Shown in pieces: positions 1 through 64,000 of a stretch of DNA of 64,000 nt. This DNA is from Trichocoleus sp. FACHB-46 (GTDB lineage Bacteria > Cyanobacteriota > Cyanobacteriia > FACHB-46). The translations under genes and the position numbers were made by a program. Each line of letters opens with the position of its first letter. The first letter of the stretch is position 1. Under the pieces are notes generated by a model that worked only from the letters and a program-made list of their open reading frames with translations, was not told the origin of the DNA and did no database searches. The stretch is taken from assembly GCF_014695385.1 (NCBI RefSeq), contig NZ_JACJOD010000024.1:1-64000 (forward strand), given 5' to 3'.

Positions 1-1513
<1,513 letters not shown>

Positions 1514-1550
1514 TAAATTAAACTTTGGTTTGACGACTAGTTAATCTCTA

Positions 1551-1581
1551 AAGACTCCTGCTTAAAGCAGGAGTCTTTTTT
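1551..1581 (+). terminator. Rho-independent terminator of psbDC
   Basis: A perfect 11-bp stem (1551-1561 with 1567-1577) closes a 5-base loop and runs into a T tract, 37 bases after the psbC stop. This is the best-formed terminator in the window. Confidence 0.9.
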
Positions 1582-1709
1582 AAGGTCTTTATTTCAACTG
1601 TTTATTGGATACAGTATTTTAGGTCATGCCGATAAAATTCGTTGTCCAAAGGGCATGCTGCGAACGTCACTATAATGCGCAAATCTACTGTTATAAATCC
1701 TCATGTAAC

Positions 1710-2531
1710 CTACAAAGTGATTTTGTTAAAGGGATTGTCTTTTGGCCCACTAACTTCGCTCAAAGCTGTCTCAGTTTGAATCTCTGCAGGAATGCACAGC
1801 ATATTAAGAGAGCCTAGATTTTCAAATATATTTTCCTGATTCTCGTCGAAGTTATTAGGGTTATACAGTGGGCAGAAATGCCACCAAAGACGGTAGTTAA
1901 GAGACTGAATGAGACTGATTAAAGCTTCTGAGTGTTCTGGACGGTCATTTTCCACATAAAGAAAAGGCCGTAGACGTTTAATTGTATTTAAAGCTCCACC
2001 CAATACCTCCTTCTCCATGCCCTCTACATCTACTTTGATTAAATGGCAGTGCTGTAAGTCCAAACTATCGATAGTTTTAATATCTACTTCCTCTCCATCG
2101 TATTGCCTGCCTAGAGATATCCCGCCGAAGTTTTCAGGATCTTCGTAATTAAGAGGGGGTAATTTCGTTGTACCAACTTTCTGTCCTAAGGCTACTTGTT
2201 TTGCACTCACGTTAGTTAAATTGTTGAGAGCCAAGTTGGCGCAAAGGGTTTGAAAAACGATACGTTGTGGCTCAAATACAAGAACTAGGCCGTCCCGTCC
2301 CACAGTTTTAGCAAACACAACAGTATGAGCGCCTATATTTCCTCCAGCTTCAATGACTAAATTTCCTGGTTTTAAGAGTTGCTGAAAAAGTTCCACTTCA
2401 GATTCAGAGTACTCGCCATAAAAAGCAAGTGATCTTCCGATGAAAACGTCATTTCTGTTGTAGAGCATCATGCCGTGACGGCAGAGACGTAAATCATTGA
2501 GTTCTGGAAAGTGCTCCATTGTTTTGCTCAT
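1710..2531 (-). CDS. FkbM family methyltransferase
   Basis: Predicted SAM-dependent methyltransferase of the FkbM family, which O-methylates sugars or polyketides. Visible marks are the SAM-binding motif VIEAGGNIGAHTVVFAK (about residues 59-75), the FEPQ acidic loop, and HLIKVDVEGMEKEVLGGA, a signature of the family. I start it at ATG 2531 (MSKTMEHF, 273 aa) rather than the upstream TTG at 2564. No clear Shine-Dalgarno is visible. It stands alone between psbC and a divergent small gene, and reads more AT-rich than its neighbours, so an accessory or transferred gene is plausible. The acceptor molecule cannot be inferred. Confidence 0.85.
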   Translation of the reverse strand: MSKTMEHFPELNDLRLCRHGMMLYNRNDVFIGRSLAFYGEYSESEVELFQQLLKPGNLVIEAGGNIGAHTVVFAKTVGRDGLVLVFEPQRIVFQTLCANLALNNLTNVSAKQVALGQKVGTTKLPPLNYEDPENFGGISLGRQYDGEEVDIKTIDSLDLQHCHLIKVDVEGMEKEVLGGALNTIKRLRPFLYVENDRPEHSEALISLIQSLNYRLWWHFCPLYNPNNFDENQENIFENLGSLNMLCIPAEIQTETALSEVSGPKDNPFNKITL

Positions 2532-2629
2532 AAGTTTATTTTCACAAAAATGAAGAAATAACAAACGAAGCTATAAAAGATTGAGGCCTTGAAATAATTG
2601 AATACAAGACAAGCTAAGGAAGCAATTGT

Positions 2630-2815
2630 ATGCGCGAATCTGACCTGACTGACGCTTTGAAATGGACTCCTGAAGCGAAAGTGAAACTACAAAACATTCC
2701 CTTTTTCGTGCGATCGCAGGCACGCCAGCGGATTGAGCATTTAGCGCGAGAAGGGGAGATGGATACGGTGACGGCTGAACTCGTCGAGCAAGCTCGCTTA
2801 GAGTTTGGTCAATAA
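2630..2815 (+). CDS. PCP_red domain small protein
   Basis: A 61-aa protein that consists almost only of the PCP_red-type module found at the C-terminus of ChlB (light-independent protochlorophyllide reductase). It reads [22 protein letters not shown], then [22 protein letters not shown]. Free-standing copies of this module are common in cyanobacteria and their role is not known to me. In ChlB the module helps substrate binding, so a link to tetrapyrrole chemistry is only an inference. ATG start; it is convergent with the SWIM gene, 24 bases away. Confidence 0.85.
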
Positions 2816-2839
2816 ACACCAACCCCACAGTGGTTCTAA

Positions 2840-3748
2840 TTAACTGCCTTCCGTGTTCATGGCTGATAACACGGCCTGTTGGCTGGCAGCTATGTAGATG
2901 GAGCGCAGGTGATCCATTGCGGCTGAAGTTGGAGGTTGAGCCGTAGCAGCACTGGAGCTAGATTCTGGCTTGATAGAGATAGGGCCGAGCACATCCAGAA
3001 TTGTTTCTGTGCTAGGAGGAGGCGCAATTACTACCAAAGAGGACTCTAGTTGTTCGTTGTAGTGCCAAAACTGGTCGAGATTGAGAGGGGTAATGAGTTG
3101 CGATCGCTCATTCGTTGCTTCTTCTGGTGCTGTTTCTGACGTTCCCTCACTGTTAGCACTCCGCATTTGTCGCAGGGCCGCAATAATTTGCTCTTTGGTG
3201 CGACCTCGAAGTTCAAACAGAACAAACGGATCTTCACTAAAGCGATCGCCCAACAGATAATAAACCGCTCCAATGTGCTTGCAAGGGTTTGCAGGGTCGG
3301 GACAAGAGCATTTGCTGTGGATATCGAACCGCGTCAACGGAAACAAGCTTAAACCATTGCTAGTAAAGACCTCTTCAATGCTCTGAGGCATTTCTCCCGC
3401 TAGTAGTTTGGCTGAAAAAATTGCTCGCTGGGACATGGTCTCAATCACATATCCCCATTGTTCATCGTCGAACGGATCGAGGGAGAGCGAGACTTGGTAC
3501 GGCTCAGGAGCGGTGCCTTGAACTTGGGCAGACACCTTTGGCCCTTGAAACTCTAGTGCCAAAACATTGCCTTGCCGAGCGTAATTGCGAGCTCGTTCTA
3601 ACCGTCGCCGCCAGCCAAAGGACTCTAGAACATCTACCCAGCGCTGTGCCCACCACTCGCGACTGGGTTGGAGAGAAACGCCATCGGCGGCAGTGGTAGC
3701 TTTGGGCGGTGGGTTGTTTTTAGGGAGATTAGAAGAATAGTGGGTCAT
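2840..3748 (-). CDS. SWIM zinc finger protein
   Basis: A 302-aa protein with one clear SWIM zinc finger, CSCPDPANPCKHIGAVYYLLG (CxC...CxH, about residues 148-168). SWIM fingers bind nucleic acid or protein. The N-terminal half is a conserved accessory region (EWWAQRWVDVLESFGWRRRLERARNYAR). The C-terminal 90 residues are Ser/Thr/Pro-rich and probably unstructured. Its ATG overlaps the stop of the SNF2 helicase by 4 bases (ATGA), so the two are translationally coupled. SWIM proteins recurrently pair with SNF2 ATPases in bacteria; this one is probably the DNA- or partner-binding subunit. Confidence 0.88.
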   Translation of the reverse strand: MTHYSSNLPKNNPPPKATTAADGVSLQPSREWWAQRWVDVLESFGWRRRLERARNYARQGNVLALEFQGPKVSAQVQGTAPEPYQVSLSLDPFDDEQWGYVIETMSQRAIFSAKLLAGEMPQSIEEVFTSNGLSLFPLTRFDIHSKCSCPDPANPCKHIGAVYYLLGDRFSEDPFVLFELRGRTKEQIIAALRQMRSANSEGTSETAPEEATNERSQLITPLNLDQFWHYNEQLESSLVVIAPPPSTETILDVLGPISIKPESSSSAATAQPPTSAAMDHLRSIYIAASQQAVLSAMNTEGS

Positions 3749-6700
3749 TCGGCATCCTCATCAATCACAGCACTGCGATCGAGCAAGAGCAGGTTGCGGA
3801 GTTGATCGGTATCAAGCTCGGTTAGCCAATGTTCACCTGCTCCTACTACCTGCTCGGCCAAGGCTTTTTTACTTTCGATTAGTTCATGAATTTTTTCTTC
3901 CAGGGTGCCGTTGCAGACAAACTTATGCACCTGGACATTGCGAGTTTGACCGATACGGAATACCCGGTCAGTCGCTTGGTTTTCGACTGCTGGATTCCAC
4001 CAGCGATCGAAGTGGAAGACATGGTTGGCGCGAGTTAGATTGAGACCTACTCCGCCTGCTTTAAGGGAAAGAATGAAGATTTGAGAGCCTTGTGGATCTT
4101 GTTGGAAGCGATCGACCATTTCCTCGCGCTGTTTCTTGGAGGTGCTGCCGTATAGGAATGGAATTTCTTGCTTGAGCTGTTTTTGTAGGTGGTCTTGTAG
4201 CAATTTGCCCCATTCAGCAAACTGAGTAAAGATTAGGGCGCGATCGGCTCGGTTGGCACCTACTTCTTCACTCGTCGCTAAAATTTCTTCCAGCATCTCC
4301 TCCAAGCGCTGAAGTTTGCCTGAACGAGCTTTAAAGGATGAAGTAGTTGTTTTTTCATCCTTCCTCTTTCCGCCTTCATCCTTCCCCAAATCTGGGTGGT
4401 TACAAATTTGCTTTAGTTTCACCAGTAGTGCCAAAATCATGCCTCGCCGTTTAATGCCTTCAGCGCTATCAATTTCGGCCAAGGAAGCATCGACAGCCTG
4501 CTGATATAGTTTTGCTTGCTCGGCAGTCAGCCCACAGAAAATAGTCATTTCCTGTTTTTCGGGCAAATCTTGGATAATGCTGCGATCGCTCTTGAGGCGG
4601 CGCAAGATAAAGGGTTGCACCAGCGATCGCAGAGTTTTGAGCGAGGCAGTATCACCATAACGCTCGACCGGAATCGCAAACCGTCGTTGAAAGAAGTTCT
4701 TTGGCCCCAAGTAGCCAGGATTGAGGAAGTCCAAAATGGACCACAGCTCGGAGAGGCGGTTCTCTACGGGAGTTCCTGTCAAGGCAATGCGAAAGTGGTT
4801 CTCTAACTGTCGGACTGCTTGCGATTGCTTAGCGTCTGGGTTTTTAATATTTTGAGCTTCATCTAGCACCACCCCCTGCCAACTCACAGTTTGTAGATCC
4901 TTCAGATCTCGCTGAATCAGCGCGTAACTTGTAATGACTAAATGTTGACCTTTAACAGTTTTGGCAAAAGCTTTACCTTTAGGACGCTTGTCACCGTGAT
5001 GCACCATCACCTTGAGGGTGGGAGCAAATTTCTTTACTTCTCGCTCCCAATTCCCTAATACAGAAGTGGGACAGACCAACAAGGTCGGTTGTTCTAGAGC
5101 GTTTTGCTCGTGTAGATGTAACAAGAACGCAATGAACTCCACGGTTTTACCTAAACCCATATCGTCCGCGAGGCAAGCCCCCAAACCCCAGCGCTCCAGA
5201 AATGCTAGCCATCCTGCACCACGGGCTTGGTAGGGGCGCAGTTCTCCTTTGAAAGTGGTAGGAGTGGCGATCGCTTCTACAGATTGACTGCCAGAGGTGA
5301 GGGCATTGATCAGCTCTTGCAAGGCACCGGAAGCTTCAAAACTCACAACGGGAAGCTTTTCAATCACTTGAGTGTCGCCTGTGCTAATTCGCAAGGCATC
5401 CTCTAGAGAAAGAGCCATCTGGTCTTTACGTTCTGCGAAGAAGTTCTGGGCGGCGCGGATATCTTGAGGACGCAGTTCTACCCACTCACCATTGATTTCG
5501 ACTAAAGGTGTATTGAGTGCCACCAACTGGTCGAACTCTGCTTTGGAAAGCGTTTGACCCCCAATGGACAAACCCCAGCGGAAATTCAGCAGGCTTTGTA
5601 GCCCTAAACGGCGATCGCCCGCAATAGAAGTCTCTGCTTGAATTTTCAGTCCGAGACGGTTGGCCCAGCCCTCTTGGTTGGCTAGCCCAGGGGGGAGAAT
5701 CACGCCAAAGCCGCTGTCTTGCAAGCGCCAAGCTGCTGTTTTAATAAACTCGTACACCTGCAAAGCGGTGAGACGACAAAACTGAGGTCGTTGCTCATGT
5801 AAGCTCGGTTCTAGCAACGGGTACAGTCTTGAAGCGAGGCCTAAGCCTGCTAGTAGCGTTTCTTGTGGTCGCTCAATCGTGCGGCCTAAATATACTAACC
5901 GCTCCACTGGATTGCTCCAAATGGTGGGGGCACTCAGCAAAAAGTCGGCATCATTAGCTGCCTGCAAGAAATACTCTAGGAGCCATTCCGTTTGACCGCT
6001 GACCGGAGGGTGCAAATAGAAGCAAGTCCGAAACCGTCGCTGCTCCACCAAATAATCTTGGAGCGGAGCTGTCCAGGTATTCAAAGCGGCTTCTAAACGC
6101 CCTACGGTCGTTGAATCGGTTGCTACTAAACCAGATTCAGTGCTTAATGCTTGAAGCCACAGTTGCAGGGCTGGATCAATTGCCGCGTCTGGTTTACGGC
6201 GATCGCCTGAAGCTGGCGTAAAAGTTGGAGGAGTTGCGATCGCTCTAACTTGTGCATCCAGCGTATTGTTTAAGAATTCTCGAATCAAATCTTGCGGAGC
6301 TAGGGGTAAGTCTAGGGCTTGAACTTGTGACGCAGCTTGAGATGCAGCTTGATAAGTGCGGCAAGCCGCAGGTAAGCGCTGCCCAAACTTTTCTAATCGA
6401 GCTTGGTCAGTGGCGCTGTCTAAAAGCACTTGCCAATGAGCAACTACTGTATTGCCATTGGTTTGCACCATTGGCAGAAACTTCGATCGCGCCAGCAAAT
6501 CTAGGCTCCAACGAGCCATGTGGGACCAAAACCGCAAATCATCGCCCACAAACGAGTCTTCGGCACCAAAGGAACTCAGCGGCAAAGCCTGCAAAAATTG
6601 CATTGCAGCCAAGGGTGGTAGACAAAAGCCTTCGACTCGCCAAGGAGAGAGACAGAGGGCATCGGGTGTGACTTCAGCTTCACTAACTGCCGCAGCCGAA

Positions 6701-7152
6701 TGTTGTGGGATAGCGGCTGTGGCTGTAACCCAAGTGGGCAAAGCCAAAACTTGCGATCGCCAAGTGATCTCGCCATCGGCAGTGGTAGCAGGTTCAACAG
6801 CGATCGCAGTACTCGCAGTACGTTTACGAGAGCGTCCCGCCGGAGTTGAGCTTGCGTCTGGAGGTGGCGTAGCGGCATTGGCTGCCGGAGTTGGTAACGT
6901 CCACTTGAGCTTGCCCGCTTGTTGCAGCGATCGCAGGAAATCGGCTAACTCACTAGGTGCGATCGCGAAGGGATGCTCAGGAACTTGGTCAGTGGTAATG
7001 GCAGTGTCTTCAGCAATCCGTCGCCACGTCTCACCCCAAACAAAAAAACAGCCTGTGAAATTCAGAGGTGAATACTCGCCTAGTCCGGATGCACTCTGAT
7101 GAGCCATATTTTTGGAAGTTTGCAGTAACCAACTACCGTGTAAAATTGCCAT
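3745..7152 (-). CDS. SNF2-family DEAD/DEAH-box helicase
   Basis: A 1135-aa Swi2/Snf2-type ATPase. The N-terminal 600 residues are the bacterial SNF2-associated region; the ATPase core follows. Walker A is DDMGLGKT (about residue 665), Walker B DEAQ (about 764), and the C-terminal helicase lobe ends in GGVGLNLTRANHVFHFDRWWNP...QATDRVFRIGQ (about 1034-1072). Such proteins translocate on double-stranded DNA and may remove bound proteins or act with RNA polymerase, as RapA does. ATG start at 7152. A charged insert (KDEGGKRKDEKTTTSSF, about residues 922-939) sits in the second lobe and is encoded by a dispersed-type repeat (see 4334-4390). It is first in the operon with the SWIM gene. Confidence 0.93.
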   Translation of the reverse strand: MAILHGSWLLQTSKNMAHQSASGLGEYSPLNFTGCFFVWGETWRRIAEDTAITTDQVPEHPFAIAPSELADFLRSLQQAGKLKWTLPTPAANAATPPPDASSTPAGRSRKRTASTAIAVEPATTADGEITWRSQVLALPTWVTATAAIPQHSAAAVSEAEVTPDALCLSPWRVEGFCLPPLAAMQFLQALPLSSFGAEDSFVGDDLRFWSHMARWSLDLLARSKFLPMVQTNGNTVVAHWQVLLDSATDQARLEKFGQRLPAACRTYQAASQAASQVQALDLPLAPQDLIREFLNNTLDAQVRAIATPPTFTPASGDRRKPDAAIDPALQLWLQALSTESGLVATDSTTVGRLEAALNTWTAPLQDYLVEQRRFRTCFYLHPPVSGQTEWLLEYFLQAANDADFLLSAPTIWSNPVERLVYLGRTIERPQETLLAGLGLASRLYPLLEPSLHEQRPQFCRLTALQVYEFIKTAAWRLQDSGFGVILPPGLANQEGWANRLGLKIQAETSIAGDRRLGLQSLLNFRWGLSIGGQTLSKAEFDQLVALNTPLVEINGEWVELRPQDIRAAQNFFAERKDQMALSLEDALRISTGDTQVIEKLPVVSFEASGALQELINALTSGSQSVEAIATPTTFKGELRPYQARGAGWLAFLERWGLGACLADDMGLGKTVEFIAFLLHLHEQNALEQPTLLVCPTSVLGNWEREVKKFAPTLKVMVHHGDKRPKGKAFAKTVKGQHLVITSYALIQRDLKDLQTVSWQGVVLDEAQNIKNPDAKQSQAVRQLENHFRIALTGTPVENRLSELWSILDFLNPGYLGPKNFFQRRFAIPVERYGDTASLKTLRSLVQPFILRRLKSDRSIIQDLPEKQEMTIFCGLTAEQAKLYQQAVDASLAEIDSAEGIKRRGMILALLVKLKQICNHPDLGKDEGGKRKDEKTTTSSFKARSGKLQRLEEMLEEILATSEEVGANRADRALIFTQFAEWGKLLQDHLQKQLKQEIPFLYGSTSKKQREEMVDRFQQDPQGSQIFILSLKAGGVGLNLTRANHVFHFDRWWNPAVENQATDRVFRIGQTRNVQVHKFVCNGTLEEKIHELIESKKALAEQVVGAGEHWLTELDTDQLRNLLLLDRSAVIDEDAE
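4334..4390. repeat. GGATGAA-type repeat inside the SNF2 frame
   Basis: AAGGATGAA (4334-4342) faces TTCATCCTT (4354-4362), and CTTCATCCTTCC follows at about 4374-4385. The heptamer-like unit GGATGAA/TTCATCC also builds the hairpin at 25277-25335. Here it adds a short Lys/Asp/Thr-rich insert without breaking the helicase frame. It resembles the short tandem repetitive (STRR) sequences of filamentous cyanobacteria; that identity is inferred. Confidence 0.55.
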
Positions 7153-7282
7153 GCGATTTTAAGTTGCCGAATTTTATCAGGATTAAAAGTTGGAGTAAAA
7201 CCTACCGAAGCTTGCCATCTGCGTAGCCATGACTTTCTCGAACTAAGAATTCTGAGCTGATCAGTCTTTTGTTAATTACTGA

Positions 7283-7849
7283 ATGAATATCCAGTTGCCG
7301 CTCTATAAAACGCTACGAAATGGAATGTCAGCCAAGCTCGATCGGATGCAGTTTGCCGATCGCGAGTGGGTTCGGGAACTGCTGAATATTGTCATTATTG
7401 AAGGCCAAACCTATCCTCAAATACAACCTTTGAGCGAAAGTGAATTTGCAGCTTATTGGGCGACTCATGATGCCTTTGTCGTGCGGGGGGCGAACGACCT
7501 AGAGGGCCAAGACCTAGGAGGCCAAGAATTACCGAACATCCTAGGAGCGTTTTATCTCAAGCCCAACTTTTCGGGACGATGCAGCCATCTCTGCAATGCT
7601 GGGTTTATTGTGGAATCGAGTCTGCGGGGCCAAGGAATTGGGCGCTGGATGGGAGAGGCAATGTTAGCGCTCGCCACTGCCCAAGGTTATGAGGCCGTGA
7701 TATTTAACTTGGTGTTTGCCACCAACACCCCTTCCATAAGCCTATGGCAATCTTTAGGATTCAGCACCATTGGCCGAATTCCTGAAGCCGTACAGTTAGG
7801 TGATGGCTCTCAAGTTGATGCCCTCATTCTATATCGGTCTTTACGCTGA
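7283..7849 (+). CDS. GNAT family N-acetyltransferase
   Basis: A 188-aa acetyltransferase. The acetyl-CoA loop is RGQGIGRWMGEAML (about residues 115-128), preceded by the AGFIVESS strand and followed by ATNTPSISLWQSLGFSTIGRIPEA, the usual C-terminal GNAT motif. A Gln/Gly/Asp-rich loop (about 75-88) replaces the beta2-beta3 region. ATG start. The substrate is unknown. It is a single gene running into the pnp upstream region; family certain, function open. Confidence 0.85.
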   Translation: MNIQLPLYKTLRNGMSAKLDRMQFADREWVRELLNIVIIEGQTYPQIQPLSESEFAAYWATHDAFVVRGANDLEGQDLGGQELPNILGAFYLKPNFSGRCSHLCNAGFIVESSLRGQGIGRWMGEAMLALATAQGYEAVIFNLVFATNTPSISLWQSLGFSTIGRIPEAVQLGDGSQVDALILYRSLR

Positions 7850-8165
7850 TTGTGCTTACCAATAACTTGTTGAATTATTGCTCAAGCCGTGAGCATCTCT
7901 CGGCTCAGTGTTATGAGCAAGCAATGACAAAATCAGCCATCGAAGACATGGTTTATACCTGCAATTTCTAGCGAACTCTCCACAAAAAATCATTAATTAT
8001 TGTTGAGTTGAATGACTAAAGATTGAGGGCTAGGCAAGGAATTGCCTTGGCTAATTTATTCAAGCGATCGCCTCCAAAGACTCTCCTGTAAAGGCAGCAC
8101 AAGGGCATCAGTGCTACGATTGCCACAGAAGAAAAAAATAAGAACAACAAAGGAACGAACGCTAC
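7850..8165 (+). other. Intergenic region before pnp
   Basis: 316 bases with no credible gene. It contains the two-part hairpin listed at 7878-7920, one HIP1 site near 8065 and an A-rich stretch with AAAGGAACG shortly before the pnp ATG that can serve as ribosome site. No promoter could be fixed with confidence. Confidence 0.6.
7878..7920 (+). promoter_or_regulatory. Two-part hairpin upstream of pnp
   Basis: TTGCTCA+AGCCG (7878-7889) can pair with CGGCT (7901-7905) and TGAGCAA (7914-7920), giving 12 pairs with an 8-base bulge on the right side. It lies 29 bases after the GNAT stop and about 245 bases before pnp. It may end the GNAT transcript or belong to a pnp leader; there is no T tract. 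Confidence 0.45.
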
Positions 8166-10316
8166 ATGGTAGAGATAGACAAGTCAATATCCTTTGATGG
8201 ACGGGATATTCGACTTAAGGTTGGTTTACTGGCCCCTCAAGCAGGCGGGTCAGTATTAATTCAATCGGGCGATACGGCGGTTCTAGTGACGGCTACAAGA
8301 GCCACGGGGCGAGAAGGAATTGATTTCTTGCCATTGCTGGTGGACTACGAAGAAAGACTTTATGCAGCAGGTCGGATTCCAGGCGGATTTCTCCGGCGTG
8401 AGGGTCGTCCCCCTGAGAGAGCAACCCTGACCAGCCGTCTAATTGACCGTCCCCTGCGGCCACTATTCCCCGGTTGGTTGCGGGATGACATTCAAGTGGT
8501 GGCAACCACCGTGTCAATGGATGAGCGAGTCCCCCCCGATGTGCTAGCGGTGACGGGAGCTTCCATTGCGGTGTTGTTGGCTCAGATTCCCTTTAATGGC
8601 CCAATGGCAGCCGTGCGCGTCGGTTTGGTGGGTGATGATTTTATTATTAACCCGACCTACACCGAAATCGAGTCTGGCGATTTGGATTTGATTGTTGCAG
8701 GCTCTCCCGATGGCGTGGTCATGGTGGAAGCAGGCGCAAACCAATTGCCTGAGCAAGACATGATCGAGGCGATCGACTTTGGTTATGAAGCCGTCCGCGA
8801 CCTGATTCAAGCTCAGCGTGATTTGCTAGAGGAGTTGGGCATTGCTCTGGTGCAAGAAACGCCCCCCGAAATCGACTCGACGCTAGAGACGTTCATTCGC
8901 GATCGCGCCACGGCTCAGATTAAAGAGATTCTGGCCCGCTTTGAACCAGACAAAAAGGTACGGGATGCCGCTTTAGATCAGGTCAAAGAAGCGATCGCTA
9001 GCGAAATTGCGGCTTTGGAAGAAACTGACCCGGTACGAGTCGCCGCAGCCGCAAACTCCAAAGCTCTAGGTAATACCTTCAAAGACATCACCAAAACCCT
9101 TATGCGTCGTCAAGTCATTGAAGACGGGGTGCGCGTGGATGGTCGGAAGTTGGATGAAGTACGGCCCATTTCCTGTCGTACCGGGGTACTGCCCTCGCGT
9201 GTACATGGCACTGGCCTGTTCAACCGGGGCTTGACTCAGGTGTTGTCGGTTGCCACATTGGGGACTCCTGGCGATGCCCAAGAGCTAGACGACCTGCACC
9301 CCGATGAGCAAAAGCGTTACCTGCACCACTACAACTTCCCTCCCTACTCGGTGGGTGAAACTCGGCCCATGCGATCGCCTGGTCGTCGGGAAGTGGGTCA
9401 CGGTGCCTTAGCAGAACGAGCCTTAGTGCCTGTCTTGCCGACTCAACAAGAATTTCCTTATGTGATTCGGGTTGTGTCTGAGGTGCTATCTTCCAACGGC
9501 TCCACCTCAATGGGTTCCGTTTGCGGTTCTACCCTGGCTCTGATGGATGCGGGTGTACCGATTACCAAGCCGGTCAGCGGTGCGGCAATGGGTCTGATTA
9601 AGGAAGGGGACGAAGTCAGAATTCTGACCGATATCCAAGGTATCGAAGACTTCCTGGGTGACATGGACTTCAAAGTGGCTGGAACCGATAGCGGCATCAC
9701 AGCGCTACAGATGGACATGAAGATCACTGGGCTGTCAATGGAAATCATTTCCAAGGCGATCGCCCAAGCCAAGCCTGCCCGGATGCACATCCTGGATAAG
9801 ATGTTGGCGACGATCGACCAACCGCGTCAGGAACTCTCACCCTACGCGCCCCGCCTGCTGACGATCAAGATCGATCAAGATTTGATCGGCATGATCATTG
9901 GCCCAGGTGGTAAGACGATCAAAGGCATTACCGAAGAAACCGGAGCCAAGATCGACATCGAAGATGATGGCACCATCACCATCTCCGCAGTCGATGGCGA
10001 AAAGGCGAAGCGAGCCCGCAACATCATCCAAGGCATGACGCGCAAGCTGAATGCGGGAGATGTCTATGCAGGCCGTGTGACTCGGATTATTCCGATTGGG
10101 GCGTTTGTGGAGTTCTTACCTGGCAAGGAAGGCATGATCCACATTTCTCAGTTGGCTGAACACCGGGTCGGCAAGGTGGAAGATGAAGTGGCTGTGGGCG
10201 ATGAAGTGGTAGTGAAGGTCCGGGAGATTGACAACCGGGGCCGCGTCAACCTGACTCGCCTGGGCATTCATCCTGACGAAGCTGCGGCGGCGCGTGAAGC
10301 TGTCACTGCGGAATAA
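8166..10316 (+). CDS. pnp: Polyribonucleotide nucleotidyltransferase (PNPase)
   Basis: PNPase degrades RNA 3'-5' by phosphorolysis and in cyanobacteria can also add heteropolymeric tails. The 716 aa match the family length. Order: first RNase PH domain ([13 protein letters not shown]), helical linker, second RNase PH domain ([57 protein letters not shown]), KH domain with [20 protein letters not shown] (about residues 575-600) and a C-terminal S1 domain ([23 protein letters not shown]). ATG start. It is a single-gene unit followed by HIP1-built hairpins. Confidence 0.97.
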
Positions 10317-10377
10317 GTAACATCCAGTTTTAGTGAGTGAACTGGTATATCGGTTTACTGGCTATAACTTTTAATTC

Positions 10378-10416
10378 AAGCGATCGCTTTTTTCCTAACT
10401 GGAGAAGGGCGATCGC
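10378..10416 (+). terminator. HIP1-built terminator after pnp
   Basis: AAGCGATCGCTT (10378-10389) is a perfect palindrome running into a T tract. A second HIP1 at 10409-10416 allows the larger pairing GCGATCGC..TTCC with GGAGAAGG..GCGATCGC. It lies about 60 bases after the pnp stop. Terminator function is inferred. Confidence 0.5.
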
Positions 10417-10524
10417 TTTGAGTTTAATTCTGGGCTAATACTTCACCCTAAACAGCAAGTCGAAGAAGAATAGGTAAAACTGCCCCCTCAAAGCCTTAAA
10501 CTGGAGGTTGCATTTCAAAGTGTT

Positions 10525-11274
10525 GTGAGTTTGGCTGAAGCACCCGTGCGCAAAATCGTTATTGCTGGCAACTGGAAAATGTACAAAACCCAGGCAGAAT
10601 CCCTGGAGTTTTTGCAAGGATTTATGTCCGAATTGGATGCAACCCCAGATGAGCGGGAAGTAGTCGTTTGCGCTCCGTTTACAGATTTAGGACTGTTGTC
10701 TAAGAGCTTGCATGGTAGCCGAGTTCAGTTAGGCGCTCAGAACGTTCATTGGGAAGACGTGGGTGCCTACACGGGTGAAATTGCTGGTGCCATGTTGGCA
10801 GAAATTGGTGTGCGGTTTGTAGTCGTGGGTCACAGCGAGCGCCGACAGTACTTTGGTGAAACCGACGAAACCGTAAACTTGCGCCTGAGAGCGGCTCAAC
10901 GGCATGGCCTCACCCCCATTTTGTGTGTGGGCGAAACCAAACAACAGCGCGACGCTGGCGAAACAGAAGCCGTAATTTTTAATCAGTTGGCCAAAGACTT
11001 AATCGGCGTTGACCAGCAGAATCTAGTGATTGCCTACGAACCTATCTGGGCGATCGGCACTGGTGATACTTGCGATTCAGCAGAAGCCAATCGCGTGATT
11101 GGGTTAATTCGTCAGAAGTTAACCAACGCCAATGTCTCAATTCAATATGGTGGGTCTGTCAAGCCAGACAACATCGATGAGATTATGGCTCAACCAGAGA
11201 TCGATGGTGCTTTAGTCGGTGGGGCTAGTTTAGACCCTAAGAGCTTTGCCCGGATCGTCAACCACCAAGCGTAG
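10525..11274 (+). CDS. tpiA: Triose-phosphate isomerase
   Basis: Interconverts dihydroxyacetone phosphate and glyceraldehyde 3-phosphate in glycolysis and the Calvin cycle. Active-site landmarks are all present: AGNWKM (Lys), VVGHSERR (catalytic His), [11 protein letters not shown] (catalytic Glu and flexible loop 6), [10 protein letters not shown] and [10 protein letters not shown] (phosphate binding). The start is uncertain. GTG 10525 ([12 protein letters not shown], 249 aa) has GGAGG 17 bases upstream; GTG 10546 would give [11 protein letters not shown] at the very N-terminus (242 aa), as in many cyanobacterial homologues. Monocistronic between pnp and a convergent kinase. Confidence 0.95.
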
Positions 11275-11297
11275 AACCTAGCAACTATACCCAAGCA

Positions 11298-11318
11298 GGG
11301 CACCTACAAGAGGTGCCC
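11298..11318. terminator. Hairpin between tpiA and the convergent kinase
   Basis: GGGCACCT (11298-11305) pairs with AGGTGCCC (11311-11318) around a 5-base loop. It sits between two convergent genes (stops at 11274 and 11329) and could end transcription from either side. No T tract follows. Confidence 0.5.
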
Positions 11319-11328
11319 CTGTTAAAGA

Positions 11329-13149
11329 CTATTCCAAAGGGGCCTCACTGTTGACCTGGGTCGGCAAGCAGATGGTAAACACGGAACCTTGGCCAAACTC
11401 ACTCGCAACGGTGATGTCACCCCCCATCATTTGACAGAAACGGCGACTCAGCGATAAACCCAAGCCAGTGCCACCATAGCGACGGGTAGTTGAAGCGTCT
11501 GCTTGAGTAAAAGGTTGAAAAATTTGTTGCATCTGCTCTGGGGTAATGCCAATCCCCGTATCAGCAACCTCGAAGATAAAACAGTCTAAGCTTGTAGCTG
11601 CTCCTATAGCCAGGCTGGTCTGGCTTTTGTAGACCGTCAGGGTGATCAGCCCTTGCTGCGTGAATTTGGTGGCATTGTTTAACAAATTGCAGAGGACTTG
11701 ACGCACCTTCATCAAGTCAGCCTGCATAGAACCTAAATTAGCCGCCAGGTTGACCTGTAGCTTGTTATCGTTCTCTCTCAGAGACAGGTAAATGGTGGCA
11801 ACGACCTCTTCTACTAATGTCGCCAGGTCAAAGGTCTCGATATAGAGATCCATTTTGCCTGCTTCAATTTTGGAGAAATTCAGGATATCGCTGATCAGTG
11901 CGAGTAGATGATGTCCGGACCTGCCAATCGTCTCCAAACCAGAAGCAAACTCCTCATGGCCCATTTCTTGCAGTTCTTCTTGAATTAGCTCACTGTAGCC
12001 AATCACAGCATTGAGCGGAGTCCGTAACTCATGGCTCATGTTGGCTAGGAAGGTATTTTTGGCCCGATTAGCGGCTTCTGCTGCTTCCTTTGCCGCTTGC
12101 AATTTAACCTCCGCTTGCTTCCGCTCAGTCACATCTCGCCAAACGATTAAGCGACCTGTTAAGCGACGGTAGGAGTCAGCCAAGGGAGAAATGCGTAGAT
12201 CAAAGCAGCGTTCATCCTCGCCAGTGCCAAAGCTGATTTCGGTATGTGCTTCTAAAAGGTTGCCATACTCCTGTAGTAAATGCGGCCACTGGGCCAGCAC
12301 ACGCATGGCAGGTTGTCCGATCGCGGCGGCATTCCACCCAATCATTTGTTGGGCCGCAGGATTGAGGTCTACAATCCGATTTTGGAGGTCTAAAACCATC
12401 ACGCCATCGCTCATGCTTTCAATGACGGCATCTCTAGCCACAGGCACAATGTCGAGCAGACGAAAGCGGAACAATCCCCAAGCTGTCGCGGCTCCTGTGA
12501 CTGTGAAAGCAAATGGGGTGAGGTCTAAGTGAGGAAAGGGATTTAAGCGTAAGAGGTAGAGGGCATTAGCGAGCCAAGGCGCGATCGCCCCAATCAATAA
12601 AGCCCAAGCTTGCCCCCGATAGAGCTGAGGAGAACGCAGCAACGCTTGCACGACTAGAACTGTGCCCAACCCAGTTATGAGGTAGGAGTAAGCGGCATGA
12701 ATCCAGAACCCAATGCCGTGGGTCACGCTCAGGAGGGTGTAGGAGCTAATTTGCCCAAGTTCCGTCTGGGACCAAATTAGCCGATGCCACTCGTTCGTCC
12801 ACACCAGAAAAGACATGACCAGCGGTTCAATGGTCAGCAGGAGCAAGTTTCTCCGAGTCATCCACTTGGTTCGCCCTGTGTACTGGAGGGCAAAGAGTAA
12901 CCAAGCCGCTGGCACCACCACAATTCCGAAGTACTGAACTTTCCCTGCTAAAACTTTGCTAGCGAGGTCGCTGCTGCTCAGTTCCCAGATATATCCGAGC
13001 AACCATTCTGAAACACCCAACATGAACAGGGCAAAGGTGTTAGCAATACTCGCAGAGCGACGCCGCCATGCCAGGTACACGAGGGTAATGGAGACCCCAG
13101 CGGCAATGAGGAGCGGAATAGCATAAGGAGTAGACTGCCAGCGCAGCAT
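11329..13149 (-). CDS. 7TM-type sensor histidine kinase
   Basis: A 606-aa membrane sensor kinase. The N-terminal 230 residues form about seven membrane helices of the histidine kinase 7TM type (IPLLIAAGVSITLVYLAW ... ATAWGLFRFRLLDIVPVARDAV). Then come a PAS domain (SMSDGVMVLDLQNRIVDLNPAA), a coiled linker, HisKA with FLANMSHELRTPLNAVIGYSE (phospho-His about residue 373), and HATPase_c with NLLNNATKF, DTGIGI and GGTGLGLSLS. It lies 33 bases downstream of a single-domain response regulator in the same direction, so the pair is a probable two-component system. The ligand is unknown. Confidence 0.93.
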   Translation of the reverse strand: MLRWQSTPYAIPLLIAAGVSITLVYLAWRRRSASIANTFALFMLGVSEWLLGYIWELSSSDLASKVLAGKVQYFGIVVVPAAWLLFALQYTGRTKWMTRRNLLLLTIEPLVMSFLVWTNEWHRLIWSQTELGQISSYTLLSVTHGIGFWIHAAYSYLITGLGTVLVVQALLRSPQLYRGQAWALLIGAIAPWLANALYLLRLNPFPHLDLTPFAFTVTGAATAWGLFRFRLLDIVPVARDAVIESMSDGVMVLDLQNRIVDLNPAAQQMIGWNAAAIGQPAMRVLAQWPHLLQEYGNLLEAHTEISFGTGEDERCFDLRISPLADSYRRLTGRLIVWRDVTERKQAEVKLQAAKEAAEAANRAKNTFLANMSHELRTPLNAVIGYSELIQEELQEMGHEEFASGLETIGRSGHHLLALISDILNFSKIEAGKMDLYIETFDLATLVEEVVATIYLSLRENDNKLQVNLAANLGSMQADLMKVRQVLCNLLNNATKFTQQGLITLTVYKSQTSLAIGAATSLDCFIFEVADTGIGITPEQMQQIFQPFTQADASTTRRYGGTGLGLSLSRRFCQMMGGDITVASEFGQGSVFTICLPTQVNSEAPLE

Positions 13150-13182
13150 CCTAGAAAATCCCCACGTTAATAAAGGGGCAGC

Positions 13183-13554
13183 CTAAAGAGGCTTGTTCAG
13201 AAAAAAGTGCATTTTTTCTAGTAACTGATTGAAGTTGACTGGCTTCGTTTCGTATTCATCGCACCCTGCGGCTAGACATCTTTCGCGATCGCCTGCCAGG
13301 GCATGGGCGGTCAGCGCGATGATGGGAATGGTGTGGGTGGTAGGAGCAGCCTTGATCTGTTGAGTTGCTTGCCAACCGTCCAGAACGGGTAGGCTCATGT
13401 CCATTAGAATCAAGTCGGGTGTCTCTGCTTGGGCGATCGCGATTGCTTGAACCCCATCGGCGGCATGTACAACTTGGTAGCCGCGCTTTTGAAGCCGTCG
13501 TAACATCATAAAAGAATTCACCTCGTTGTCTTCAACGAGTAAAATTTTGGTCAT
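13183..13554 (-). CDS. CheY/DivK-like response regulator
   Basis: A 123-aa stand-alone receiver domain. Acidic pocket VEDNEVN, phospho-acceptor Asp52 in LILMDMSLPVLDG, switch Thr82 (ALTAHA) and Lys104 (YETKPVN) are present. There is no output domain, so it acts by protein contact. It is first in an operon with the 7TM kinase and is its likely partner. ATG start, preceded by a 190-base AT-rich gap shared with divergent folP. Confidence 0.93.
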   Translation of the reverse strand: MTKILLVEDNEVNSFMMLRRLQKRGYQVVHAADGVQAIAIAQAETPDLILMDMSLPVLDGWQATQQIKAAPTTHTIPIIALTAHALAGDRERCLAAGCDEYETKPVNFNQLLEKMHFFLNKPL

Positions 13555-13744
13555 ATTTTTTTGCTAGCCTACTGGCTCAAAAACGGCTAAATAACGGCTA
13601 AATATTATTGCTGTATAACTAAGCGTCTCTATATCTAGTTGTATAGCAAGATGCTGAAATGACCACCGAGTTCCTACGTGGGTTGACTTCACCTTCAGAA
13701 TAGTCTATTCGGTATCTTTCGCTACTGTATATCTAGTGACTTCA

Positions 13745-14602
13745 ATGCTAATGCGTGCTACCTGGACAATTAGAAATAATCGCTTCGATTGGGGAGCACG
13801 TACTTACTTAATGGGAGTTCTGAATGTTACGCCAGACAGCTTTAGTGATGGTGGACAATTTGACTCCTTGGCGACAGCCTTAGAGCAGGCCAAACATTTA
13901 GTTGCGGCTGGTGCAGACATTCTAGATATTGGGGGGCAGTCTACCCGACCCCAAGCCACTGAGATAGATGTAGAAACAGAACTGGCGCGGGTAATTCCGG
14001 TGATAAAAGCGGTGCGATCGCAACTGGATGTGCCAATTTCGGTGGATACAACCAGAGCGGTTGTCGCTAAAGCGGCGGTAGAGGCTGGAGCTGACATCAT
14101 CAACGATATTTCGGGTGCAACCTTTGATCCAGAGATGCTATCTACTGTGGCTGCCCTACAAGTCCCTCTGATCTTGATGCATATCCGAGGCACCCCTCAG
14201 ACAATGCAACAGTTGACTGATTACCAAGACTTAGTCGGCGAGATTCAAGCCTTTTTGCAAGCTCGCATAGAGGCGGCGATCGCGGCGGGAATTAACCCTG
14301 TTCACCTAATGATTGATCCAGGGATTGGCTTTGCCAAAACTTACTCGCAAAACTTAGAACTGCTGCGCCGCATCTCAGAGTTTCGAGCGTTAGGTTGCCC
14401 GATCTTGGTGGGCCCATCTCGCAAAAGTTTTATTGGTCATATTTTGAATCAGCCGGACCCGCAGCAACGAGCCTGGGGAACAGCGGCTGCTTGTTGTGCC
14501 GCGATCGCTGGCGGCGCTGATTTACTACGACTGCATGATGTCCAGGAAATGCGAGATGTTTGCCTTGTAGCAGATGCAATTTGGCGGCAAGAACTGGCTT
14601 AA
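13745..14602 (+). CDS. folP: Dihydropteroate synthase
   Basis: Condenses 6-hydroxymethyl-7,8-dihydropterin pyrophosphate with p-aminobenzoate in folate synthesis. The first signature is LMGVLNVTPDSFSDGGQF; the second is GADILDIGGQSTRP. IDPGIGFAKT and LVGPSRKSFIG (pterin and phosphate binding) follow, ending in LRLHDVQEM. I take ATG 13745 (MLMRATW, 285 aa). GTG 13736 and ATG 13751 are possible and no Shine-Dalgarno decides. Divergent from the response regulator. Confidence 0.95.
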   Translation: MLMRATWTIRNNRFDWGARTYLMGVLNVTPDSFSDGGQFDSLATALEQAKHLVAAGADILDIGGQSTRPQATEIDVETELARVIPVIKAVRSQLDVPISVDTTRAVVAKAAVEAGADIINDISGATFDPEMLSTVAALQVPLILMHIRGTPQTMQQLTDYQDLVGEIQAFLQARIEAAIAAGINPVHLMIDPGIGFAKTYSQNLELLRRISEFRALGCPILVGPSRKSFIGHILNQPDPQQRAWGTAAACCAAIAGGADLLRLHDVQEMRDVCLVADAIWRQELA

Positions 14603-14626
14603 CTTACAGGGAAAACCTGCCTGAGT

Positions 14627-15454
14627 TCAGGATGAAGCACCATTACCAGGACCGCCACCGAGTCCCGGATCAAAACCATCGGGCGTGGTTGGTGTTTCCA
14701 TCAAGTTCTCCAAAGCTTCGCTCAAAGCCTTCGGGTCCATGAAAATGACTTTGGAGTTAGGACTTTCACTAATTTTTTCATTGGCTTCTACATACCGCTG
14801 AGCAATTAGGTACTTCAGCACCTCACTCGTATTGGGTTGAGCTTGCAGCGCTTTCGCAATTAACCGCATCGATTCAACCGTGCCCTCTGCCTCAGAAATG
14901 GAAGCCCGCTTGCGAATTTCCGCCGCTCGTTGCTGCGCCATCGATTCTAGGAGGGAGGGAGGCGGTGAAATGTTCTGCACCTCAACCCGCGTTACTTTCA
15001 CGCCCCAAGCTGCGGTCGCTTCATCGAGCTGATGCAGTAGGGTTTGGTTAATTTCGGAGCGAGATGAATAGGTGTCTTCTACTTTCATTTGGCCCAAAGC
15101 CGATCGCAGAGTTGTTAGCACCAGGTTTTTAATCCCCAACTCCACATCTTCTACCGAGTAGAATGCTCGCTCTAGCTCTAGAATCCGCCAATAAACCACT
15201 GCATCCGCTTTCAAAGCCACGTTGTCTTTGGTAATGGCTTCTTGGGGTTCTACGTCCAACACCTGCTCCCGTACCGTGTCTTCCAGCACGATGGAGTCTA
15301 CGAAGGGCACAATAAAGTTCAAACCGGGAGTAAGTTTGCGGTGATAGCGGCCTAGACGTTCTACTAGCGCCTCGTTGCCTTGGTTGATGATTTTTACAGA
15401 GCCAACGGTATAACCGACAATGACTAAAGCTAAGGCGGCAAGAATAGACTCCAT
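14627..15454 (-). CDS. SPFH/Band 7 stomatin-like protein
   Basis: A 275-aa stomatin/paraslipin (QmcA-like). One N-terminal membrane segment (ILAALALVIVGYTVGSVKII) is followed by the Band 7/SPFH domain (NQGNEALVERLGRYHRKLTPGLNFIVPFVD ... TLRSALGQM) and an Ala/Glu-rich coiled region (ESMAQQRAAEIRKRASISEAEG). Such proteins form oligomeric membrane scaffolds and often hold proteases or NfeD partners. The gene upstream on the same strand is NfeD-like (90-base gap), the conserved stomatin/NfeD pairing. The Gly/Pro-rich tail is probably disordered. Confidence 0.93.
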   Translation of the reverse strand: MESILAALALVIVGYTVGSVKIINQGNEALVERLGRYHRKLTPGLNFIVPFVDSIVLEDTVREQVLDVEPQEAITKDNVALKADAVVYWRILELERAFYSVEDVELGIKNLVLTTLRSALGQMKVEDTYSSRSEINQTLLHQLDEATAAWGVKVTRVEVQNISPPPSLLESMAQQRAAEIRKRASISEAEGTVESMRLIAKALQAQPNTSEVLKYLIAQRYVEANEKISESPNSKVIFMDPKALSEALENLMETPTTPDGFDPGLGGGPGNGASS

Positions 15455-15544
15455 AAGTCAATCAACTCCCGATGAGTGGGTTGGGCAGAAACGCAGAGCC
15501 AAAATTACTCAGACTACGACTTTTCAGTTTAGTGGTTAGTTTAG

Positions 15545-16039
15545 TCAGCTTGAGGGGAGTCTGTCTGAAATGTTAAGGTCCGGGTAGTTGGCAGGGATAA
15601 CCAGGAGGGTGTTGCGTTGCCGCCCCACTACATAAACTCGCTGCTGGATTGCGATCGCCACATCTGGCAACTGACAGCAAGCCTGCCAAAGCGTCCCTTC
15701 ATAGATGACAAGCCCCATTCCACCTGCCGGAATGGCAGTTCTGACCCAAGCTTCGGTATCGTGCTTGAGAGTTTTAGCTTCTTTCGGCATCAGCGATCGC
15801 ATGAAACTCGCTAGGGTGAAGGACAGCACCCCCCATAAAATCATTTGGGCGAGGGGAGAAGGAACGCCAATGGTGGCGATCGCGGTAATGATGGCGGCGA
15901 TGCCTAAAGCTGGGATGCTCGGTTCAGGAATCAGCGTCCCTAAGGCTAGGCAGAGCATGCCGCCAATCAGCCACAGACTATGAGCAGGTAGAGTTACCAC
16001 CAGAGGTGACCAGTGAAGAGGGGATTCGGATACCAGCAT
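15545..16039 (-). CDS. NfeD-like membrane protein
   Basis: A 164-aa protein with three or four membrane helices (LWLIGGMLCLALGTLI, ALGIAAIITAIATIGV, MILWGVLSFTLASFM) followed by a small OB-fold NfeD domain (GMGLVIYEGTLWQACCQLPDVAIAIQQRVYVVGRQRNTLLVIPA). NfeD proteins are obligate neighbours of stomatins and probably shape the same membrane complex. ATG 16039 is chosen over TTG 16045. It lies upstream of the stomatin gene in the same direction. Confidence 0.85.
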   Translation of the reverse strand: MLVSESPLHWSPLVVTLPAHSLWLIGGMLCLALGTLIPEPSIPALGIAAIITAIATIGVPSPLAQMILWGVLSFTLASFMRSLMPKEAKTLKHDTEAWVRTAIPAGGMGLVIYEGTLWQACCQLPDVAIAIQQRVYVVGRQRNTLLVIPANYPDLNISDRLPSS

Positions 16040-16203
16040 TTGCAAGGGAGCTAGGCTACGTCATGCAGCGTCAATCGTGCAGCCCCAAGCTGGTTGGCAA
16101 GATAGTTCAGTTGCTAGATCCTACTCCCAGTGTACAAACTGGTGACTCGTTCTGTTGGAATGTAACCAATTGAGCTTTTGCCATCCCAATCAGCTAGAAA
16201 CGA

Positions 16204-18057
16204 TCAGTTAGAACCTGGACGACGCGAACCGAGTTGCCACGCAGAGCTGCCAAATGAGGCACTAACGGTGTAAAGCACTGAGTTACAAGCCACGAAATAA
16301 TAGGCCAACGCCGAAACCTGCTGATTTACTTGAGTATTCAGTTGATGGGGTGGCAGGGCTGCTACTTTCATCCAAGGCGCTAAGCTGGCTGGCAATTTTG
16401 TGTTCAGGCGTAGCGGAATTTGGGTTGTAGAGAGTGATTGGGCGTAGCCAGAAGTTAAAAACGGTTGGTATTGCTTGGCCTCTGGAGTCAGTTGCTTGAT
16501 AAAAGCCAAACTCACTCCTTGCAGCAATTGGCGAAGATTTGCAGTTTCTTTGCCTTGCCGTTCTCGCACTAAAGCACTTTGGGTAATCAAGTCACTAAAA
16601 TTCGCTGGATCACCCACACTCAGATGAGTTCCTCCGATCGCGGTGACTAAATATTTAGGATTAGGCAGTTGGGCGAAAGGTTGTAACTGGTGGGTTAGGG
16701 TCGGGGTCAGGCTGTCTTCTGTACCCGTCAAAATCAAAGTTGGCGTCGCGACTCGCTTCAACCCTTCTGGCCCAAACAAGCGACCAATGACGGGATTGAG
16801 GGCGATCGCCTGCACCACTCTTGGATCGCGCAAGCTCACCCGACGTTCTGGTAGATCAATAGCGGTACATTGCAACCAGTCGGCGGGAGATAAACCGAGG
16901 GGGATGTGCTCTTGGCAAAACTGGCGCAACCCGACCACATTCAGTTCCGCTCCTGCCAAAGCCAGGGCTGTGTACCCTCCTAACGAGTGCCCCATGACGC
17001 TAGCTTGGTTTGTATTCAGCTTCCCCCGCAAGGCACCAGGCTTCTGATTCAGTTGTGCCAACTGATCTAGCAAAAAGCTGACATCTCTGGGGCGCTCAAC
17101 AAACTCGGCGGCTGAGAGTAAAGTATCGCGAGCCTGACCTGGTGAAGGACTGGCTAACCAGGCCATGTTACTGCCAGGATGCTCGATCGCGGCTACCGTC
17201 AGCCCATAGGAAGCTAAATGACGTGCCAAATAAGCCAGGAAAGTCCGATTCGCGCCAAAGCCGTGAGAAAGCACAACCAAAGGACCACTAGGGCGATCGC
17301 TCCAGTAAAGATCCACAGGAAGAGTACGCTGGCGTTGGCGATCGCGCAGCACCAGAGTCTTTTGCTCTACGACTTGAGGTCCAGGCACCGTAGGGTCAAA
17401 GGCGGCAGTAAAAGCAGAGTCTACTTTCAACTCGCGCTCTAAAATGGGGCTGAGAGCTTGGCTTTCCCAGTAGGAAAAGTTGAGTTGAGAAGCGAGCGCT
17501 GCGATCGAAGTAACATCTACGGTCACAGTTTCTTGAGGAAATGCTCTCAAGATCGCCAGGACACTCAAGCCATCGACCTGACGGGCTGCCAGCGTAATCG
17601 CGGCTTGCAGTTGTTCTACATTACTACCCGGAATCGCCACGCCCAAGGCAGCTAGCATTCTTTGGCCAGCGGGGGAGCGCAACAGCTCATTCACGACTTG
17701 ATCGCCAATATTCGGGTCAAGTTCTAGGCGATCGGCCAGAGCTTTGCGGATATCAGGGGTCAAGACTAGCGCATAAGGTTTGAGTGCGGGAGACAGTTTT
17801 CCCGTCTTGGCAAATTCTTCTAAATCCGCGATCGCGATCGTCTGCTGAAAGGGGCCGAGGCGCAATGTGAGCCGTTCTGCCGCATGACTAGGGCTGGCAA
17901 TACTGCAACTAAGCGCGACAGCAGCACTGCATAAGAGCCCTTGCATCCACCTTTGATAACGTTGTGGTAAGGCTGAAGGGATGGCTGGGGAGGAGGCGAC
18001 TCGCGGCTGAGGCCAGAAAAACTGCGGCATGTTCTCGAATGGCGACAAGTTCAACAT
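16204..18057 (-). CDS. DUF1400 alpha/beta hydrolase, exported
   Basis: A 617-aa exported hydrolase. After a basic N-terminus comes a signal segment (GLLCSAAVALSCSIASPSHA|A, about residues 41-60). The cyanobacteria-typical DUF1400 helical module follows (RLTLRLGPFQQTIAIADLEEFAKTGKLSP ... LLRSPAGQRML). The alpha/beta hydrolase core holds VVLSHGFGANR (oxyanion region), nucleophile Ser358 in GHSLGG, LTGTEDSLTP (acid) and GGTHLS (His). It is thus a lipase/esterase-type enzyme acting in the periplasm or outside; substrate unknown. Start at ATG 18057; ATG 18030 is an alternative. Confidence 0.9.
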   Translation of the reverse strand: MLNLSPFENMPQFFWPQPRVASSPAIPSALPQRYQRWMQGLLCSAAVALSCSIASPSHAAERLTLRLGPFQQTIAIADLEEFAKTGKLSPALKPYALVLTPDIRKALADRLELDPNIGDQVVNELLRSPAGQRMLAALGVAIPGSNVEQLQAAITLAARQVDGLSVLAILRAFPQETVTVDVTSIAALASQLNFSYWESQALSPILERELKVDSAFTAAFDPTVPGPQVVEQKTLVLRDRQRQRTLPVDLYWSDRPSGPLVVLSHGFGANRTFLAYLARHLASYGLTVAAIEHPGSNMAWLASPSPGQARDTLLSAAEFVERPRDVSFLLDQLAQLNQKPGALRGKLNTNQASVMGHSLGGYTALALAGAELNVVGLRQFCQEHIPLGLSPADWLQCTAIDLPERRVSLRDPRVVQAIALNPVIGRLFGPEGLKRVATPTLILTGTEDSLTPTLTHQLQPFAQLPNPKYLVTAIGGTHLSVGDPANFSDLITQSALVRERQGKETANLRQLLQGVSLAFIKQLTPEAKQYQPFLTSGYAQSLSTTQIPLRLNTKLPASLAPWMKVAALPPHQLNTQVNQQVSALAYYFVACNSVLYTVSASFGSSAWQLGSRRPGSN

Positions 18058-18253
18058 CAATGAACTGCTAGAACTGCTTTGGCAAATGACTCTAGGCTAT
18101 ACAAAAGCCTAAGTTGGCCAAAACACCTAGCAAGACAATTTGGTAGAAGGAATCTGTTGCGGGTTGTTCCCACCTGCTTTAAAGGTAGTAGAAAGTTGAA
18201 GCGTTTGATGTATTCCTGATGCCGAGCTGACTGAAAGATTGCTGAGAAATTGG

Positions 18254-18970
18254 TTAGGGAGTCGGAGCGGGTACCGCAAATTCTTGAGCTGCAAATTTGC
18301 GCCCGGATAAGGGGTCAATCACAATGCCGTAGCCAAACTTGACGTACTCTGGCTTCAAAATATTGTCTCGATGACCGTTGCTATACATCCAGCCCTTCTG
18401 AAACATTTCAATATCTCGGTAAGTGAGTCCGACGCTGGAGTCTTGGACATAAATAATGTTCTCTCCTACGCCCACTCTCGGAGCCCCACCGATCGCGTGA
18501 AACCGCTCGGTGGGCGTGCGGCCCTCAAGCGAGTTGTGAGCAAAATAGTGCCGATTCATCATGTCTTGGGCATGGAGTTGCGCGGCTTGGGAGAGGAGCG
18601 GATCTTCTACCAAAGTAGGCAAGCCGTTGAGTTGGCGATCGCGGTTCATCACCTCCAGGCCAAGCTTCTGTAGCTCTGGCAAAGAGCGGGGTGCGGAAGC
18701 AGTCCAAAGAGTCGCGATCGGCAGACCAATCTTCCAATTGCTGCCACCAGGACCGTTATAGAGACCGAGATGGAAAACTTTTTCCGGTGATAGCTCCGCC
18801 CAAAAATAGTGAGCATCTAACGGATGGCCGCGTTGGGCCTGCTTGATGTAATGAAAAACGGGTGGAATCGTCCATAGGACTGCAAACAAGGCAGCGTAGC
18901 TTAACCAAACCTGTTTAGGGCAAGTCTTGCGCCAACTCGATCGCGAACTGCGGGAAGACAAACTTGACAT
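18254..18970 (-). CDS. CAP/SCP domain protein, membrane-anchored or exported
   Basis: A 238-aa protein. The Ser/Arg-rich N-terminus leads into a membrane or signal segment (VWLSYAALFAVLWTIPPVFHYI). The CAP (SCP/PR-1) domain spans about residues 90-232: LEVMNRDRQLNGLPTL, LSQAAQLHAQDMMNRHYFAH, VGENIIY and GWMYSNGHRDNILKPEYVKFGYGI. The conserved His/Glu cavity residues (AHN, GENI, NGHRDNIL) are present. Bacterial CAP proteins (YkwD-like) are extracytoplasmic; activities are poorly known. Independent gene between the DUF1400 hydrolase and yjbQ. Confidence 0.9.
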   Translation of the reverse strand: MSSLSSRSSRSSWRKTCPKQVWLSYAALFAVLWTIPPVFHYIKQAQRGHPLDAHYFWAELSPEKVFHLGLYNGPGGSNWKIGLPIATLWTASAPRSLPELQKLGLEVMNRDRQLNGLPTLVEDPLLSQAAQLHAQDMMNRHYFAHNSLEGRTPTERFHAIGGAPRVGVGENIIYVQDSSVGLTYRDIEMFQKGWMYSNGHRDNILKPEYVKFGYGIVIDPLSGRKFAAQEFAVPAPTP

Positions 18971-19107
18971 ACTGCGATCGCCCTATCGGATGCTCCATTT
19001 TCCGGATTCATCCTATAAAAAGGCAGCTAGCAGAGATACCGTGAAAGCACCGTTGCGATCGCTTCTCAGAAATTTTGTGCCCGTAAAAGTGCGACATTGA
19101 GCGGGTT

Positions 19108-19527
19108 TCAATCTCCAGTGATATGTACCACTAGCTCGCGGGTGTGACTGCGTTGGCGATGTTCCCACACATAAATGCCTTGCCAGGTGCCTAGGACTAA
19201 GCGTCCTTGAGAAATGGGGATTTGCTCGGAGCTGTGAGTTAAGGCCGTTCGAATGTGAGCAGGCATATCGTCTGGGCCTTCAGCGCTGTGGATATAGCGT
19301 TGGCTATCTTCGGGGACAAGCTTGGCAAAAAAGTTTTCTAAATCGCGTAACACGTCTGGGTCAGCGTTTTCTTGAATCAGTAAGCTCGCCGAAGTATGCC
19401 GCAAAAATAAGGTACAGAGTCCCGTCTCAATCCCCGACTCTGCCACGATCGCCTGAATTTTGGAGGTGATTTTAGCTAGCGACTTACCCGCAGTTGAGAT
19501 GGTCACGAAACGTTGGTAATGGCGCAT
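19108..19527 (-). CDS. YjbQ/UPF0047 family protein
   Basis: A 139-aa protein of the secondary thiamine-phosphate synthase family (YjbQ). It has GIETGLCTLFLRHTSASLLIQENADPDV, a Ser/His cluster, and HIRTALTHSSEQIPISQGRLVLGTWQGIYVWEHR, a metal/phosphate-binding signature. I choose ATG 19527 (MRHYQRF), the family length; the open frame reaches back to a TTG at 19569 inside the preceding gene. It lies 31 bases after the glycosyltransferase, so cotranscription is likely. The in vivo reaction is uncertain. Confidence 0.92.
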   Translation of the reverse strand: MRHYQRFVTISTAGKSLAKITSKIQAIVAESGIETGLCTLFLRHTSASLLIQENADPDVLRDLENFFAKLVPEDSQRYIHSAEGPDDMPAHIRTALTHSSEQIPISQGRLVLGTWQGIYVWEHRQRSHTRELVVHITGD

Positions 19528-19558
19528 GAATTTTGAATAGCTGGTTAATTGAATGAAT

Positions 19559-20638
19559 TTACTGGGCAAAGTATTGAATCACCGCTTCAGCGATCGCCTG
19601 GTTGCCATCGGTTCTGACCGCTTCAGATTGCCGTGGCGCTTGGGGTAATTGGCGTAAAAACTCCCAGTCGCCGTGGAAAAATTCATCTGGTTGCAGAATT
19701 TGATGCTGAGCATGATCCTGAATGCCTGCTAACAAGACAGGCGATTCGGCAAAGTCATCGCGCGTGATGGTAATAATCAGTAAGTTTTGGCGGCAGGCTT
19801 CGGCAAAGGTGCTGTATCCCGGTTTGGAGACTAAACGGCCACACAGCGGCATAAAGTCAACCGGACGGTATTGGTGATCGGTGACTTGGCGTATGTTGAG
19901 CCAATCTGGAGCTTGGCGATCGAAGGTGATGAATTGCCAATCAGGGAAGCGCTGCAAATTCTGATAGGGAATTTGATCCAGACCCAAACCGCCGAAGGTG
20001 AGTAAAACGGTTCGCTCTGGCGGGGCAGTGAGATTAAACGTGGAGCGGAGCTGATCTAAATCAAAGCGAGGCGAGCCTCCGGTTAAACCCACATCTGTAA
20101 TGGTGGGAAAGGCGCTCATCGATTCGTGGAAAGGTAGGCGAAACAGGCGATCGCACTGTTGGAAACAACCCCGAATCCAATCGGCAATTTCTACAAACTC
20201 ACCGCCCCAAGCTTGATAGATAAAGTCCCAACCAAAGTTGCTCATCATCCAGCAAGGTACGCCTGCGGCTTTGGCAATTTTGGCAGCTAGAGGTGGAATA
20301 TCTGCCAACACCAGCCCCACACGATTTTGCTGAATAAAGTTCACTTCTGAGGCGATCAGCGATCGCTCTTGGGCCCGGATATGCCGCAGTTTTTCCAGCG
20401 TGGCGGCTTTGTCCATCGTGATGCTGTCGCTTTGGATAATCCCGACATCTAAGCCACGGGGACGGTGAATAAAATCGCCAGTCACATACGACTCCAGTAA
20501 CCACCGGGGGGCCGTTGTCACCATTGCCACCAAAATCTCTGGGCAGAGGCGTTGAATTTCTGCCACTACCGAAGCAGCACGAGTGGCATGACCAAAACCG
20601 TGATTGGTGATTGCCACATATAAAACGGGTCGCGACAT
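19559..20638 (-). CDS. GT-B type glycosyltransferase
   Basis: A 359-aa protein with the fold signals of GT-B nucleotide-sugar transferases of the MurG/family 28 type. The N-terminal loop reads VAITNHGFGHATRAASV (like the N-terminal part of plant arabinokinases), with ADIPPLAAKIAKAAGVPCW and ACVPCW-like strands following. The C-terminal half holds VLLTFGGLGLDQIPY and LVSKPGYSTFAEACRQN, the donor-binding GxGT/S-type loop. Donor and acceptor are unknown. It is the middle gene of a probable operon: 15 bases after the C-S lyase and 31 before yjbQ. Confidence 0.8.
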   Translation of the reverse strand: MSRPVLYVAITNHGFGHATRAASVVAEIQRLCPEILVAMVTTAPRWLLESYVTGDFIHRPRGLDVGIIQSDSITMDKAATLEKLRHIRAQERSLIASEVNFIQQNRVGLVLADIPPLAAKIAKAAGVPCWMMSNFGWDFIYQAWGGEFVEIADWIRGCFQQCDRLFRLPFHESMSAFPTITDVGLTGGSPRFDLDQLRSTFNLTAPPERTVLLTFGGLGLDQIPYQNLQRFPDWQFITFDRQAPDWLNIRQVTDHQYRPVDFMPLCGRLVSKPGYSTFAEACRQNLLIITITRDDFAESPVLLAGIQDHAQHQILQPDEFFHGDWEFLRQLPQAPRQSEAVRTDGNQAIAEAVIQYFAQ

Positions 20639-20653
20639 GCCTAAGCTCTCCTC

Positions 20654-21868
20654 CTACCCCACCGTTTGACAAAACTGCTGCACGCCCACCACCAAGCGAT
20701 CGATCTCCGATTCTAAAGTCAGGTAATGCACACAAGCACGGACACAATCAGGATTCAAAATGGTACGAACCATTAAACCTTGGCTCTCTAAAAACTGGGC
20801 CAGTTGGCGGTGCGATCGCCCAGAAGCTTGATCTACCAGCTGAAACGAAACCAAACCTGCCTCCGGTGGTGCAGTCCGCAAGCAATGCACAGAAGATAAT
20901 TCCTTCAGTTGCTGCCACAGATAAGCACTCAGAGTTTGAATCCGCTGATAACGAGCTTCCACTGAACCCCATTCGCTCTGAGTCGCGATCGCAACTCTCA
21001 ACGCAGGATACAAGGCATAGTCGGAAGTGGCTACCTCAAACCGTTTGCCGCCTCGTTCCCAGCCCACGGGTTGGCCGTTAGCATCCGTGGTGATGCCTCG
21101 CCAGCCAATGAAGGTTGGTTGCAACGTTTCTAGAGCGTCTGGGCGAATGTATAATCCACCGACTCCAGCAGGTCCACACCACCACTTATGGCCTGTAAAC
21201 GCATAAAAATCGACCGCTAGTGCTGCCAGGTCGAGCGGTAACACCCCGACCGATTGCGCTGCATCCACTAAAACCCGTACTGGATGTTGTTGAGTTGGGT
21301 AGGCGTGGCAAGCCGCCACAATTTCTCCTAGGGGAAGCAACTGGCCCGTGTTCCACAGAATATGGCTGAGAACAACCAGGCGAGTATTAGCTGTTAAATG
21401 TTGCGCGATCGCCGCTACTGGATCACCTGCATTCAGCGTTGCCATCAGCGAGCAAACGTCTACCGCTACGCCAAACCGACGCTGAATTTCTTGAACCACA
21501 GCAATGATGCTTTGATGCTCACAGTTAGTCATCAAAATGCGATCGCCAGGTTGCCAATTGATACCCCAGAGTGCAATATTGCAGCCCGTCGAGACGCTAT
21601 CGGTCAAGGTGATGGTTTCAGCCGTTACGCCCAGCTCTGCGGCGATCGTTTGGCGAGTTTGCTGAGATTCCTGATTAATCCAGACATTGCTGCTATTAGA
21701 AAATGGGCCAGCTTGTTGCATATGCAAGTGCGCTTGCTGCATCGCTGCTAAAGCCGCTTGGGGCATTGGGCCTTGACCACCGTAGTTGAAATAAGCTTTA
21801 TTCGCTAAGGCAGGAAACTGGTGGCGATGACGCTCTAGAAGGTGATGAACCGGAAGCGTGCTGGTCAT
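20654..21868 (-). CDS. L-cysteine/cystine C-S lyase (C-DES type), class V aminotransferase fold
   Basis: A 404-aa PLP enzyme of the class V/NifS fold. It aligns by eye along its length with the Synechocystis cystine C-S lyase: QFPALANKAYFNYGGQGPMP, TLTDSVSTGCNIALWGI, LVVLSHILWNTGQLLPL and GGKRFEVATS. PLP-binding Lys228 is in YAFTGHKWWCGPAGVGGLYI. That enzyme cleaves cystine or cysteine to pyruvate, ammonia and a (per)sulfide, supplying sulfur. It lacks the active-site Cys loop of desulfurases as far as I can read. First gene of the probable operon with the glycosyltransferase and yjbQ. Confidence 0.88.
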   Translation of the reverse strand: MTSTLPVHHLLERHRHQFPALANKAYFNYGGQGPMPQAALAAMQQAHLHMQQAGPFSNSSNVWINQESQQTRQTIAAELGVTAETITLTDSVSTGCNIALWGINWQPGDRILMTNCEHQSIIAVVQEIQRRFGVAVDVCSLMATLNAGDPVAAIAQHLTANTRLVVLSHILWNTGQLLPLGEIVAACHAYPTQQHPVRVLVDAAQSVGVLPLDLAALAVDFYAFTGHKWWCGPAGVGGLYIRPDALETLQPTFIGWRGITTDANGQPVGWERGGKRFEVATSDYALYPALRVAIATQSEWGSVEARYQRIQTLSAYLWQQLKELSSVHCLRTAPPEAGLVSFQLVDQASGRSHRQLAQFLESQGLMVRTILNPDCVRACVHYLTLESEIDRLVVGVQQFCQTVG

Positions 21869-22064
21869 AGCTGCTCAAATCAGTGGGCAAGCCCTAGCAT
21901 TTTAGCAATTTAAGTTATCACGACATGAGCGTAGCCTTAGAATTTCCAATGATTTAGCAATTTGACTAGAGAAATCAATCCTGGGATACATCCCCAATTA
22001 GATAGATTCTTATAAATTGTTTAAGGAAAAATATTTAATGTTCGTGTGAGGAACTAGAGTCCCT

Positions 22065-22940
22065 ATGGCAAACTGGCAACTACGTAGCTCCCTGCTGAAA
22101 TCTGCTCTGATTGTTGGACTAGCGACTGTAATGGGTGCTAGTGGCAGCATCGGCATGGCTTTGGTCGGGGAGCAGAGCGCGATCGCTCAAGAGCAAGCTC
22201 CCGCCGAGGAGACCCCAGCTGAAGAGACTCCCGCCGAAGAAGCTCCCGCCGAGGAAACCCCAGCTGAAGAGACTCCCGCTGAAGAAGCTCCCGCCGAGGA
22301 AACCCCAGCTGAAGAGACTCCCGCTGAAGAAGCTCCCGCCGAAGAGACCCCCGCCGAGGAAACCCCCGCCGAGGAGACTCCTGCTGAAGAAGCTCCCGCT
22401 GAAGAGACCCCTGCCGAGGAAACCCCCGCTCCTGCCGAGCAAGCTTCTGACCAACGAGTTCTTCCCATCGTGCTTGTCTCTACTGCTGGAGAAACGGCTA
22501 GCACCAGAGTCATTCCTGGCTACCAGCCTCGCTTTAGCAAGATTTTAGGCAGTGGTGCCCTACTGGTGAACGACGAAGATCAAGTCACAGGCTACTACTT
22601 CGCGACCACAGGTTTAGAGCCTAGCCAGACTCTGCCTTATCACTTTCATGGCGCTCTGACTGGTACTAACCCCACCAGTTGCGAAGGCGATAAAGCTCTA
22701 TTAGATTCCGAAGTCGGTGGCGGCGTTATTACAGATTTGGCTGCGATCGCACCACTGCAATCTAGTGTTGGTGGCTTTGGTCGGGTTGGTTCACCCTTCA
22801 GCCCTGTTCAGCTATCTGCCCCGGTTGCTTTGGCAGACATTGGCTACCTAAACATTCACTCGACCCAAGGCACTCCTGTTGGCCCTGGCATCGTTTGTGC
22901 CAACGTGCGTCTAGATCCCGCTGGCTTCGTGCGTAAGTAA
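22065..22940 (+). CDS. Secreted xPAEE-repeat protein with C-terminal His-motif domain
   Basis: A 291-aa exported protein. The signal peptide is about residues 1-41 (SALIVGLATVMGASGSIGMAL ... SAIA|Q). Residues 45-123 hold 15 pentapeptides xPAEE (x = A or T, mostly in an A-T-T period of three), an acidic, Pro-rich, extended spacer. The 165-residue C-terminal domain is predicted all-beta: FSKILGSGALLV, GYYFATTGLEPSQTLPYHFHGAL, a Cys pair (TSCEG, GIVCANV) and GYLNIHSTQGTPVGPGIVCANVRL. The HFH and NIH motifs recall Cu/Zn-SOD or CHRD-type sandwiches, but I cannot assign a family. ATG start preceded by GAGGAAC. Single-gene unit with a terminator hairpin. Confidence 0.85.
   Translation: MANWQLRSSLLKSALIVGLATVMGASGSIGMALVGEQSAIAQEQAPAEETPAEETPAEEAPAEETPAEETPAEEAPAEETPAEETPAEEAPAEETPAEETPAEETPAEEAPAEETPAEETPAPAEQASDQRVLPIVLVSTAGETASTRVIPGYQPRFSKILGSGALLVNDEDQVTGYYFATTGLEPSQTLPYHFHGALTGTNPTSCEGDKALLDSEVGGGVITDLAAIAPLQSSVGGFGRVGSPFSPVQLSAPVALADIGYLNIHSTQGTPVGPGIVCANVRLDPAGFVRK
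22197..22433 (+). repeat. 15-bp coding tandem repeat (xPAEE)
   Basis: Fifteen units of 15 bp plus a partial one, in a higher-order 45-bp pattern (APAEE TPAEE TPAEE). Synonymous sites vary (gag/gaa, ccc/cca, gct/gcc), which points to selection on the protein, yet 45-bp blocks are near-identical, which points to recent slippage. One block has an extra TPAEE. Reverse-strand frames are open only because of the repeat. Confidence 0.9.
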
Positions 22941-22964
22941 GCGTTCTGGTAGGGCCAAAGTTTG

Positions 22965-23000
22965 GAATGATTTGAGTGGTATGGACTACTCAAATCATTC
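22965..23000 (+). terminator. Hairpin after the xPAEE gene
   Basis: A perfect 13-bp stem (22965-22977 with 22988-23000) closes a 10-base loop, 25 bases after the stop. There is no T tract, as is common for cyanobacterial terminators. Confidence 0.65.
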
Positions 23001-23130
23001 TCATATACAACCACCAGAGGCCCTTTGGCGTTGCTAATCCTGAGATGAATCTGGGTTCTTCGACAAAGTAGGCTGATTTAGCAGTCTCTAAATACCACAA
23101 CTAAGCAAATTTCCTGCTAGCGTTGAAGGC

Positions 23131-24606
23131 ATGTTCCTGACTACTGAACTCCTACTACAGTATCAACGCTGTAGTCGAAGAGCCTTCCTAGATATCTATG
23201 GAGATCTCACTCAACGAGATCCTCCGAGCGATTACTTGCTCAAGTTAATCCAGGACAGCGCGGCTCATCGACGAACTGTGTTGACAGAGTATGCTTGGCA
23301 GCAACCCACCTGGCCGCCGAGAGATTGGATTGCCGGGGGCCAAGCCACCCTGGAAATGATGCGGCAGGGAGTAGAGTGCATTTACCAAGGGATTCTCCTA
23401 AGGGAGACACCAGAAGGAGTGACCTTGGTGAGTCAGCCCGATCTCCTGATCAAGCAACCTGGTCAGTCTTACTTTGGCGATTGGATTTACGTCCCAACTG
23501 AAATTAGGTTAGGCAAGCGCCCTAAGCTGGAGTACCAAATTCTGGCTACGTTTCATACCTATGTTTTGGCTGCGGTGCAAGGCGCTTGGCCTGAGACAAG
23601 TTGGCTGATTCTGCGAGAAAAAGGAGCTTACGAAGTCGATTTGTGGACTTTGTTGCCCCAGATGCAAACGATTTTGCAAGAGTGTTTGCAAACTCTGCTT
23701 GCCCCAGAAGCCCCCGAAGTTTTCATTGCTCGTAACCGCTGTAACCTGTGTGGTTGGCTGAACTACTGTTCGGGAGTAGCGCAAGCGCAACGGCATCTAT
23801 CGCTGCTGCCTGGAGTCACTGCTAGCCGCTACACTCAGTTGCAAGCCCTTGATCTAGTTACAGTCGAATCTTTAGCCAGTTCTACACCAACCAGGCTGGA
23901 GACTTTACCTGGCTTTGGCCCAGAAGTAGCTCAAAGGCTAGTTTGGCAAGCGCAAGCTGTGTTAGAGAACCGAGCGATCGCCTACCCAGACAAGTCACCT
24001 TCTGGCAAGCCTTTGAACTTGTCCCAAGAACTGCCGACTGCCCCAGTGGAACTTTATTTTGACATTGAGGCCGAACCAGACCTGAATGTGGCTTTTCTAC
24101 ATGGAGTATTGGTCGTCGATCGCCGAACTCAGCAAGAAACATTCCACCCTTTGTTGGCAGAGCGGCCAGAAGACGAGGTTTTGGTTTGGCAGCAGTTTTT
24201 GGAATTAGTCAACGACTATCCAGATGCTCCGATTTTTCATTTCTGCCCATACGAGCCTCAAACCGTAGCGCGCTTGGCGAAGCTGTACGACACACCATCT
24301 CCTTGGGTACGACCACTGCTCAGCCGCTTCGTTGATTTGCATGAGCGGGTAACTCGTACTGTAATTTTGCCCGTTGAAAGCTATGCCCTCAAACCGATTG
24401 CTCGTTGGGTGGGGTTTGACTGGCGCGATGCCAAAGCGAATGGAGCCCAGGCAATTTGCTGGTATAGCCAGTGGCTAGAAACAGGCGATCGCGCTTACCT
24501 AGATGCGATCGTGCAGTACAACGAAGATGATTGTCGAGCCACTTACCAGATCAAAGAGTGGCTGGTAGGTTTCTTGCAGGAATCACTTTGCTCAGAGTTG
24601 GTCTAG
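23131..24606 (+). CDS. TM0106-type RecB-like nuclease with RNase H-fold exonuclease domain
   Basis: A 491-aa protein. The N-terminal half is Cas4/RecB-like: a first Cys in LLQYQRCSRRAFLD and a Cys cluster CNLCGWLNYC (about residues 204-213), suggesting an iron-sulfur site. A helix-hairpin-helix follows (LETLPGFGPEVAQRLV). The C-terminal half is a DEDD-type exonuclease of the YprB/RNase_H_2 kind: ELYFDIEAEPD (D, E), FHFCPYEPQTV and YNEDDCRAT. It probably processes DNA or RNA; the pathway is unknown. ATG start. It overlaps the convergent GNAT gene by 15 bases. Confidence 0.88.
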   Translation: MFLTTELLLQYQRCSRRAFLDIYGDLTQRDPPSDYLLKLIQDSAAHRRTVLTEYAWQQPTWPPRDWIAGGQATLEMMRQGVECIYQGILLRETPEGVTLVSQPDLLIKQPGQSYFGDWIYVPTEIRLGKRPKLEYQILATFHTYVLAAVQGAWPETSWLILREKGAYEVDLWTLLPQMQTILQECLQTLLAPEAPEVFIARNRCNLCGWLNYCSGVAQAQRHLSLLPGVTASRYTQLQALDLVTVESLASSTPTRLETLPGFGPEVAQRLVWQAQAVLENRAIAYPDKSPSGKPLNLSQELPTAPVELYFDIEAEPDLNVAFLHGVLVVDRRTQQETFHPLLAERPEDEVLVWQQFLELVNDYPDAPIFHFCPYEPQTVARLAKLYDTPSPWVRPLLSRFVDLHERVTRTVILPVESYALKPIARWVGFDWRDAKANGAQAICWYSQWLETGDRAYLDAIVQYNEDDCRATYQIKEWLVGFLQESLCSELV

Positions 24607-25107
24607 GGGTTCTGCGCCAGAAATTTTGCGTCCCAGAATCACTAAATCTCGCTCTACTCCATCGAGACTAGCGACTTGCGGGAGATAGCCCCACTGCTGG
24701 AAGCCAAATTTCTCAAACAACCGCAAACTCGGTTGGTTATGAGCAAAGATGAAGCCGAGCAAGTTTTTTAAGCCTAGCTGCGGGCTGCGCTGAATTGCTT
24801 GCTGCAAAAGAACTTGCCCAATTCCTCGACGCTGATAAGGTGCAGCTACGTAAACACTCACTTCGGCGGTGGCTTGGTAGGCGGGTCTGCCATAAAAAGA
24901 TTGAAAGCTGAGCCAACCCACCACAGTCTGCTCCTGTTCCATTACCCATAAAGGCCGAGATTGATAGTTGCGATCGCGTAACCAAGCCAAACGGCTCTCT
25001 ACGGTGACAGGTTGAGTATCCGCTGTGACCCTGCGGCTAGGAATGGTGGCATTGTAAATTTCTACGATCGCGGGTAGGTCAGCCTCCACCGCATCCCGAA
25101 TTGGCAT
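24592..25107 (-). CDS. Phosphinothricin-type GNAT acetyltransferase
   Basis: A 171-aa acetyltransferase resembling the Pat/Bar/YncA group: IRDAVEADLPAIVEIYNATI at the N-terminus, then VSVYVAAPYQRRGIGQVLLQQAIQ (acetyl-CoA loop) and FAHNQPSLRLFEKFGFQQWGYLPQVA. Homologues acetylate amino-acid analogues or protein N-termini; the substrate here is unknown. ATG 25107. Its 3' end overlaps the TM0106-type gene on the other strand. Confidence 0.88.
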   Translation of the reverse strand: MPIRDAVEADLPAIVEIYNATIPSRRVTADTQPVTVESRLAWLRDRNYQSRPLWVMEQEQTVVGWLSFQSFYGRPAYQATAEVSVYVAAPYQRRGIGQVLLQQAIQRSPQLGLKNLLGFIFAHNQPSLRLFEKFGFQQWGYLPQVASLDGVERDLVILGRKISGAEPLDQL

Positions 25108-25189
25108 TTAAAAAATCCCTCAAGAAAAATTTGAGAAAACGTTTGACAAACCCGTGAAACATCAGCATAATAGAAATCGCGACTTGCAA

Positions 25190-25263
25190 GGGACTGTAGT
25201 TCAATTGGTTAGAGCACCGCCCTGTCACGGCGGAAGTTGCGGGTTCGAGCCCCGTCAGTCCCG
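25190..25263 (+). tRNA. tRNA-Asp (anticodon GTC)
   Basis: 74 bases. The acceptor stem GGGACTG (25190-25196) pairs with CAGTCCC (25256-25262). The anticodon arm CCGCC-CTGTCAC-GGCGG has GTC at 25224-25226, and the T arm GCGGGTTCGAGCCCCGT is normal. CCA is not encoded. gltX follows 91 bases downstream. Confidence 0.96.
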
Positions 25264-25276
25264 TAAAATAAGTAAT

Positions 25277-25335
25277 GAAGGATGAGGGATGAAGGATGAA
25301 TTAGAATTCTTTCATCCCTCATCCTTCCTGTTGCA
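25277..25335. repeat. GGATGAA/TTCATCC inverted repeat between tRNA-Asp and gltX
   Basis: A perfect 17-bp stem (25277-25293 with 25311-25327) closes a 17-base loop, with extra GGATGAA and GCATCCTTC units flanking. The composition matches the repeat inside the SNF2 gene (4334-4390). It may act as a terminator/processing hairpin after the tRNA or be a remnant of a dispersed repeat family. Confidence 0.7.
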
Positions 25336-25354
25336 TCCTTCTATTTTTTGACCT

Positions 25355-26800
25355 ATGACTGTTCGAGTCCGTCTTGCCCCCAGCCCCACAGGGAACTTGC
25401 ATATTGGTACTGCCAGAACTGCGGTTTTTAACTGGCTGTTTGCCCGCCATCAGGGTGGTCAATTCATCTTGCGGATTGAGGACACTGACATAGAGCGATC
25501 GCGTCCGGAATACACCCAAAACATTCTGGAAGGTTTGACCTGGCTAGGCATGACCTGGGATGAAGGGCCGTTCTACCAAACTCAACGGATGGACTTGTAT
25601 CGGCAGGCAATTCAATCTCTGCTCGACAAAGGCTTAGCTTACCGCAGCTACGAAACGCCGGAAGAGTTGGATGCCATGCGGGAAGCTCAGAAGGCGAGAA
25701 GCGAGGCTCCTCGGTACGACAACCGTCACCGTAACCTCACGCCTGAGCAAGAAGCGGCTTTTGTTGCTGAAGGCCGTCAGCCTGTCATTCGCTTCAAAAT
25801 TGAAGATGATCGAGAAATTAGCTGGAATGACTTAGTCCGGGGCAAAGTCACTTGGAAAGGGCGAGATCTAGGCGGCGATATGGTGATTGCGCGGGCCGCT
25901 GCCGCTGATGAAGTTGGACCACCCCTCTACAACTTTGTGGTGGTGGTCGATGACATCGACATGCAGATTTCCCATGTGATTCGGGGAGAAGACCACATCG
26001 GCAATACCCCCAAGCAGATTCTGCTCTACGAAGCCTTAGGTGCTACAGCGCCAGAGTTCGGTCATACGCCACTGATTCTAAACTCATCGGGAGCCAAGCT
26101 CTCTAAGCGGGATGGCGTCACTTCCATTTCCGATTTTAAGCAGATGGGCTACGTGCCTGAAGCGTTGGCTAATTACATGACCTTGCTCGGTTGGTCTGCA
26201 CCAGACGCTACGCAAGAACTGTTTACTTTACCCGAAGCGGCTCAACTATTTAGCTTTGATCGCGTCAACAAAGCAGGAGCCAAGTTTGACTGGGATAAGC
26301 TGAACTGGATCAACAGCCAATACCTACATGCGATGCCTGTCGATCGCCTGACAGATCTGTTGATTCCCTTCTGGCAGGCTGCCGGATACGAGTTTGATCC
26401 CACAGGCGATCGCGCTTGGCTAGAGGAGCTCACGACTTTACTAGCAGCGAGCTTGGTACTTCTAAAAGATGCAGTCGAGATGAGCCAGTTGTTCTTCAAC
26501 CCGATTGCTTTCACTGACGAAGCTAAGACACAACTCCAGCAAGCAGGCTCGGCTGCTACTTTGCAAGCGGTGGCTGCAGCTTTACCAAGCGACCACAGTC
26601 TGACTGCCGAGCAAGCGCAAGACATCATCAAGCAGGTGGTGAAAGAGCAGAACGTCAAGAAAGGCCTAGTGATGCGATCGCTACGTGCCGGATTGACTGG
26701 AGACTTACAGGGGCCTGATTTACTTCAGTCTTGGCTGCTTCTGCATCAGAAGGGACAAGATTTACCCCGTCTGCAACAAGCTTTGACGGTCGCTCAGTAA
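25355..26800 (+). CDS. gltX: Glutamyl-tRNA synthetase
   Basis: Class I aminoacyl-tRNA synthetase (481 aa, normal length) that charges tRNA-Glu, which feeds protein and tetrapyrrole synthesis; in cyanobacteria it usually also charges tRNA-Gln for later amidation. The HIGH motif is [16 protein letters not shown], with RIEDTD and [13 protein letters not shown] in the catalytic domain; the KMSKS equivalent is [10 protein letters not shown]. The C-terminal anticodon-binding helices follow. ATG start directly after the inverted repeat; closed by a terminator. Confidence 0.97.
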
Positions 26801-27104
26801 ATCTTCGTGTCAGCTTTGTAGCAAATTAATCCAATCAAAACTAAAGATACTAGTTACTGTACTAGTTACTGAAGGAGATCGGGTGGTAAACCTATCTCAA
26901 GCAAAGGGTAGGGAACTCCGTTAGGAACCCTACCGTCTTTTTTACAAGAGTAGTTCTCACCAATCATTTACGGAGTGGGATCGGGCGCAAGCGGGCTCAT
27001 TACACTCCGAATAACAAAAATGTAGGTTTAGAGCAATGGCGATCTGTTAGCGGCATGATTGCTATTTGCTACATTCCGTCAGTAAGCAGTTAAGGGCAAC
27101 CAGA
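26801..27104 (+). other. Intergenic region after gltX
   Basis: 304 bases. The first part carries the terminator at 26906-26943. The remainder leads to the exported protein at 27105. I see no small gene or clear promoter in it. Confidence 0.6.
26906..26943 (+). terminator. Rho-independent terminator after gltX
   Basis: GGTAGGG (26907-26913) pairs with CCCTACC (26928-26934), followed by a run of seven T (26937-26943). It lies about 105 bases after the stop. Confidence 0.8.
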
Positions 27105-27608
27105 ATGCGCAACAGTGGGCTAGGCAGAGGAGTAGGATTGCCAATCGCGATCGCGATCGTAGCTGGAGGTTTGATCACGACCCCGGCACAAGCGCAGTCA
27201 GCCCAATCTCCCTTACTTTCGATCTTTGAAAACGTTAAACTCGGTCCCAAGTTTTCCCCAGACCCAACTAGAATTCAGGGTATTAGTGGGGGGTCAGTGG
27301 CGGCTACAAGTATTGCAAAACGCAATGATACGATAACAGGGCCGTGCAGCGGTTATATGGATACTAAGCCAGACCACACCCTCTCGCTGACTGGCTTTTT
27401 CGATTACCTCAGCTTGGAAGTCGAAAGCCCTGAAGATACTACCTTGGTGATTCAAGGGCCAGGTGGCACCTGGTGTAATGATGACCATCAAGGTAAAAAC
27501 CCCGGTATTGCAGGTCAATGGCTTGCTGGAACCTATAAAGTTTGGATCGGTTCCTACAAGCCCGGTAGCTACCATCCTTATCGCATCAAGCTCTCAGAAG
27601 TTCGTTAA
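27105..27608 (+). CDS. Exported protein, PPC-like beta domain
   Basis: A 167-aa exported protein. The signal peptide reads MRNSGLGRGVGLPIAIAIVAGGLITTPAQAQ. The mature part has two Cys (GPCSGY, TWCNDD) and a beta-rich C-terminus (HTLSLTGFFDYLSLEVESPEDTTLVIQGPGGTW ... GQWLAGTYKVWIGSYKPGSYHPYRIKLSEV) resembling pre-peptidase C-terminal domains of exported proteases, but standing alone. Start at ATG 27105, not the TTG at 27066. Function unknown; homologues are common in cyanobacteria as I recall. Confidence 0.8.
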   Translation: MRNSGLGRGVGLPIAIAIVAGGLITTPAQAQSAQSPLLSIFENVKLGPKFSPDPTRIQGISGGSVAATSIAKRNDTITGPCSGYMDTKPDHTLSLTGFFDYLSLEVESPEDTTLVIQGPGGTWCNDDHQGKNPGIAGQWLAGTYKVWIGSYKPGSYHPYRIKLSEVR

Positions 27609-27655
27609 TGGTTGTCCGTCCATCATCTCAGCCTATCCATGAATGGGTTCAGTTT

Positions 27656-27698
27656 GAGTGGGGAGTTGCTAAAGTGCCAATTTAGTGACTCCACACTC
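27656..27698. terminator. Bidirectional hairpin between convergent genes
   Basis: GGAGTTGCTAAA (27662-27673) pairs with TTTAGTGACTCC (27681-27692) using two G-U pairs. Outer GAGTG/CACTC extends it. It lies between stops at 27608 (+) and 27738 (-). Confidence 0.65.
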
Positions 27699-27737
27699 AA
27701 GGGCTGAAGCCTTTGCTAGAGGGTTAATCCAAATAAC

Positions 27738-28460
27738 TTAGAAATCTTCTAGAAGAGAGCTGAGTCGGCTCAAAATTGGATCAGATTCGGGAGATAAAGC
27801 TGCTGTTTTTGAGACTGGCTCCTTGAAAGCAAAGATAGGTTCAGGGGCCATGGGGTCAGCAGGGATGCAAGTCTGAGCTAATAGTGGTGACGAAACTTCA
27901 ACCATGCTAGGCGGAGGAGTTGGAACGGAAGAGGATAAGGTTGATGGAGCCTGGCTAAGCTGAGATTGTAGGTCTGCAAACTGCTGAGCAATGTGAGTCT
28001 CGATCGCTTCAACTTGAGTCGTCAAGTGAATGAGCTGACTAGTTAGTTGATTGAGATACTCCGTTGTCGGATTATTCGTGGGTTGTTTCCAGCTAGAAAA
28101 CCCGCGATCGCTCTTCGTTCCCAATTCCTCTAACTGCTGAATAACTTGCCTGAGCTGAGCTTCAAGCTGATCAAATTGTTGGGATTGGCTAGCAACTAAC
28201 TTTGCCTCTAGTTGGGCTACTTGTTGCTGGATTGGTGTTAAGGCTGCTTCAAAGTCAATAGCATGACTAACATCGTGATTGACAGACTGAGTGGGCTCAG
28301 CGGCTAATAAGGTTTGCTGGAGCGCTTGCTTACAGAGATCACTGAAACTGTCGTACTGCTCTTCGCTCAATGCTGCTTCGATCGCCACCAACAAAGTTTG
28401 GTCAGCAGCTTCCGGAGTAAACGTAATAGATTTATTCGTCTTTTTCGGGGGAGTGGGCAT
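27738..28460 (-). CDS. ParR-like coiled-coil adaptor candidate
   Basis: A 240-aa protein directly after a ParM-like gene (5-base gap). The N-terminus KKTNKSITFTPEAADQTLLVAIEAALSEEQYDSFSDLCKQAL could be a ribbon-helix-helix DNA-binding unit. Residues about 70-180 are Gln/Leu-rich coiled coil (QQQVAQLEAKLVASQSQQFDQL, LTTQVEAIETHIAQQFADLQSQL). A Pro/Ser-rich linker and a terminal amphipathic helix (DPILSRLSSLLEDF) follow. Plasmid ParR proteins bind DNA through an N-terminal ribbon-helix-helix and bind ParM through a C-terminal tail, so the layout matches, but there is no sequence identification. Domain calls are by eye. Confidence 0.6.
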   Translation of the reverse strand: MPTPPKKTNKSITFTPEAADQTLLVAIEAALSEEQYDSFSDLCKQALQQTLLAAEPTQSVNHDVSHAIDFEAALTPIQQQVAQLEAKLVASQSQQFDQLEAQLRQVIQQLEELGTKSDRGFSSWKQPTNNPTTEYLNQLTSQLIHLTTQVEAIETHIAQQFADLQSQLSQAPSTLSSSVPTPPPSMVEVSSPLLAQTCIPADPMAPEPIFAFKEPVSKTAALSPESDPILSRLSSLLEDF

Positions 28461-28465
28461 GGCAG

Positions 28466-29545
28466 TCAGACCTTGGTGAGTTGAGGATTAACAGTTGCCA
28501 ACTGGGCGCGGCCATAGAGGTATTGGCCTAACGCATTCGCTTTGCGCGACGGTTGGGCGAGGTGAATGCGCAACTGCGCCTCCTCTAGCAAGGGTTGAAA
28601 ATCTGGCCAGAAAAATTCGCCGCCCCCACCACTGACGATCACATCTGTAACTCGTTCTGGTAGCCAAGCGATTAAACGGTTCGACAACTCACGGGCAAAA
28701 CTCTTCCGCAAGCTGGGCAGAATAGCATCCAAATCCGTTGGGCGAGTGGCACCACGGGGACGATAAAACCGTTGTCCTTGAGGTCGATTCACCGCTTCGA
28801 TCAACGAGAGCGACTGACTATCTGCGCCTTGAATTTGACTTGCCACTTGGTCGTAGAACTGGTTCATGGCAAAGGGTTCGCTCTTGGAGGCTCCGCGCGC
28901 AAACCGAAAGCGATCGACCATGAGAAAGTCGGTAGTTTGGTGACCAATATCCACGATCGCGACTGATAGATTTGGTAAGTCAGGACTATGAGCGTCTTTG
29001 TCTTGGGCTTCACACCAAATCAGGCTGCCATAGCCTTCTGGCATCACCCACACCTGCTGAATGTTGACGGCTTTTGGCTCGCCTCGGTAAGCCAAAACAT
29101 GGGGCGATCGCAGCAAACTGATTAATTGCTCTTTCTCGCGATCGAACTGCTCTTGGGAGTGGTAGGGCAATCCCAAAACCACAGCCAAATCTCCGCTGAG
29201 ATTGAAATGCCCTACGCAAGCCAACACCTTGACCAAGGCATCTTCAACCTTGGATTGTCCGACGCCTAAGTTGGCTCCAAAGTCTGCTGCTAATTGCCCG
29301 ATCGCGTAGCCTCGACCTTGGTGCTCCAACCAAATATCTAATAGCGCATCGGTAGAACGGGACTCGAACCCACCCCGTCGCACTTGGTCAACGGTTAAGT
29401 GAGCGACATTAGCAGCAATCAGCACTACATCATCGGGATAGCGGCTCACGCAAGCTTTAGTAGAAGTTCGGCCCAAGTCAATACTCAAAATTGCAGTACT
29501 GCTGGAATGACCATTGAGTGAATTAGAGGGTTGTCTGGCAGTCAT
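28466..29545 (-). CDS. ParM/StbA-like actin-type ATPase
   Basis: A 359-aa actin-fold ATPase. Phosphate-1 is AILSIDLGRTSTKACV, phosphate-2 is VAIVDIGHQTTDFLMV, and the adenosine motif is VTDVIVSGGGGEFFWP; these three define the ParM/StbA group. ParM forms dynamic filaments that push plasmids apart; a chromosomal copy may segregate DNA or organise other cargo. I start at ATG 29545 because GAGAGG lies 11 bases upstream; an in-frame ATG at 29584 would add 13 residues. It is followed by a ParR-like gene. It diverges from ftsH, with a LexA-box-like palindrome between them. Confidence 0.85.
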   Translation of the reverse strand: MTARQPSNSLNGHSSSTAILSIDLGRTSTKACVSRYPDDVVLIAANVAHLTVDQVRRGGFESRSTDALLDIWLEHQGRGYAIGQLAADFGANLGVGQSKVEDALVKVLACVGHFNLSGDLAVVLGLPYHSQEQFDREKEQLISLLRSPHVLAYRGEPKAVNIQQVWVMPEGYGSLIWCEAQDKDAHSPDLPNLSVAIVDIGHQTTDFLMVDRFRFARGASKSEPFAMNQFYDQVASQIQGADSQSLSLIEAVNRPQGQRFYRPRGATRPTDLDAILPSLRKSFARELSNRLIAWLPERVTDVIVSGGGGEFFWPDFQPLLEEAQLRIHLAQPSRKANALGQYLYGRAQLATVNPQLTKV

Positions 29546-29640
29546 CGAATTATTCACCTCTCGCTTAAATTCATAACTGTGCATGCCCTGTCTTGACCAC
29601 GAAGCACTGATTCAAGCCCCCAGGAGGGATGGTTGAATAG

Positions 29641-29662
29641 CCAAAACTCGGTAAAGTTTTGG
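29641..29662. promoter_or_regulatory. Hairpin in the parM-like upstream region
   Basis: CCAAAACT (29641-29648) pairs with AGTTTTGG (29655-29662). It is 96 bases upstream of the parM-like start and could be an operator or 5' UTR hairpin. No function can be assigned. Confidence 0.4.
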
Positions 29663-29774
29663 CATAGGTGCTAAGAAGTGGGTGCTGGAAAAAATTTGAG
29701 TCTGGCTGAGCCTGACCTGGTGAACCTAGCTTTGGTAAACCCAGATCTAGCGATCGCTTTCTTTAGGCCCTATT

Positions 29775-29798
29775 TATATAGTACAAAAGTACTATATA
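29775..29798. promoter_or_regulatory. LexA-box-like palindrome
   Basis: A perfect 10-bp inverted repeat with a 4-base AAAA centre. Its core AGTACAAAAGTACT (29780-29793) fits the published cyanobacterial LexA-binding consensus RGTACNNNDGTWCB at every position. It lies about 230 bases upstream of the parM-like start and 250 upstream of ftsH, so which gene it would control is unclear. Confidence 0.6.
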
Positions 29799-30048
29799 GC
29801 ATGGTTTATGAGGAGACAAACCCCTTTGCTTGCCCCAATCCTGATAATTAAGTTAAATTTGATTAAGAAGTTGTTTTAACCGTTCTTAAGCAAGCTCCGA
29901 CAAACCTGAGCTTGATAGATATGAAGCTAAGGGAAATTAATTTAGCTGCCCTTGATCCAAAAACTCTATTCTGCGAGTGGGATGGCTCACTCACGCCGAA
30001 TCTAACTGTTGTGCTCCGTGTTGCTCCGTATATAGAGGCCACTAACTT

Positions 30049-31935
30049 ATGAAATTGTCTTGGAAAACAGTGCTGCTGTGGGCACTGCCCGCTGTGGTCA
30101 TCGGTTTCTTCTTTTGGCAAGGCGCTTTTGCTCCAACTCCGGTAGATATGAGCAAAAACGCAGCAAGTACCCGCATGACCTACGGGCGCTTTTTGGAATA
30201 TCTAGACGCAAGTCGAGTCACAAGTGTTGACCTCTATGAAGGAGGACGGACAGCAATTGTAGAAGCGGTTGATCCAGAATTAGATAATCGGGTGCAGCGG
30301 CTCAGAGTAGACCTGCCTGGTAATGCTCCTGAACTGATTTCCCGCCTCAGAACCGAAAAAATCAGCTTTGATGTGCATCCACCTCGTAATGATGGTGCCA
30401 TCTGGGGCCTATTGGGGAACCTAGTCTTCCCAATCTTGCTGATTGCGGGACTCTTCTTCTTGTTCCGTCGCTCTAATAATGTGCCAGGTGGCCCTGGTCA
30501 AGCCATGAACTTTGGCAAATCCCGTGCTCGGTTCCAGATGGAAGCGAAAACAGGTGTCATGTTTGAGGATGTGGCAGGCGTAGAAGAAGCCAAGGAAGAG
30601 TTGCAAGAAGTTGTAACTTTCCTCAAGAAGCCAGAACGCTTTACTGCCGTTGGTGCCCGCATTCCTAAAGGGGTATTGCTAGTGGGTCCTCCAGGAACGG
30701 GTAAAACTCTGTTGGCTAAGGCGATCGCTGGGGAAGCTGGCGTGCCCTTCTTTAGCATCTCTGGTTCTGAGTTTGTCGAAATGTTTGTTGGTGTGGGTGC
30801 TTCTCGCGTCCGTGACCTCTTTAAGAAAGCGAAAGAAAACGCGCCTTGCATCATCTTTATCGATGAGATTGACGCAGTCGGTCGGCAACGGGGCGCAGGC
30901 ATTGGCGGTGGCAACGATGAGCGGGAACAAACCCTCAACCAGTTGCTCACCGAAATGGATGGCTTCGAAGGCAACACTGGCATCATCATCATTGCTGCAA
31001 CTAACCGTCCTGACGTTCTAGACTCAGCCCTGCTCCGTCCGGGTCGTTTCGATCGCCAAGTCACGGTGGATGCTCCTGACATCAAAGGTCGCGTAGAGAT
31101 TTTGCAAGTTCACGCTCGCAACAAGAAGCTCTCTGACGAAGTTTCGATCGATTTAGTGGCTCGTCGGACTCCTGGCTTCACCGGGGCAGACTTGGCAAAC
31201 TTACTGAACGAGGCCGCTATCCTAACCGCACGTCGCCGTAAAGAAGCGATCACCATGCTAGAAATCGACGATGCAGTCGATCGCGTGGTAGCTGGGATGG
31301 AAGGCACTCCTCTGGTCGATAGCAAGAGCAAGCGCTTGATTGCTTATCACGAGATTGGCCATGCGGTGATTGGCACCTTGGTCAAAGCTCATGACCCCGT
31401 CCAAAAAGTCACTTTGATTCCTCGCGGACAAGCTCAGGGCTTGACCTGGTTTACTCCCAGCGAAGAGCAAGGCTTGATTTCTAAAGCGCAACTGATGGCT
31501 CGGATTATGGGAGCCTTAGGAGGTCGCGCGGCTGAGGAAGTAATCTTTGGTGATGCTGAGGTGACTACTGGGGCGGGTAATGACCTGCAACAAGTCAGCA
31601 GCATGGCGCGGCAGATGGTGACCCGGTTCGGCATGTCTGACTTAGGCCCCTTGTGCTTAGAGAGCCAATCAGGCGAAGTGTTCTTGGGCCGAGATTTGAT
31701 GACTCGCTCGGAGTTCTCTGATGAGATTTCGTCTCGGATTGATGCTCAAGTCCGCTCAATTGTGGAGCACTGCTACGATGAATCTCGTCGCATCATCCGT
31801 GAGAACCGCACCGTAATCGATCGCCTGGTGGATCTCTTAATTGAAAAAGAAACCATCGACGGCGACGAGTTCCGCCAAATCGTGGCTGAGTACACGGTAG
31901 TACCCGAGAAAGAGCAGTATGTGCCTCAGCTCTAA
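30049..31935 (+). CDS. ftsH: ATP-dependent zinc metalloprotease FtsH
   Basis: Membrane AAA+ protease, 628 aa, closest by eye to the thylakoid FtsH2/FtsH3 group that removes damaged D1 during photosystem II repair. Two N-terminal membrane helices ([18 protein letters not shown] and [19 protein letters not shown]) flank a lumenal domain. Walker A is GPPGTGKT (residues 213-220), Walker [10 protein letters not shown], the second region of homology [20 protein letters not shown], and the zinc site HEIGH (His434) with a downstream acidic ligand region. It is probably a subunit of a hetero-hexamer. ATG start. It diverges from the parM-like gene and ends at a perfect hairpin. Confidence 0.97.
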
Positions 31936-31957
31936 TCTCTAAAACTCAGAAACTCTA

Positions 31958-31989
31958 AGAAAGGGGATGGTAAAAACTATCCCCTTTCT
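31958..31989 (+). terminator. Terminator hairpin after ftsH
   Basis: AGAAAGGGGAT (31958-31968) pairs perfectly with ATCCCCTTTCT (31979-31989) around a 10-base loop. It sits between ftsH and the convergent DUF6464 gene and may serve both. Confidence 0.75.
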
Positions 31990-32016
31990 TGCGTTTACGG
32001 CATGACTAGAAGCGTC

Positions 32017-32322
32017 CTAGCTAAACTCAATTGACTCGTAATACCGACAGTCCTGACACGGCCCTAGAGGATTCACCGCACAACGTAGATGCGCCGATCG
32101 CGCATTAAACCGACAGGTAATATCGCCTGTAAGCAACCCCATGCCTTCGACATAGCGCTGGTCGCTAGAAGCTCGACGGAGATTTTGTAGACTCCGACGT
32201 TCCACTGCTGCCATGGCCACCCTTAATCGATTCTGGGCTCTGATTTCTGCTCGCTGCAACAGCCATAGTGATAATAGGGGAGGCAATAAGCCTAGCGTGA
32301 TCACTAAAATGATTTCGATCAT
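32017..32322 (-). CDS. DUF6464 family protein
   Basis: A 101-aa cyanobacterial protein. One N-terminal membrane helix (IEIILVITLGLLPPLLSLWLL) is followed by a basic helix and a conserved tail with YVEGMGLLTGDITCRFNARSAHLRCAVNP and GPCQDCRYYE. The four Cys (C..C..CxxC) could bind metal. I choose ATG 32322; the frame extends upstream to 32385 without conservation. Function unknown. Confidence 0.75.
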   Translation of the reverse strand: MIEIILVITLGLLPPLLSLWLLQRAEIRAQNRLRVAMAAVERRSLQNLRRASSDQRYVEGMGLLTGDITCRFNARSAHLRCAVNPLGPCQDCRYYESIEFS

Positions 32323-32456
32323 GGCAGCCCCCTTGCTACAAACATGATGCGATCGCCAAACATTCTTGGGCCGAAAGGCCAGCATGATTGACGTTGCTCT
32401 ACTTAATCACAATCCTAATGAATTCATCTAGGAAGTGTCTAGCTGGCCAAAAATCC

Positions 32457-33341
32457 CTACAAGTTTTGAGCTTTGCGGAATTCTTCTACCACTTGCTTCA
32501 CATCGCGGCGCTTGCCATCTACTTCGTAGTTGAGTCGTCGCATCTCGGTTTCGGAGATTTTGCCAGCCAGCCCCTGGAAGACAGAGCGCAGTTCAGGGTG
32601 TTTTTGTAGGGTTTCTTGACGCACAATAGGGGCAGCCTCGTAAGGCGGAAAATATTGCTTATCGTCTTGTAGCACCACTAAACCTAGCGAGTCGATCAGG
32701 CCATCCGTGGAGTTTCCAGCGACAAGATCGACTTGCTTGTCGGTAAGCGCCCGATACAGCAAGCCTAGGTCCATCACTTTGGGCTGCTCAGCAAATTTGA
32801 GATTGTAAGTTTTCGCTAACCCAGGAAAACCATCGGCGCGTTCTAAAAACTCGTAGCCAAACCCTGCTTGCCACTGTGGAGTATATTTTGCGACTTGAGA
32901 AAGAGTTTGGAGATTATTCTTACGAGCATCATCGCCCCGAATCACGATCGCGAAGGTGTTGTTGAAGCCTAACGGTTCTGTCCATTCCAACTGGAACTGC
33001 TGAGCATAAGTTTGTTTCACCTGCTGGTAGACCGCTTTGGGATCGCTAATGGCAGTCTGCTTGAGAATTGCTGTGTAAGCGGTGCCTGTGTATTCTGGAT
33101 AGACGTCTAGCTCGCCAGCTACAATGCCTTGATGGCAGACAAATGTACCTCCCAGATTCAAACGGCGATCGACTTTGAGATTGGTTTTCGCTTCAATTTC
33201 TTGAGCCAGCAACTCCCCTAAAATCACTTGCTCGGTGAAGTTTTTGGAGCCGACCACGATACGCTGATTGCTAGAGTTGCAGCCTGCGATCGCCAAACTC
33301 AAAACGCTTGCGATTAAACCCAAGACAACTGTTCTTCTCAT
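32457..33341 (-). CDS. Osmoprotectant ABC transporter, substrate-binding lipoprotein
   Basis: A 294-aa OpuC/ProX/OsmF-type binding protein. The lipobox is LAIAGC (Cys about 20). The binding-domain signatures IVVGSKNFTEQVILGELLAQEIE, GELDVYPEYTGTAYTAIL and DLVAGNSTDGLIDSLGLVVLQDD are typical for quaternary amine (glycine betaine, choline, carnitine) binders. The exact substrate cannot be told. Last gene of a three-gene operon; its ATG overlaps the permease stop by 4 bases. Confidence 0.9.
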   Translation of the reverse strand: MRRTVVLGLIASVLSLAIAGCNSSNQRIVVGSKNFTEQVILGELLAQEIEAKTNLKVDRRLNLGGTFVCHQGIVAGELDVYPEYTGTAYTAILKQTAISDPKAVYQQVKQTYAQQFQLEWTEPLGFNNTFAIVIRGDDARKNNLQTLSQVAKYTPQWQAGFGYEFLERADGFPGLAKTYNLKFAEQPKVMDLGLLYRALTDKQVDLVAGNSTDGLIDSLGLVVLQDDKQYFPPYEAAPIVRQETLQKHPELRSVFQGLAGKISETEMRRLNYEVDGKRRDVKQVVEEFRKAQNL

Positions 33342-33979
33342 CGGGAACCCTTTAGTGTTAGCCGCCGCTCCAGCCAGCCGAAACCAAAATCTGCCAACAA
33401 CGCCATCACCGCTGCTGGGATTGCGCCAGCCAGAATGAGTTGATTATCTACTACTGCTACGCCTCGAAAGATAAACACCCCTAATCCACCTGCACCGACT
33501 GCCGCCGCGATCGTCGCTAAACCCACGCCAATCACCGTCGCCACTCGTACCCCCGCCAGAACGAAGCCCAGAGCCAACGGGAGTTCTACTTGCCACAACA
33601 ACTGCCAGTCGGTCATGCCCATGCCCACTCCTGCCTCTCGAATCGCCGGATCGACGCTGACAATTCCGGTGTAAGTACTGCGAATAATCGGTAGCAGGGA
33701 GTAGAGAATTAACGCTAAAATCGCCGTCTGTACGCCAATTCCGCCTAAAAATGGCACTGGAATCAAAAAGCCGAACAGCGCCAAACTGGGAATTGTTTGT
33801 ACAACATTGGCGAATCCTAAAATCGGCTTACCGAGGTGAGGCTTGCGAGTAATCAAAACTCCTAAAGGAATGCCAAACAGAATCGCGATCGCCAGGGCAA
33901 TCCCCACCATCTGCACATGCTCTAACGTGCGCTGGGCAATCTCTCCTGCATAACGGCTCCAAAACTCACCCAGGTTCAT
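33338..33979 (-). CDS. Osmoprotectant ABC transporter permease
   Basis: A 213-aa BPD-type inner-membrane permease with about five helices. GVGMTDWQLLWQVELPLALGFVLAGVRVATVIGVGLATIAAAVGAGGLGVFI contains the EAA-type coupling loop that meets the ATPase. ATG 33979 shares one base with the ATPase stop (TGATG), indicating translational coupling. Many OpuC systems have two permease genes; only one is present here, so it would act as a homodimer. Confidence 0.9.
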   Translation of the reverse strand: MNLGEFWSRYAGEIAQRTLEHVQMVGIALAIAILFGIPLGVLITRKPHLGKPILGFANVVQTIPSLALFGFLIPVPFLGGIGVQTAILALILYSLLPIIRSTYTGIVSVDPAIREAGVGMGMTDWQLLWQVELPLALGFVLAGVRVATVIGVGLATIAAAVGAGGLGVFIFRGVAVVDNQLILAGAIPAAVMALLADFGFGWLERRLTLKGSR

Positions 33980-34752
33980 CAATTGGCTTCCCGGTCTGAC
34001 GTGGTATTAAACGGCTGTAAGCACTGGGTAAAGGCTTGCACTTCTGGAAGGGGCGATCGCAAAAACTCTTCTCGTGTCCCCCAGAAGCTCAATTGACCCT
34101 CTTGCATTAAGCCAATTTTAGAAGCGAGGAGAAAGGCTTCTTGCACATCATGAGTCACAAATATCACGGTTTTGCCGAGTTGCTGTTGCAGTTGGCGAAA
34201 CTCTCGCTGAATTTCTAACCGCGTAATCGGGTCCAGCGCTCCAAACGGTTCATCCATCAACAATAACGGTGGGTCAGCCGCTAAAGCTCTGGCCACTCCC
34301 ACTCGTTGCCGTTGACCGCCCGAAAGTTCATGAGGATAACGGTGGGCAAAATGATTGGCGTCTAGGCCCACAAGTTCTAGAAGCTCCTTGACACGGGCAG
34401 AGATGCGATCGCGCTCCCATCCTTCCAGAGCAGGTACCACCCCCACATTCCGAGCCACTGTGAAATGCGGAAACAACCCCACTTCTTGAATCACATAACC
34501 AACCCGTCGTCGCAGTTGAATCGGATTCCAATGGCTGGTAGGTTTGCCTTCTACCCAAACTTCGCCACTCGTCGGCAACAACAACCGATTGATCAACTTG
34601 AGAGTGGTAGTTTTGCCGCAACCACTACGTCCCAGCAAAACTAAGATTTCACCTCGATGCACTTCAAAATTTAGTTGAGTAATCAAAGCACGCTGCTTAA
34701 GGCGATAGGTAACATCCCAAAACTTAACGGCAACCTGACCCACCTCTGACAT
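33979..34752 (-). CDS. Osmoprotectant ABC transporter ATP-binding protein
   Basis: A 257-aa ABC ATPase. Walker A is LLGRSGCGKTTTLKLINRL, Q-loop VGYVIQEVGLFPH, signature LSGGQRQRVGVARALAADP, Walker B LLLMDEPFGALDP, and H-loop VTHDVQEAFLLA. It has the OpuCA-type core but ends before the two CBS domains that sense ionic strength in OpuCA/OpuAA. First gene of the operon (ATPase, permease, binding protein). ATG start, in a 248-base divergent gap from dedA. Confidence 0.92.
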   Translation of the reverse strand: MSEVGQVAVKFWDVTYRLKQRALITQLNFEVHRGEILVLLGRSGCGKTTTLKLINRLLLPTSGEVWVEGKPTSHWNPIQLRRRVGYVIQEVGLFPHFTVARNVGVVPALEGWERDRISARVKELLELVGLDANHFAHRYPHELSGGQRQRVGVARALAADPPLLLMDEPFGALDPITRLEIQREFRQLQQQLGKTVIFVTHDVQEAFLLASKIGLMQEGQLSFWGTREEFLRSPLPEVQAFTQCLQPFNTTSDREAN

Positions 34753-35000
34753 CCATCACCTATTCCGCAACTGATTTAGTTCTCTCAATCCTAGTTGATT
34801 GGACCTAAACTGCTCAGCGATCGCACTCAAACCGAGAATGCGATTGACTCACTCTTGAAAGTTTGGCCTACAAAGGCGTAAATCCTCTGAGAAGCAAGTT
34901 TTGTCCTAGTAGCGTCTGGCACTACCAAGGGTTTATTGACACTTTCAGATAGCCGAGTCAAGATCTTAAGAAAGGCAAATCTTTGTAAAGGCTGTGTTGC

Positions 35001-35633
35001 ATGTCTTTCGAGTTTTTATCGCTAGAGACTATCCAGGAATTAGCTCGTCAATATGGCTACTGGGCAGTATTTGTAGGTATTCTGCTAGAAAATCTCGGCT
35101 TGCCAATTCCCGGTGAAACTGCGACACTTGCTGGCGGTTTCTTGGCGGGTAGCGGTGAACTGAATTACTGGATTGTCCTCGGTAGTGCAGTTCTCGGTGC
35201 TTCGCTGGGCGGGACTTGCGGCTATTGGATTGGTAGGTGGGGCGGATGGCCGCTGCTCGTTGGCCTCGGTCGCATCTTCCGCTTTCGAGAAGAGCAATTG
35301 CTAGAAGTCAAAAATCAATTTAGTGAAAACGCCGGAAAGACAGTGTTTTTTGGCCGTTTCATTGCTCTGCTCCGAGTTTTTGCTAGCCCGCTCGCTGGAA
35401 TTGCCCAGATGCCGTTTCTCAAATTCATGTTTTATAACTTGTTTGGGGCAACGGTTTGGGCTTCTGTGATGGTGACCTTGGCATTCTTCGCAGGTCGAAT
35501 TGTGCCCTTAGAACAGCTAGTTGTTTGGGCCGCTCAATTTGCTGGAGTCGCTTTGTTCCTGGCGATCGCCTGGATTGCAGTTCCCATCTGGTTAGAAACT
35601 CGTAAAGCTAAGCAATTAGAACGTCCAGATTAA
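35001..35633 (+). CDS. DedA family membrane protein
   Basis: A 210-aa polytopic protein of the DedA/SNARE-associated family. It has YWAVFVGILLENLGLPIPGETATLAGGFLAG near the N-terminus (conserved Glu) and GGTCGYWIGRWGG, and FFGRFIALLRVFASPLAGIAQMPFLKFMFYNLFGATVWASV with the conserved Arg pair. Members flip polyprenyl-phosphate or phospholipids and support proton-motive force. The partner is not evident. Monocistronic, with a terminator at 35694-35729. Confidence 0.93.
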   Translation: MSFEFLSLETIQELARQYGYWAVFVGILLENLGLPIPGETATLAGGFLAGSGELNYWIVLGSAVLGASLGGTCGYWIGRWGGWPLLVGLGRIFRFREEQLLEVKNQFSENAGKTVFFGRFIALLRVFASPLAGIAQMPFLKFMFYNLFGATVWASVMVTLAFFAGRIVPLEQLVVWAAQFAGVALFLAIAWIAVPIWLETRKAKQLERPD

Positions 35634-35693
35634 TTCTGAAGCTGGATCAAACTAAATCAGCTTTGGATACCTGTTGGTAAATAGGCAAATTAG

Positions 35694-35729
35694 CAGATGG
35701 AGCAGTTTTGCATTGCTCCATCTGTTTTT
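35694..35729 (+). terminator. Terminator after dedA
   Basis: CAGATGGAGCA (35694-35704) pairs perfectly with TGCTCCATCTG (35714-35724), followed by TTTTT. It lies between convergent dedA and argG and reads as a terminator on the + strand. Confidence 0.85.
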
Positions 35730-35777
35730 ATGATTGTCTTAGAGCTTTTGACTGAATTCAAAGCTAAATGGAAAAGG

Positions 35778-36980
35778 TTAAAGGCGGTTTTGTTGTGACC
35801 AAACCCGCGTGGGTAGGCCCCAAACATAGATAAATCCTTCCGCTGCTTTGTGGTCGAACTTGTCTTCTGCGCCGTAGGTTGCCAAGTCTGGGCTGTAGAG
35901 GGAGTTGGCAGATTGCCGTCCCACAATATTGGCATTGCCCTTAAACAGCTTGATTCGTACAGTGCCAGAAACGCGCTCTTGGGTCTGTTGCACAAAGGCA
36001 TCTAAGGCTCCCTTGAGCGGGCTGTACCAGAGGCCGTTGTAGACGAGTTGGCTGTAGGTTTCCTCAATGCCCCGCTTATAGTGGGTGACATCAGCCGTTA
36101 GCGTTAGGCTCTCTAAATCCCGGTGGGCTTGAATCAGTACTAAGAGAGCGGGTGCTTCATAAATTTCACGCGATTTAATCCCAACTAAACGGTTCTCCAG
36201 CATATCGATCCGCCCGACGCCGTGATTGCCAGCAAGTTCGTTGAGTCGGGTAATCAACGCCACAGAATCTAAAGCTTCTCCATTCAGGTGAGTCGGCAAA
36301 CCCTTCTCAAAGCCAATTTCTACATATTCTGGTTCATTAGGTGTGTCGGCGATCGCCTTGGTCAAAGCGTAGATTTCTTCTAGGGGCTCGGTCCAAGGGT
36401 CTTCTAGAGGGCCTGCTTCAATACTGCGACCCAAGAGGTTGCGATCGATGCTGTAAGGTGAAGACTTCTTGACTGGAGCAGGAATGCCAAATTTTTCCCC
36501 GTAGGCGATCGTTTCTTCTCGACTCATGCCCCATTCTCTGGCGGGCGCTAAGACTTTGAGGTTGGGATTTAGAGCAGCGATCGAGACATCAAATCGCACT
36601 TGGTCATTGCCTTTGCCTGTGCAACCGTGTGCGACCGCATCGGCACCATATTTTTCGGCTGCTTCCACCAATAGCTTGGCAATCAGTGGCCGAGCCAAAG
36701 CGGTAGAAAGGGGATAGCGATTCTCGTAGAGTGCATTAGCTTGAATCGCAGGAAAAGCATAGTCTTTGATAAAACCTGCCGTTGCATCGATTACCAAGGA
36801 CTCGCTAGCGCCTGAATCGAGTGCTTTTTTGCGGATGGGTTCTAGTTCATCCCCTTGGCCCAAGTCGGCTGCTAAGGTAATAACTTCTTCAACCCCCCAC
36901 TCAGTTTTGAGATAAGGAATGCAGACGGAAGTATCAACTCCGCCGGAGTATGCCAGCACAACTTTCTTGGCGCGACCCAT
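35778..36980 (-). CDS. argG: Argininosuccinate synthase
   Basis: Ligates citrulline and aspartate using ATP in arginine synthesis. 400 aa, normal length. The PP-loop is [19 protein letters not shown], with [31 protein letters not shown] (citrulline/aspartate site) and [28 protein letters not shown] start; the upstream gap is about 180 bases. Monocistronic. No clear NtcA or ArgR site was recognised. Confidence 0.98.
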
Positions 36981-37158
36981 TGATTTTCTCGATTTGGTAG
37001 AACAACTGAGTCCCTATTATGCAACTAATTCTGACCACTTCTTGTCTGCGACGGCACAGATTTCAAGCATCTCCTAAAAACAATTAAATTTAGTTGGGAA
37101 CTTGAAGAGGAAAAGCCTACGCTATCAACGTTTATCTCTATTTTTCCTTATCAAGCCC

Positions 37159-37935
37159 TTATCCACCTTGAGAAGCCCATAAAAATCCTATAATTTCCAA
37201 GCCAAAGATTTGCGCCAATAAAAAGCTAGGCAAAGAAAATTGGGGAAATATACCTGATGTATTTCGATCATGAATGATGTGTAGAACAAGGCCTTCTTGA
37301 TCTAAAAAATGGATTGTTTTATAGTTAGCCTCTTTAACTTTTTCAACAAATTTAATGTCTTCCCCAAAATCAACAGAGTCAAAAGTAATTTTGTCAAAAA
37401 TACTCTTTCTGTAAGAATAAGAGAAGCCATACCCCCAAAGAACAGATTCTAGCCAAACATGCTCTTCTTCCGGTGAAACTTCTTCTAATGAGAGAGCTCT
37501 AACTTCTAGCTTTGGTTTTACATCAAATAGGTACTTGGAAGATTGGGTGGTATCCCAATAACAGAAAAAGTCATGCCTTGGTGCATAAGCATACCAACCA
37601 CCCAGAGTCACAAAATCATATTCTTTCAGATAGTTCATCATTATCTCGACATAATTTGGCGCATAATAATCGTCATCATCAAAATGGACAATAATTTCCC
37701 CAGCTGCCGCTTGAACTAAACGATTTCTTTTTTCACCAATAGTCATTCCTTGCTTAACCTGAAGATATTTAACGGTTGGATCGCTTAGATTAAGAAAAAA
37801 CTCTGAACTGGATGGACTATCATCTAAAACTAGTAGCTCACAATCGGGATAAGTTTGTGATTTAAAGCAATGATACAAACCAGGAAAATGAATTTGTCTA
37901 TTTGCAGAAGTTGGTGTGATAATACTTATTTTCAT
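37159..37935 (-). CDS. Family 2 glycosyltransferase, AT-rich
   Basis: A 258-aa GT-A glycosyltransferase. It shows ISIITPTSANRQIHFPGLYHCFKSQTY, LLVLDDSPSS (nucleotide binding) and VHFDDDDYYAPNYVE (DxD metal site). The C-terminal part is short and has no membrane anchor. The DNA is visibly richer in A+T and has fewer HIP1 sites than the rest of the window, which suggests transfer. ATG start at 37935. The product (cell-surface glycan?) is inferred only. Confidence 0.85.
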   Translation of the reverse strand: MKISIITPTSANRQIHFPGLYHCFKSQTYPDCELLVLDDSPSSSEFFLNLSDPTVKYLQVKQGMTIGEKRNRLVQAAAGEIIVHFDDDDYYAPNYVEIMMNYLKEYDFVTLGGWYAYAPRHDFFCYWDTTQSSKYLFDVKPKLEVRALSLEEVSPEEEHVWLESVLWGYGFSYSYRKSIFDKITFDSVDFGEDIKFVEKVKEANYKTIHFLDQEGLVLHIIHDRNTSGIFPQFSLPSFLLAQIFGLEIIGFLWASQGG

Positions 37936-38135
37936 GGGGATGGGATATATCTGGAGCTAACACTTTAGTAGTAGCTTGAGTTTTGTTTAAGTGTTTTCAT
38001 GAACTGTTGCTTCATGAACTACTGATAAATACAATCAGAGTCTTTTTAACTTAATCATTGTCAACAAAGCCAAATCTGCCATAGTCAATGTCTTGCAGTT
38101 CATCTCTAGGCTAAGGATACTAGAGAAATTGTGGT

Positions 38136-39113
38136 ATGAGGGTAGCCGTGTTCTTCAGTGTGGTAATTCCAACTTATAATCGCAAATCTATCTTGGAGAA
38201 GTGCCTAAGGGCTTTGGAGCATCAACACCTCACAGCAGATAGCGAAGTGACTGGCTATGAGGTTGTGCTAGTTGATGATGGCTCTACGGATGGCACAGTC
38301 GATTGGATACGCACAAGTGCAGCAGAGTTTCCTCATGTACGGTTGTTTGGCCAAAATCACCAAGGTCCATCTGCGGCTCGGAATTTGGGGGTGCAGCAAG
38401 CGATCGGAGACACAATTATTTTTATTGACAGCGATTTAGTCGTCACCGAACAGTTTTTGCAAGCTCATGCAGATGGTCTGGAGCAAGGCCAGCGATCGCT
38501 CCCCGCCCCAGCGACCCCCAATGAGCCGCCCCGCCTCTTCACCTACGGTCGAGTGATTAATACCTGCAATTTTGAGCAACCCACCAGTGAGCCGTACAAA
38601 GTCACAGATTTCTCAGCCGCCTATTTTGCTACAGGTAATGTCGCGATCGCCCGTTACTGGCTAGAAAAAGCAGGCTTATTTGATACTCAGTTCCAACTGT
38701 ATGGCTGGGAAGATCTAGAACTAGGCGTGCGGCTGAAGCAATTAGGTCTCAAGCTGATTAAATGTCACGATGCAGTTGGCTACCATTGGCACCCACCTTT
38801 TGCCCTAGCAGAAATTCCGCAGTTAATTGACAAAGAAATCCAGCGCGGACGCATGGGAGTTTTGTTCTATCAAAAGCATCCCACCTGGGAAGTGCGGATG
38901 ATGATTCAAATGACTTGGCTGCATCGTGTGCTCTGGGGCTTACTCTCTCTAGGCGGCTCCTTAAATGAGCGAACCTTAGCTCCTTTGTTGCAATGGTTGA
39001 TTGAGCAAGGCAAGCCCCAACTAGCCCTAGAGATCGCTCGTATCTTTCTCAATTGGTACAACGTTCAAGGTGTGTATGCCGCTTATGCTGAAATGCAGCA
39101 GGCCGCTTCGTAA
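38136..39113 (+). CDS. Family 2 glycosyltransferase
   Basis: A 325-aa GT-A enzyme: FSVVIPTYNRKSILEKCLRAL, VVLVDDGSTDGTVDW, HQGPSAARNLGVQQA and IIFIDSDLVV (DxD). The galactosyl/chondroitin-polymerase-like second part holds FATGNVAIARYWLEKAGLFDTQFQLYGWEDLELGVRLKQLG with the ED catalytic-base motif. Soluble. Acceptor unknown. It diverges from the other glycosyltransferase at 37159, with normal base composition and HIP1 sites. Confidence 0.9.
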   Translation: MRVAVFFSVVIPTYNRKSILEKCLRALEHQHLTADSEVTGYEVVLVDDGSTDGTVDWIRTSAAEFPHVRLFGQNHQGPSAARNLGVQQAIGDTIIFIDSDLVVTEQFLQAHADGLEQGQRSLPAPATPNEPPRLFTYGRVINTCNFEQPTSEPYKVTDFSAAYFATGNVAIARYWLEKAGLFDTQFQLYGWEDLELGVRLKQLGLKLIKCHDAVGYHWHPPFALAEIPQLIDKEIQRGRMGVLFYQKHPTWEVRMMIQMTWLHRVLWGLLSLGGSLNERTLAPLLQWLIEQGKPQLALEIARIFLNWYNVQGVYAAYAEMQQAAS

Positions 39114-39234
39114 TATATCAGTGGCCTCTATTTTTGGGGTGCTTGAGTAGATATACACATTTGCAGTACTTTAGCTTTGGTAAAACTGCTCTACTCTATT
39201 TGACCTGTTTTTACAAATCACACCTAGGACACCT

Positions 39235-39840
39235 ATGTTGCGACTTAAGAATTTAGTGGTTTTCACGGCGATCGCAGTTGCTTTGGCAGCTTGTGGCCCC
39301 AGCACCGACACTACAACAACTTCTGATACTACGACCACGACTGCTCCTACTACGACCGCTCCTGCGGCAGGTCAAGCTTCGCCCGCAACAGCGACTTCAA
39401 CCATCAGTGTTACTGACCTAGGCGTGCAGAACATTAGTGAAGTGAAGTTCTATTCACTGCCTGCCGGTACTGAATCTACTAATGGTTATTTTGATGCTGT
39501 CAACAATAAGGTGACGCCAGAACATACCTTACCTAAAACAGATATTTTGACCCTCAACGGTTGGGCAATTCTTCCGACTACTGGCAAGTCAGCGAATCAG
39601 GTGATCGTCACGCAGGGTGATCAGAATGCTGTTATCGCGATCGCTCCTGTTAGTGTAGAAAGAACCGATGTCGCCAAAGTTACAAACAACCCTAACTATA
39701 CAAACTCAGGCTGGACTGTAACGCTCGACCCAGCAACCCTGCCAGCAGACAGAGCTGTTCTCACAGCTTGGGCTTATAACTCTGATACCAAAGAAGCCTT
39801 TCAACTGAGCCGAGTGCACACTGTCACTTTCAATCAATAA
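39235..39840 (+). CDS. Thr-rich lipoprotein of unknown function
   Basis: A 201-aa lipoprotein: MLRLKNLVVFTAIAVALAAC gives a lipobox (LAAC, Cys20). A Thr/Ala/Pro linker (TDTTTTSDTTTTTAPTTT) is followed by a beta-rich domain (ISVTDLGVQNISEVKFYSLPAG ... ILTLNGWAILPTTGKSANQVIVTQG ... VLTAWAYNSDTKEAFQLSRVHTVTFNQ) that I do not recognise. Sits upstream of rpsB but is probably its own unit. Confidence 0.8.
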   Translation: MLRLKNLVVFTAIAVALAACGPSTDTTTTSDTTTTTAPTTTAPAAGQASPATATSTISVTDLGVQNISEVKFYSLPAGTESTNGYFDAVNNKVTPEHTLPKTDILTLNGWAILPTTGKSANQVIVTQGDQNAVIAIAPVSVERTDVAKVTNNPNYTNSGWTVTLDPATLPADRAVLTAWAYNSDTKEAFQLSRVHTVTFNQ

Positions 39841-39898
39841 CTCCGACTCAAAGGAAGACTCTGATTGTGTTACGCTAGAAAAGTTGTCTAAATTCGCA

Positions 39899-39955
39899 CA
39901 TCCAGGATTTCGGGTGTTTCTGAAGAGCCATGAAGCTCAGAAATACACCTGGATG
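39899..39955 (+). promoter_or_regulatory. Structured leader upstream of rpsB
   Basis: CATCCAGG (39899-39906) pairs with CCTGGATG (39948-39955). Inside, the segment near 39915-39923 (TGTTTCTGA) pairs with TCAGAAATACA (39937-39947) with bulges, over a 13-base apical loop. It lies 34 bases upstream of the rpsB ATG, and the ribosome site CAGGAG (39972-39977) follows. It may be an S2-binding autoregulatory leader; there is no T tract to make it a terminator. Confidence 0.5.
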
Positions 39956-39988
39956 GAGGATTAACCCGAATCAGGAGTTCAAAAAAAT

Positions 39989-40783
39989 ATGCCAGTCGTC
40001 TCTTTGGCTCAAATGATGGAGGCAGGCGTTCACTTCGGGCACCAAACCCGTCGGTGGAACCCCAAAATGTCTCCTTATATCTACACCTCTCGTAACGGTG
40101 TTCATATCATCGACTTGGTGCAAACTGCCCAGTTGATGGAAGAAGCATACAGCTACATGCGAACTGCGGCTGAACAGGGCAAAAAGTTCCTGTTTATTGG
40201 CACCAAGCGGCAAGCAGCTGGGATTGTGGCTCAAGAAGCGGCGCGTTGTGGAGCATACTACGTCAACCAGCGTTGGTTAGGCGGCATGCTCACCAACTGG
40301 ACCACCATTAAAACTCGCGTCGATCGCCTTAAAGAGCTAGAGCGTCGCGAAGAAACTGGGGCCCTAGACCTACTGCCTAAGAAGGAAGCTTCTGTCCTCC
40401 GCCGAGAACTAGAAAAGCTCCAGAAGTACCTAGGTGGCATTAAAGCCATGCGTAAAGTTCCCGATGTCGTTATCATCGTGGACCAACGCCGGGAGTACAA
40501 CGCGGTTCAAGAGTGCCTCAAGTTGGGCGTTCCCATTGTTTCGCTCTTAGATACTAATTGCGATCCTGACTTCGTAGATATTCCTATTCCAGCTAATGAT
40601 GATGCCATTCGGTCCATTAAGCTAATAGTAGGTAAGCTAGCGGATGCGATCTATGAAGGTCGTCACGGTCAGCTAGAGGCTGAGGAAGACTACGAAGACT
40701 ACGAAGGTGCGGAGGACGACTTCGACTACGAAGACAACGATACTTCGTTCCTGCCAGAGGAAGAAGCTGAAGCTGAAGCATAG
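39989..40783 (+). CDS. rpsB: 30S ribosomal protein S2
   Basis: 264 aa. The family signatures [24 protein letters not shown] and [53 protein letters not shown] are present. Residues about 225-264 form an extra acidic, Tyr-rich tail ([19 protein letters not shown]). The order rpsB-tsf is conserved in bacteria. ATG start with CAGGAG at 39972-39977. Confidence 0.98.
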
Positions 40784-40802
40784 TTATTTCGATAGCTATT
40801 AC

Positions 40803-40843
40803 CAAATGAACTGCGATCGCAGTTCATTTGACGCAGCTTTTTT
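40803..40843 (+). terminator. HIP1-centred 28-bp palindrome between rpsB and tsf
   Basis: Bases 40803-40830 are a perfect palindrome built on GCGATCGC with 10 extra symmetric bases on each side. A T run follows at 40838-40843. As RNA it forms a long stem ending in a small loop, so partial termination or mRNA processing between rpsB and tsf is likely. Confidence 0.6.
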
Positions 40844-40895
40844 AGAGTTTTCGCGTTCAAGGTCTCAATCGAGTTGAAGTAGGAATCAAGGCAAA

Positions 40896-41555
40896 ATGGC
40901 GGACATCTCTGCACAAAGCGTGAAAGAGCTGCGCGAAAAAACTGGCGCAGGCATGATGGACTGTAAAAAAGCCCTTACCGAGAATGGTGGGGACATCACC
41001 AAAGCGACCGAGTGGCTACGGCAAAAAGGTCTCGCTTCTGCTGGCAAAAAAGAAGGACGAGTTGCAGCGGAAGGTTTGGTTGGTCAGTATATCCACACGG
41101 GCGGCCGCGTCGGGGTTCTGGTAGAAGTAAACTGCGAAACTGACTTCGTAGCTCGCGGCGAAACGTTTCAGACCCTGGTTCGCAACGTAGCTATGCAGAT
41201 TGCAGCTTGCCCTAACGTTGAGTACGTCAAGGTGAGCGACATTCCCGCAGACATCGCGGAGAAGGAAAAAGCGATCGAAATGGGTCGCGATGACTTAGCT
41301 GGCAAACCAGACAACATCAAGGAAAAAATCGTTCAAGGTCGTATTGACAAGCGCCTGAAAGAAATGACTTTGATGGATCAGCCTTACATTCGTGACCAAA
41401 ACATCACGGTGGAAGAGTTGGTGAAGCAAACTATTGCTCAGACTGGTGAAAACATCCAAGTTCGTCGCTTCGTCCGATTCGTTCTAGGTGAAGGCATTGA
41501 GAAGCAAGAGAACAATTTTGCTGATGAAGTTGCAGCGATGACTGGGACTAAGTAA
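40896..41555 (+). CDS. tsf: Elongation factor Ts
   Basis: Guanine-nucleotide exchange factor for EF-Tu. 219 aa, the short cyanobacterial form. [38 protein letters not shown] is the N-terminal UBA-like domain and first EF-Ts signature; [16 protein letters not shown] is the core signature. The C-terminal subdomain is reduced compared with E. coli (283 aa). ATG start. Downstream of rpsB, followed by a terminator at 41623-41657. Confidence 0.98.
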
Positions 41556-41622
41556 AAGTTTTAGCTTGCAGCTTCTAACATCCGCAAGGATCGACTGAAG
41601 CGTAGTTTGGATAGTAATGTGA

Positions 41623-41657
41623 AGACAGGTCAAGCTCACCACTCTGACCTGTCTTTC
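41623..41657 (+). terminator. Terminator after tsf
   Basis: AGACAGGTCA (41623-41632) pairs perfectly with TGACCTGTCT (41645-41654), followed by TTCCT. It lies just upstream of the next gene start at 41693. Confidence 0.7.
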
Positions 41658-41692
41658 CTCTATTTGGGGGCTTCTTGACCATAGGCAAGAGA

Positions 41693-42649
41693 ATGGTTAG
41701 ATCAGTTGAACAAATTGAACGTGATATTGCTGCATTAGAGCAAATGCTAGCAGGTATGGCTGATGAGTTTTATAGCGTTGATTCTGGCTATTTAGCAGCG
41801 TTGGGGCAGGCGGTTAAACAACAGCTAATTTTGGCAAGCTATCATCTGTGCACTCAAGGGTATCCTCAGCAGTTTTTGTGCTTGTCCTTTAACCAAAGGC
41901 ATCAATTACAGCAGTCTTTGAAGCAACTGGCTAAGCAAGCCCAAGAAGCTTTATTGGAGCAACTACAGCGCGTTGGTGAGACCCAACCTGAGCAGCAGTC
42001 TACCGATAAACCAGCCGAGCCTGAGGAGTTCTCTCTCGCTTCGCTGGATGTAGCGTTGACAGAAACTGTCGAGAAGCAGTGGCTTGCTAACGTGGCCGAA
42101 CCTCAAACTGTGGAGCCGCAGCCAAAAGAATCAGAAGCTCCAGAACCCGAAACTCTAAAACCCAAAAGCGAAGATGCCGAGTCCCAACGCCTGACACCAG
42201 AACGGTTAGTCCGGTGGCGAGAAGGGGTGGAACGGGCGATCGCTCGAACTTTGAGCCAAGTTTCGAAAGAGGCAAATCATCTATTTCAGCAAGTAGACAT
42301 CTTGCCAAAAGAGCTGCCAGAAGTTTTACTAGAGGCGGCTTCTAAAGCAGAAGAGGCGACAGACTCAGTAGCGAGTACACCAAACTTGCTGAATTTGTTG
42401 GTGGAGACTGTAGATGAAAATCGGCCTGAAGCAATGCCATCAGGACTTTCTATCACTCATATTGTGGCTATTCATTTGCGTCTGGCAGAAATTGAGTTTA
42501 CGGATAGCACCGTAGCGGTGTGGCGACAGAAACTACGGAATTTATCCGGGCGGTTGCAATCTCTTGGCAAGGAATACCAAAAGAAGCAACGAGAACGAGC
42601 GATCGCAGAAGCTGAATCTGCTTGGCGTGCCAGTTGGTTTGAGGATTAA
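41693..42649 (+). CDS. Unknown protein between tsf and recG
   Basis: A 318-aa soluble protein that I do not recognise. The N-terminal 90 residues are helical (VEQIERDIAALEQMLAGMADEFYSVDSGYLAALGQAVKQQLILASYHLCTQ). A Pro/Glu-rich linker (about 110-165) follows, then a helical C-terminus (ITHIVAIHLRLAEIEFTDSTVAVWRQKLRNLSGRLQSLGKEYQKKQRERAIAEAESAWRASWFED). The recG start follows 36 bases later, so coexpression with recG is likely. ATG 41693 is chosen over TTG 41675. Confidence 0.75.
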   Translation: MVRSVEQIERDIAALEQMLAGMADEFYSVDSGYLAALGQAVKQQLILASYHLCTQGYPQQFLCLSFNQRHQLQQSLKQLAKQAQEALLEQLQRVGETQPEQQSTDKPAEPEEFSLASLDVALTETVEKQWLANVAEPQTVEPQPKESEAPEPETLKPKSEDAESQRLTPERLVRWREGVERAIARTLSQVSKEANHLFQQVDILPKELPEVLLEAASKAEEATDSVASTPNLLNLLVETVDENRPEAMPSGLSITHIVAIHLRLAEIEFTDSTVAVWRQKLRNLSGRLQSLGKEYQKKQRERAIAEAESAWRASWFED

Positions 42650-42685
42650 ATCGAGATTCGCTGTCCTACTTAATCCAGGATTTGT

Positions 42686-45244
42686 ATGGAGGATGCAATT
42701 GAGCAATTGGCTTTGCCCCAACCTGAAATAGTGACCCCAACCTCCACAGCGGCAATTCCATCTTCCTCGCCGCCTGATTGGGTACGGCTGCAAAAAGCCT
42801 TGGCCGTGGAAGCAGAGCATGGCTTTAATGATTTGGTGGGTAAGCAGTCTCGCTTCAGTGAATTTCTCGCTCAAAGCTTGCAGCAGGCTCCAGAAATTTT
42901 GCCGAGTCGCGATCGCAGTCGTTGGCAGGAGATGGCGGGCCAATTTACTAATTACTCCGATCTGAGTTTTGCCCAGCGGCAGCATTTAGTGGCCGATACG
43001 CGGCGGTTTCTTTATCAAGTGCGGCAAACCTGTGAGCGGACGAACCAAAGTAGTGGCGCTGAAAACGGGCTGGCAGCGTTAGAACCGAAGCCAAAACCTC
43101 CTAAAACTGCCCCACTAGCCGAGTCCCAGCGAGCCATTTCTCCCGATGAACCCCTGACTTACTTACCTGGAATTGGCCCCAAGAATGCGGAACGGCTAGC
43201 CAAGCTGGGACTTTATACGGTTCGCGATCTGCTATTTTATTACCCTCGTGACCACATTGATTATGCGCGGCAGGTTCAGATTCGTGACTTGGAGGCTGGG
43301 GAAACGGTGACATTGGTGGGCACAGTCAAGCGCTGTACCTGCTTCAATAGCCCCCGCAATGCCAAGTTAACCATTTTTGAATTAGTGGTGCGCGATCGCA
43401 GTGGGCAAATTAAGCTGAGTCGTTTCTTTGCAGGGAACCGCTATCGCAATCGAGGTTGGCAAGAGCAACAGAAACGGCTCTACCCACCGGGTGTGGTGAT
43501 TGCGGCTTCTGGCTTGGTCAAGCAAAGCAAGTACGGCATGACTTTGGAAGATCCAGAGATTGAGGTGCTGGATCATTCGGGCAGTAGCATTGAGTCGGTC
43601 ATCGTGGGACGAGTGGTGCCGATCTACTCATTAACCGAGGGAGTTGGGGCAGATTTAGTTCGCAAAGCAGTGATTGCGGCGTTACCTGCAGCCACTCGTC
43701 TGGATGATCCCTTACCGGAGCCATTACAGAAGCAGTATGAGCTAACTGGATTGGCAGAAGCGATCGCGCATATTCATTTCCCACCCGATAGTGCTGCCTT
43801 AGATATGGCCCGTCGGCGTTTGGTGTTCGATGAGTTTTTCTATTTGCAGTTGGGGTTGCTGAAGCGTCGCCAGAGCCAGCGCCAAACCCAAGCGAGCGCT
43901 ATCTTGGCTCCCACTGGGCAATTGATTGATCAGTTGTATGAGTTGCTGCCGTTTCAACTCACGGGTGCTCAGCAACGGGTGATTAATGACATCCTCAACG
44001 ACTTGCAGCAACCTGCCCCGATGAACCGACTGGTGCAAGGAGATGTGGGATCGGGGAAAACTGTGGTGGCAGTCGTGGCGGTTTTGGCAGCGATTCAGGC
44101 GGGCTACCAAGCAGCGCTGATGGCTCCGACTGAGGTGTTGGCAGAGCAGCATTATCGCAAGTTGGTGAGTTGGTTTAACTTGATGCACTTACCCGTCGAG
44201 TTACTCACAGGCTCAACCAAGACGGCGAAGCGACGGCAAATCCACGCCCAATTGCAAACGGGTGAACTGCCTTTGTTGGTGGGTACCCATGCCTTAATTG
44301 AAGACCCAGTCACCTTCCAGCGCTTAGGCTTGGTGGTGATTGATGAGCAGCATCGCTTTGGGGTGCAACAACGAGCTAGATTGCAACAAAAAGGTGTCAA
44401 TGGCATCCCTCATGTCTTGACCATGACGGCGACGCCCATTCCCCGTACCCTGGCTCTGACGCTCCACGGTGATTTGGATGTGAGCCAGATTGATGAGTTG
44501 CCACCCGGACGCAAACCCATTCAGACAACGGCTCTGACCGCCAGCGATCGCACCCAAGCCTATGAGTTAATTCGTCGCCAAGTGGCTCAGGGTCGCCAGG
44601 TGTATGTAGTGTTGCCCTTGGTGGACGAGTCCGAGAAGTTGGATCTAAAGTCTGCGATCGAGGAACACCAACGGCTGCAAGAGCAAATTTTTCCAGAATT
44701 TCAGATTGGGCTACTGCATGGCCGCATGACTTCGGCGGAGAAAGAGGAAGCGATTAATCAATTCCGCGACAATCAAACCCAAATTTTAGTCTCAACAACA
44801 GTGGTTGAAGTCGGTGTGGATGTTCCCAACGCCACGGTAATGCTGATCGAGCATGCTGAACGTTTTGGTTTGTCGCAGTTGCACCAGTTGCGCGGGCGCG
44901 TGGGTCGAGGGGCAGACCAAGCTTTTTGTTTGCTGATGAGTAGTTCCAAGGCGGAAACTGCGCGGCAACGCCTGAAAGTATTAGAACAATCGCAGGATGG
45001 CTTTTTTATCTCAGAAATGGATATGCGCTTCCGAGGTCCGGGAGAAGTGCTAGGAACTCGCCAATCTGGATTACCTGACTTTGCTCTAGCCAGCTTAGTT
45101 GAAGACCAGGCGGTGCTGGAAGTGGCGCGGGAAGCCGCCGAGAAAGCGATCGCCAAAGATGCTACGCTCGATCGCTGGCCGCTAATGCAAGCAGAACTAG
45201 AATATCGCTATCAGCGGCTCATGGGTGGAGCCATCTTTACCTAA
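42686..45244 (+). CDS. recG: ATP-dependent DNA helicase RecG
   Basis: Branch-migrating helicase that remodels stalled forks and recombination intermediates. 852 aa, about 150 longer than E. coli RecG because of an N-terminal region (residues 1-150) usual in cyanobacteria. The wedge/OB domain starts near LTYLPGIGPKNAERLAKLGLYTVRDLLFYYPRDHIDY. Walker A is QGDVGSGKT (about 448-456), motif II is DEQHRFG (about 552), and the C-terminal lobe has VDVPNATVMLIEHAERFGLSQLHQLRGRVGRG. ATG start. Downstream of the unknown gene at 41693. Confidence 0.97.
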   Translation: MEDAIEQLALPQPEIVTPTSTAAIPSSSPPDWVRLQKALAVEAEHGFNDLVGKQSRFSEFLAQSLQQAPEILPSRDRSRWQEMAGQFTNYSDLSFAQRQHLVADTRRFLYQVRQTCERTNQSSGAENGLAALEPKPKPPKTAPLAESQRAISPDEPLTYLPGIGPKNAERLAKLGLYTVRDLLFYYPRDHIDYARQVQIRDLEAGETVTLVGTVKRCTCFNSPRNAKLTIFELVVRDRSGQIKLSRFFAGNRYRNRGWQEQQKRLYPPGVVIAASGLVKQSKYGMTLEDPEIEVLDHSGSSIESVIVGRVVPIYSLTEGVGADLVRKAVIAALPAATRLDDPLPEPLQKQYELTGLAEAIAHIHFPPDSAALDMARRRLVFDEFFYLQLGLLKRRQSQRQTQASAILAPTGQLIDQLYELLPFQLTGAQQRVINDILNDLQQPAPMNRLVQGDVGSGKTVVAVVAVLAAIQAGYQAALMAPTEVLAEQHYRKLVSWFNLMHLPVELLTGSTKTAKRRQIHAQLQTGELPLLVGTHALIEDPVTFQRLGLVVIDEQHRFGVQQRARLQQKGVNGIPHVLTMTATPIPRTLALTLHGDLDVSQIDELPPGRKPIQTTALTASDRTQAYELIRRQVAQGRQVYVVLPLVDESEKLDLKSAIEEHQRLQEQIFPEFQIGLLHGRMTSAEKEEAINQFRDNQTQILVSTTVVEVGVDVPNATVMLIEHAERFGLSQLHQLRGRVGRGADQAFCLLMSSSKAETARQRLKVLEQSQDGFFISEMDMRFRGPGEVLGTRQSGLPDFALASLVEDQAVLEVAREAAEKAIAKDATLDRWPLMQAELEYRYQRLMGGAIFT

Positions 45245-45325
45245 ACCCCGATTGACACTCCAGTTGGTTAGAGCGTTGACAATCCTCTGTAAGACACTTA
45301 TTGAGTTGCACTGGAACTAATATTT

Positions 45326-46039
45326 ATGCAACCCCCTACTTCTAGAGCCAAACCTCCGGCTCGTCTACTCACGGCGATCGCCTTCACGGGCAGTCTTCTC
45401 ATCAGCTGTGCTTCCACCTCCGAAACCCAAGCACCTACCCCAGGAGCCACTACGAGTTCAGCCGCCAATCCCTCGGCCAGCCCCCAGGCTCAGGGGATGA
45501 ACCACGCGCACCCAGGCTCAAGCCATAATACCGCTCTTGATCTAGGGCCCTCTGAAGCTAATTATGATTTGCGTTTCATTGATGCCATGATTCCTCACCA
45601 TCAAGGCGCGATCGCGATGGCTAAAGCAGCCCAACAGAAAGCCCAGCGGCCTGAGCTGAAGCAGCTTGCAGCAGCGATCATTCAAGCTCAAACTCAGGAA
45701 GTTACGCAATTGCAGAAATGGCGGCAACAGTGGTATCCCGAATTTGACAGCACTCCGATGGCTTACGACGCAGAGAAGCGCAAGATGCTACCGATGTCTG
45801 CCCAGCAACAGGCAGCGATGATGATGCATCAGGACTTAAGTGCATCCGGGAGTGAATTTGATCAGCGGTTTCTCAGTGCCATGATGCCTCACCACGCAGG
45901 CGCGATCGCGATGGCCCAAGACGCTTTGCAGAAGTCACAACATCTGGAAATCAAGCAATTAGCCCGAAATATTCTTACGACTCAAAAAGCAGAGATTCAG
46001 AAAATGCAGCAATGGCAAGCCGCTTGGTCTCAACCCTAA
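45326..46039 (+). CDS. DUF305 lipoprotein
   Basis: A 237-aa lipoprotein: LLTAIAFTGSLLISCAST gives a lipobox. A Ser/Pro/Thr-rich linker leads to a DUF305 (ferritin-like four-helix) domain with two matched motifs, FIDAMIPHHQGAIAMAKAA and FLSAMMPHHAGAIAMAQDA, plus Met/His-rich segments (MMMHQD). The His/Met pairs suggest metal, possibly copper, binding at the cell surface; this is inference. ATG start. Confidence 0.92.
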   Translation: MQPPTSRAKPPARLLTAIAFTGSLLISCASTSETQAPTPGATTSSAANPSASPQAQGMNHAHPGSSHNTALDLGPSEANYDLRFIDAMIPHHQGAIAMAKAAQQKAQRPELKQLAAAIIQAQTQEVTQLQKWRQQWYPEFDSTPMAYDAEKRKMLPMSAQQQAAMMMHQDLSASGSEFDQRFLSAMMPHHAGAIAMAQDALQKSQHLEIKQLARNILTTQKAEIQKMQQWQAAWSQP

Positions 46040-46175
46040 GCAAATTGGCTGCAAAAACAAATGTAGTTGCGCTAGCTAAGAGCGATCGGTCTCACACTTT
46101 CTTGTTCAATCAGGGTATCTCTGTATGTATAGCGATTTATAGCGATTCAAAACAATTTGCAGGAAGTCGGTCACT

Positions 46176-49100
46176 GTGCGGCAGTTCCAATTTTTTTCCC
46201 TTCGCACCAAACTAATCTTGGCTTTTTTGGGAGTAGCGCTGATCCCGCTGCTGTTGCTGTCTTGGCTGAATAAACATACGGCTCAAGTTACACTCACCAA
46301 CACTGCCAACCAAGCTTTGTATGCCGCAGCCAGCCAAACTGCTTTAACCCTGGATGCTTTTATCACTGCCAACTTAGATGCAGTTCGAGTGGATGCGCAA
46401 CTACCCGGTTTAGCTCAATATCTGAGTCTCCCGCCAAAGGGACGCTCCAACAGTGAGGCTGAAGCAGAAGCTGCTGCCATCCTAAGTACCCTGACTCGCC
46501 GAGATTCGCTCAACATCCTGTCCTACACCTTGTTCGATCGCCAGGGCCGTAGTGTGTTGGCCACGAACTTGAAGGATATTGGCCGCAGTCAGGCTACCGA
46601 TGACTACATTCGGCAACCTTTGCAAACTAAATTTCCTTACGCTTCACCGATCCGGGTCGGCAGGGATGGTTTTACCAGCCTTTATTTCAGCAGCCCAGTC
46701 CGTAATGCCAAAGGCACGATTGTGGGTGTACTAGCTGTTCGCTACAATGCCGCCGCCATTCAACAGCTAGTCGCCCAAAATAATGGTTTAGCAGGTGCTC
46801 AATCTTTTGCTGTTTTATTGGACGAAAATCACATTCGTCTGGCTCATGGCATTGCTGCCGAATTGATATTTAAGTCTGTAGTGCCGTTACCTGCCAACAA
46901 AGTGAAGGCCTTGATCGAGGCGGGACGATTGCCGCAGCGACCTCCATCTGAACTGGCTACTGACTTACCTGCATTTGAGCAAGGACTGAATCAGATTACC
47001 TGCAAAGCAGTCAGAACTTGCCCACCCACATACTTCACTACGGCACTTACTGGGGTCAATCATCAGCTAAGTGCCGTTGCAGCGGCTAGACTCAGAACCC
47101 AGCCTTGGTTCGTGATTTTTGCGCAACCTCAGCAAGTTTTTTTAGCTCCGATTTACGCTCAAGTTCGGGTAGCGCAGAGATTAGCAGTTTTGATTGCGAT
47201 CGCCGTGATCATCATTGCGATCGCGATCGCTCAATGGCTTGCCCGACCTTTAGTCCACTTAGCGCAACGAGTTGCTCAGTTTACAGCAGGGCAGCTTAAT
47301 GCTCGGGCTCATATCGTATCGCAGGACGAAATTGGCAGCTTAGCGACCAACTTTAATGCGATGGCGGAGCAAGTTGGCAAACTCTTCCAAGGGTTGGAGG
47401 AACGCACCCATGAGTTGGAAGCGAGTCAACATGTCACCTTCGCTGTGAGTGAGTTATCCAAAGCAATTGTTGATCCCGAATCACTTTTGCAAGAAGCCGT
47501 CACCTTGTTGCAGACTCGCTTCAATTTGTACCATGTGCAAATTTATTTATGGGAGCCAGCTACGCAACAACTTAGCCGCCAAGCGGGAGCCAGTGAAGCC
47601 GATATCTCTTGGCCTGCTCATCGAGAAATTAGCATCCGGTTAGATTGTCCTGATAGCTTAGTTGCCTGTGCCGCACGCACCCAGAGGTTAGCCGTTGCAG
47701 AGTCTAGGCGTATTACTGAGGCGATCGCCCCTGATTTAGCTGCTTTGCCAATGGGCACAGAAGCGGCTGTACCGCTGGTCGCACGAGGGCAACTGCTCGG
47801 CGTTCTCGACATTCAAGACGTTTACACCGATCACTTTAGTGCGATTGACCTAGACACCTTCAAAACCCTAGCGGCCCAAATTGCGATCGCCTTAGAAAAT
47901 GCCCGCCTGTTTGAACAAATCCAGAAAACCGAAGAGCGCTTTCGGCGTATTTTTGAAGATGCTCCGATTGGCATGGCGATCGCCAGCTTAGAAGACGAGC
48001 AGTTGGTTCAGGTGAACAAAGCCTTTTGCCGCATGTTGGTTTATGAGGCCGAGGCGTTAACTCAGCTCTCGTTTAAGGACATCACGCATCCAACCGACCT
48101 GAGCAAAGATTTACGCTTGTTCCAGCAAATGGTGACAGGGGCGATCGCCAGTTACCAGATTGAGAAACGCTACTTGAAACAAACTCAGGAAGTTGTTTGG
48201 GCCAACCTAACCGCCACCTTAATTCGGGACCAGCAAGGTGGTGCCAGCTACAGCCTCGGCATGATTGAGAACATTACCGAACGCAAACGAGCGGAAGCAG
48301 CGCTACGCCAGTCAGAAACGCAATACCGAGAAAAGGCTCAACAACTACAGGAAGCCCTACACGAACTACAGCAGACGCAAGCCCAACTCGTGCAAAGCGA
48401 GAAAATGTCCAGCTTGGGGCAACTAGTCGCTGGAGTGGCGCACGAAATTAACAACCCGATCAACTTCATCTATGGCAACCTAACCCACGCCAAGCAGTAC
48501 CTCCAGGACTTGTTTAAGTTGCTGCACCTTTACCAAACCCACTATCCCCATCCTGCTCCTGCCATTCAGACCACAACCCAAGAAATTGATCTGGAGTTTG
48601 TGGGGGAAGATTTCGATCGAATTCTGGCTTCGATGCAAGTGGGCGCGGAACGAATTCGGCAGATCGTCCTCTCCTTAAGAAATTTCTCTCGATTGGATGA
48701 GGCAGAAATGAAGCCAGTCGACATCCATCAGGGGCTGGATAACACTTTGGTGATTTTGCAGAATCAACTGAAGCCCAGACCAGGCCATTTAGGCATCGAA
48801 GTGATTAAAGAATATGGTCAGCTTCCTTTAGTTAACTGCTACGCAGGACAACTGAATCAGGTCTTTATGAACTTACTGACCAACGCGATCGACGCTCTGG
48901 AAGCGCGTTGCACCCATCAACCCTTGCAAGCTGGCGTGGCTCTAGTTGATCAAGACGCTCTGGTTACACCTCCCAAGATTTGGATCAGCACTGCGGTAGT
49001 AGAGCCTAATCAAGTCATGATTCGGGTTGTGGATAATGGCCCAGGTATGACCGAGAGAACCCGACAGCGCCTCTTTGATCCCTTTTTTACAACTAAAGAA

Positions 49101-49250
49101 GTGGGGAAAGGGACAGGCTTAGGATTGTCGATTAGCTACCAAATTGTAGAAAAACATCAAGGACAATTGCGTTGCCTTTCGGTACCTGGAGAGGGCGCAG
49201 AATTTATTGTGCAAATTCCTATACAACCAGCCCCTAAATTGAATTCTTAA
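46176..49250 (+). CDS. Large sensor histidine kinase (Cache-HAMP-GAF-PAS-HisKA-HATPase)
   Basis: 1024 aa. Membrane helix 1 (KLILAFLGVALIPLLLLSW) and helix 2 (LAVLIAIAVIIIAIAIAQW, about residue 335-355) enclose an extracellular dCache sensor. HAMP (ARPLVHLAQRVAQFTAGQLNARAHIVSQDEIGSLATNFNAM), GAF (about 420-580), PAS (about 590-700, FEDAPIGMAIASLEDEQLVQVNKAF) and a coiled coil follow. The H-box is MSSLGQLVAGVAHEINNPINF (His756), and HATPase_c has NLLTNAIDAL, DNGPGM and GTGLGLS. GTG start with AGGAAG upstream at about 46161. No response regulator is adjacent. Confidence 0.93.
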   Translation: MRQFQFFSLRTKLILAFLGVALIPLLLLSWLNKHTAQVTLTNTANQALYAAASQTALTLDAFITANLDAVRVDAQLPGLAQYLSLPPKGRSNSEAEAEAAAILSTLTRRDSLNILSYTLFDRQGRSVLATNLKDIGRSQATDDYIRQPLQTKFPYASPIRVGRDGFTSLYFSSPVRNAKGTIVGVLAVRYNAAAIQQLVAQNNGLAGAQSFAVLLDENHIRLAHGIAAELIFKSVVPLPANKVKALIEAGRLPQRPPSELATDLPAFEQGLNQITCKAVRTCPPTYFTTALTGVNHQLSAVAAARLRTQPWFVIFAQPQQVFLAPIYAQVRVAQRLAVLIAIAVIIIAIAIAQWLARPLVHLAQRVAQFTAGQLNARAHIVSQDEIGSLATNFNAMAEQVGKLFQGLEERTHELEASQHVTFAVSELSKAIVDPESLLQEAVTLLQTRFNLYHVQIYLWEPATQQLSRQAGASEADISWPAHREISIRLDCPDSLVACAARTQRLAVAESRRITEAIAPDLAALPMGTEAAVPLVARGQLLGVLDIQDVYTDHFSAIDLDTFKTLAAQIAIALENARLFEQIQKTEERFRRIFEDAPIGMAIASLEDEQLVQVNKAFCRMLVYEAEALTQLSFKDITHPTDLSKDLRLFQQMVTGAIASYQIEKRYLKQTQEVVWANLTATLIRDQQGGASYSLGMIENITERKRAEAALRQSETQYREKAQQLQEALHELQQTQAQLVQSEKMSSLGQLVAGVAHEINNPINFIYGNLTHAKQYLQDLFKLLHLYQTHYPHPAPAIQTTTQEIDLEFVGEDFDRILASMQVGAERIRQIVLSLRNFSRLDEAEMKPVDIHQGLDNTLVILQNQLKPRPGHLGIEVIKEYGQLPLVNCYAGQLNQVFMNLLTNAIDALEARCTHQPLQAGVALVDQDALVTPPKIWISTAVVEPNQVMIRVVDNGPGMTERTRQRLFDPFFTTKEVGKGTGLGLSISYQIVEKHQGQLRCLSVPGEGAEFIVQIPIQPAPKLNS

Positions 49251-49803
49251 CTTTTGTCAAGAAAATGAGTTGATAGCTACTTAAAAATCACTTTTAGCGG
49301 CTTGTAAATGAGAAATTGCCATTAATATCTCTAATTTATCTCTAAGTAGCCTAAAAATTCTCAGCTAATTCTCAGTTAGTTTTCAGCTAGTTTTCAGCTA
49401 GTTCTGAATGGTAGTAAACGGATCTATTCAGCTCATGATACCTGCCAGTTGCAGATAGAAATTTAACGACAGGATTGGGCTAGGTTTATTACTAATAAAC
49501 TCACCTATTTCGGAAACTGTTGCTGGGTCTATGATCCCCAATTTTTATTGAAATTTAAAGGGGTGCATAGAGGTATTTGGCGTTTGCGAGTCTTGCCTCT
49601 TATGACTGACCAGTGACGCAATTTCTATTTCTTGAGTGAGAGTTAAATGGACTAGCAGATTACAGCTAGAGAGCGATTCGCTATCGATTGGGAACCGGTA
49701 AATTGTTCAGTATCGGTGCCATCTAAACCGAAGAGTTTTTCAAAGCTTGAATTATTTCTTAAAGCATTCGACAGACATTACAAAGAAAAAAGGAATTTTA
49801 ACC
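49251..49803 (+). other. Long AT-rich intergenic region before the WGxxGxxG genes
   Basis: 553 bases without a gene. It carries the four 11-bp direct repeats at 49361-49404 and AAAAGGA directly before ATG 49804. I see no other conserved element. Confidence 0.6.
49361..49404 (+). repeat. Four 11-bp direct repeats
   Basis: Units TCAGCTAATTC, TCAGTTAGTTT, TCAGCTAGTTT and TCAGCTAGTTC lie head to tail with no spacer. The spacing is close to one helical turn, as in sites of OmpR/PhoB-type regulators, so a regulatory array is possible. It lies 400 bases upstream of the first WGxxGxxG gene and 110 after the kinase stop. Confidence 0.6.
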
Positions 49804-50109
49804 ATGAAATCTGCTGCTCTATCTAAATTTATCGGTGCTGGTGTACTTAGCCTTAGCCTTGCTGCACTACCTCTAACCTTGCCTGCTGGTGCTCAAACTG
49901 ATGCTGGCACCTCCACCACTTCTGGTACAGATACAACTTCTACCTACAACAATACCGACACTGCTACTGAAGGCGATCGCGACTTTGACTGGGGTTGGTT
50001 GGGTCTGCTCGGTTTGGCTGGTTTGGCTGGTTTAGCTAAGAAGAGCCACGAAGAGCCTACTCGTTACCGCGAACCTGAAGAAGTCAGCCGCACTGGAACT
50101 CGCTACTAA
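49804..50109 (+). CDS. WGxxGxxG-type small exported protein 1
   Basis: 101 aa. The signal peptide is about residues 1-30 (ALSKFIGAGVLSLSLAALPLTLPAGAQ). A Thr/Ser-rich linker leads to DFDWGWLGLLGLAGLAGLAKK, the Trp-Gly hydrophobic segment with a basic end, which resembles a sorting or membrane anchor. The tail is RYREPEEVSRTGTRY. ATG 49804 is preceded by AAAAGGA; an in-frame ATG at 49747 is less likely. Paralogue of the next gene. Function unknown. Confidence 0.82.
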   Translation: MKSAALSKFIGAGVLSLSLAALPLTLPAGAQTDAGTSTTSGTDTTSTYNNTDTATEGDRDFDWGWLGLLGLAGLAGLAKKSHEEPTRYREPEEVSRTGTRY

Positions 50110-50138
50110 TCCATAGAGTTGTCGTAGTTAGCGGTTAT

Positions 50139-50160
50139 CTCTCCAAAGGCCAGGGGAGAG
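50139..50160 (+). terminator. Hairpin between the two WGxxGxxG genes
   Basis: CTCTCC (50139-50144) pairs with GGAGAG (50155-50160), 30 bases after the first stop. It may attenuate read-through into the second gene. Confidence 0.4.
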
Positions 50161-50311
50161 CTGAGGTAAAACTCTCTTCTTCTCTGGTCTCTTCTCAGAA
50201 CTTTGGATTTGCTCTTGAAACGCTAACTTCCACCCTAAGGTCATATTCAAGCATTTAGTTGCTTAGCTGCATTGCATCCCTTCGCTAGAAATTTTTAGAG
50301 GATTTTTGACC

Positions 50312-50596
50312 ATGAAACGGACTACTCTATCTAAGTTAGTTGGTGCTGGTGTGCTGGCTGCTAGCCTTGCTGTTGTGCCCCTGAGCCTCCCTAGCCACGC
50401 TCAGACTGACAACAACGCAAACAACAACCCCACTCTAGACACAACGCCTTTCCAAGAAACCAAAGATGACAACAACAATTTGGGTTGGTTGGGTTTGATT
50501 GGTTTGTTAGGTCTAGCTAATCTCTTCCGCAAGCCGAAAGAAAATGTTCGCTACCAAGAGCCCGATGTCGTTAGCCGCACTGGTTACAGAGAGTAA
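50312..50596 (+). CDS. WGxxGxxG-type small exported protein 2
   Basis: 94 aa, clear tandem paralogue of the gene at 49804. The signal peptide TLSKLVGAGVLAASLAVVPLSLPSHAQ is followed by an Asn/Asp-rich linker, the NLGWLGLIGLLGLANLFRK segment, and the tail RYQEPDVVSRTGYRE. ATG 50312 with GAGGAT upstream. The linker differs in composition from that of its neighbour while both ends are conserved. Confidence 0.82.
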   Translation: MKRTTLSKLVGAGVLAASLAVVPLSLPSHAQTDNNANNNPTLDTTPFQETKDDNNNLGWLGLIGLLGLANLFRKPKENVRYQEPDVVSRTGYRE

Positions 50597-50643
50597 GCGA
50601 TCGCGCTCTGCCTAGGATTTTTATTCGCGTAAATCTCCCTTCC

Positions 50644-50682
50644 CCCTCGTTATTTTCCGGTTGTATCGGATTATGGCGAGGG
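50644..50682. terminator. Hairpin between WGxxGxxG gene 2 and glpK
   Basis: CCCTCG (50644-50649) pairs with CGAGGG (50677-50682), with a partly paired interior (TTCCG/CGGA). It lies between convergent genes and could end both. Confidence 0.5.
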
Positions 50683-50696
50683 ATTTGTTATGGAGG

Positions 50697-52202
50697 CTAC
50701 TCGGCCCAACTTTTTGCCCTAGACAATGCTTTTTGCCAGGTGGTGAAGTTTTCTAGCGCTGCTGTGGCGGCTTTCGGCTCAAAGACGCGATCGCTCTGGC
50801 GATTATTAACTAGGGCCGCGTAGTCTTGCCAAAAACCGGAGGCTAAGCCCGCAGCAAAGGCCACCCCTTGCACAGTCACATCCCGGACTACCGGACGCTC
50901 GACCGGAATCCCCAACACATCTGCCTGAAATTGCATGAGGAAGTTGTTGTCGCAGGCTCCCCCGTCTACCTTCAGTCGTTGTACCTTGGTGCTACTACAA
51001 GCATCCACCGCCTGCACCACTTCTTTGACTTGGTAGGCGATCGCCTCTAAAACGGAGCGCACCAGATGTTCTCGCTGGGCTCCTCCTGTAATGCCGAGAA
51101 AGGCACCACGAGCGCTCATATCCCAGTGCGGTGCCCCTAAGCCACTCAAGGCAGGCACAAAGTAAACGCCACCGTTATCGCTCACCTGAGCAGCCATTGC
51201 TTCCGTCTCTGCCGCAGTCTGAATTAGCTTCAGCCCATCGCGCAACCACTGAATGCAGGCTCCGGTGGTAAACATGCTGCCTTCGAGGGCATAACCCACC
51301 TCCGGGGCTCCAGTCTGATCAGCCCGAGTCCAAGCCACGGTTGAAACCAATTGTCCTGGCGATCGCCGGATTTCCGCTCCTGTATGAGCGACGAGAAAAC
51401 AACCTGTACCGTACGTACATTTGATTAAACCTGCGCGATCGCAACCCTGCCCAAACAAAGCCGCTTGCTGATCGCCCAAGATGGCAGTGATAGGAATTTC
51501 AACTCCTAGTAACTGAGCATCGGTCACACCAAACAAACCTAAGCTGGGTCGTACTTCGGGTAAAAGATGGGCGGGAATGCCAAATATGTCGAGCAGCCGA
51601 GCGTCCCACTGGCGCGATCGCAGGTTGAATAACATTGTGCGGCTGGCATTACTGTCATCTGTGGCATGCACCCGTCCCCCCGTGAGGTTCCACAACACCC
51701 AAGTATCAATCGTCCCTGCCAGCACATTGCCTAGATCAACCTTGCCCGCCGTATGGTCTAGGAGCCATTTCAACTTAGTGGCGGAGAAGTACGCATCAAT
51801 CACTAAGCCCGTGCGATCGTAAATTTCTGGGGCGTAACCCTGCTCCTGTAACTGGTGACACAAAGGGGCAGTTCGGCGATCTTGCCACACGATCGCAGGA
51901 TGCAAAGGTTGTCCGGTGGTTTTATCCCACAGCAGGCAAGTTTCTCGCTGCACGGTCAATCCGATCGCAGCAATCTCAGTGGCGGCAATGCCTGCTTGCT
52001 GTACTGCTGTTTGCATCACCCAACAGGTATCTTGCCAAATCTGTTGCGGATCATGCTCTAGCCATCCGGGCTGCGGGTAGTACTGGGTCAATTCTTTGTA
52101 AGCCTGCCCGACAATTTTGCCATCGTGGTTAAACAGAAAGGCTCGATTGCCCGTAGTGCCCAGATCTAGCGCCAGAATGTACTTTGCCGATGGATTGCTC
52201 AT
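50697..52202 (-). CDS. glpK: Glycerol kinase
   Basis: Phosphorylates glycerol to glycerol 3-phosphate. FGGY family, 501 aa. N-terminal ATPase motif ILALDLGTTGNRAFLF, glycerol-site region GWLEHDPQQIWQDT and ATDDSNASRTMLFNLRSRQWD, then AILGDQQAALFGQGCDRAGLIKCTYGTGCFLVAHTG, and C-terminal LKVDGGACDNNFLMQFQADVLGIPVERP. ATG start. No glpF or glpD is adjacent. Confidence 0.97.
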   Translation of the reverse strand: MSNPSAKYILALDLGTTGNRAFLFNHDGKIVGQAYKELTQYYPQPGWLEHDPQQIWQDTCWVMQTAVQQAGIAATEIAAIGLTVQRETCLLWDKTTGQPLHPAIVWQDRRTAPLCHQLQEQGYAPEIYDRTGLVIDAYFSATKLKWLLDHTAGKVDLGNVLAGTIDTWVLWNLTGGRVHATDDSNASRTMLFNLRSRQWDARLLDIFGIPAHLLPEVRPSLGLFGVTDAQLLGVEIPITAILGDQQAALFGQGCDRAGLIKCTYGTGCFLVAHTGAEIRRSPGQLVSTVAWTRADQTGAPEVGYALEGSMFTTGACIQWLRDGLKLIQTAAETEAMAAQVSDNGGVYFVPALSGLGAPHWDMSARGAFLGITGGAQREHLVRSVLEAIAYQVKEVVQAVDACSSTKVQRLKVDGGACDNNFLMQFQADVLGIPVERPVVRDVTVQGVAFAAGLASGFWQDYAALVNNRQSDRVFEPKAATAALENFTTWQKALSRAKSWAE

Positions 52203-52308
52203 GAGTTGCTTACTGGTGTATCAACCAGCCTGCGATCGCTTGTCCTCATTATCCGTGGGAGACGCAGACTGTGAATGCAGCTCTTTGAATCTGCCCTTAA
52301 AGATGCCT

Positions 52309-54612
52309 TTAAATCTCTTGAGATTGAGTTTCGTGGGATTGAGATATTAGTGGCAGCACAACCGTAAATTTGGTATCGAGGTCAGTCTTACTTTCTACTG
52401 TAATTTGACCACCTTGGATGTCTACACAGTTCTTGACGATCGATAGACCTAGACCAACCCCTGGAATGTTAGTCGCATTTTTGGCGCGATGAAAGGCTTC
52501 AAAGAGATGCAACTGGTCGGCAGCAGGAATACCAATCCCTTGATCCTGCACGCTCAAAGTGACGCTGGCACCATCACAAGTGACCTCAAGCTCCACCTCG
52601 CTGCCGTGGGGTGAATATTTAATGGCGTTTGAGAGCAAATTAGTCAGGATGTACCGTAATAGCCTCTCGTCTAAACAGACCGACGGATGAAAGCTTTGAT
52701 AGCGAAATCGGAAAGTATGAGAACTGAATGAGGCAACCTGCATGTCTTCTAGCAGATTGCGGCAAAACTGCTCTAGATCCATAGGAGCAGGGTTGGATTG
52801 CAAGTCACTACTACTGGCTTGGCTCAGCAATAGCACTTCATCGAGTAGATGAGTGATATAACGACTAGCAGTTTGGATTTTCTCGAAATGTTGCTGTTTC
52901 TTCTCCAGAGTCATCTTGTGCTCGTAGTGCTGCACCAATTCCGTAGAGGAAACAATCACCGTCAGGGGGGTGCGAAACTCATGAGAAACTGTGGTGACAA
53001 AACGGGCGCGTAGTTCATTCAGCTCTCGCTCTCTAGCTAAAGCATGGCGAATCTCTTGCTCTGCTTGTTTCTGCTCTGTTACATCCTCAACGGTGCCTAC
53101 ATGCCCCAGGAGAATCCCAGTGTCAGCAAATAAGGGAGACGATCGCGCGTGAACCCAACGAGTCTCACCCTCTGGCATTTGCAGTCGATACTCATCTGCG
53201 TAACTGCCACCTTGTTGGATATGCTCAGCCCAAGCACTAAGCACGCGATCGCAATCTTCAGGATGCACCCGCTCCATCCAGCTAGCTCCCCAGCTAACTT
53301 CGGTGCCATTCGCTGCGGTGCTCTTGGGGCTCAAAGCTTGCAACCGGGGATTCATGTAAGTTAAACCACCCGCCACATCTGCCAGGAAAATGCCGACAGG
53401 AGAACAAGCGCTTAAGGAGCGAAAAAGCTCCTCACTTTTGTGCAGCGCTACTTGAATTTGGCAACGGAGGCTAATTTCCTCCTCTAGCTCCTGAATTGTC
53501 TGTTTTAGTTCCTGAGTTCGTTCCGTGACTCGCAATTCTAAAGTTTGGCGGCTGAGTTCTAGCTCTTGGGTGTACTGCCCTACCTGACGGATCAAGCCAT
53601 TGAAGGCCGTTGCCAGCCGTCCCACTTCATCGTCAGTCAGGGCTGGAGCTTGCAAGTCAAACCGTGATTCTTGAGCTGCTCGTTGCGCCACTTGGGTCAC
53701 GGCTTCAATGGGACGAGCGATCGCTTGGCTAGTCCGCAGAGCTAGGACAACTGCGAGTACAACCGACAGCAACAAGCTCGTGTAAGTAATTAGACTGTGT
53801 AAGTCTTCTGCTCGATGCATGGCGATGTCTGCCTCCATCTCTCGGGCATGGACATCGTCCAGCAAGAGAGTCAAGTCGTCAGACAAACTATCTAGCTCTA
53901 GAGCTGCATCACTATTGGTAAATGCCAGCAATGATTGCTGAGCCGCTGAAACATTAGCTGTTTGTAAACGGCTGCGATCTATCTTTCGCAATTCCTGATC
54001 TAGCTGCTCAGTATAGATTTCAATCGTGCTGTCATGGGTACGCAACCAAGCTTCTAATTCTGCACTTGCGTGACTAAATTGAGCATGAGTGACAACCGCA
54101 GTCTGTACCTCTGTCATTAACCCACGAATTTTCTGCACATGACCCAAAAAGTGCTTGTGCTCATGCTCAAACTCTGGGAGATTTTGGAGCAAGGGAATAA
54201 ATTGTTGTTGGTGACTGCGAGCGGCTAGGACAGCCAAATTCAAGCTGCTCAATAGCCTCTCTTCCCGGTGAGCTGCCTCCCAGTTTCGCGTTGCGACTCT
54301 CGCATAGGCGTCTCCCAGAAGGTGGCCAAAAGTAGATCCAATCACTGCTACCCCAATCGCCAAAGCATGAGACCAACCAATTTTTTGGCGGATACTTTTC
54401 GCTCGACGCAACGACCAACGAGTGGGAAAGTCCAGTAGGCCAGCACCCTGTCGAGAATCATAGTCTGACAGCGGCTCAGAAGACACGCGGTGCTGTAGGG
54501 AAGACTTAGGAGGATGACTCATAGAAGCAACGCTGTTAAAGTCCTGCCCTTGACTTAAAGGCAAATCAACGTAGATGGCTCTATGATGCTTGAAAAAGTT
54601 GGAGGGAAGCAT
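52309..54612 (-). CDS. Sensor histidine kinase (HAMP-PAS)
   Basis: 767 aa. Membrane helix 1 (ALAIGVAVIGSTFGHLLGDAY) and helix 2 (SLLLSVVLAVVLALRTSQAIA) flank a helical periplasmic sensor (CHASE3-like). HAMP (RPIEAVTQVAQRAAQESRFDLQAPALTDDEVGRLATAFNGL), a long coiled coil, PAS/PAC (LFRSLSACSPVGIFLADV), HisKA (FVTTVSHEFRTPLTVIVSSTE, His544) and HATPase_c (NLLSNAIKYSPHG, DQGIGIP, GVGLGLSIVK) follow. ATG 54612 is the longest start; ATG 54522 would remove 30 residues. Orphan kinase. Confidence 0.92.
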   Translation of the reverse strand: MLPSNFFKHHRAIYVDLPLSQGQDFNSVASMSHPPKSSLQHRVSSEPLSDYDSRQGAGLLDFPTRWSLRRAKSIRQKIGWSHALAIGVAVIGSTFGHLLGDAYARVATRNWEAAHREERLLSSLNLAVLAARSHQQQFIPLLQNLPEFEHEHKHFLGHVQKIRGLMTEVQTAVVTHAQFSHASAELEAWLRTHDSTIEIYTEQLDQELRKIDRSRLQTANVSAAQQSLLAFTNSDAALELDSLSDDLTLLLDDVHAREMEADIAMHRAEDLHSLITYTSLLLSVVLAVVLALRTSQAIARPIEAVTQVAQRAAQESRFDLQAPALTDDEVGRLATAFNGLIRQVGQYTQELELSRQTLELRVTERTQELKQTIQELEEEISLRCQIQVALHKSEELFRSLSACSPVGIFLADVAGGLTYMNPRLQALSPKSTAANGTEVSWGASWMERVHPEDCDRVLSAWAEHIQQGGSYADEYRLQMPEGETRWVHARSSPLFADTGILLGHVGTVEDVTEQKQAEQEIRHALARERELNELRARFVTTVSHEFRTPLTVIVSSTELVQHYEHKMTLEKKQQHFEKIQTASRYITHLLDEVLLLSQASSSDLQSNPAPMDLEQFCRNLLEDMQVASFSSHTFRFRYQSFHPSVCLDERLLRYILTNLLSNAIKYSPHGSEVELEVTCDGASVTLSVQDQGIGIPAADQLHLFEAFHRAKNATNIPGVGLGLSIVKNCVDIQGGQITVESKTDLDTKFTVVLPLISQSHETQSQEI

Positions 54613-54752
54613 CCGCTATTTGCGCAGACTGTCTCAGTCGATTAGCACAGAACAGCAGGATCAACCAAATAAAATAATTTTTTCAGCTCGGAAATTATTT
54701 TGCGAATCGCGACATCTAATGTGCGAATCTACAGAACATACAAAAAGAAAAA

Positions 54753-54824
54753 TGGGCGATACAAGATTCGAACTTGTAACATCCTGCTTGTAAGGCAGGC
54801 GCTCTACCGTTGAGCTAATCGCCC
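54753..54824 (-). tRNA. tRNA-Val (anticodon TAC)
   Basis: 72 bases on the minus strand. The acceptor stem GGGCGAT pairs with ATCGCCC. The anticodon arm CCTGC-CTTACAA-GCAGG has TAC (complement at 54790-54792), and the T arm is TTACAAGTTCGAATCTTGTA. CCA is not encoded. Confidence 0.95.
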
Positions 54825-54942
54825 GTGACTTGCACCCAATCGTTTGGGCACGAGAATTAAATATAGCAGACATTTTTGTTCTTGTTAATATTTTCTGAGA
54901 CTAAATTTTCGGATTTTCTGGATTTCCTCGTACTTTACTTCC

Positions 54943-55569
54943 ATGCCCTCTGGTCGAACCCACGATCGCATTACCCTGTGGAGCTTGCCATTAGTGGCAG
55001 GTCTGACCTATGGGCGAACTCAAAGTAGCAACCTCACCTTACTAGTGGCGGGTGGATTTTTGTTTGGGGGACTGATGTTTGGTCCTGACCTCGACATTTA
55101 CTCGCGGCAATATCAACGCTGGGGGTGGCTGCGATGGATATGGTTGCCCTATCGCAAAATGATGCGGCACCGTTCCTTTTGGTCTCATGGGCCTGTAGTC
55201 GGCACTGCGCTACGCCTGCTTTATTTGGCGACTTGGTTGAGTGCTTTGAGTTTAGTCGGAGTGGCGATCGCCCTTGCCCTCGGCTACCCCGTCCCCGACT
55301 GGCCTACTGCGACTGATTTGGCTCAACAGTCAGTTTTGCAGTACAGCCCCGAAGTGATGGCCCTGTGCTTGGGCCTAGAACTGGGGGCGCTGAGTCATTC
55401 CTGTAGCGATTGGCTGAGTTCTACTTACAAATCGACTCACAAACGCTACAAAACTCAGGGTTGGAAAGGACTGTTTTACTCCAAGCCTAAAAAGCGTCAA
55501 CGAAAATCAGCTCCTCGCGCCAAACCGCAGTCTAGGATCATGCCTACGAAACCACAGCCTAGAAACTAG
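54943..55569 (+). CDS. DUF2227-type metal-binding membrane protein
   Basis: 208 aa. It reads MPSGRTHDRITLWSLPLVAGLTY with a His-Asp motif, then GGLMFGPDLDIYSRQYQRWGWLRWIWLPYRKMMRHRSFWSHGPVVGTALRLLYL, matching the YdjM/DUF2227 family of membrane-bound metal-dependent hydrolase-like proteins (GPDLD, HRSFWSHG). Three or four helices and a basic tail (KKRQRKSAPRAKPQ). ATG start. Role unknown; 45 bases before mazG, possibly cotranscribed. Confidence 0.85.
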   Translation: MPSGRTHDRITLWSLPLVAGLTYGRTQSSNLTLLVAGGFLFGGLMFGPDLDIYSRQYQRWGWLRWIWLPYRKMMRHRSFWSHGPVVGTALRLLYLATWLSALSLVGVAIALALGYPVPDWPTATDLAQQSVLQYSPEVMALCLGLELGALSHSCSDWLSSTYKSTHKRYKTQGWKGLFYSKPKKRQRKSAPRAKPQSRIMPTKPQPRN

Positions 55570-55614
55570 ATTGATTAAGGTAAAGATTAAAGTAAATAGT
55601 CTTGGTTTTTCTCC

Positions 55615-56472
55615 ATGTCACACCCAGAGGGACAAGTTCCGCTTCCGACTACTGCTGCCCTAACTGCTCTGCAACAACTGATCGAGGTGGTGGCCAAATT
55701 GCGATCGCCCGATGGGGGTTGTCCTTGGGACTTAGCCCAAACTCCTGAGACTCTAATTCCTTATGTGATTGAGGAAGCCTACGAAACCGTAGACGCGATT
55801 CGCAGCGGTGATCAAAAGGCGATCGCGGAAGAATTAGGAGATCTCCTGCTGCAAGTGGTTCTGCAAGCCCAGATTGCCAGCGAGCAAGGGCAGTTTAGCT
55901 TAACCGAAGTCGCCCAAGGCATTAGTGAGAAGTTGATTCGTCGCCATCCTCATGTCTTTGGGGATGTGGAAGTTGCCAGTGTGGAAGAGGTACGGCAAAA
56001 CTGGGAGCAAATTAAAGATCAAGAAAAAGGAGCCACAACTCAGCCCCCCCTCCTCAGCCAAAAACTCAGCAACTATGCTCGGAGCCTACCGCCTCTAGTG
56101 GCAGCGATGAAAATTTCGCAGAAAGCCGCAGGAGCTGGGTTTGAGTGGGACAGCATTGACGGCGTGTGGGATAAATTCCACGAAGAACTGGCTGAGTTGC
56201 AAGAAGCACTCCAAGGAGAGGACAAAGCGCACCAAGAATCAGAGCTGGGGGACTTGTTGTTCACGATCGTCAACCTCGCTCGCTGGCAAGGATTAGACCC
56301 AGCGGAAGCCCTACAAGGCACGAATCGCCGTTTTATTCAGCGGTTTGTGCAGGTTGAAGCCGTGTGCGATCGCCCTTTAACCGACTACAGCTTGGAAGAA
56401 TTAGAAGCGTTTTGGCAACAAGCAAAAGCTAAATTAGGGCACACTCAACCGACGACTCCCTCAGAGCAATAA
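55615..56472 (+). CDS. mazG: Nucleoside triphosphate pyrophosphohydrolase MazG
   Basis: 285 aa. Hydrolyses (d)NTPs to NMP and pyrophosphate, cleaning the pool. Two MazG domains: the first has GGCPWDLAQTPETLIPYVIEEAYETVDAI and EELGDLLLQVVLQAQIA (EExxE..ExxD metal sites); the second has WDKFHEELAELQEAL and HQESELGDLLFTIVNLARW. ATG start. Downstream of the DUF2227 gene and convergent with the ADP-ribosylglycohydrolase. Confidence 0.96.
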   Translation: MSHPEGQVPLPTTAALTALQQLIEVVAKLRSPDGGCPWDLAQTPETLIPYVIEEAYETVDAIRSGDQKAIAEELGDLLLQVVLQAQIASEQGQFSLTEVAQGISEKLIRRHPHVFGDVEVASVEEVRQNWEQIKDQEKGATTQPPLLSQKLSNYARSLPPLVAAMKISQKAAGAGFEWDSIDGVWDKFHEELAELQEALQGEDKAHQESELGDLLFTIVNLARWQGLDPAEALQGTNRRFIQRFVQVEAVCDRPLTDYSLEELEAFWQQAKAKLGHTQPTTPSEQ

Positions 56473-56487
56473 CAGCTTGGCAAAGTT

Positions 56488-57399
56488 TTACGTTTCCTCA
56501 AACGGCCAATTGGGTAAAGGTTCCCTCGCCGTGAGCCAAGCGGCAGGAATACTTTCTACCCCGCTATAGGCTGCAACAATTCCACCTACGATCGCACAAG
56601 TTGTATCAACGTCACCAAAACCCCGTGAAGTTAGCCAAAGGGCTGCTTCATAGTTGTCAAGGTGTGTCGCTGCACACCATAGGGCAAACGGAACCGTGTC
56701 TTGAGCAGAAATGTGGCTACCATTGCCTAACACCGCAACTGCCTTCAAAACTTTGGTGTCTGCTGGTAAATCCAACGCTTTTTGAACTAGCGATCGCACT
56801 TTGCTAGGAGGCACCAACGACAAAACTTGGGTCAAAAATTCAGCATGACTGGGACGAGAGCCATTCATCCGAAATCGCCAAGCCCAAGCAGTTGCCACAG
56901 CCACCGCGATCGCGCCTGCAATTGCTTCCAAATGAGTATGAGTCACAACAGCCGAGCGTTTTGCCTGCTCAACCACAGCGTCTAAGTCATCGGCAAAATA
57001 AGCGCCTAGAGGAGCAACTCGCATGGCAGCTCCGTTCCCAAAAGACCCCTGACCTTGAAACAGACTAGCAGCCAAAGCTTGCCAAGATTGACCTGAACGG
57101 ATTTTTGCCAGCATGTCACCCATTGCTCGGCCATATCCTCGTTTGGCATCGTAATGCTGAGCAAAGCTGGCAACTAGCGCATCTGGCTGAATCTCACCAT
57201 ATCGGCGCAGGATAGCCACAACTGAGAGGGCCATTTGGGTATCGTCAGTGAATGACCAAGATGGTGCGGGTAGTATCTGAAATTGTTTCCACTTAGTCTC
57301 AATCTTCGGGTCACGAAAGAAATTCTCACCGAATGCATCTCCGACGGACAGCCCTACCAAAGCGTCTTGAGCTCGGCCTAGTCGGTCACTGTTTTGCAT
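56488..57399 (-). CDS. ADP-ribosylglycohydrolase family protein
   Basis: 303 aa. Metal-site motifs of the ARH/DraG family: ALVGLSVGDAFGENFF, SWSFTDDTQMALSVV and SRGFGDVDTTCAIVGGIVAAYSG (Asp-Asp with Mg). Members remove ADP-ribose from proteins or nucleic acids. The Synechocystis-type nitrogen-regulatory DraG role cannot be assumed; no draT is nearby. ATG start. Monocistronic. Confidence 0.9.
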   Translation of the reverse strand: MQNSDRLGRAQDALVGLSVGDAFGENFFRDPKIETKWKQFQILPAPSWSFTDDTQMALSVVAILRRYGEIQPDALVASFAQHYDAKRGYGRAMGDMLAKIRSGQSWQALAASLFQGQGSFGNGAAMRVAPLGAYFADDLDAVVEQAKRSAVVTHTHLEAIAGAIAVAVATAWAWRFRMNGSRPSHAEFLTQVLSLVPPSKVRSLVQKALDLPADTKVLKAVAVLGNGSHISAQDTVPFALWCAATHLDNYEAALWLTSRGFGDVDTTCAIVGGIVAAYSGVESIPAAWLTAREPLPNWPFEET

Positions 57400-57691
57400 T
57401 CACCCCTCCTGTGGATGTTGTTTAATTTGCTTAATTTTTGACTTCTATTTCAAAAGCATTGCAAGCGGTTACTAAGGCTGCGATCGCTCAGTATTTCCTC
57501 GGTGAAAGCAGCTAGTTTTCTTTTTTAATGAACACTTAATCGGACTGAGCTATGAAATTTTGTAATCAGATTCAAGCTTGAGAAATACTAGTGGGATAGC
57601 TAAGAAAAGATAATTCGAAGCTCTATCGATGTCTATACATCACGTCAGAATTATCAATCTTTGAAGCTCTTTAAAGCATCCCATAGAAAAC

Positions 57692-59107
57692 ATGATTGAT
57701 TTTAGCCGCCTCAAGCTTAGAGAACGCATTTTGTTGGGTTATGGAGTGCCATTAGTCCTCACATTTGCAGCGACCGGAGTAGTAGTTGCTAATGCTAGAC
57801 ATGTAATCGAGCAAAGCCGCATCACAGAAGTAGGTGCCCACATTGTTCAAGAGTGTGACCGTCTAGCAATGACTCTATATAAGCGTCAGACTCATGCGCG
57901 TGGGTATCTTTTGACTCGAAATGATATCTTTGCCAAAGCCTATGAAGCCAGTGTCCAAGACTATGAGGAAAGAATAGCTACTTTAGAAAAAGTAATTGCT
58001 GTTTCGGGTGAGGAACAGGTTGAGCGTCTGCAAAGATTAAAGGTTTTAGGCAAAGAGATTTCAAAGATTAATAGAAGTCTGATTAGTCTGGTAGAGGCTG
58101 GCAAAGTTAAGGAAGCTGGTCAAGAGATGGTGAATGGTCGCATCTTAGGGTTAATTGACGAGGCTGGAGGCATACTAAACGCCCTAACTGAGCATGAAGA
58201 TGAGTTGCAAGCCGAAAGAGTGAAAGCATCGGAGGAAGCCATGCGATCGCTCATTGTGATGGCTGTGGTAGGCGCGATCGCGGCGAGTTTGCTGGCAATC
58301 GTAATGGGACTATTCATTTCATCCCGCATCACTCAAACGATTAATCAGATTGTCTCAGTGGTAGCTAGCTCCTCCACAGAAATTGCCGCAGCCGTAGAAC
58401 AGCAAGAAAAAACAGTTTCTCAACAAGCGGTTTCTGTGAACCAAACCACAGCAGCAATGGATCAACTGAGCGTCGCTTCTCAGCAATCCGCCGAGCAGGC
58501 AGAGTCAGCCGCTACAGGAGCACGTCAAGTGTTGGCTTTGGTCAATGGTCAGCAAGATAAGCAAGCCCGCAACAACGGCGACAGCCTGAGAGCGAAAGTG
58601 GGTCAAATTGCCGAACAGATTTTATATCTGAGTGAGCAAACCAACCAAATTGGCACAATTTCTACCTTGGTGAGTGATCTGGCGAATCAGACCAACATGC
58701 TAGCGCTGAATGCTGCTGTCGAAGCTTCACGTGCCGGAGACCAAGGAAAAGGATTTGCAGTAATTGCGACAGAAATCCGCAAACTTGCCGACCAAAGCCG
58801 CAAGTCAGCCGATCGCATTGGTACTCTCGTGACCGATATTCAAAACGCTACCAACTCTACAGTGATGGTGACGGATGAAGGCACAAAAACCGTTGAGAGC
58901 ATTGTAGCTGCGGTCAATAATATTTCCTTAAGTAACCAACAGATTTTTTTGACTTCTAAGCAACAGGCGATCGCGATTCAGCAAGTAGTGGATGCCATGA
59001 CTGCGATCAACCAAGGAGCTAGCCAAACCGCAAGTGGCATCGGACAAACGAGAGTGAGCACGCGGCAGTTGAGTGAAGCAACTCTGACGCTCAAAGCAGT
59101 GGTGTGA
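57692..59107 (+). CDS. Methyl-accepting chemotaxis protein, HAMP-less
   Basis: 471 aa. Membrane helix 1 (residues 14-34) and helix 2 (186-209) flank a helical CHASE3/four-helix-type sensor with few aromatic residues. The cytoplasmic MCP coiled coil follows directly ([29 protein letters not shown]), and the hairpin tip is [39 protein letters not shown] (about 331-369). I see no HAMP domain after helix 2. No che genes are in the window; phototaxis/pilus control is a family-based guess. Confidence 0.9.
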
Positions 59108-59149
59108 TCGAGAGCGCTACTTTGAGCAGCAAAAAGCAGGCAGCAAAAA

Positions 59150-59168
59150 GGGCGCAAGCGACGCGCCC
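59150..59168. terminator. GC-rich hairpin after the MCP gene
   Basis: GGGCGC (59150-59155) pairs with GCGCCC (59163-59168), 42 bases after the MCP stop and 73 before the stop of the convergent protease gene. No T tract. A GCAGCAAAAAG direct repeat (twice) precedes it. Confidence 0.4.
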
Positions 59169-59240
59169 CTCTATCAAGATTAATAATCAACAGAAATTTC
59201 AACAGGAACAGGAAACAGAAAAGGGCGATCGCGCCACCCT

Positions 59241-61283
59241 CTAGAACACGACTGGCACGACAATGGCAGCAATAATGGCTCCAGCCCCCAAAATGCACTG
59301 CCAGAAGCGATGGTAGCTATCAACTGTTTTGCCACCAACGGTTTTGAGTTGAGCCAAGTCTACCCAGGGCATAATGCTGCGGCGGAACCAACCTGTTGCG
59401 TTCACTTGCGAACCCAGCAATTCTTGAACTTGGTTAGCCCCAAACATGAAGTTGCCCAAAGGCCCAAAGCGAGAAGCGTAGTGGACATACATCATGCCTG
59501 TAGGGTCTTGCAGCTTCAGGTCAGAGCCAAACTTATAACCCGCATCACCCCGACCAATCAACTCGCCGCTGAGTTTCACTGGACGGCCTCGCAGCGGGCT
59601 AGCATAAGGGTCAGACATTAGGCTCATCACATCAGTCGCTTGGGCACGGCTGAAATCTGGGAACGTCACCATCATCTTGACCAAGATACCCAGACCCAAA
59701 CCGAGCAAGCTGAGAGATACTAAAACTTTCCAACCAGCCAGCGACATCAGCGCCAAACCAATCCCTAGACCGATTGCCAAGCCAATGAGCTCAGCACCGT
59801 ACAACAAGAGGTCAAGCGCAAAGTTGCCGTAGAGCTTGTTTTTGTTGAGAGTGCGACTTTCAGCGACCACCCGCGCCATATCGAACTCAGTTTCTAAACC
59901 CAACTGTTCGGCGTAGGTGCTCAAGGCTCGGACTCGTTTCCCGGTCAGAGGGTGGGTGGAACTCAACTCCATCAACCAGCCCCAGGGATTAAACATATCC
60001 CACAAAAAGACGCGGCCAATTTTTTCTGGTGAGGAGGCAACTCGGTAAGCTGTGCCAACTGAGCTAGCTGCTTTCGGGTCGTAAATTCCTAGCGCCCGCG
60101 TACCTTCGATTAACTTGCTGGGTTCCTTAGCTCTTTGGCCTTCTTCTAAAATCCCGTAAGCAATTTTGACCAAGGCGCGAGAGAGGGCATTAGGGTTGCC
60201 TGTCGTTTCAGCCGCGAAGTGGTCGGCAAAGTATTCTCTGGTGCGAGAGAGATACAAAACTAGATAGGTGCCGATCAGGTAAAAGATGTAAGCGGCGATC
60301 GCGGCAGTTCCCATCGCATCTTTGAGCTTGTTGTCGCCACCGCCACGACTCATGCGACGGGCAAAGCTATAAATCAAATAGGTAATCTGCACCAACGTTG
60401 CTGCAACTGTCATCACGGCAAAGTCCCAGTGGACAATGTGCCCTAGCTCGTGGGCATAGACTGTGGCAACTTCTTCATCGTCGAGGTAGGTGAACAAGCC
60501 TTGGCTGACAACTAAGCGAGCGCTGTTAGGCAAGGAGCCATAGGTAAATGCAGTGGGGTTTTCGTCGTTGATAATTCCTAGGCGAGGTTGCTTCAGTTTT
60601 TTCTGGGCACAAACTTGCTGAATTACCCGCGCTGCTTCTGGGCTATGCCTCGCTACTTCTGGCAGAGAAACCCAACGAGTGCCGTAGAACCAACCTTGGA
60701 TCAAGTCCATAAACCAAGGCGAAACAAAGAAGGCGATCGCATTAAAGACCAGGGTAAATCCCACGGCAATGCCAAAGCCAACTCCTGGCTGGTCGCTGCC
60801 GAGAATAAACACCAGGCTCAATGCCAGGACAAACACCATGCCAAACAGCAGGGAGATCGTTACACCCGAAGCGAGGGCTAGACTGCCACCAATCCCAGAC
60901 ATGGCTAGCTTGACACCTGTCTTGCCTGCTCGGCCCAACTTGCTAGCGGGTACAGGCTGAGTTTCTGGAGCCGCAGTTCGAGGAGGTGCCTTAGCAGGCT
61001 GATCGGGTGTTGCAGTGGAGAGTGCCTGGAGAGTTTGCTTGGCCCAAGTATGAACCTGGGGGTTTTCGTGTAGCGCTAACTGGCGGCAGAGCGCGATCGC
61101 CTTATCAGGCTGCCCTACACGTTGATATGCTTTCACTAACCACATCTGAGCTTGCAATAGTTCTTTTGATTCCGCTAAAGAACTATTGCGACAGAAAGTT
61201 TCTAATAAGTTGATAGCTTCCGAGTAACGCCCTTGTTTTAGGGCGTCTATTCCAGCCTGGAGCGCTCCCGATTGGGATGACAT
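59241..61283 (-). CDS. M48 family metalloprotease with TPR N-terminus
   Basis: 680 aa. The N-terminal 90 residues are TPR-like (GRYSEAINLLETFCRNSSLAESKELLQAQMWLVKAYQRVGQPDKAIALCRQLA), followed by a Pro/Ala linker. Two membrane helices lead to an HtpX/Ste24-like domain with zinc motif HELGH (about residue 277) and the third-ligand region TREYFADHFA. The C-terminus has two more helices and a soluble domain (LIGRGDAGYKFGSDLKLQDPTGMMYVHY). Probable membrane protein quality control. ATG start. Convergent with the MCP. Confidence 0.9.
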   Translation of the reverse strand: MSSQSGALQAGIDALKQGRYSEAINLLETFCRNSSLAESKELLQAQMWLVKAYQRVGQPDKAIALCRQLALHENPQVHTWAKQTLQALSTATPDQPAKAPPRTAAPETQPVPASKLGRAGKTGVKLAMSGIGGSLALASGVTISLLFGMVFVLALSLVFILGSDQPGVGFGIAVGFTLVFNAIAFFVSPWFMDLIQGWFYGTRWVSLPEVARHSPEAARVIQQVCAQKKLKQPRLGIINDENPTAFTYGSLPNSARLVVSQGLFTYLDDEEVATVYAHELGHIVHWDFAVMTVAATLVQITYLIYSFARRMSRGGGDNKLKDAMGTAAIAAYIFYLIGTYLVLYLSRTREYFADHFAAETTGNPNALSRALVKIAYGILEEGQRAKEPSKLIEGTRALGIYDPKAASSVGTAYRVASSPEKIGRVFLWDMFNPWGWLMELSSTHPLTGKRVRALSTYAEQLGLETEFDMARVVAESRTLNKNKLYGNFALDLLLYGAELIGLAIGLGIGLALMSLAGWKVLVSLSLLGLGLGILVKMMVTFPDFSRAQATDVMSLMSDPYASPLRGRPVKLSGELIGRGDAGYKFGSDLKLQDPTGMMYVHYASRFGPLGNFMFGANQVQELLGSQVNATGWFRRSIMPWVDLAQLKTVGGKTVDSYHRFWQCILGAGAIIAAIVVPVVF

Positions 61284-61489
61284 AAGGATTCTCCGTAGAG
61301 AAAGAGGGGATTAGAGGGCACAAAAGCTTTGGGTCGATTCAGCAGCCTGTGCAGTTGATCTTTGGATACCCGCAGATCTAATTTCTCTACGCAGAAATCC
61401 GCAAAAGTACACGCAATCTTTAAGCAATTTGGCTGAGACGCATGACCCTTTTAGCATCCGTTCACAAAAGCAGGTTGGTAGGGGTGGGT

Positions 61490-62509
61490 TTAGCTATAGC
61501 TCGCTAAGGTTTTTACATGACTCACAGCTGAGGCGATCGTGATGGGTAACTTGTAACCACCTCCGTGATTAGACAGCACTGGGCAGTTGGCTTTTTTTGC
61601 CACCTCTAAAACTGCTTCAGTCAGCGCTGCAAAATCTGCTTCCGTCCAGCCTGTGGTTTCTTTACCGCAGTCATCGCGGTGCGAGTCGTATCCAGAGAAA
61701 ATCAGAATCAAATCGGGAGTCCAAGGGATTTGGTCCAGCGCAGACTGAAAGGCAGATAGGCTCTCGTTGACTCGGTAGAACTGACCCGTCAGCCCCATCT
61801 TGGGCGGGAAGTCATCGGCGAATCGGGCAGGTAGCAAAGGAATATTGCAATGCCCCACGGCTTCGGCAGCTGTCGTGGTGCCACGTTTCAAATCTGAAGC
61901 TTTGGCCATGTACAGGTCGATCGCGCTATGAATGCTCAGGCAATATACGCTGCGATCGCCACTGAACATAGATTGCGTGCCATCACCATGATGAATATCC
62001 CAATCCACAATTAAGATTTTCTCAAAGCCTTGCTCTTGGGCATACTTTGCAGCTGCGGCTAAAGGATTGAGCAAGCAATAGCCATGTCCCCAATTAGCAT
62101 GAGCATGATGGCCAACCAAGCTAAAGCAGTAAGCTCGCTCTAAGTTGCCTTGTTTCATCTGGGCGATCGCCTCAAATAAGCCACCCAGCCCGTAAGCATA
62201 TCCAGGTAGGCAATGCTCCAGTCCCCAGCAACCACCGAGAAGATGCGGCATCTCCAGGTTGAACTTCTCTAGTGGTTTTTCTGCCGCCAGCAACACTAAC
62301 TGTTGCAAATACTCTCTCGTGTGAACTCGCAAGTATTCACTGTATTTCACTCGTCTGACTGGGAGCGATGGATAATCAGAGAGGCTTTTTTCAAGTTCTT
62401 GCCGAACCTTGCTGTAGTGCGGAAATGAATAACCTTTGAAGGGAATCAAATGACTCGGCTTAGACGTTTGACAAGTCTGGGGGTGAAGATAGGTGGCGAA
62501 TTTAGGCAT
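61490..62509 (-). CDS. Histone deacetylase-like amidohydrolase
   Basis: 339 aa. Class II/AcuC-type deacetylase fold: HHAHANWGHGYCLLNPLAAAAKYAQEQG (catalytic His), ILIVDWDIHHGDGTQSMF (zinc Asp/His), LILIFSGYDSHRDD and LSNHGGGYKLP (zinc Asp-Tyr region modified). Likely substrates are acetylated polyamines or lysines; no histones in bacteria. ATG start. Monocistronic. Confidence 0.9.
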   Translation of the reverse strand: MPKFATYLHPQTCQTSKPSHLIPFKGYSFPHYSKVRQELEKSLSDYPSLPVRRVKYSEYLRVHTREYLQQLVLLAAEKPLEKFNLEMPHLLGGCWGLEHCLPGYAYGLGGLFEAIAQMKQGNLERAYCFSLVGHHAHANWGHGYCLLNPLAAAAKYAQEQGFEKILIVDWDIHHGDGTQSMFSGDRSVYCLSIHSAIDLYMAKASDLKRGTTTAAEAVGHCNIPLLPARFADDFPPKMGLTGQFYRVNESLSAFQSALDQIPWTPDLILIFSGYDSHRDDCGKETTGWTEADFAALTEAVLEVAKKANCPVLSNHGGGYKLPITIASAVSHVKTLASYS

Positions 62510-62627
62510 AGATGGTCAGGAGAAAAAGTTAGAGGAATGATGGATAGACAGCATTCACCGCTACGATTTAAAGGACAAGTCGAGATTTGCTAAATTTTGG
62601 CTTGCTTGTGGCTTTCTATCTAAACCT

Positions 62628-63932
62628 ATGATCGCGTCTCAAGTTGCTTCCCTGTCTCTTCCCGATCTGGCTCGGCAAACCCGTCAAGCTGCGCGTAAGT
62701 TAGCGACCTTGCCAGCCGAGGCGAAAAATCAAGCGATTGAAGCGATCGCCCAAGCCTTAGAAGTTGCAGCTCCAGAAATCTTGGCTGCCAATGCTGCCGA
62801 CTGTGAAGCCGCCCAAACCGCAGGCATTAGTAGTTCTCTCTATGCTCGCTTAAAGCTGGATGAAAGCAAACTAAAAGCCGCGATCGCCGGAGTCAGAGAT
62901 GTGGGTCGCTTAGCCGATCCGGTAGGACAGGTGCAAATTCACCGCGAACTCGACCAAGGCTTGGTGATGAAGCGGGTTTCTTGCCCGTTGGGTGTGTTGG
63001 GCGTAATTTTTGAAGCTCGTCCCGATGCGGTGATGCAGATTTCCTCACTGGCGATCAAGTCTGGGAATGGCGTGATCCTCAAAGGCGGCCAAGAAGCGGT
63101 ACGTTCCTGCGAAGCCCTTGTTAGAGCGATTCATACAGGTTTAGCCCAGACCGAAATTGATCCTGCTGTAGTGCAACTCTTGACCACTCGCGAAGAAACC
63201 TTAGAACTGCTCAAGCTCGATCAATATGTGGATTTGATTATCCCCAGAGGTTCCAATTCTTTTGTGCGTTTCGTCCAAGACAACACGCGGATTCCAGTCT
63301 TAGGACATGCCGATGGTATTTGCCATTTGTATGTTGATAAAGGCGCGGATATTCGTAAAGCTGTGGCGATCGCCGTAGACTCTAAAACCCAATATCCTGC
63401 GGCTTGCAACGCGATCGAGACGTTGCTGGTTCACAAAGACATTGCTTCTGAGTTCTTGTTAGGGGCCACTTCTGCGCTTCAGGCCAAAAATGTAGAACTG
63501 CGGGGAGACGATCGCACCAGAGCCATTTTGAATATTGCTGCTGCGACCGAAGCCGACTGGTCTACTGAGTACAGCGATCTGATTCTGTCGATTAAAGTTG
63601 TGGATGACTTGGCCGCTGCGATCGACCATATCAATACCTATGGATCTCGACATACCGAAGCGATCGCCACCGAAGATCCCAAAGCTGCGGCTCAGTTTCT
63701 CGCTGAAGTGGATGCTGCGGGGGTATACCAAAACTGCTCGACTCGCTTTGCTGATGGTTTCCGCTACGGCTTTGGAGCTGAAGTGGGCATTAGCACCCAA
63801 AAAATGCCGCCTCGCGGTCCTGTGGGTCTAGAAGGGTTGGTAACTTACAAATACGAGATCACCGGAGACGGGCACATTGCTGCCACCTACGCTGGCCCCG
63901 ACGCCAAACCATTTACCCACCGAGATCTGTAA
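62628..63932 (+). CDS. proA: Glutamate-5-semialdehyde dehydrogenase
   Basis: 434 aa. Reduces gamma-glutamyl phosphate with NADPH in proline synthesis. [34 protein letters not shown] is the cofactor region; the catalytic Cys is in [30 protein letters not shown] and ALKWALAP-equivalent [31 protein letters not shown] complete the family pattern. ATG start. proB is not in the window. Confidence 0.97.
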
Positions 63933-63961
63933 TAACTACCTCTCTTGCAACACATCACTAA

Positions 63962-63982
63962 GGGCGAATGGCCATTCGTCCC
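63962..63982. repeat. Dispersed-type inverted repeat after proA
   Basis: GGGCGAATGG (63962-63971) pairs with CCATTCGTCCC (63972-63982), nearly palindromic, followed by TAC. The same GGGCGAATGGCCATTCGCCCC motif is, from memory, a common intergenic repeat in filamentous cyanobacteria. It may also help to end the proA transcript. Confidence 0.6.
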
Positions 63983-64000
63983 TACAGACCACTTTGGTTT

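Follow-up and report, generated by a model that had tools for sequence, protein, structure and literature searches.

The window, a stretch of 64,000 nucleotides, carries on its minus strand two adjacent genes, fcmB (corM, 28466..29545), encoding a ParM-derived actin-like ATPase, and fcmC (27738..28460), encoding a 240 aa protein that would act as ParR-like partner and membrane adaptor of FcmB. The fcmB open reading frame spans 28466-29584 and yields 372 aa from its first ATG, at 29584, or 359 aa if translation begins at the internal ATG, at 29545; the latter is the likelier start because the sequence AGAGGTG lies just upstream of it at good spacing. The fcmC gene lies directly downstream on the same strand, after an intergenic gap of 5 bases. 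The initial annotation had reported actin-type ATPase motifs with a partner gene 5 bases on, and both open reading frames were found in the sequence, together with the IDLGRTSTK, VDIGHQTTDF and IVSGGGGEFF motifs of FcmB and the C-terminal tail ILSRLSSLLEDF of FcmC. Elsewhere in the window, positions 22065-22940 encode a protein that looks secreted and contains a long tandem repeat of APAEET/PAEE.

The family identity of both proteins was determined by profile searches. FcmB matches the NCBIfam equivalog NF052678 with 639.4 bits (cut-off 300; E 1.6e-192) and FcmC matches the equivalog NF052682 with 118.9 bits (cut-off 90; E 2.5e-34), a family that was matched by all 19 aligned FcmC homologues; identity across the FcmC family is low, at 29-41% in the alignment. 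The Pfam domains ALP_N and MreB-like_C are above cut-off in FcmB, and the CorM entry (PDB 9rmi) is the sole solved sequence matched at the level of E 1e-154, over residues 18-364; by sequence, CorM is the name under which FcmB was deposited. The ATPase is related to ParM yet belongs to a separate equivalog, since it scores 48.4 bits against the plasmid ParM model PRK13917 of NCBIfam, far under the cut-off of 417, and matches a partition-protein family of PHROGs at 7e-35. Matches of full-length FcmC to SlyX, Mis12, intermediate filament and other Pfam families were below cut-off and were set aside as coiled-coil composition. Altogether, the gene pair is very probably orthologous to FcmB-FcmC, the chromosomal system for cell shape. 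The pair is thus already known and is not a new kind of system; the partner, described as unrecognised in the initial annotation, is FcmC, above its NF052682 cut-off and published (PMC12645912).

In order to follow the pair across cyanobacteria, we called FcmB above the NF052678 cut-off in a sample of 386 cyanobacterial genomes. FcmB passes the cut-off in 62 of them, with 64 loci in all, and each of the 62 canonical loci has an FcmC match in the same orientation no more than 411 bp downstream, the gap between the profile matches being mostly 42-58 bp. The two loci without a downstream fcmC encode the fused FcmB paralogues described below. Conservation of the pair on cyanobacterial chromosomes, which had been proposed as a check, is therefore complete at the canonical loci (62/62), and homologues with unlinked genes, which had been named as speaking against the reading, do not occur among them. 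In the tree, the FcmB of the window falls outside the Nostocales clade.

Several loci deserve separate mention. Three contigs carrying fcmBC, all from metagenome-assembled genomes, are labelled Xenococcaceae (L017), Gloeomargaritaceae (L014) and Thiomargarita (L019), and mis-binning is likely for L019 at least; fcmBC has been reported absent from unicellular cyanobacteria (PMC12645912). In a cyanobacterial genome of 2.2 Mb (L033, G374:C1:122657-123685), an in-frame TAG interrupts fcmB about 160 residues into the protein, and the downstream fcmC open reading frame is intact. At locus L010, which covers 9.2 kb of sequence, no recognisable FcmC tail accompanies fcmB, which is followed by a 430-aa open reading frame that looks PRC-barrel-like by eye. 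The fcmB of genome G360, listed with an in-frame stop, was rejected as a pseudogene, its open reading frame being full length (350 aa).

The anatomy of FcmC was modelled with AlphaFold2, using 19 natural homologues. Residues 8-54 (28299..28439, minus strand) are predicted to form a ribbon-helix-helix (RHH)-like domain, in which an extended SITFT segment is followed by helices 18-32 and 39-54. Residues 63-170 (27951..28274, minus strand) are assigned by the model and the alignment to two long coiled-coil helices (63-124 and 132-170), whose length varies among homologues. A low-confidence stretch (171-227), matching a Pro-rich linker, then leads to a helix at 228-237. This helix lies within the C-terminal segment DPILSRLSSLLEDF (residues 227-240; 27741..27782, minus strand), which fits the DPLLxRLxxLLEDF type; the pattern is matched by 35 of 35 homologues, with the final F in all of them, and the helical hydrophobic moment of the tail exceeds that of 97.5% of its own shuffles. 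By analogy with ParR, the amphipathic C-terminal helix is probably the tail that binds FcmB. The coiled coil and Pro-rich linker noted earlier thus reappear in the model, and the broader proposal is borne out: the actin descends from ParM, and its neighbour is built like ParR, with a start that tentatively resembles RHH, then a coiled coil, a linker and a short helix at the C-terminus.

The modelled N-terminus is suggestive of a ribbon-helix-helix fold. When the isolated N-terminal domain was submitted to Foldseek, seven of eight matches were RHH proteins, with E values of 2.9 or worse, and with the full model ParD and NikR were the sole structure matches that are not coiled coils (residues 7-61), none individually significant. 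Structures of ParR were absent among the FcmC matches, which need not speak against the fold. Profile searches of the N-terminal domain against solved structures returned no RHH protein, the matches being designed helical repeats and a single unrelated repressor, and Pfam gave scattered weak RHH matches in single family members (RHH_1, E 0.003; RHH_8, E 0.13). Because no E value is significant and the sequence profiles are undecisive, we call this region RHH-like only. The position before the invariant F, which faces DNA in classical RHH proteins, is T in 15 of 35 homologues, but individual homologues have D, E, I, W or F there, which makes a conserved DNA-reading face doubtful. Of the possible DNA-binding N-terminus suggested by the initial annotation, the fold is tentatively retained and the DNA binding is in doubt.

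The function of the pair is known from Nostoc punctiforme, in which fcmB and fcmC were named (mSphere 2025; PMC12645912). Mutants in either gene have wide, round cells, so rod shape depends on both; FcmB assembles at the membrane into filaments running around the cell, which drop into the cytoplasm when FcmC is missing (PMC12645912). In two-hybrid assays FcmB contacts FcmC, and neither contacts MreB, MreC or MreD; FcmB is reported as not derived from MreB, and the authors infer that a plasmid partition system was acquired horizontally (PMC12645912). A cargo other than that of ParR, hinted at by the long coiled coil, is in line with these knockouts, which point to the membrane and cell shape. 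We infer the same function for FcmB-FcmC in the present organism, with the caveat that the functional data come from Nostocales, outside whose clade the FcmB of the window lies. As a ParM-type actin, FcmB would polymerise with ATP. FcmC would dimerise through its RHH-like N-terminus and coiled coil, and its invariant C-terminal helix may be the docking site that holds FcmB, so that FcmC dimers would tether FcmB filaments under the cell membrane. Such cortical filaments would encircle the cell and set its width and rod shape. The means by which FcmC contacts the membrane is not visible in the window sequence.

Two other readings start from the relationship of FcmB to ParM. The pair could segregate chromosomal DNA, with the RHH domain of FcmC binding a parC-like site and FcmB filaments moving the DNA, and both the resemblance of the FcmC N-terminus to RHH, the fold of ParR, and the polar S-T-T strand face of the window FcmC, which could suit DNA contact, would fit such a role. 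However, no direct repeats of at least 10 nt, as in parC-type sites, are present in the flanks (29540-30060 and 27580-27760), some homologues carry an acidic, aliphatic or aromatic residue ahead of the invariant F, at the DNA-facing position, and in N. punctiforme FcmB is located at the membrane and both mutants have nucleoids of normal appearance under DAPI staining (PMC12645912). We therefore regard segregation as highly improbable; of the segregation or cargo-positioning module that had been proposed, the domesticated partition system stands and the segregation is unlikely. A narrower variant, in which the RHH domain still binds DNA while the tail holds membrane-bound FcmB filaments, is improbable too; if true, it would tie the chromosome, or the promoter of fcmBC itself, to the cell-shape filaments.

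ParM-type actins are common on plasmids, and besides its single fcmB this genome has two further, weak ParM-like matches on other contigs, so the pair might instead be a recent and still mobile plasmid partition cassette inserted into the chromosome by chance. Against this, fcmB and fcmC are linked family-wide over many genera, FcmB is also present in both listed same-genus relatives, the flanking genes look like the housekeeping genes gltX, ftsH and argG, and a search of 72,556 plasmids with an FcmC from Nostocales returned no FcmC at E 1e-5. Such a cassette can hardly be credited, and linkage, neighbours and plasmid search agree with the chromosomal, domesticated module initially suggested.

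FcmB itself does occur on plasmids, in a different form. A tblastn search of plasmids returned FcmB proteins 51-57% identical to that of the window in Nostoc, Dolichospermum and Trichormus, and together with two further genomes these give five fused FcmB proteins of 508-633 aa, on chromosomes and plasmids of Nostocales (L024:5560-7086, L025:5143-7044, L026:5584-7113, L027:2832-4361 on the minus strand and L028:2081-3661). Each has an N-terminal glycine-rich, YtxH-like membrane anchor and a coiled coil ahead of the FcmB core, and no FcmC lies beside any of the five. Three of them depart from the phosphate-2 motif DIGHQTxD (DIGHQNIN, DIGYESTN, DIGHQSIH). In the tree the cores of the fusions branch inside Nostocales FcmB (enclosing clade support 100/99), hence the FcmB core was captured. 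An HNH-like HIKPHSKGG...NNIKWE motif marks a 336-aa protein encoded upstream at L024, L026, L027 and L028; no open reading frame of this type is listed upstream at L025. This type of partner (336-338 aa, with glycine zippers, encoded upstream of the anchor gene; L024:4530-5540, L068:5484-6494 on the minus strand, L069:495-1511) had no Pfam or NCBIfam match in the one copy tested. The anchor recurs elsewhere, again accompanied by such a partner, joined to dynamin-family GTPase domains (L068:1784-4603, L069:1459-4221) or to an FGE-sulfatase domain (L061:523-1926); the dynamin form matches PADLOC LeoBC at 1e-10. A DNA-phosphorothioation-associated gene neighbours the fused FcmB at L026, as do HEPN and helicase genes at L024. 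The anchored fusion looks new, and one might guess that anchor and partner form a modular conflict or defence system; neither was found in the genome of the window.

FcmB-FcmC clearly illustrates how a machine for plasmid segregation became a cytoskeleton for cell shape, to which the present locus adds the anatomy of the poorly described FcmC and the complete gene linkage in the sampled genomes. The pair shares with that of N. punctiforme both equivalog cut-offs, gene order, orientation and chromosomal location; in contrast, the window FcmC has 240 aa, compared with about 150-190 aa in the Nostocales FcmC examined, and lacks the N-terminal MFQW of the Nostocales type. A CorM-CorR cell-shape system of Anabaena was reportedly described in a 2025 preprint. 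CorM (PDB 9rmi), compared by its deposited sequence only, is of the same family as FcmB and matches it over nearly its full length. With plasmid ParM-ParR-parC the pair shares the actin fold and the ParR layout of an RHH-like start and a C-terminal, probably actin-binding helix, but it has no parC-like repeats, stays below the PRK13917 cut-off, and has a published role in shape rather than DNA. The chromosome-encoded cParMs of Desulfitobacterium and others likewise sit on the chromosome beside a ParR-like gene, in their case for an RHH protein, whereas FcmB belongs to a different, cyanobacterial equivalog family, and cyanobacteria are mentioned once, in passing, in the cParM paper (PMC12270681). 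Finally, MreB is also an actin controlling rod shape, and this genome encodes it separately, as a strong match of 490 bits at C8:131867.
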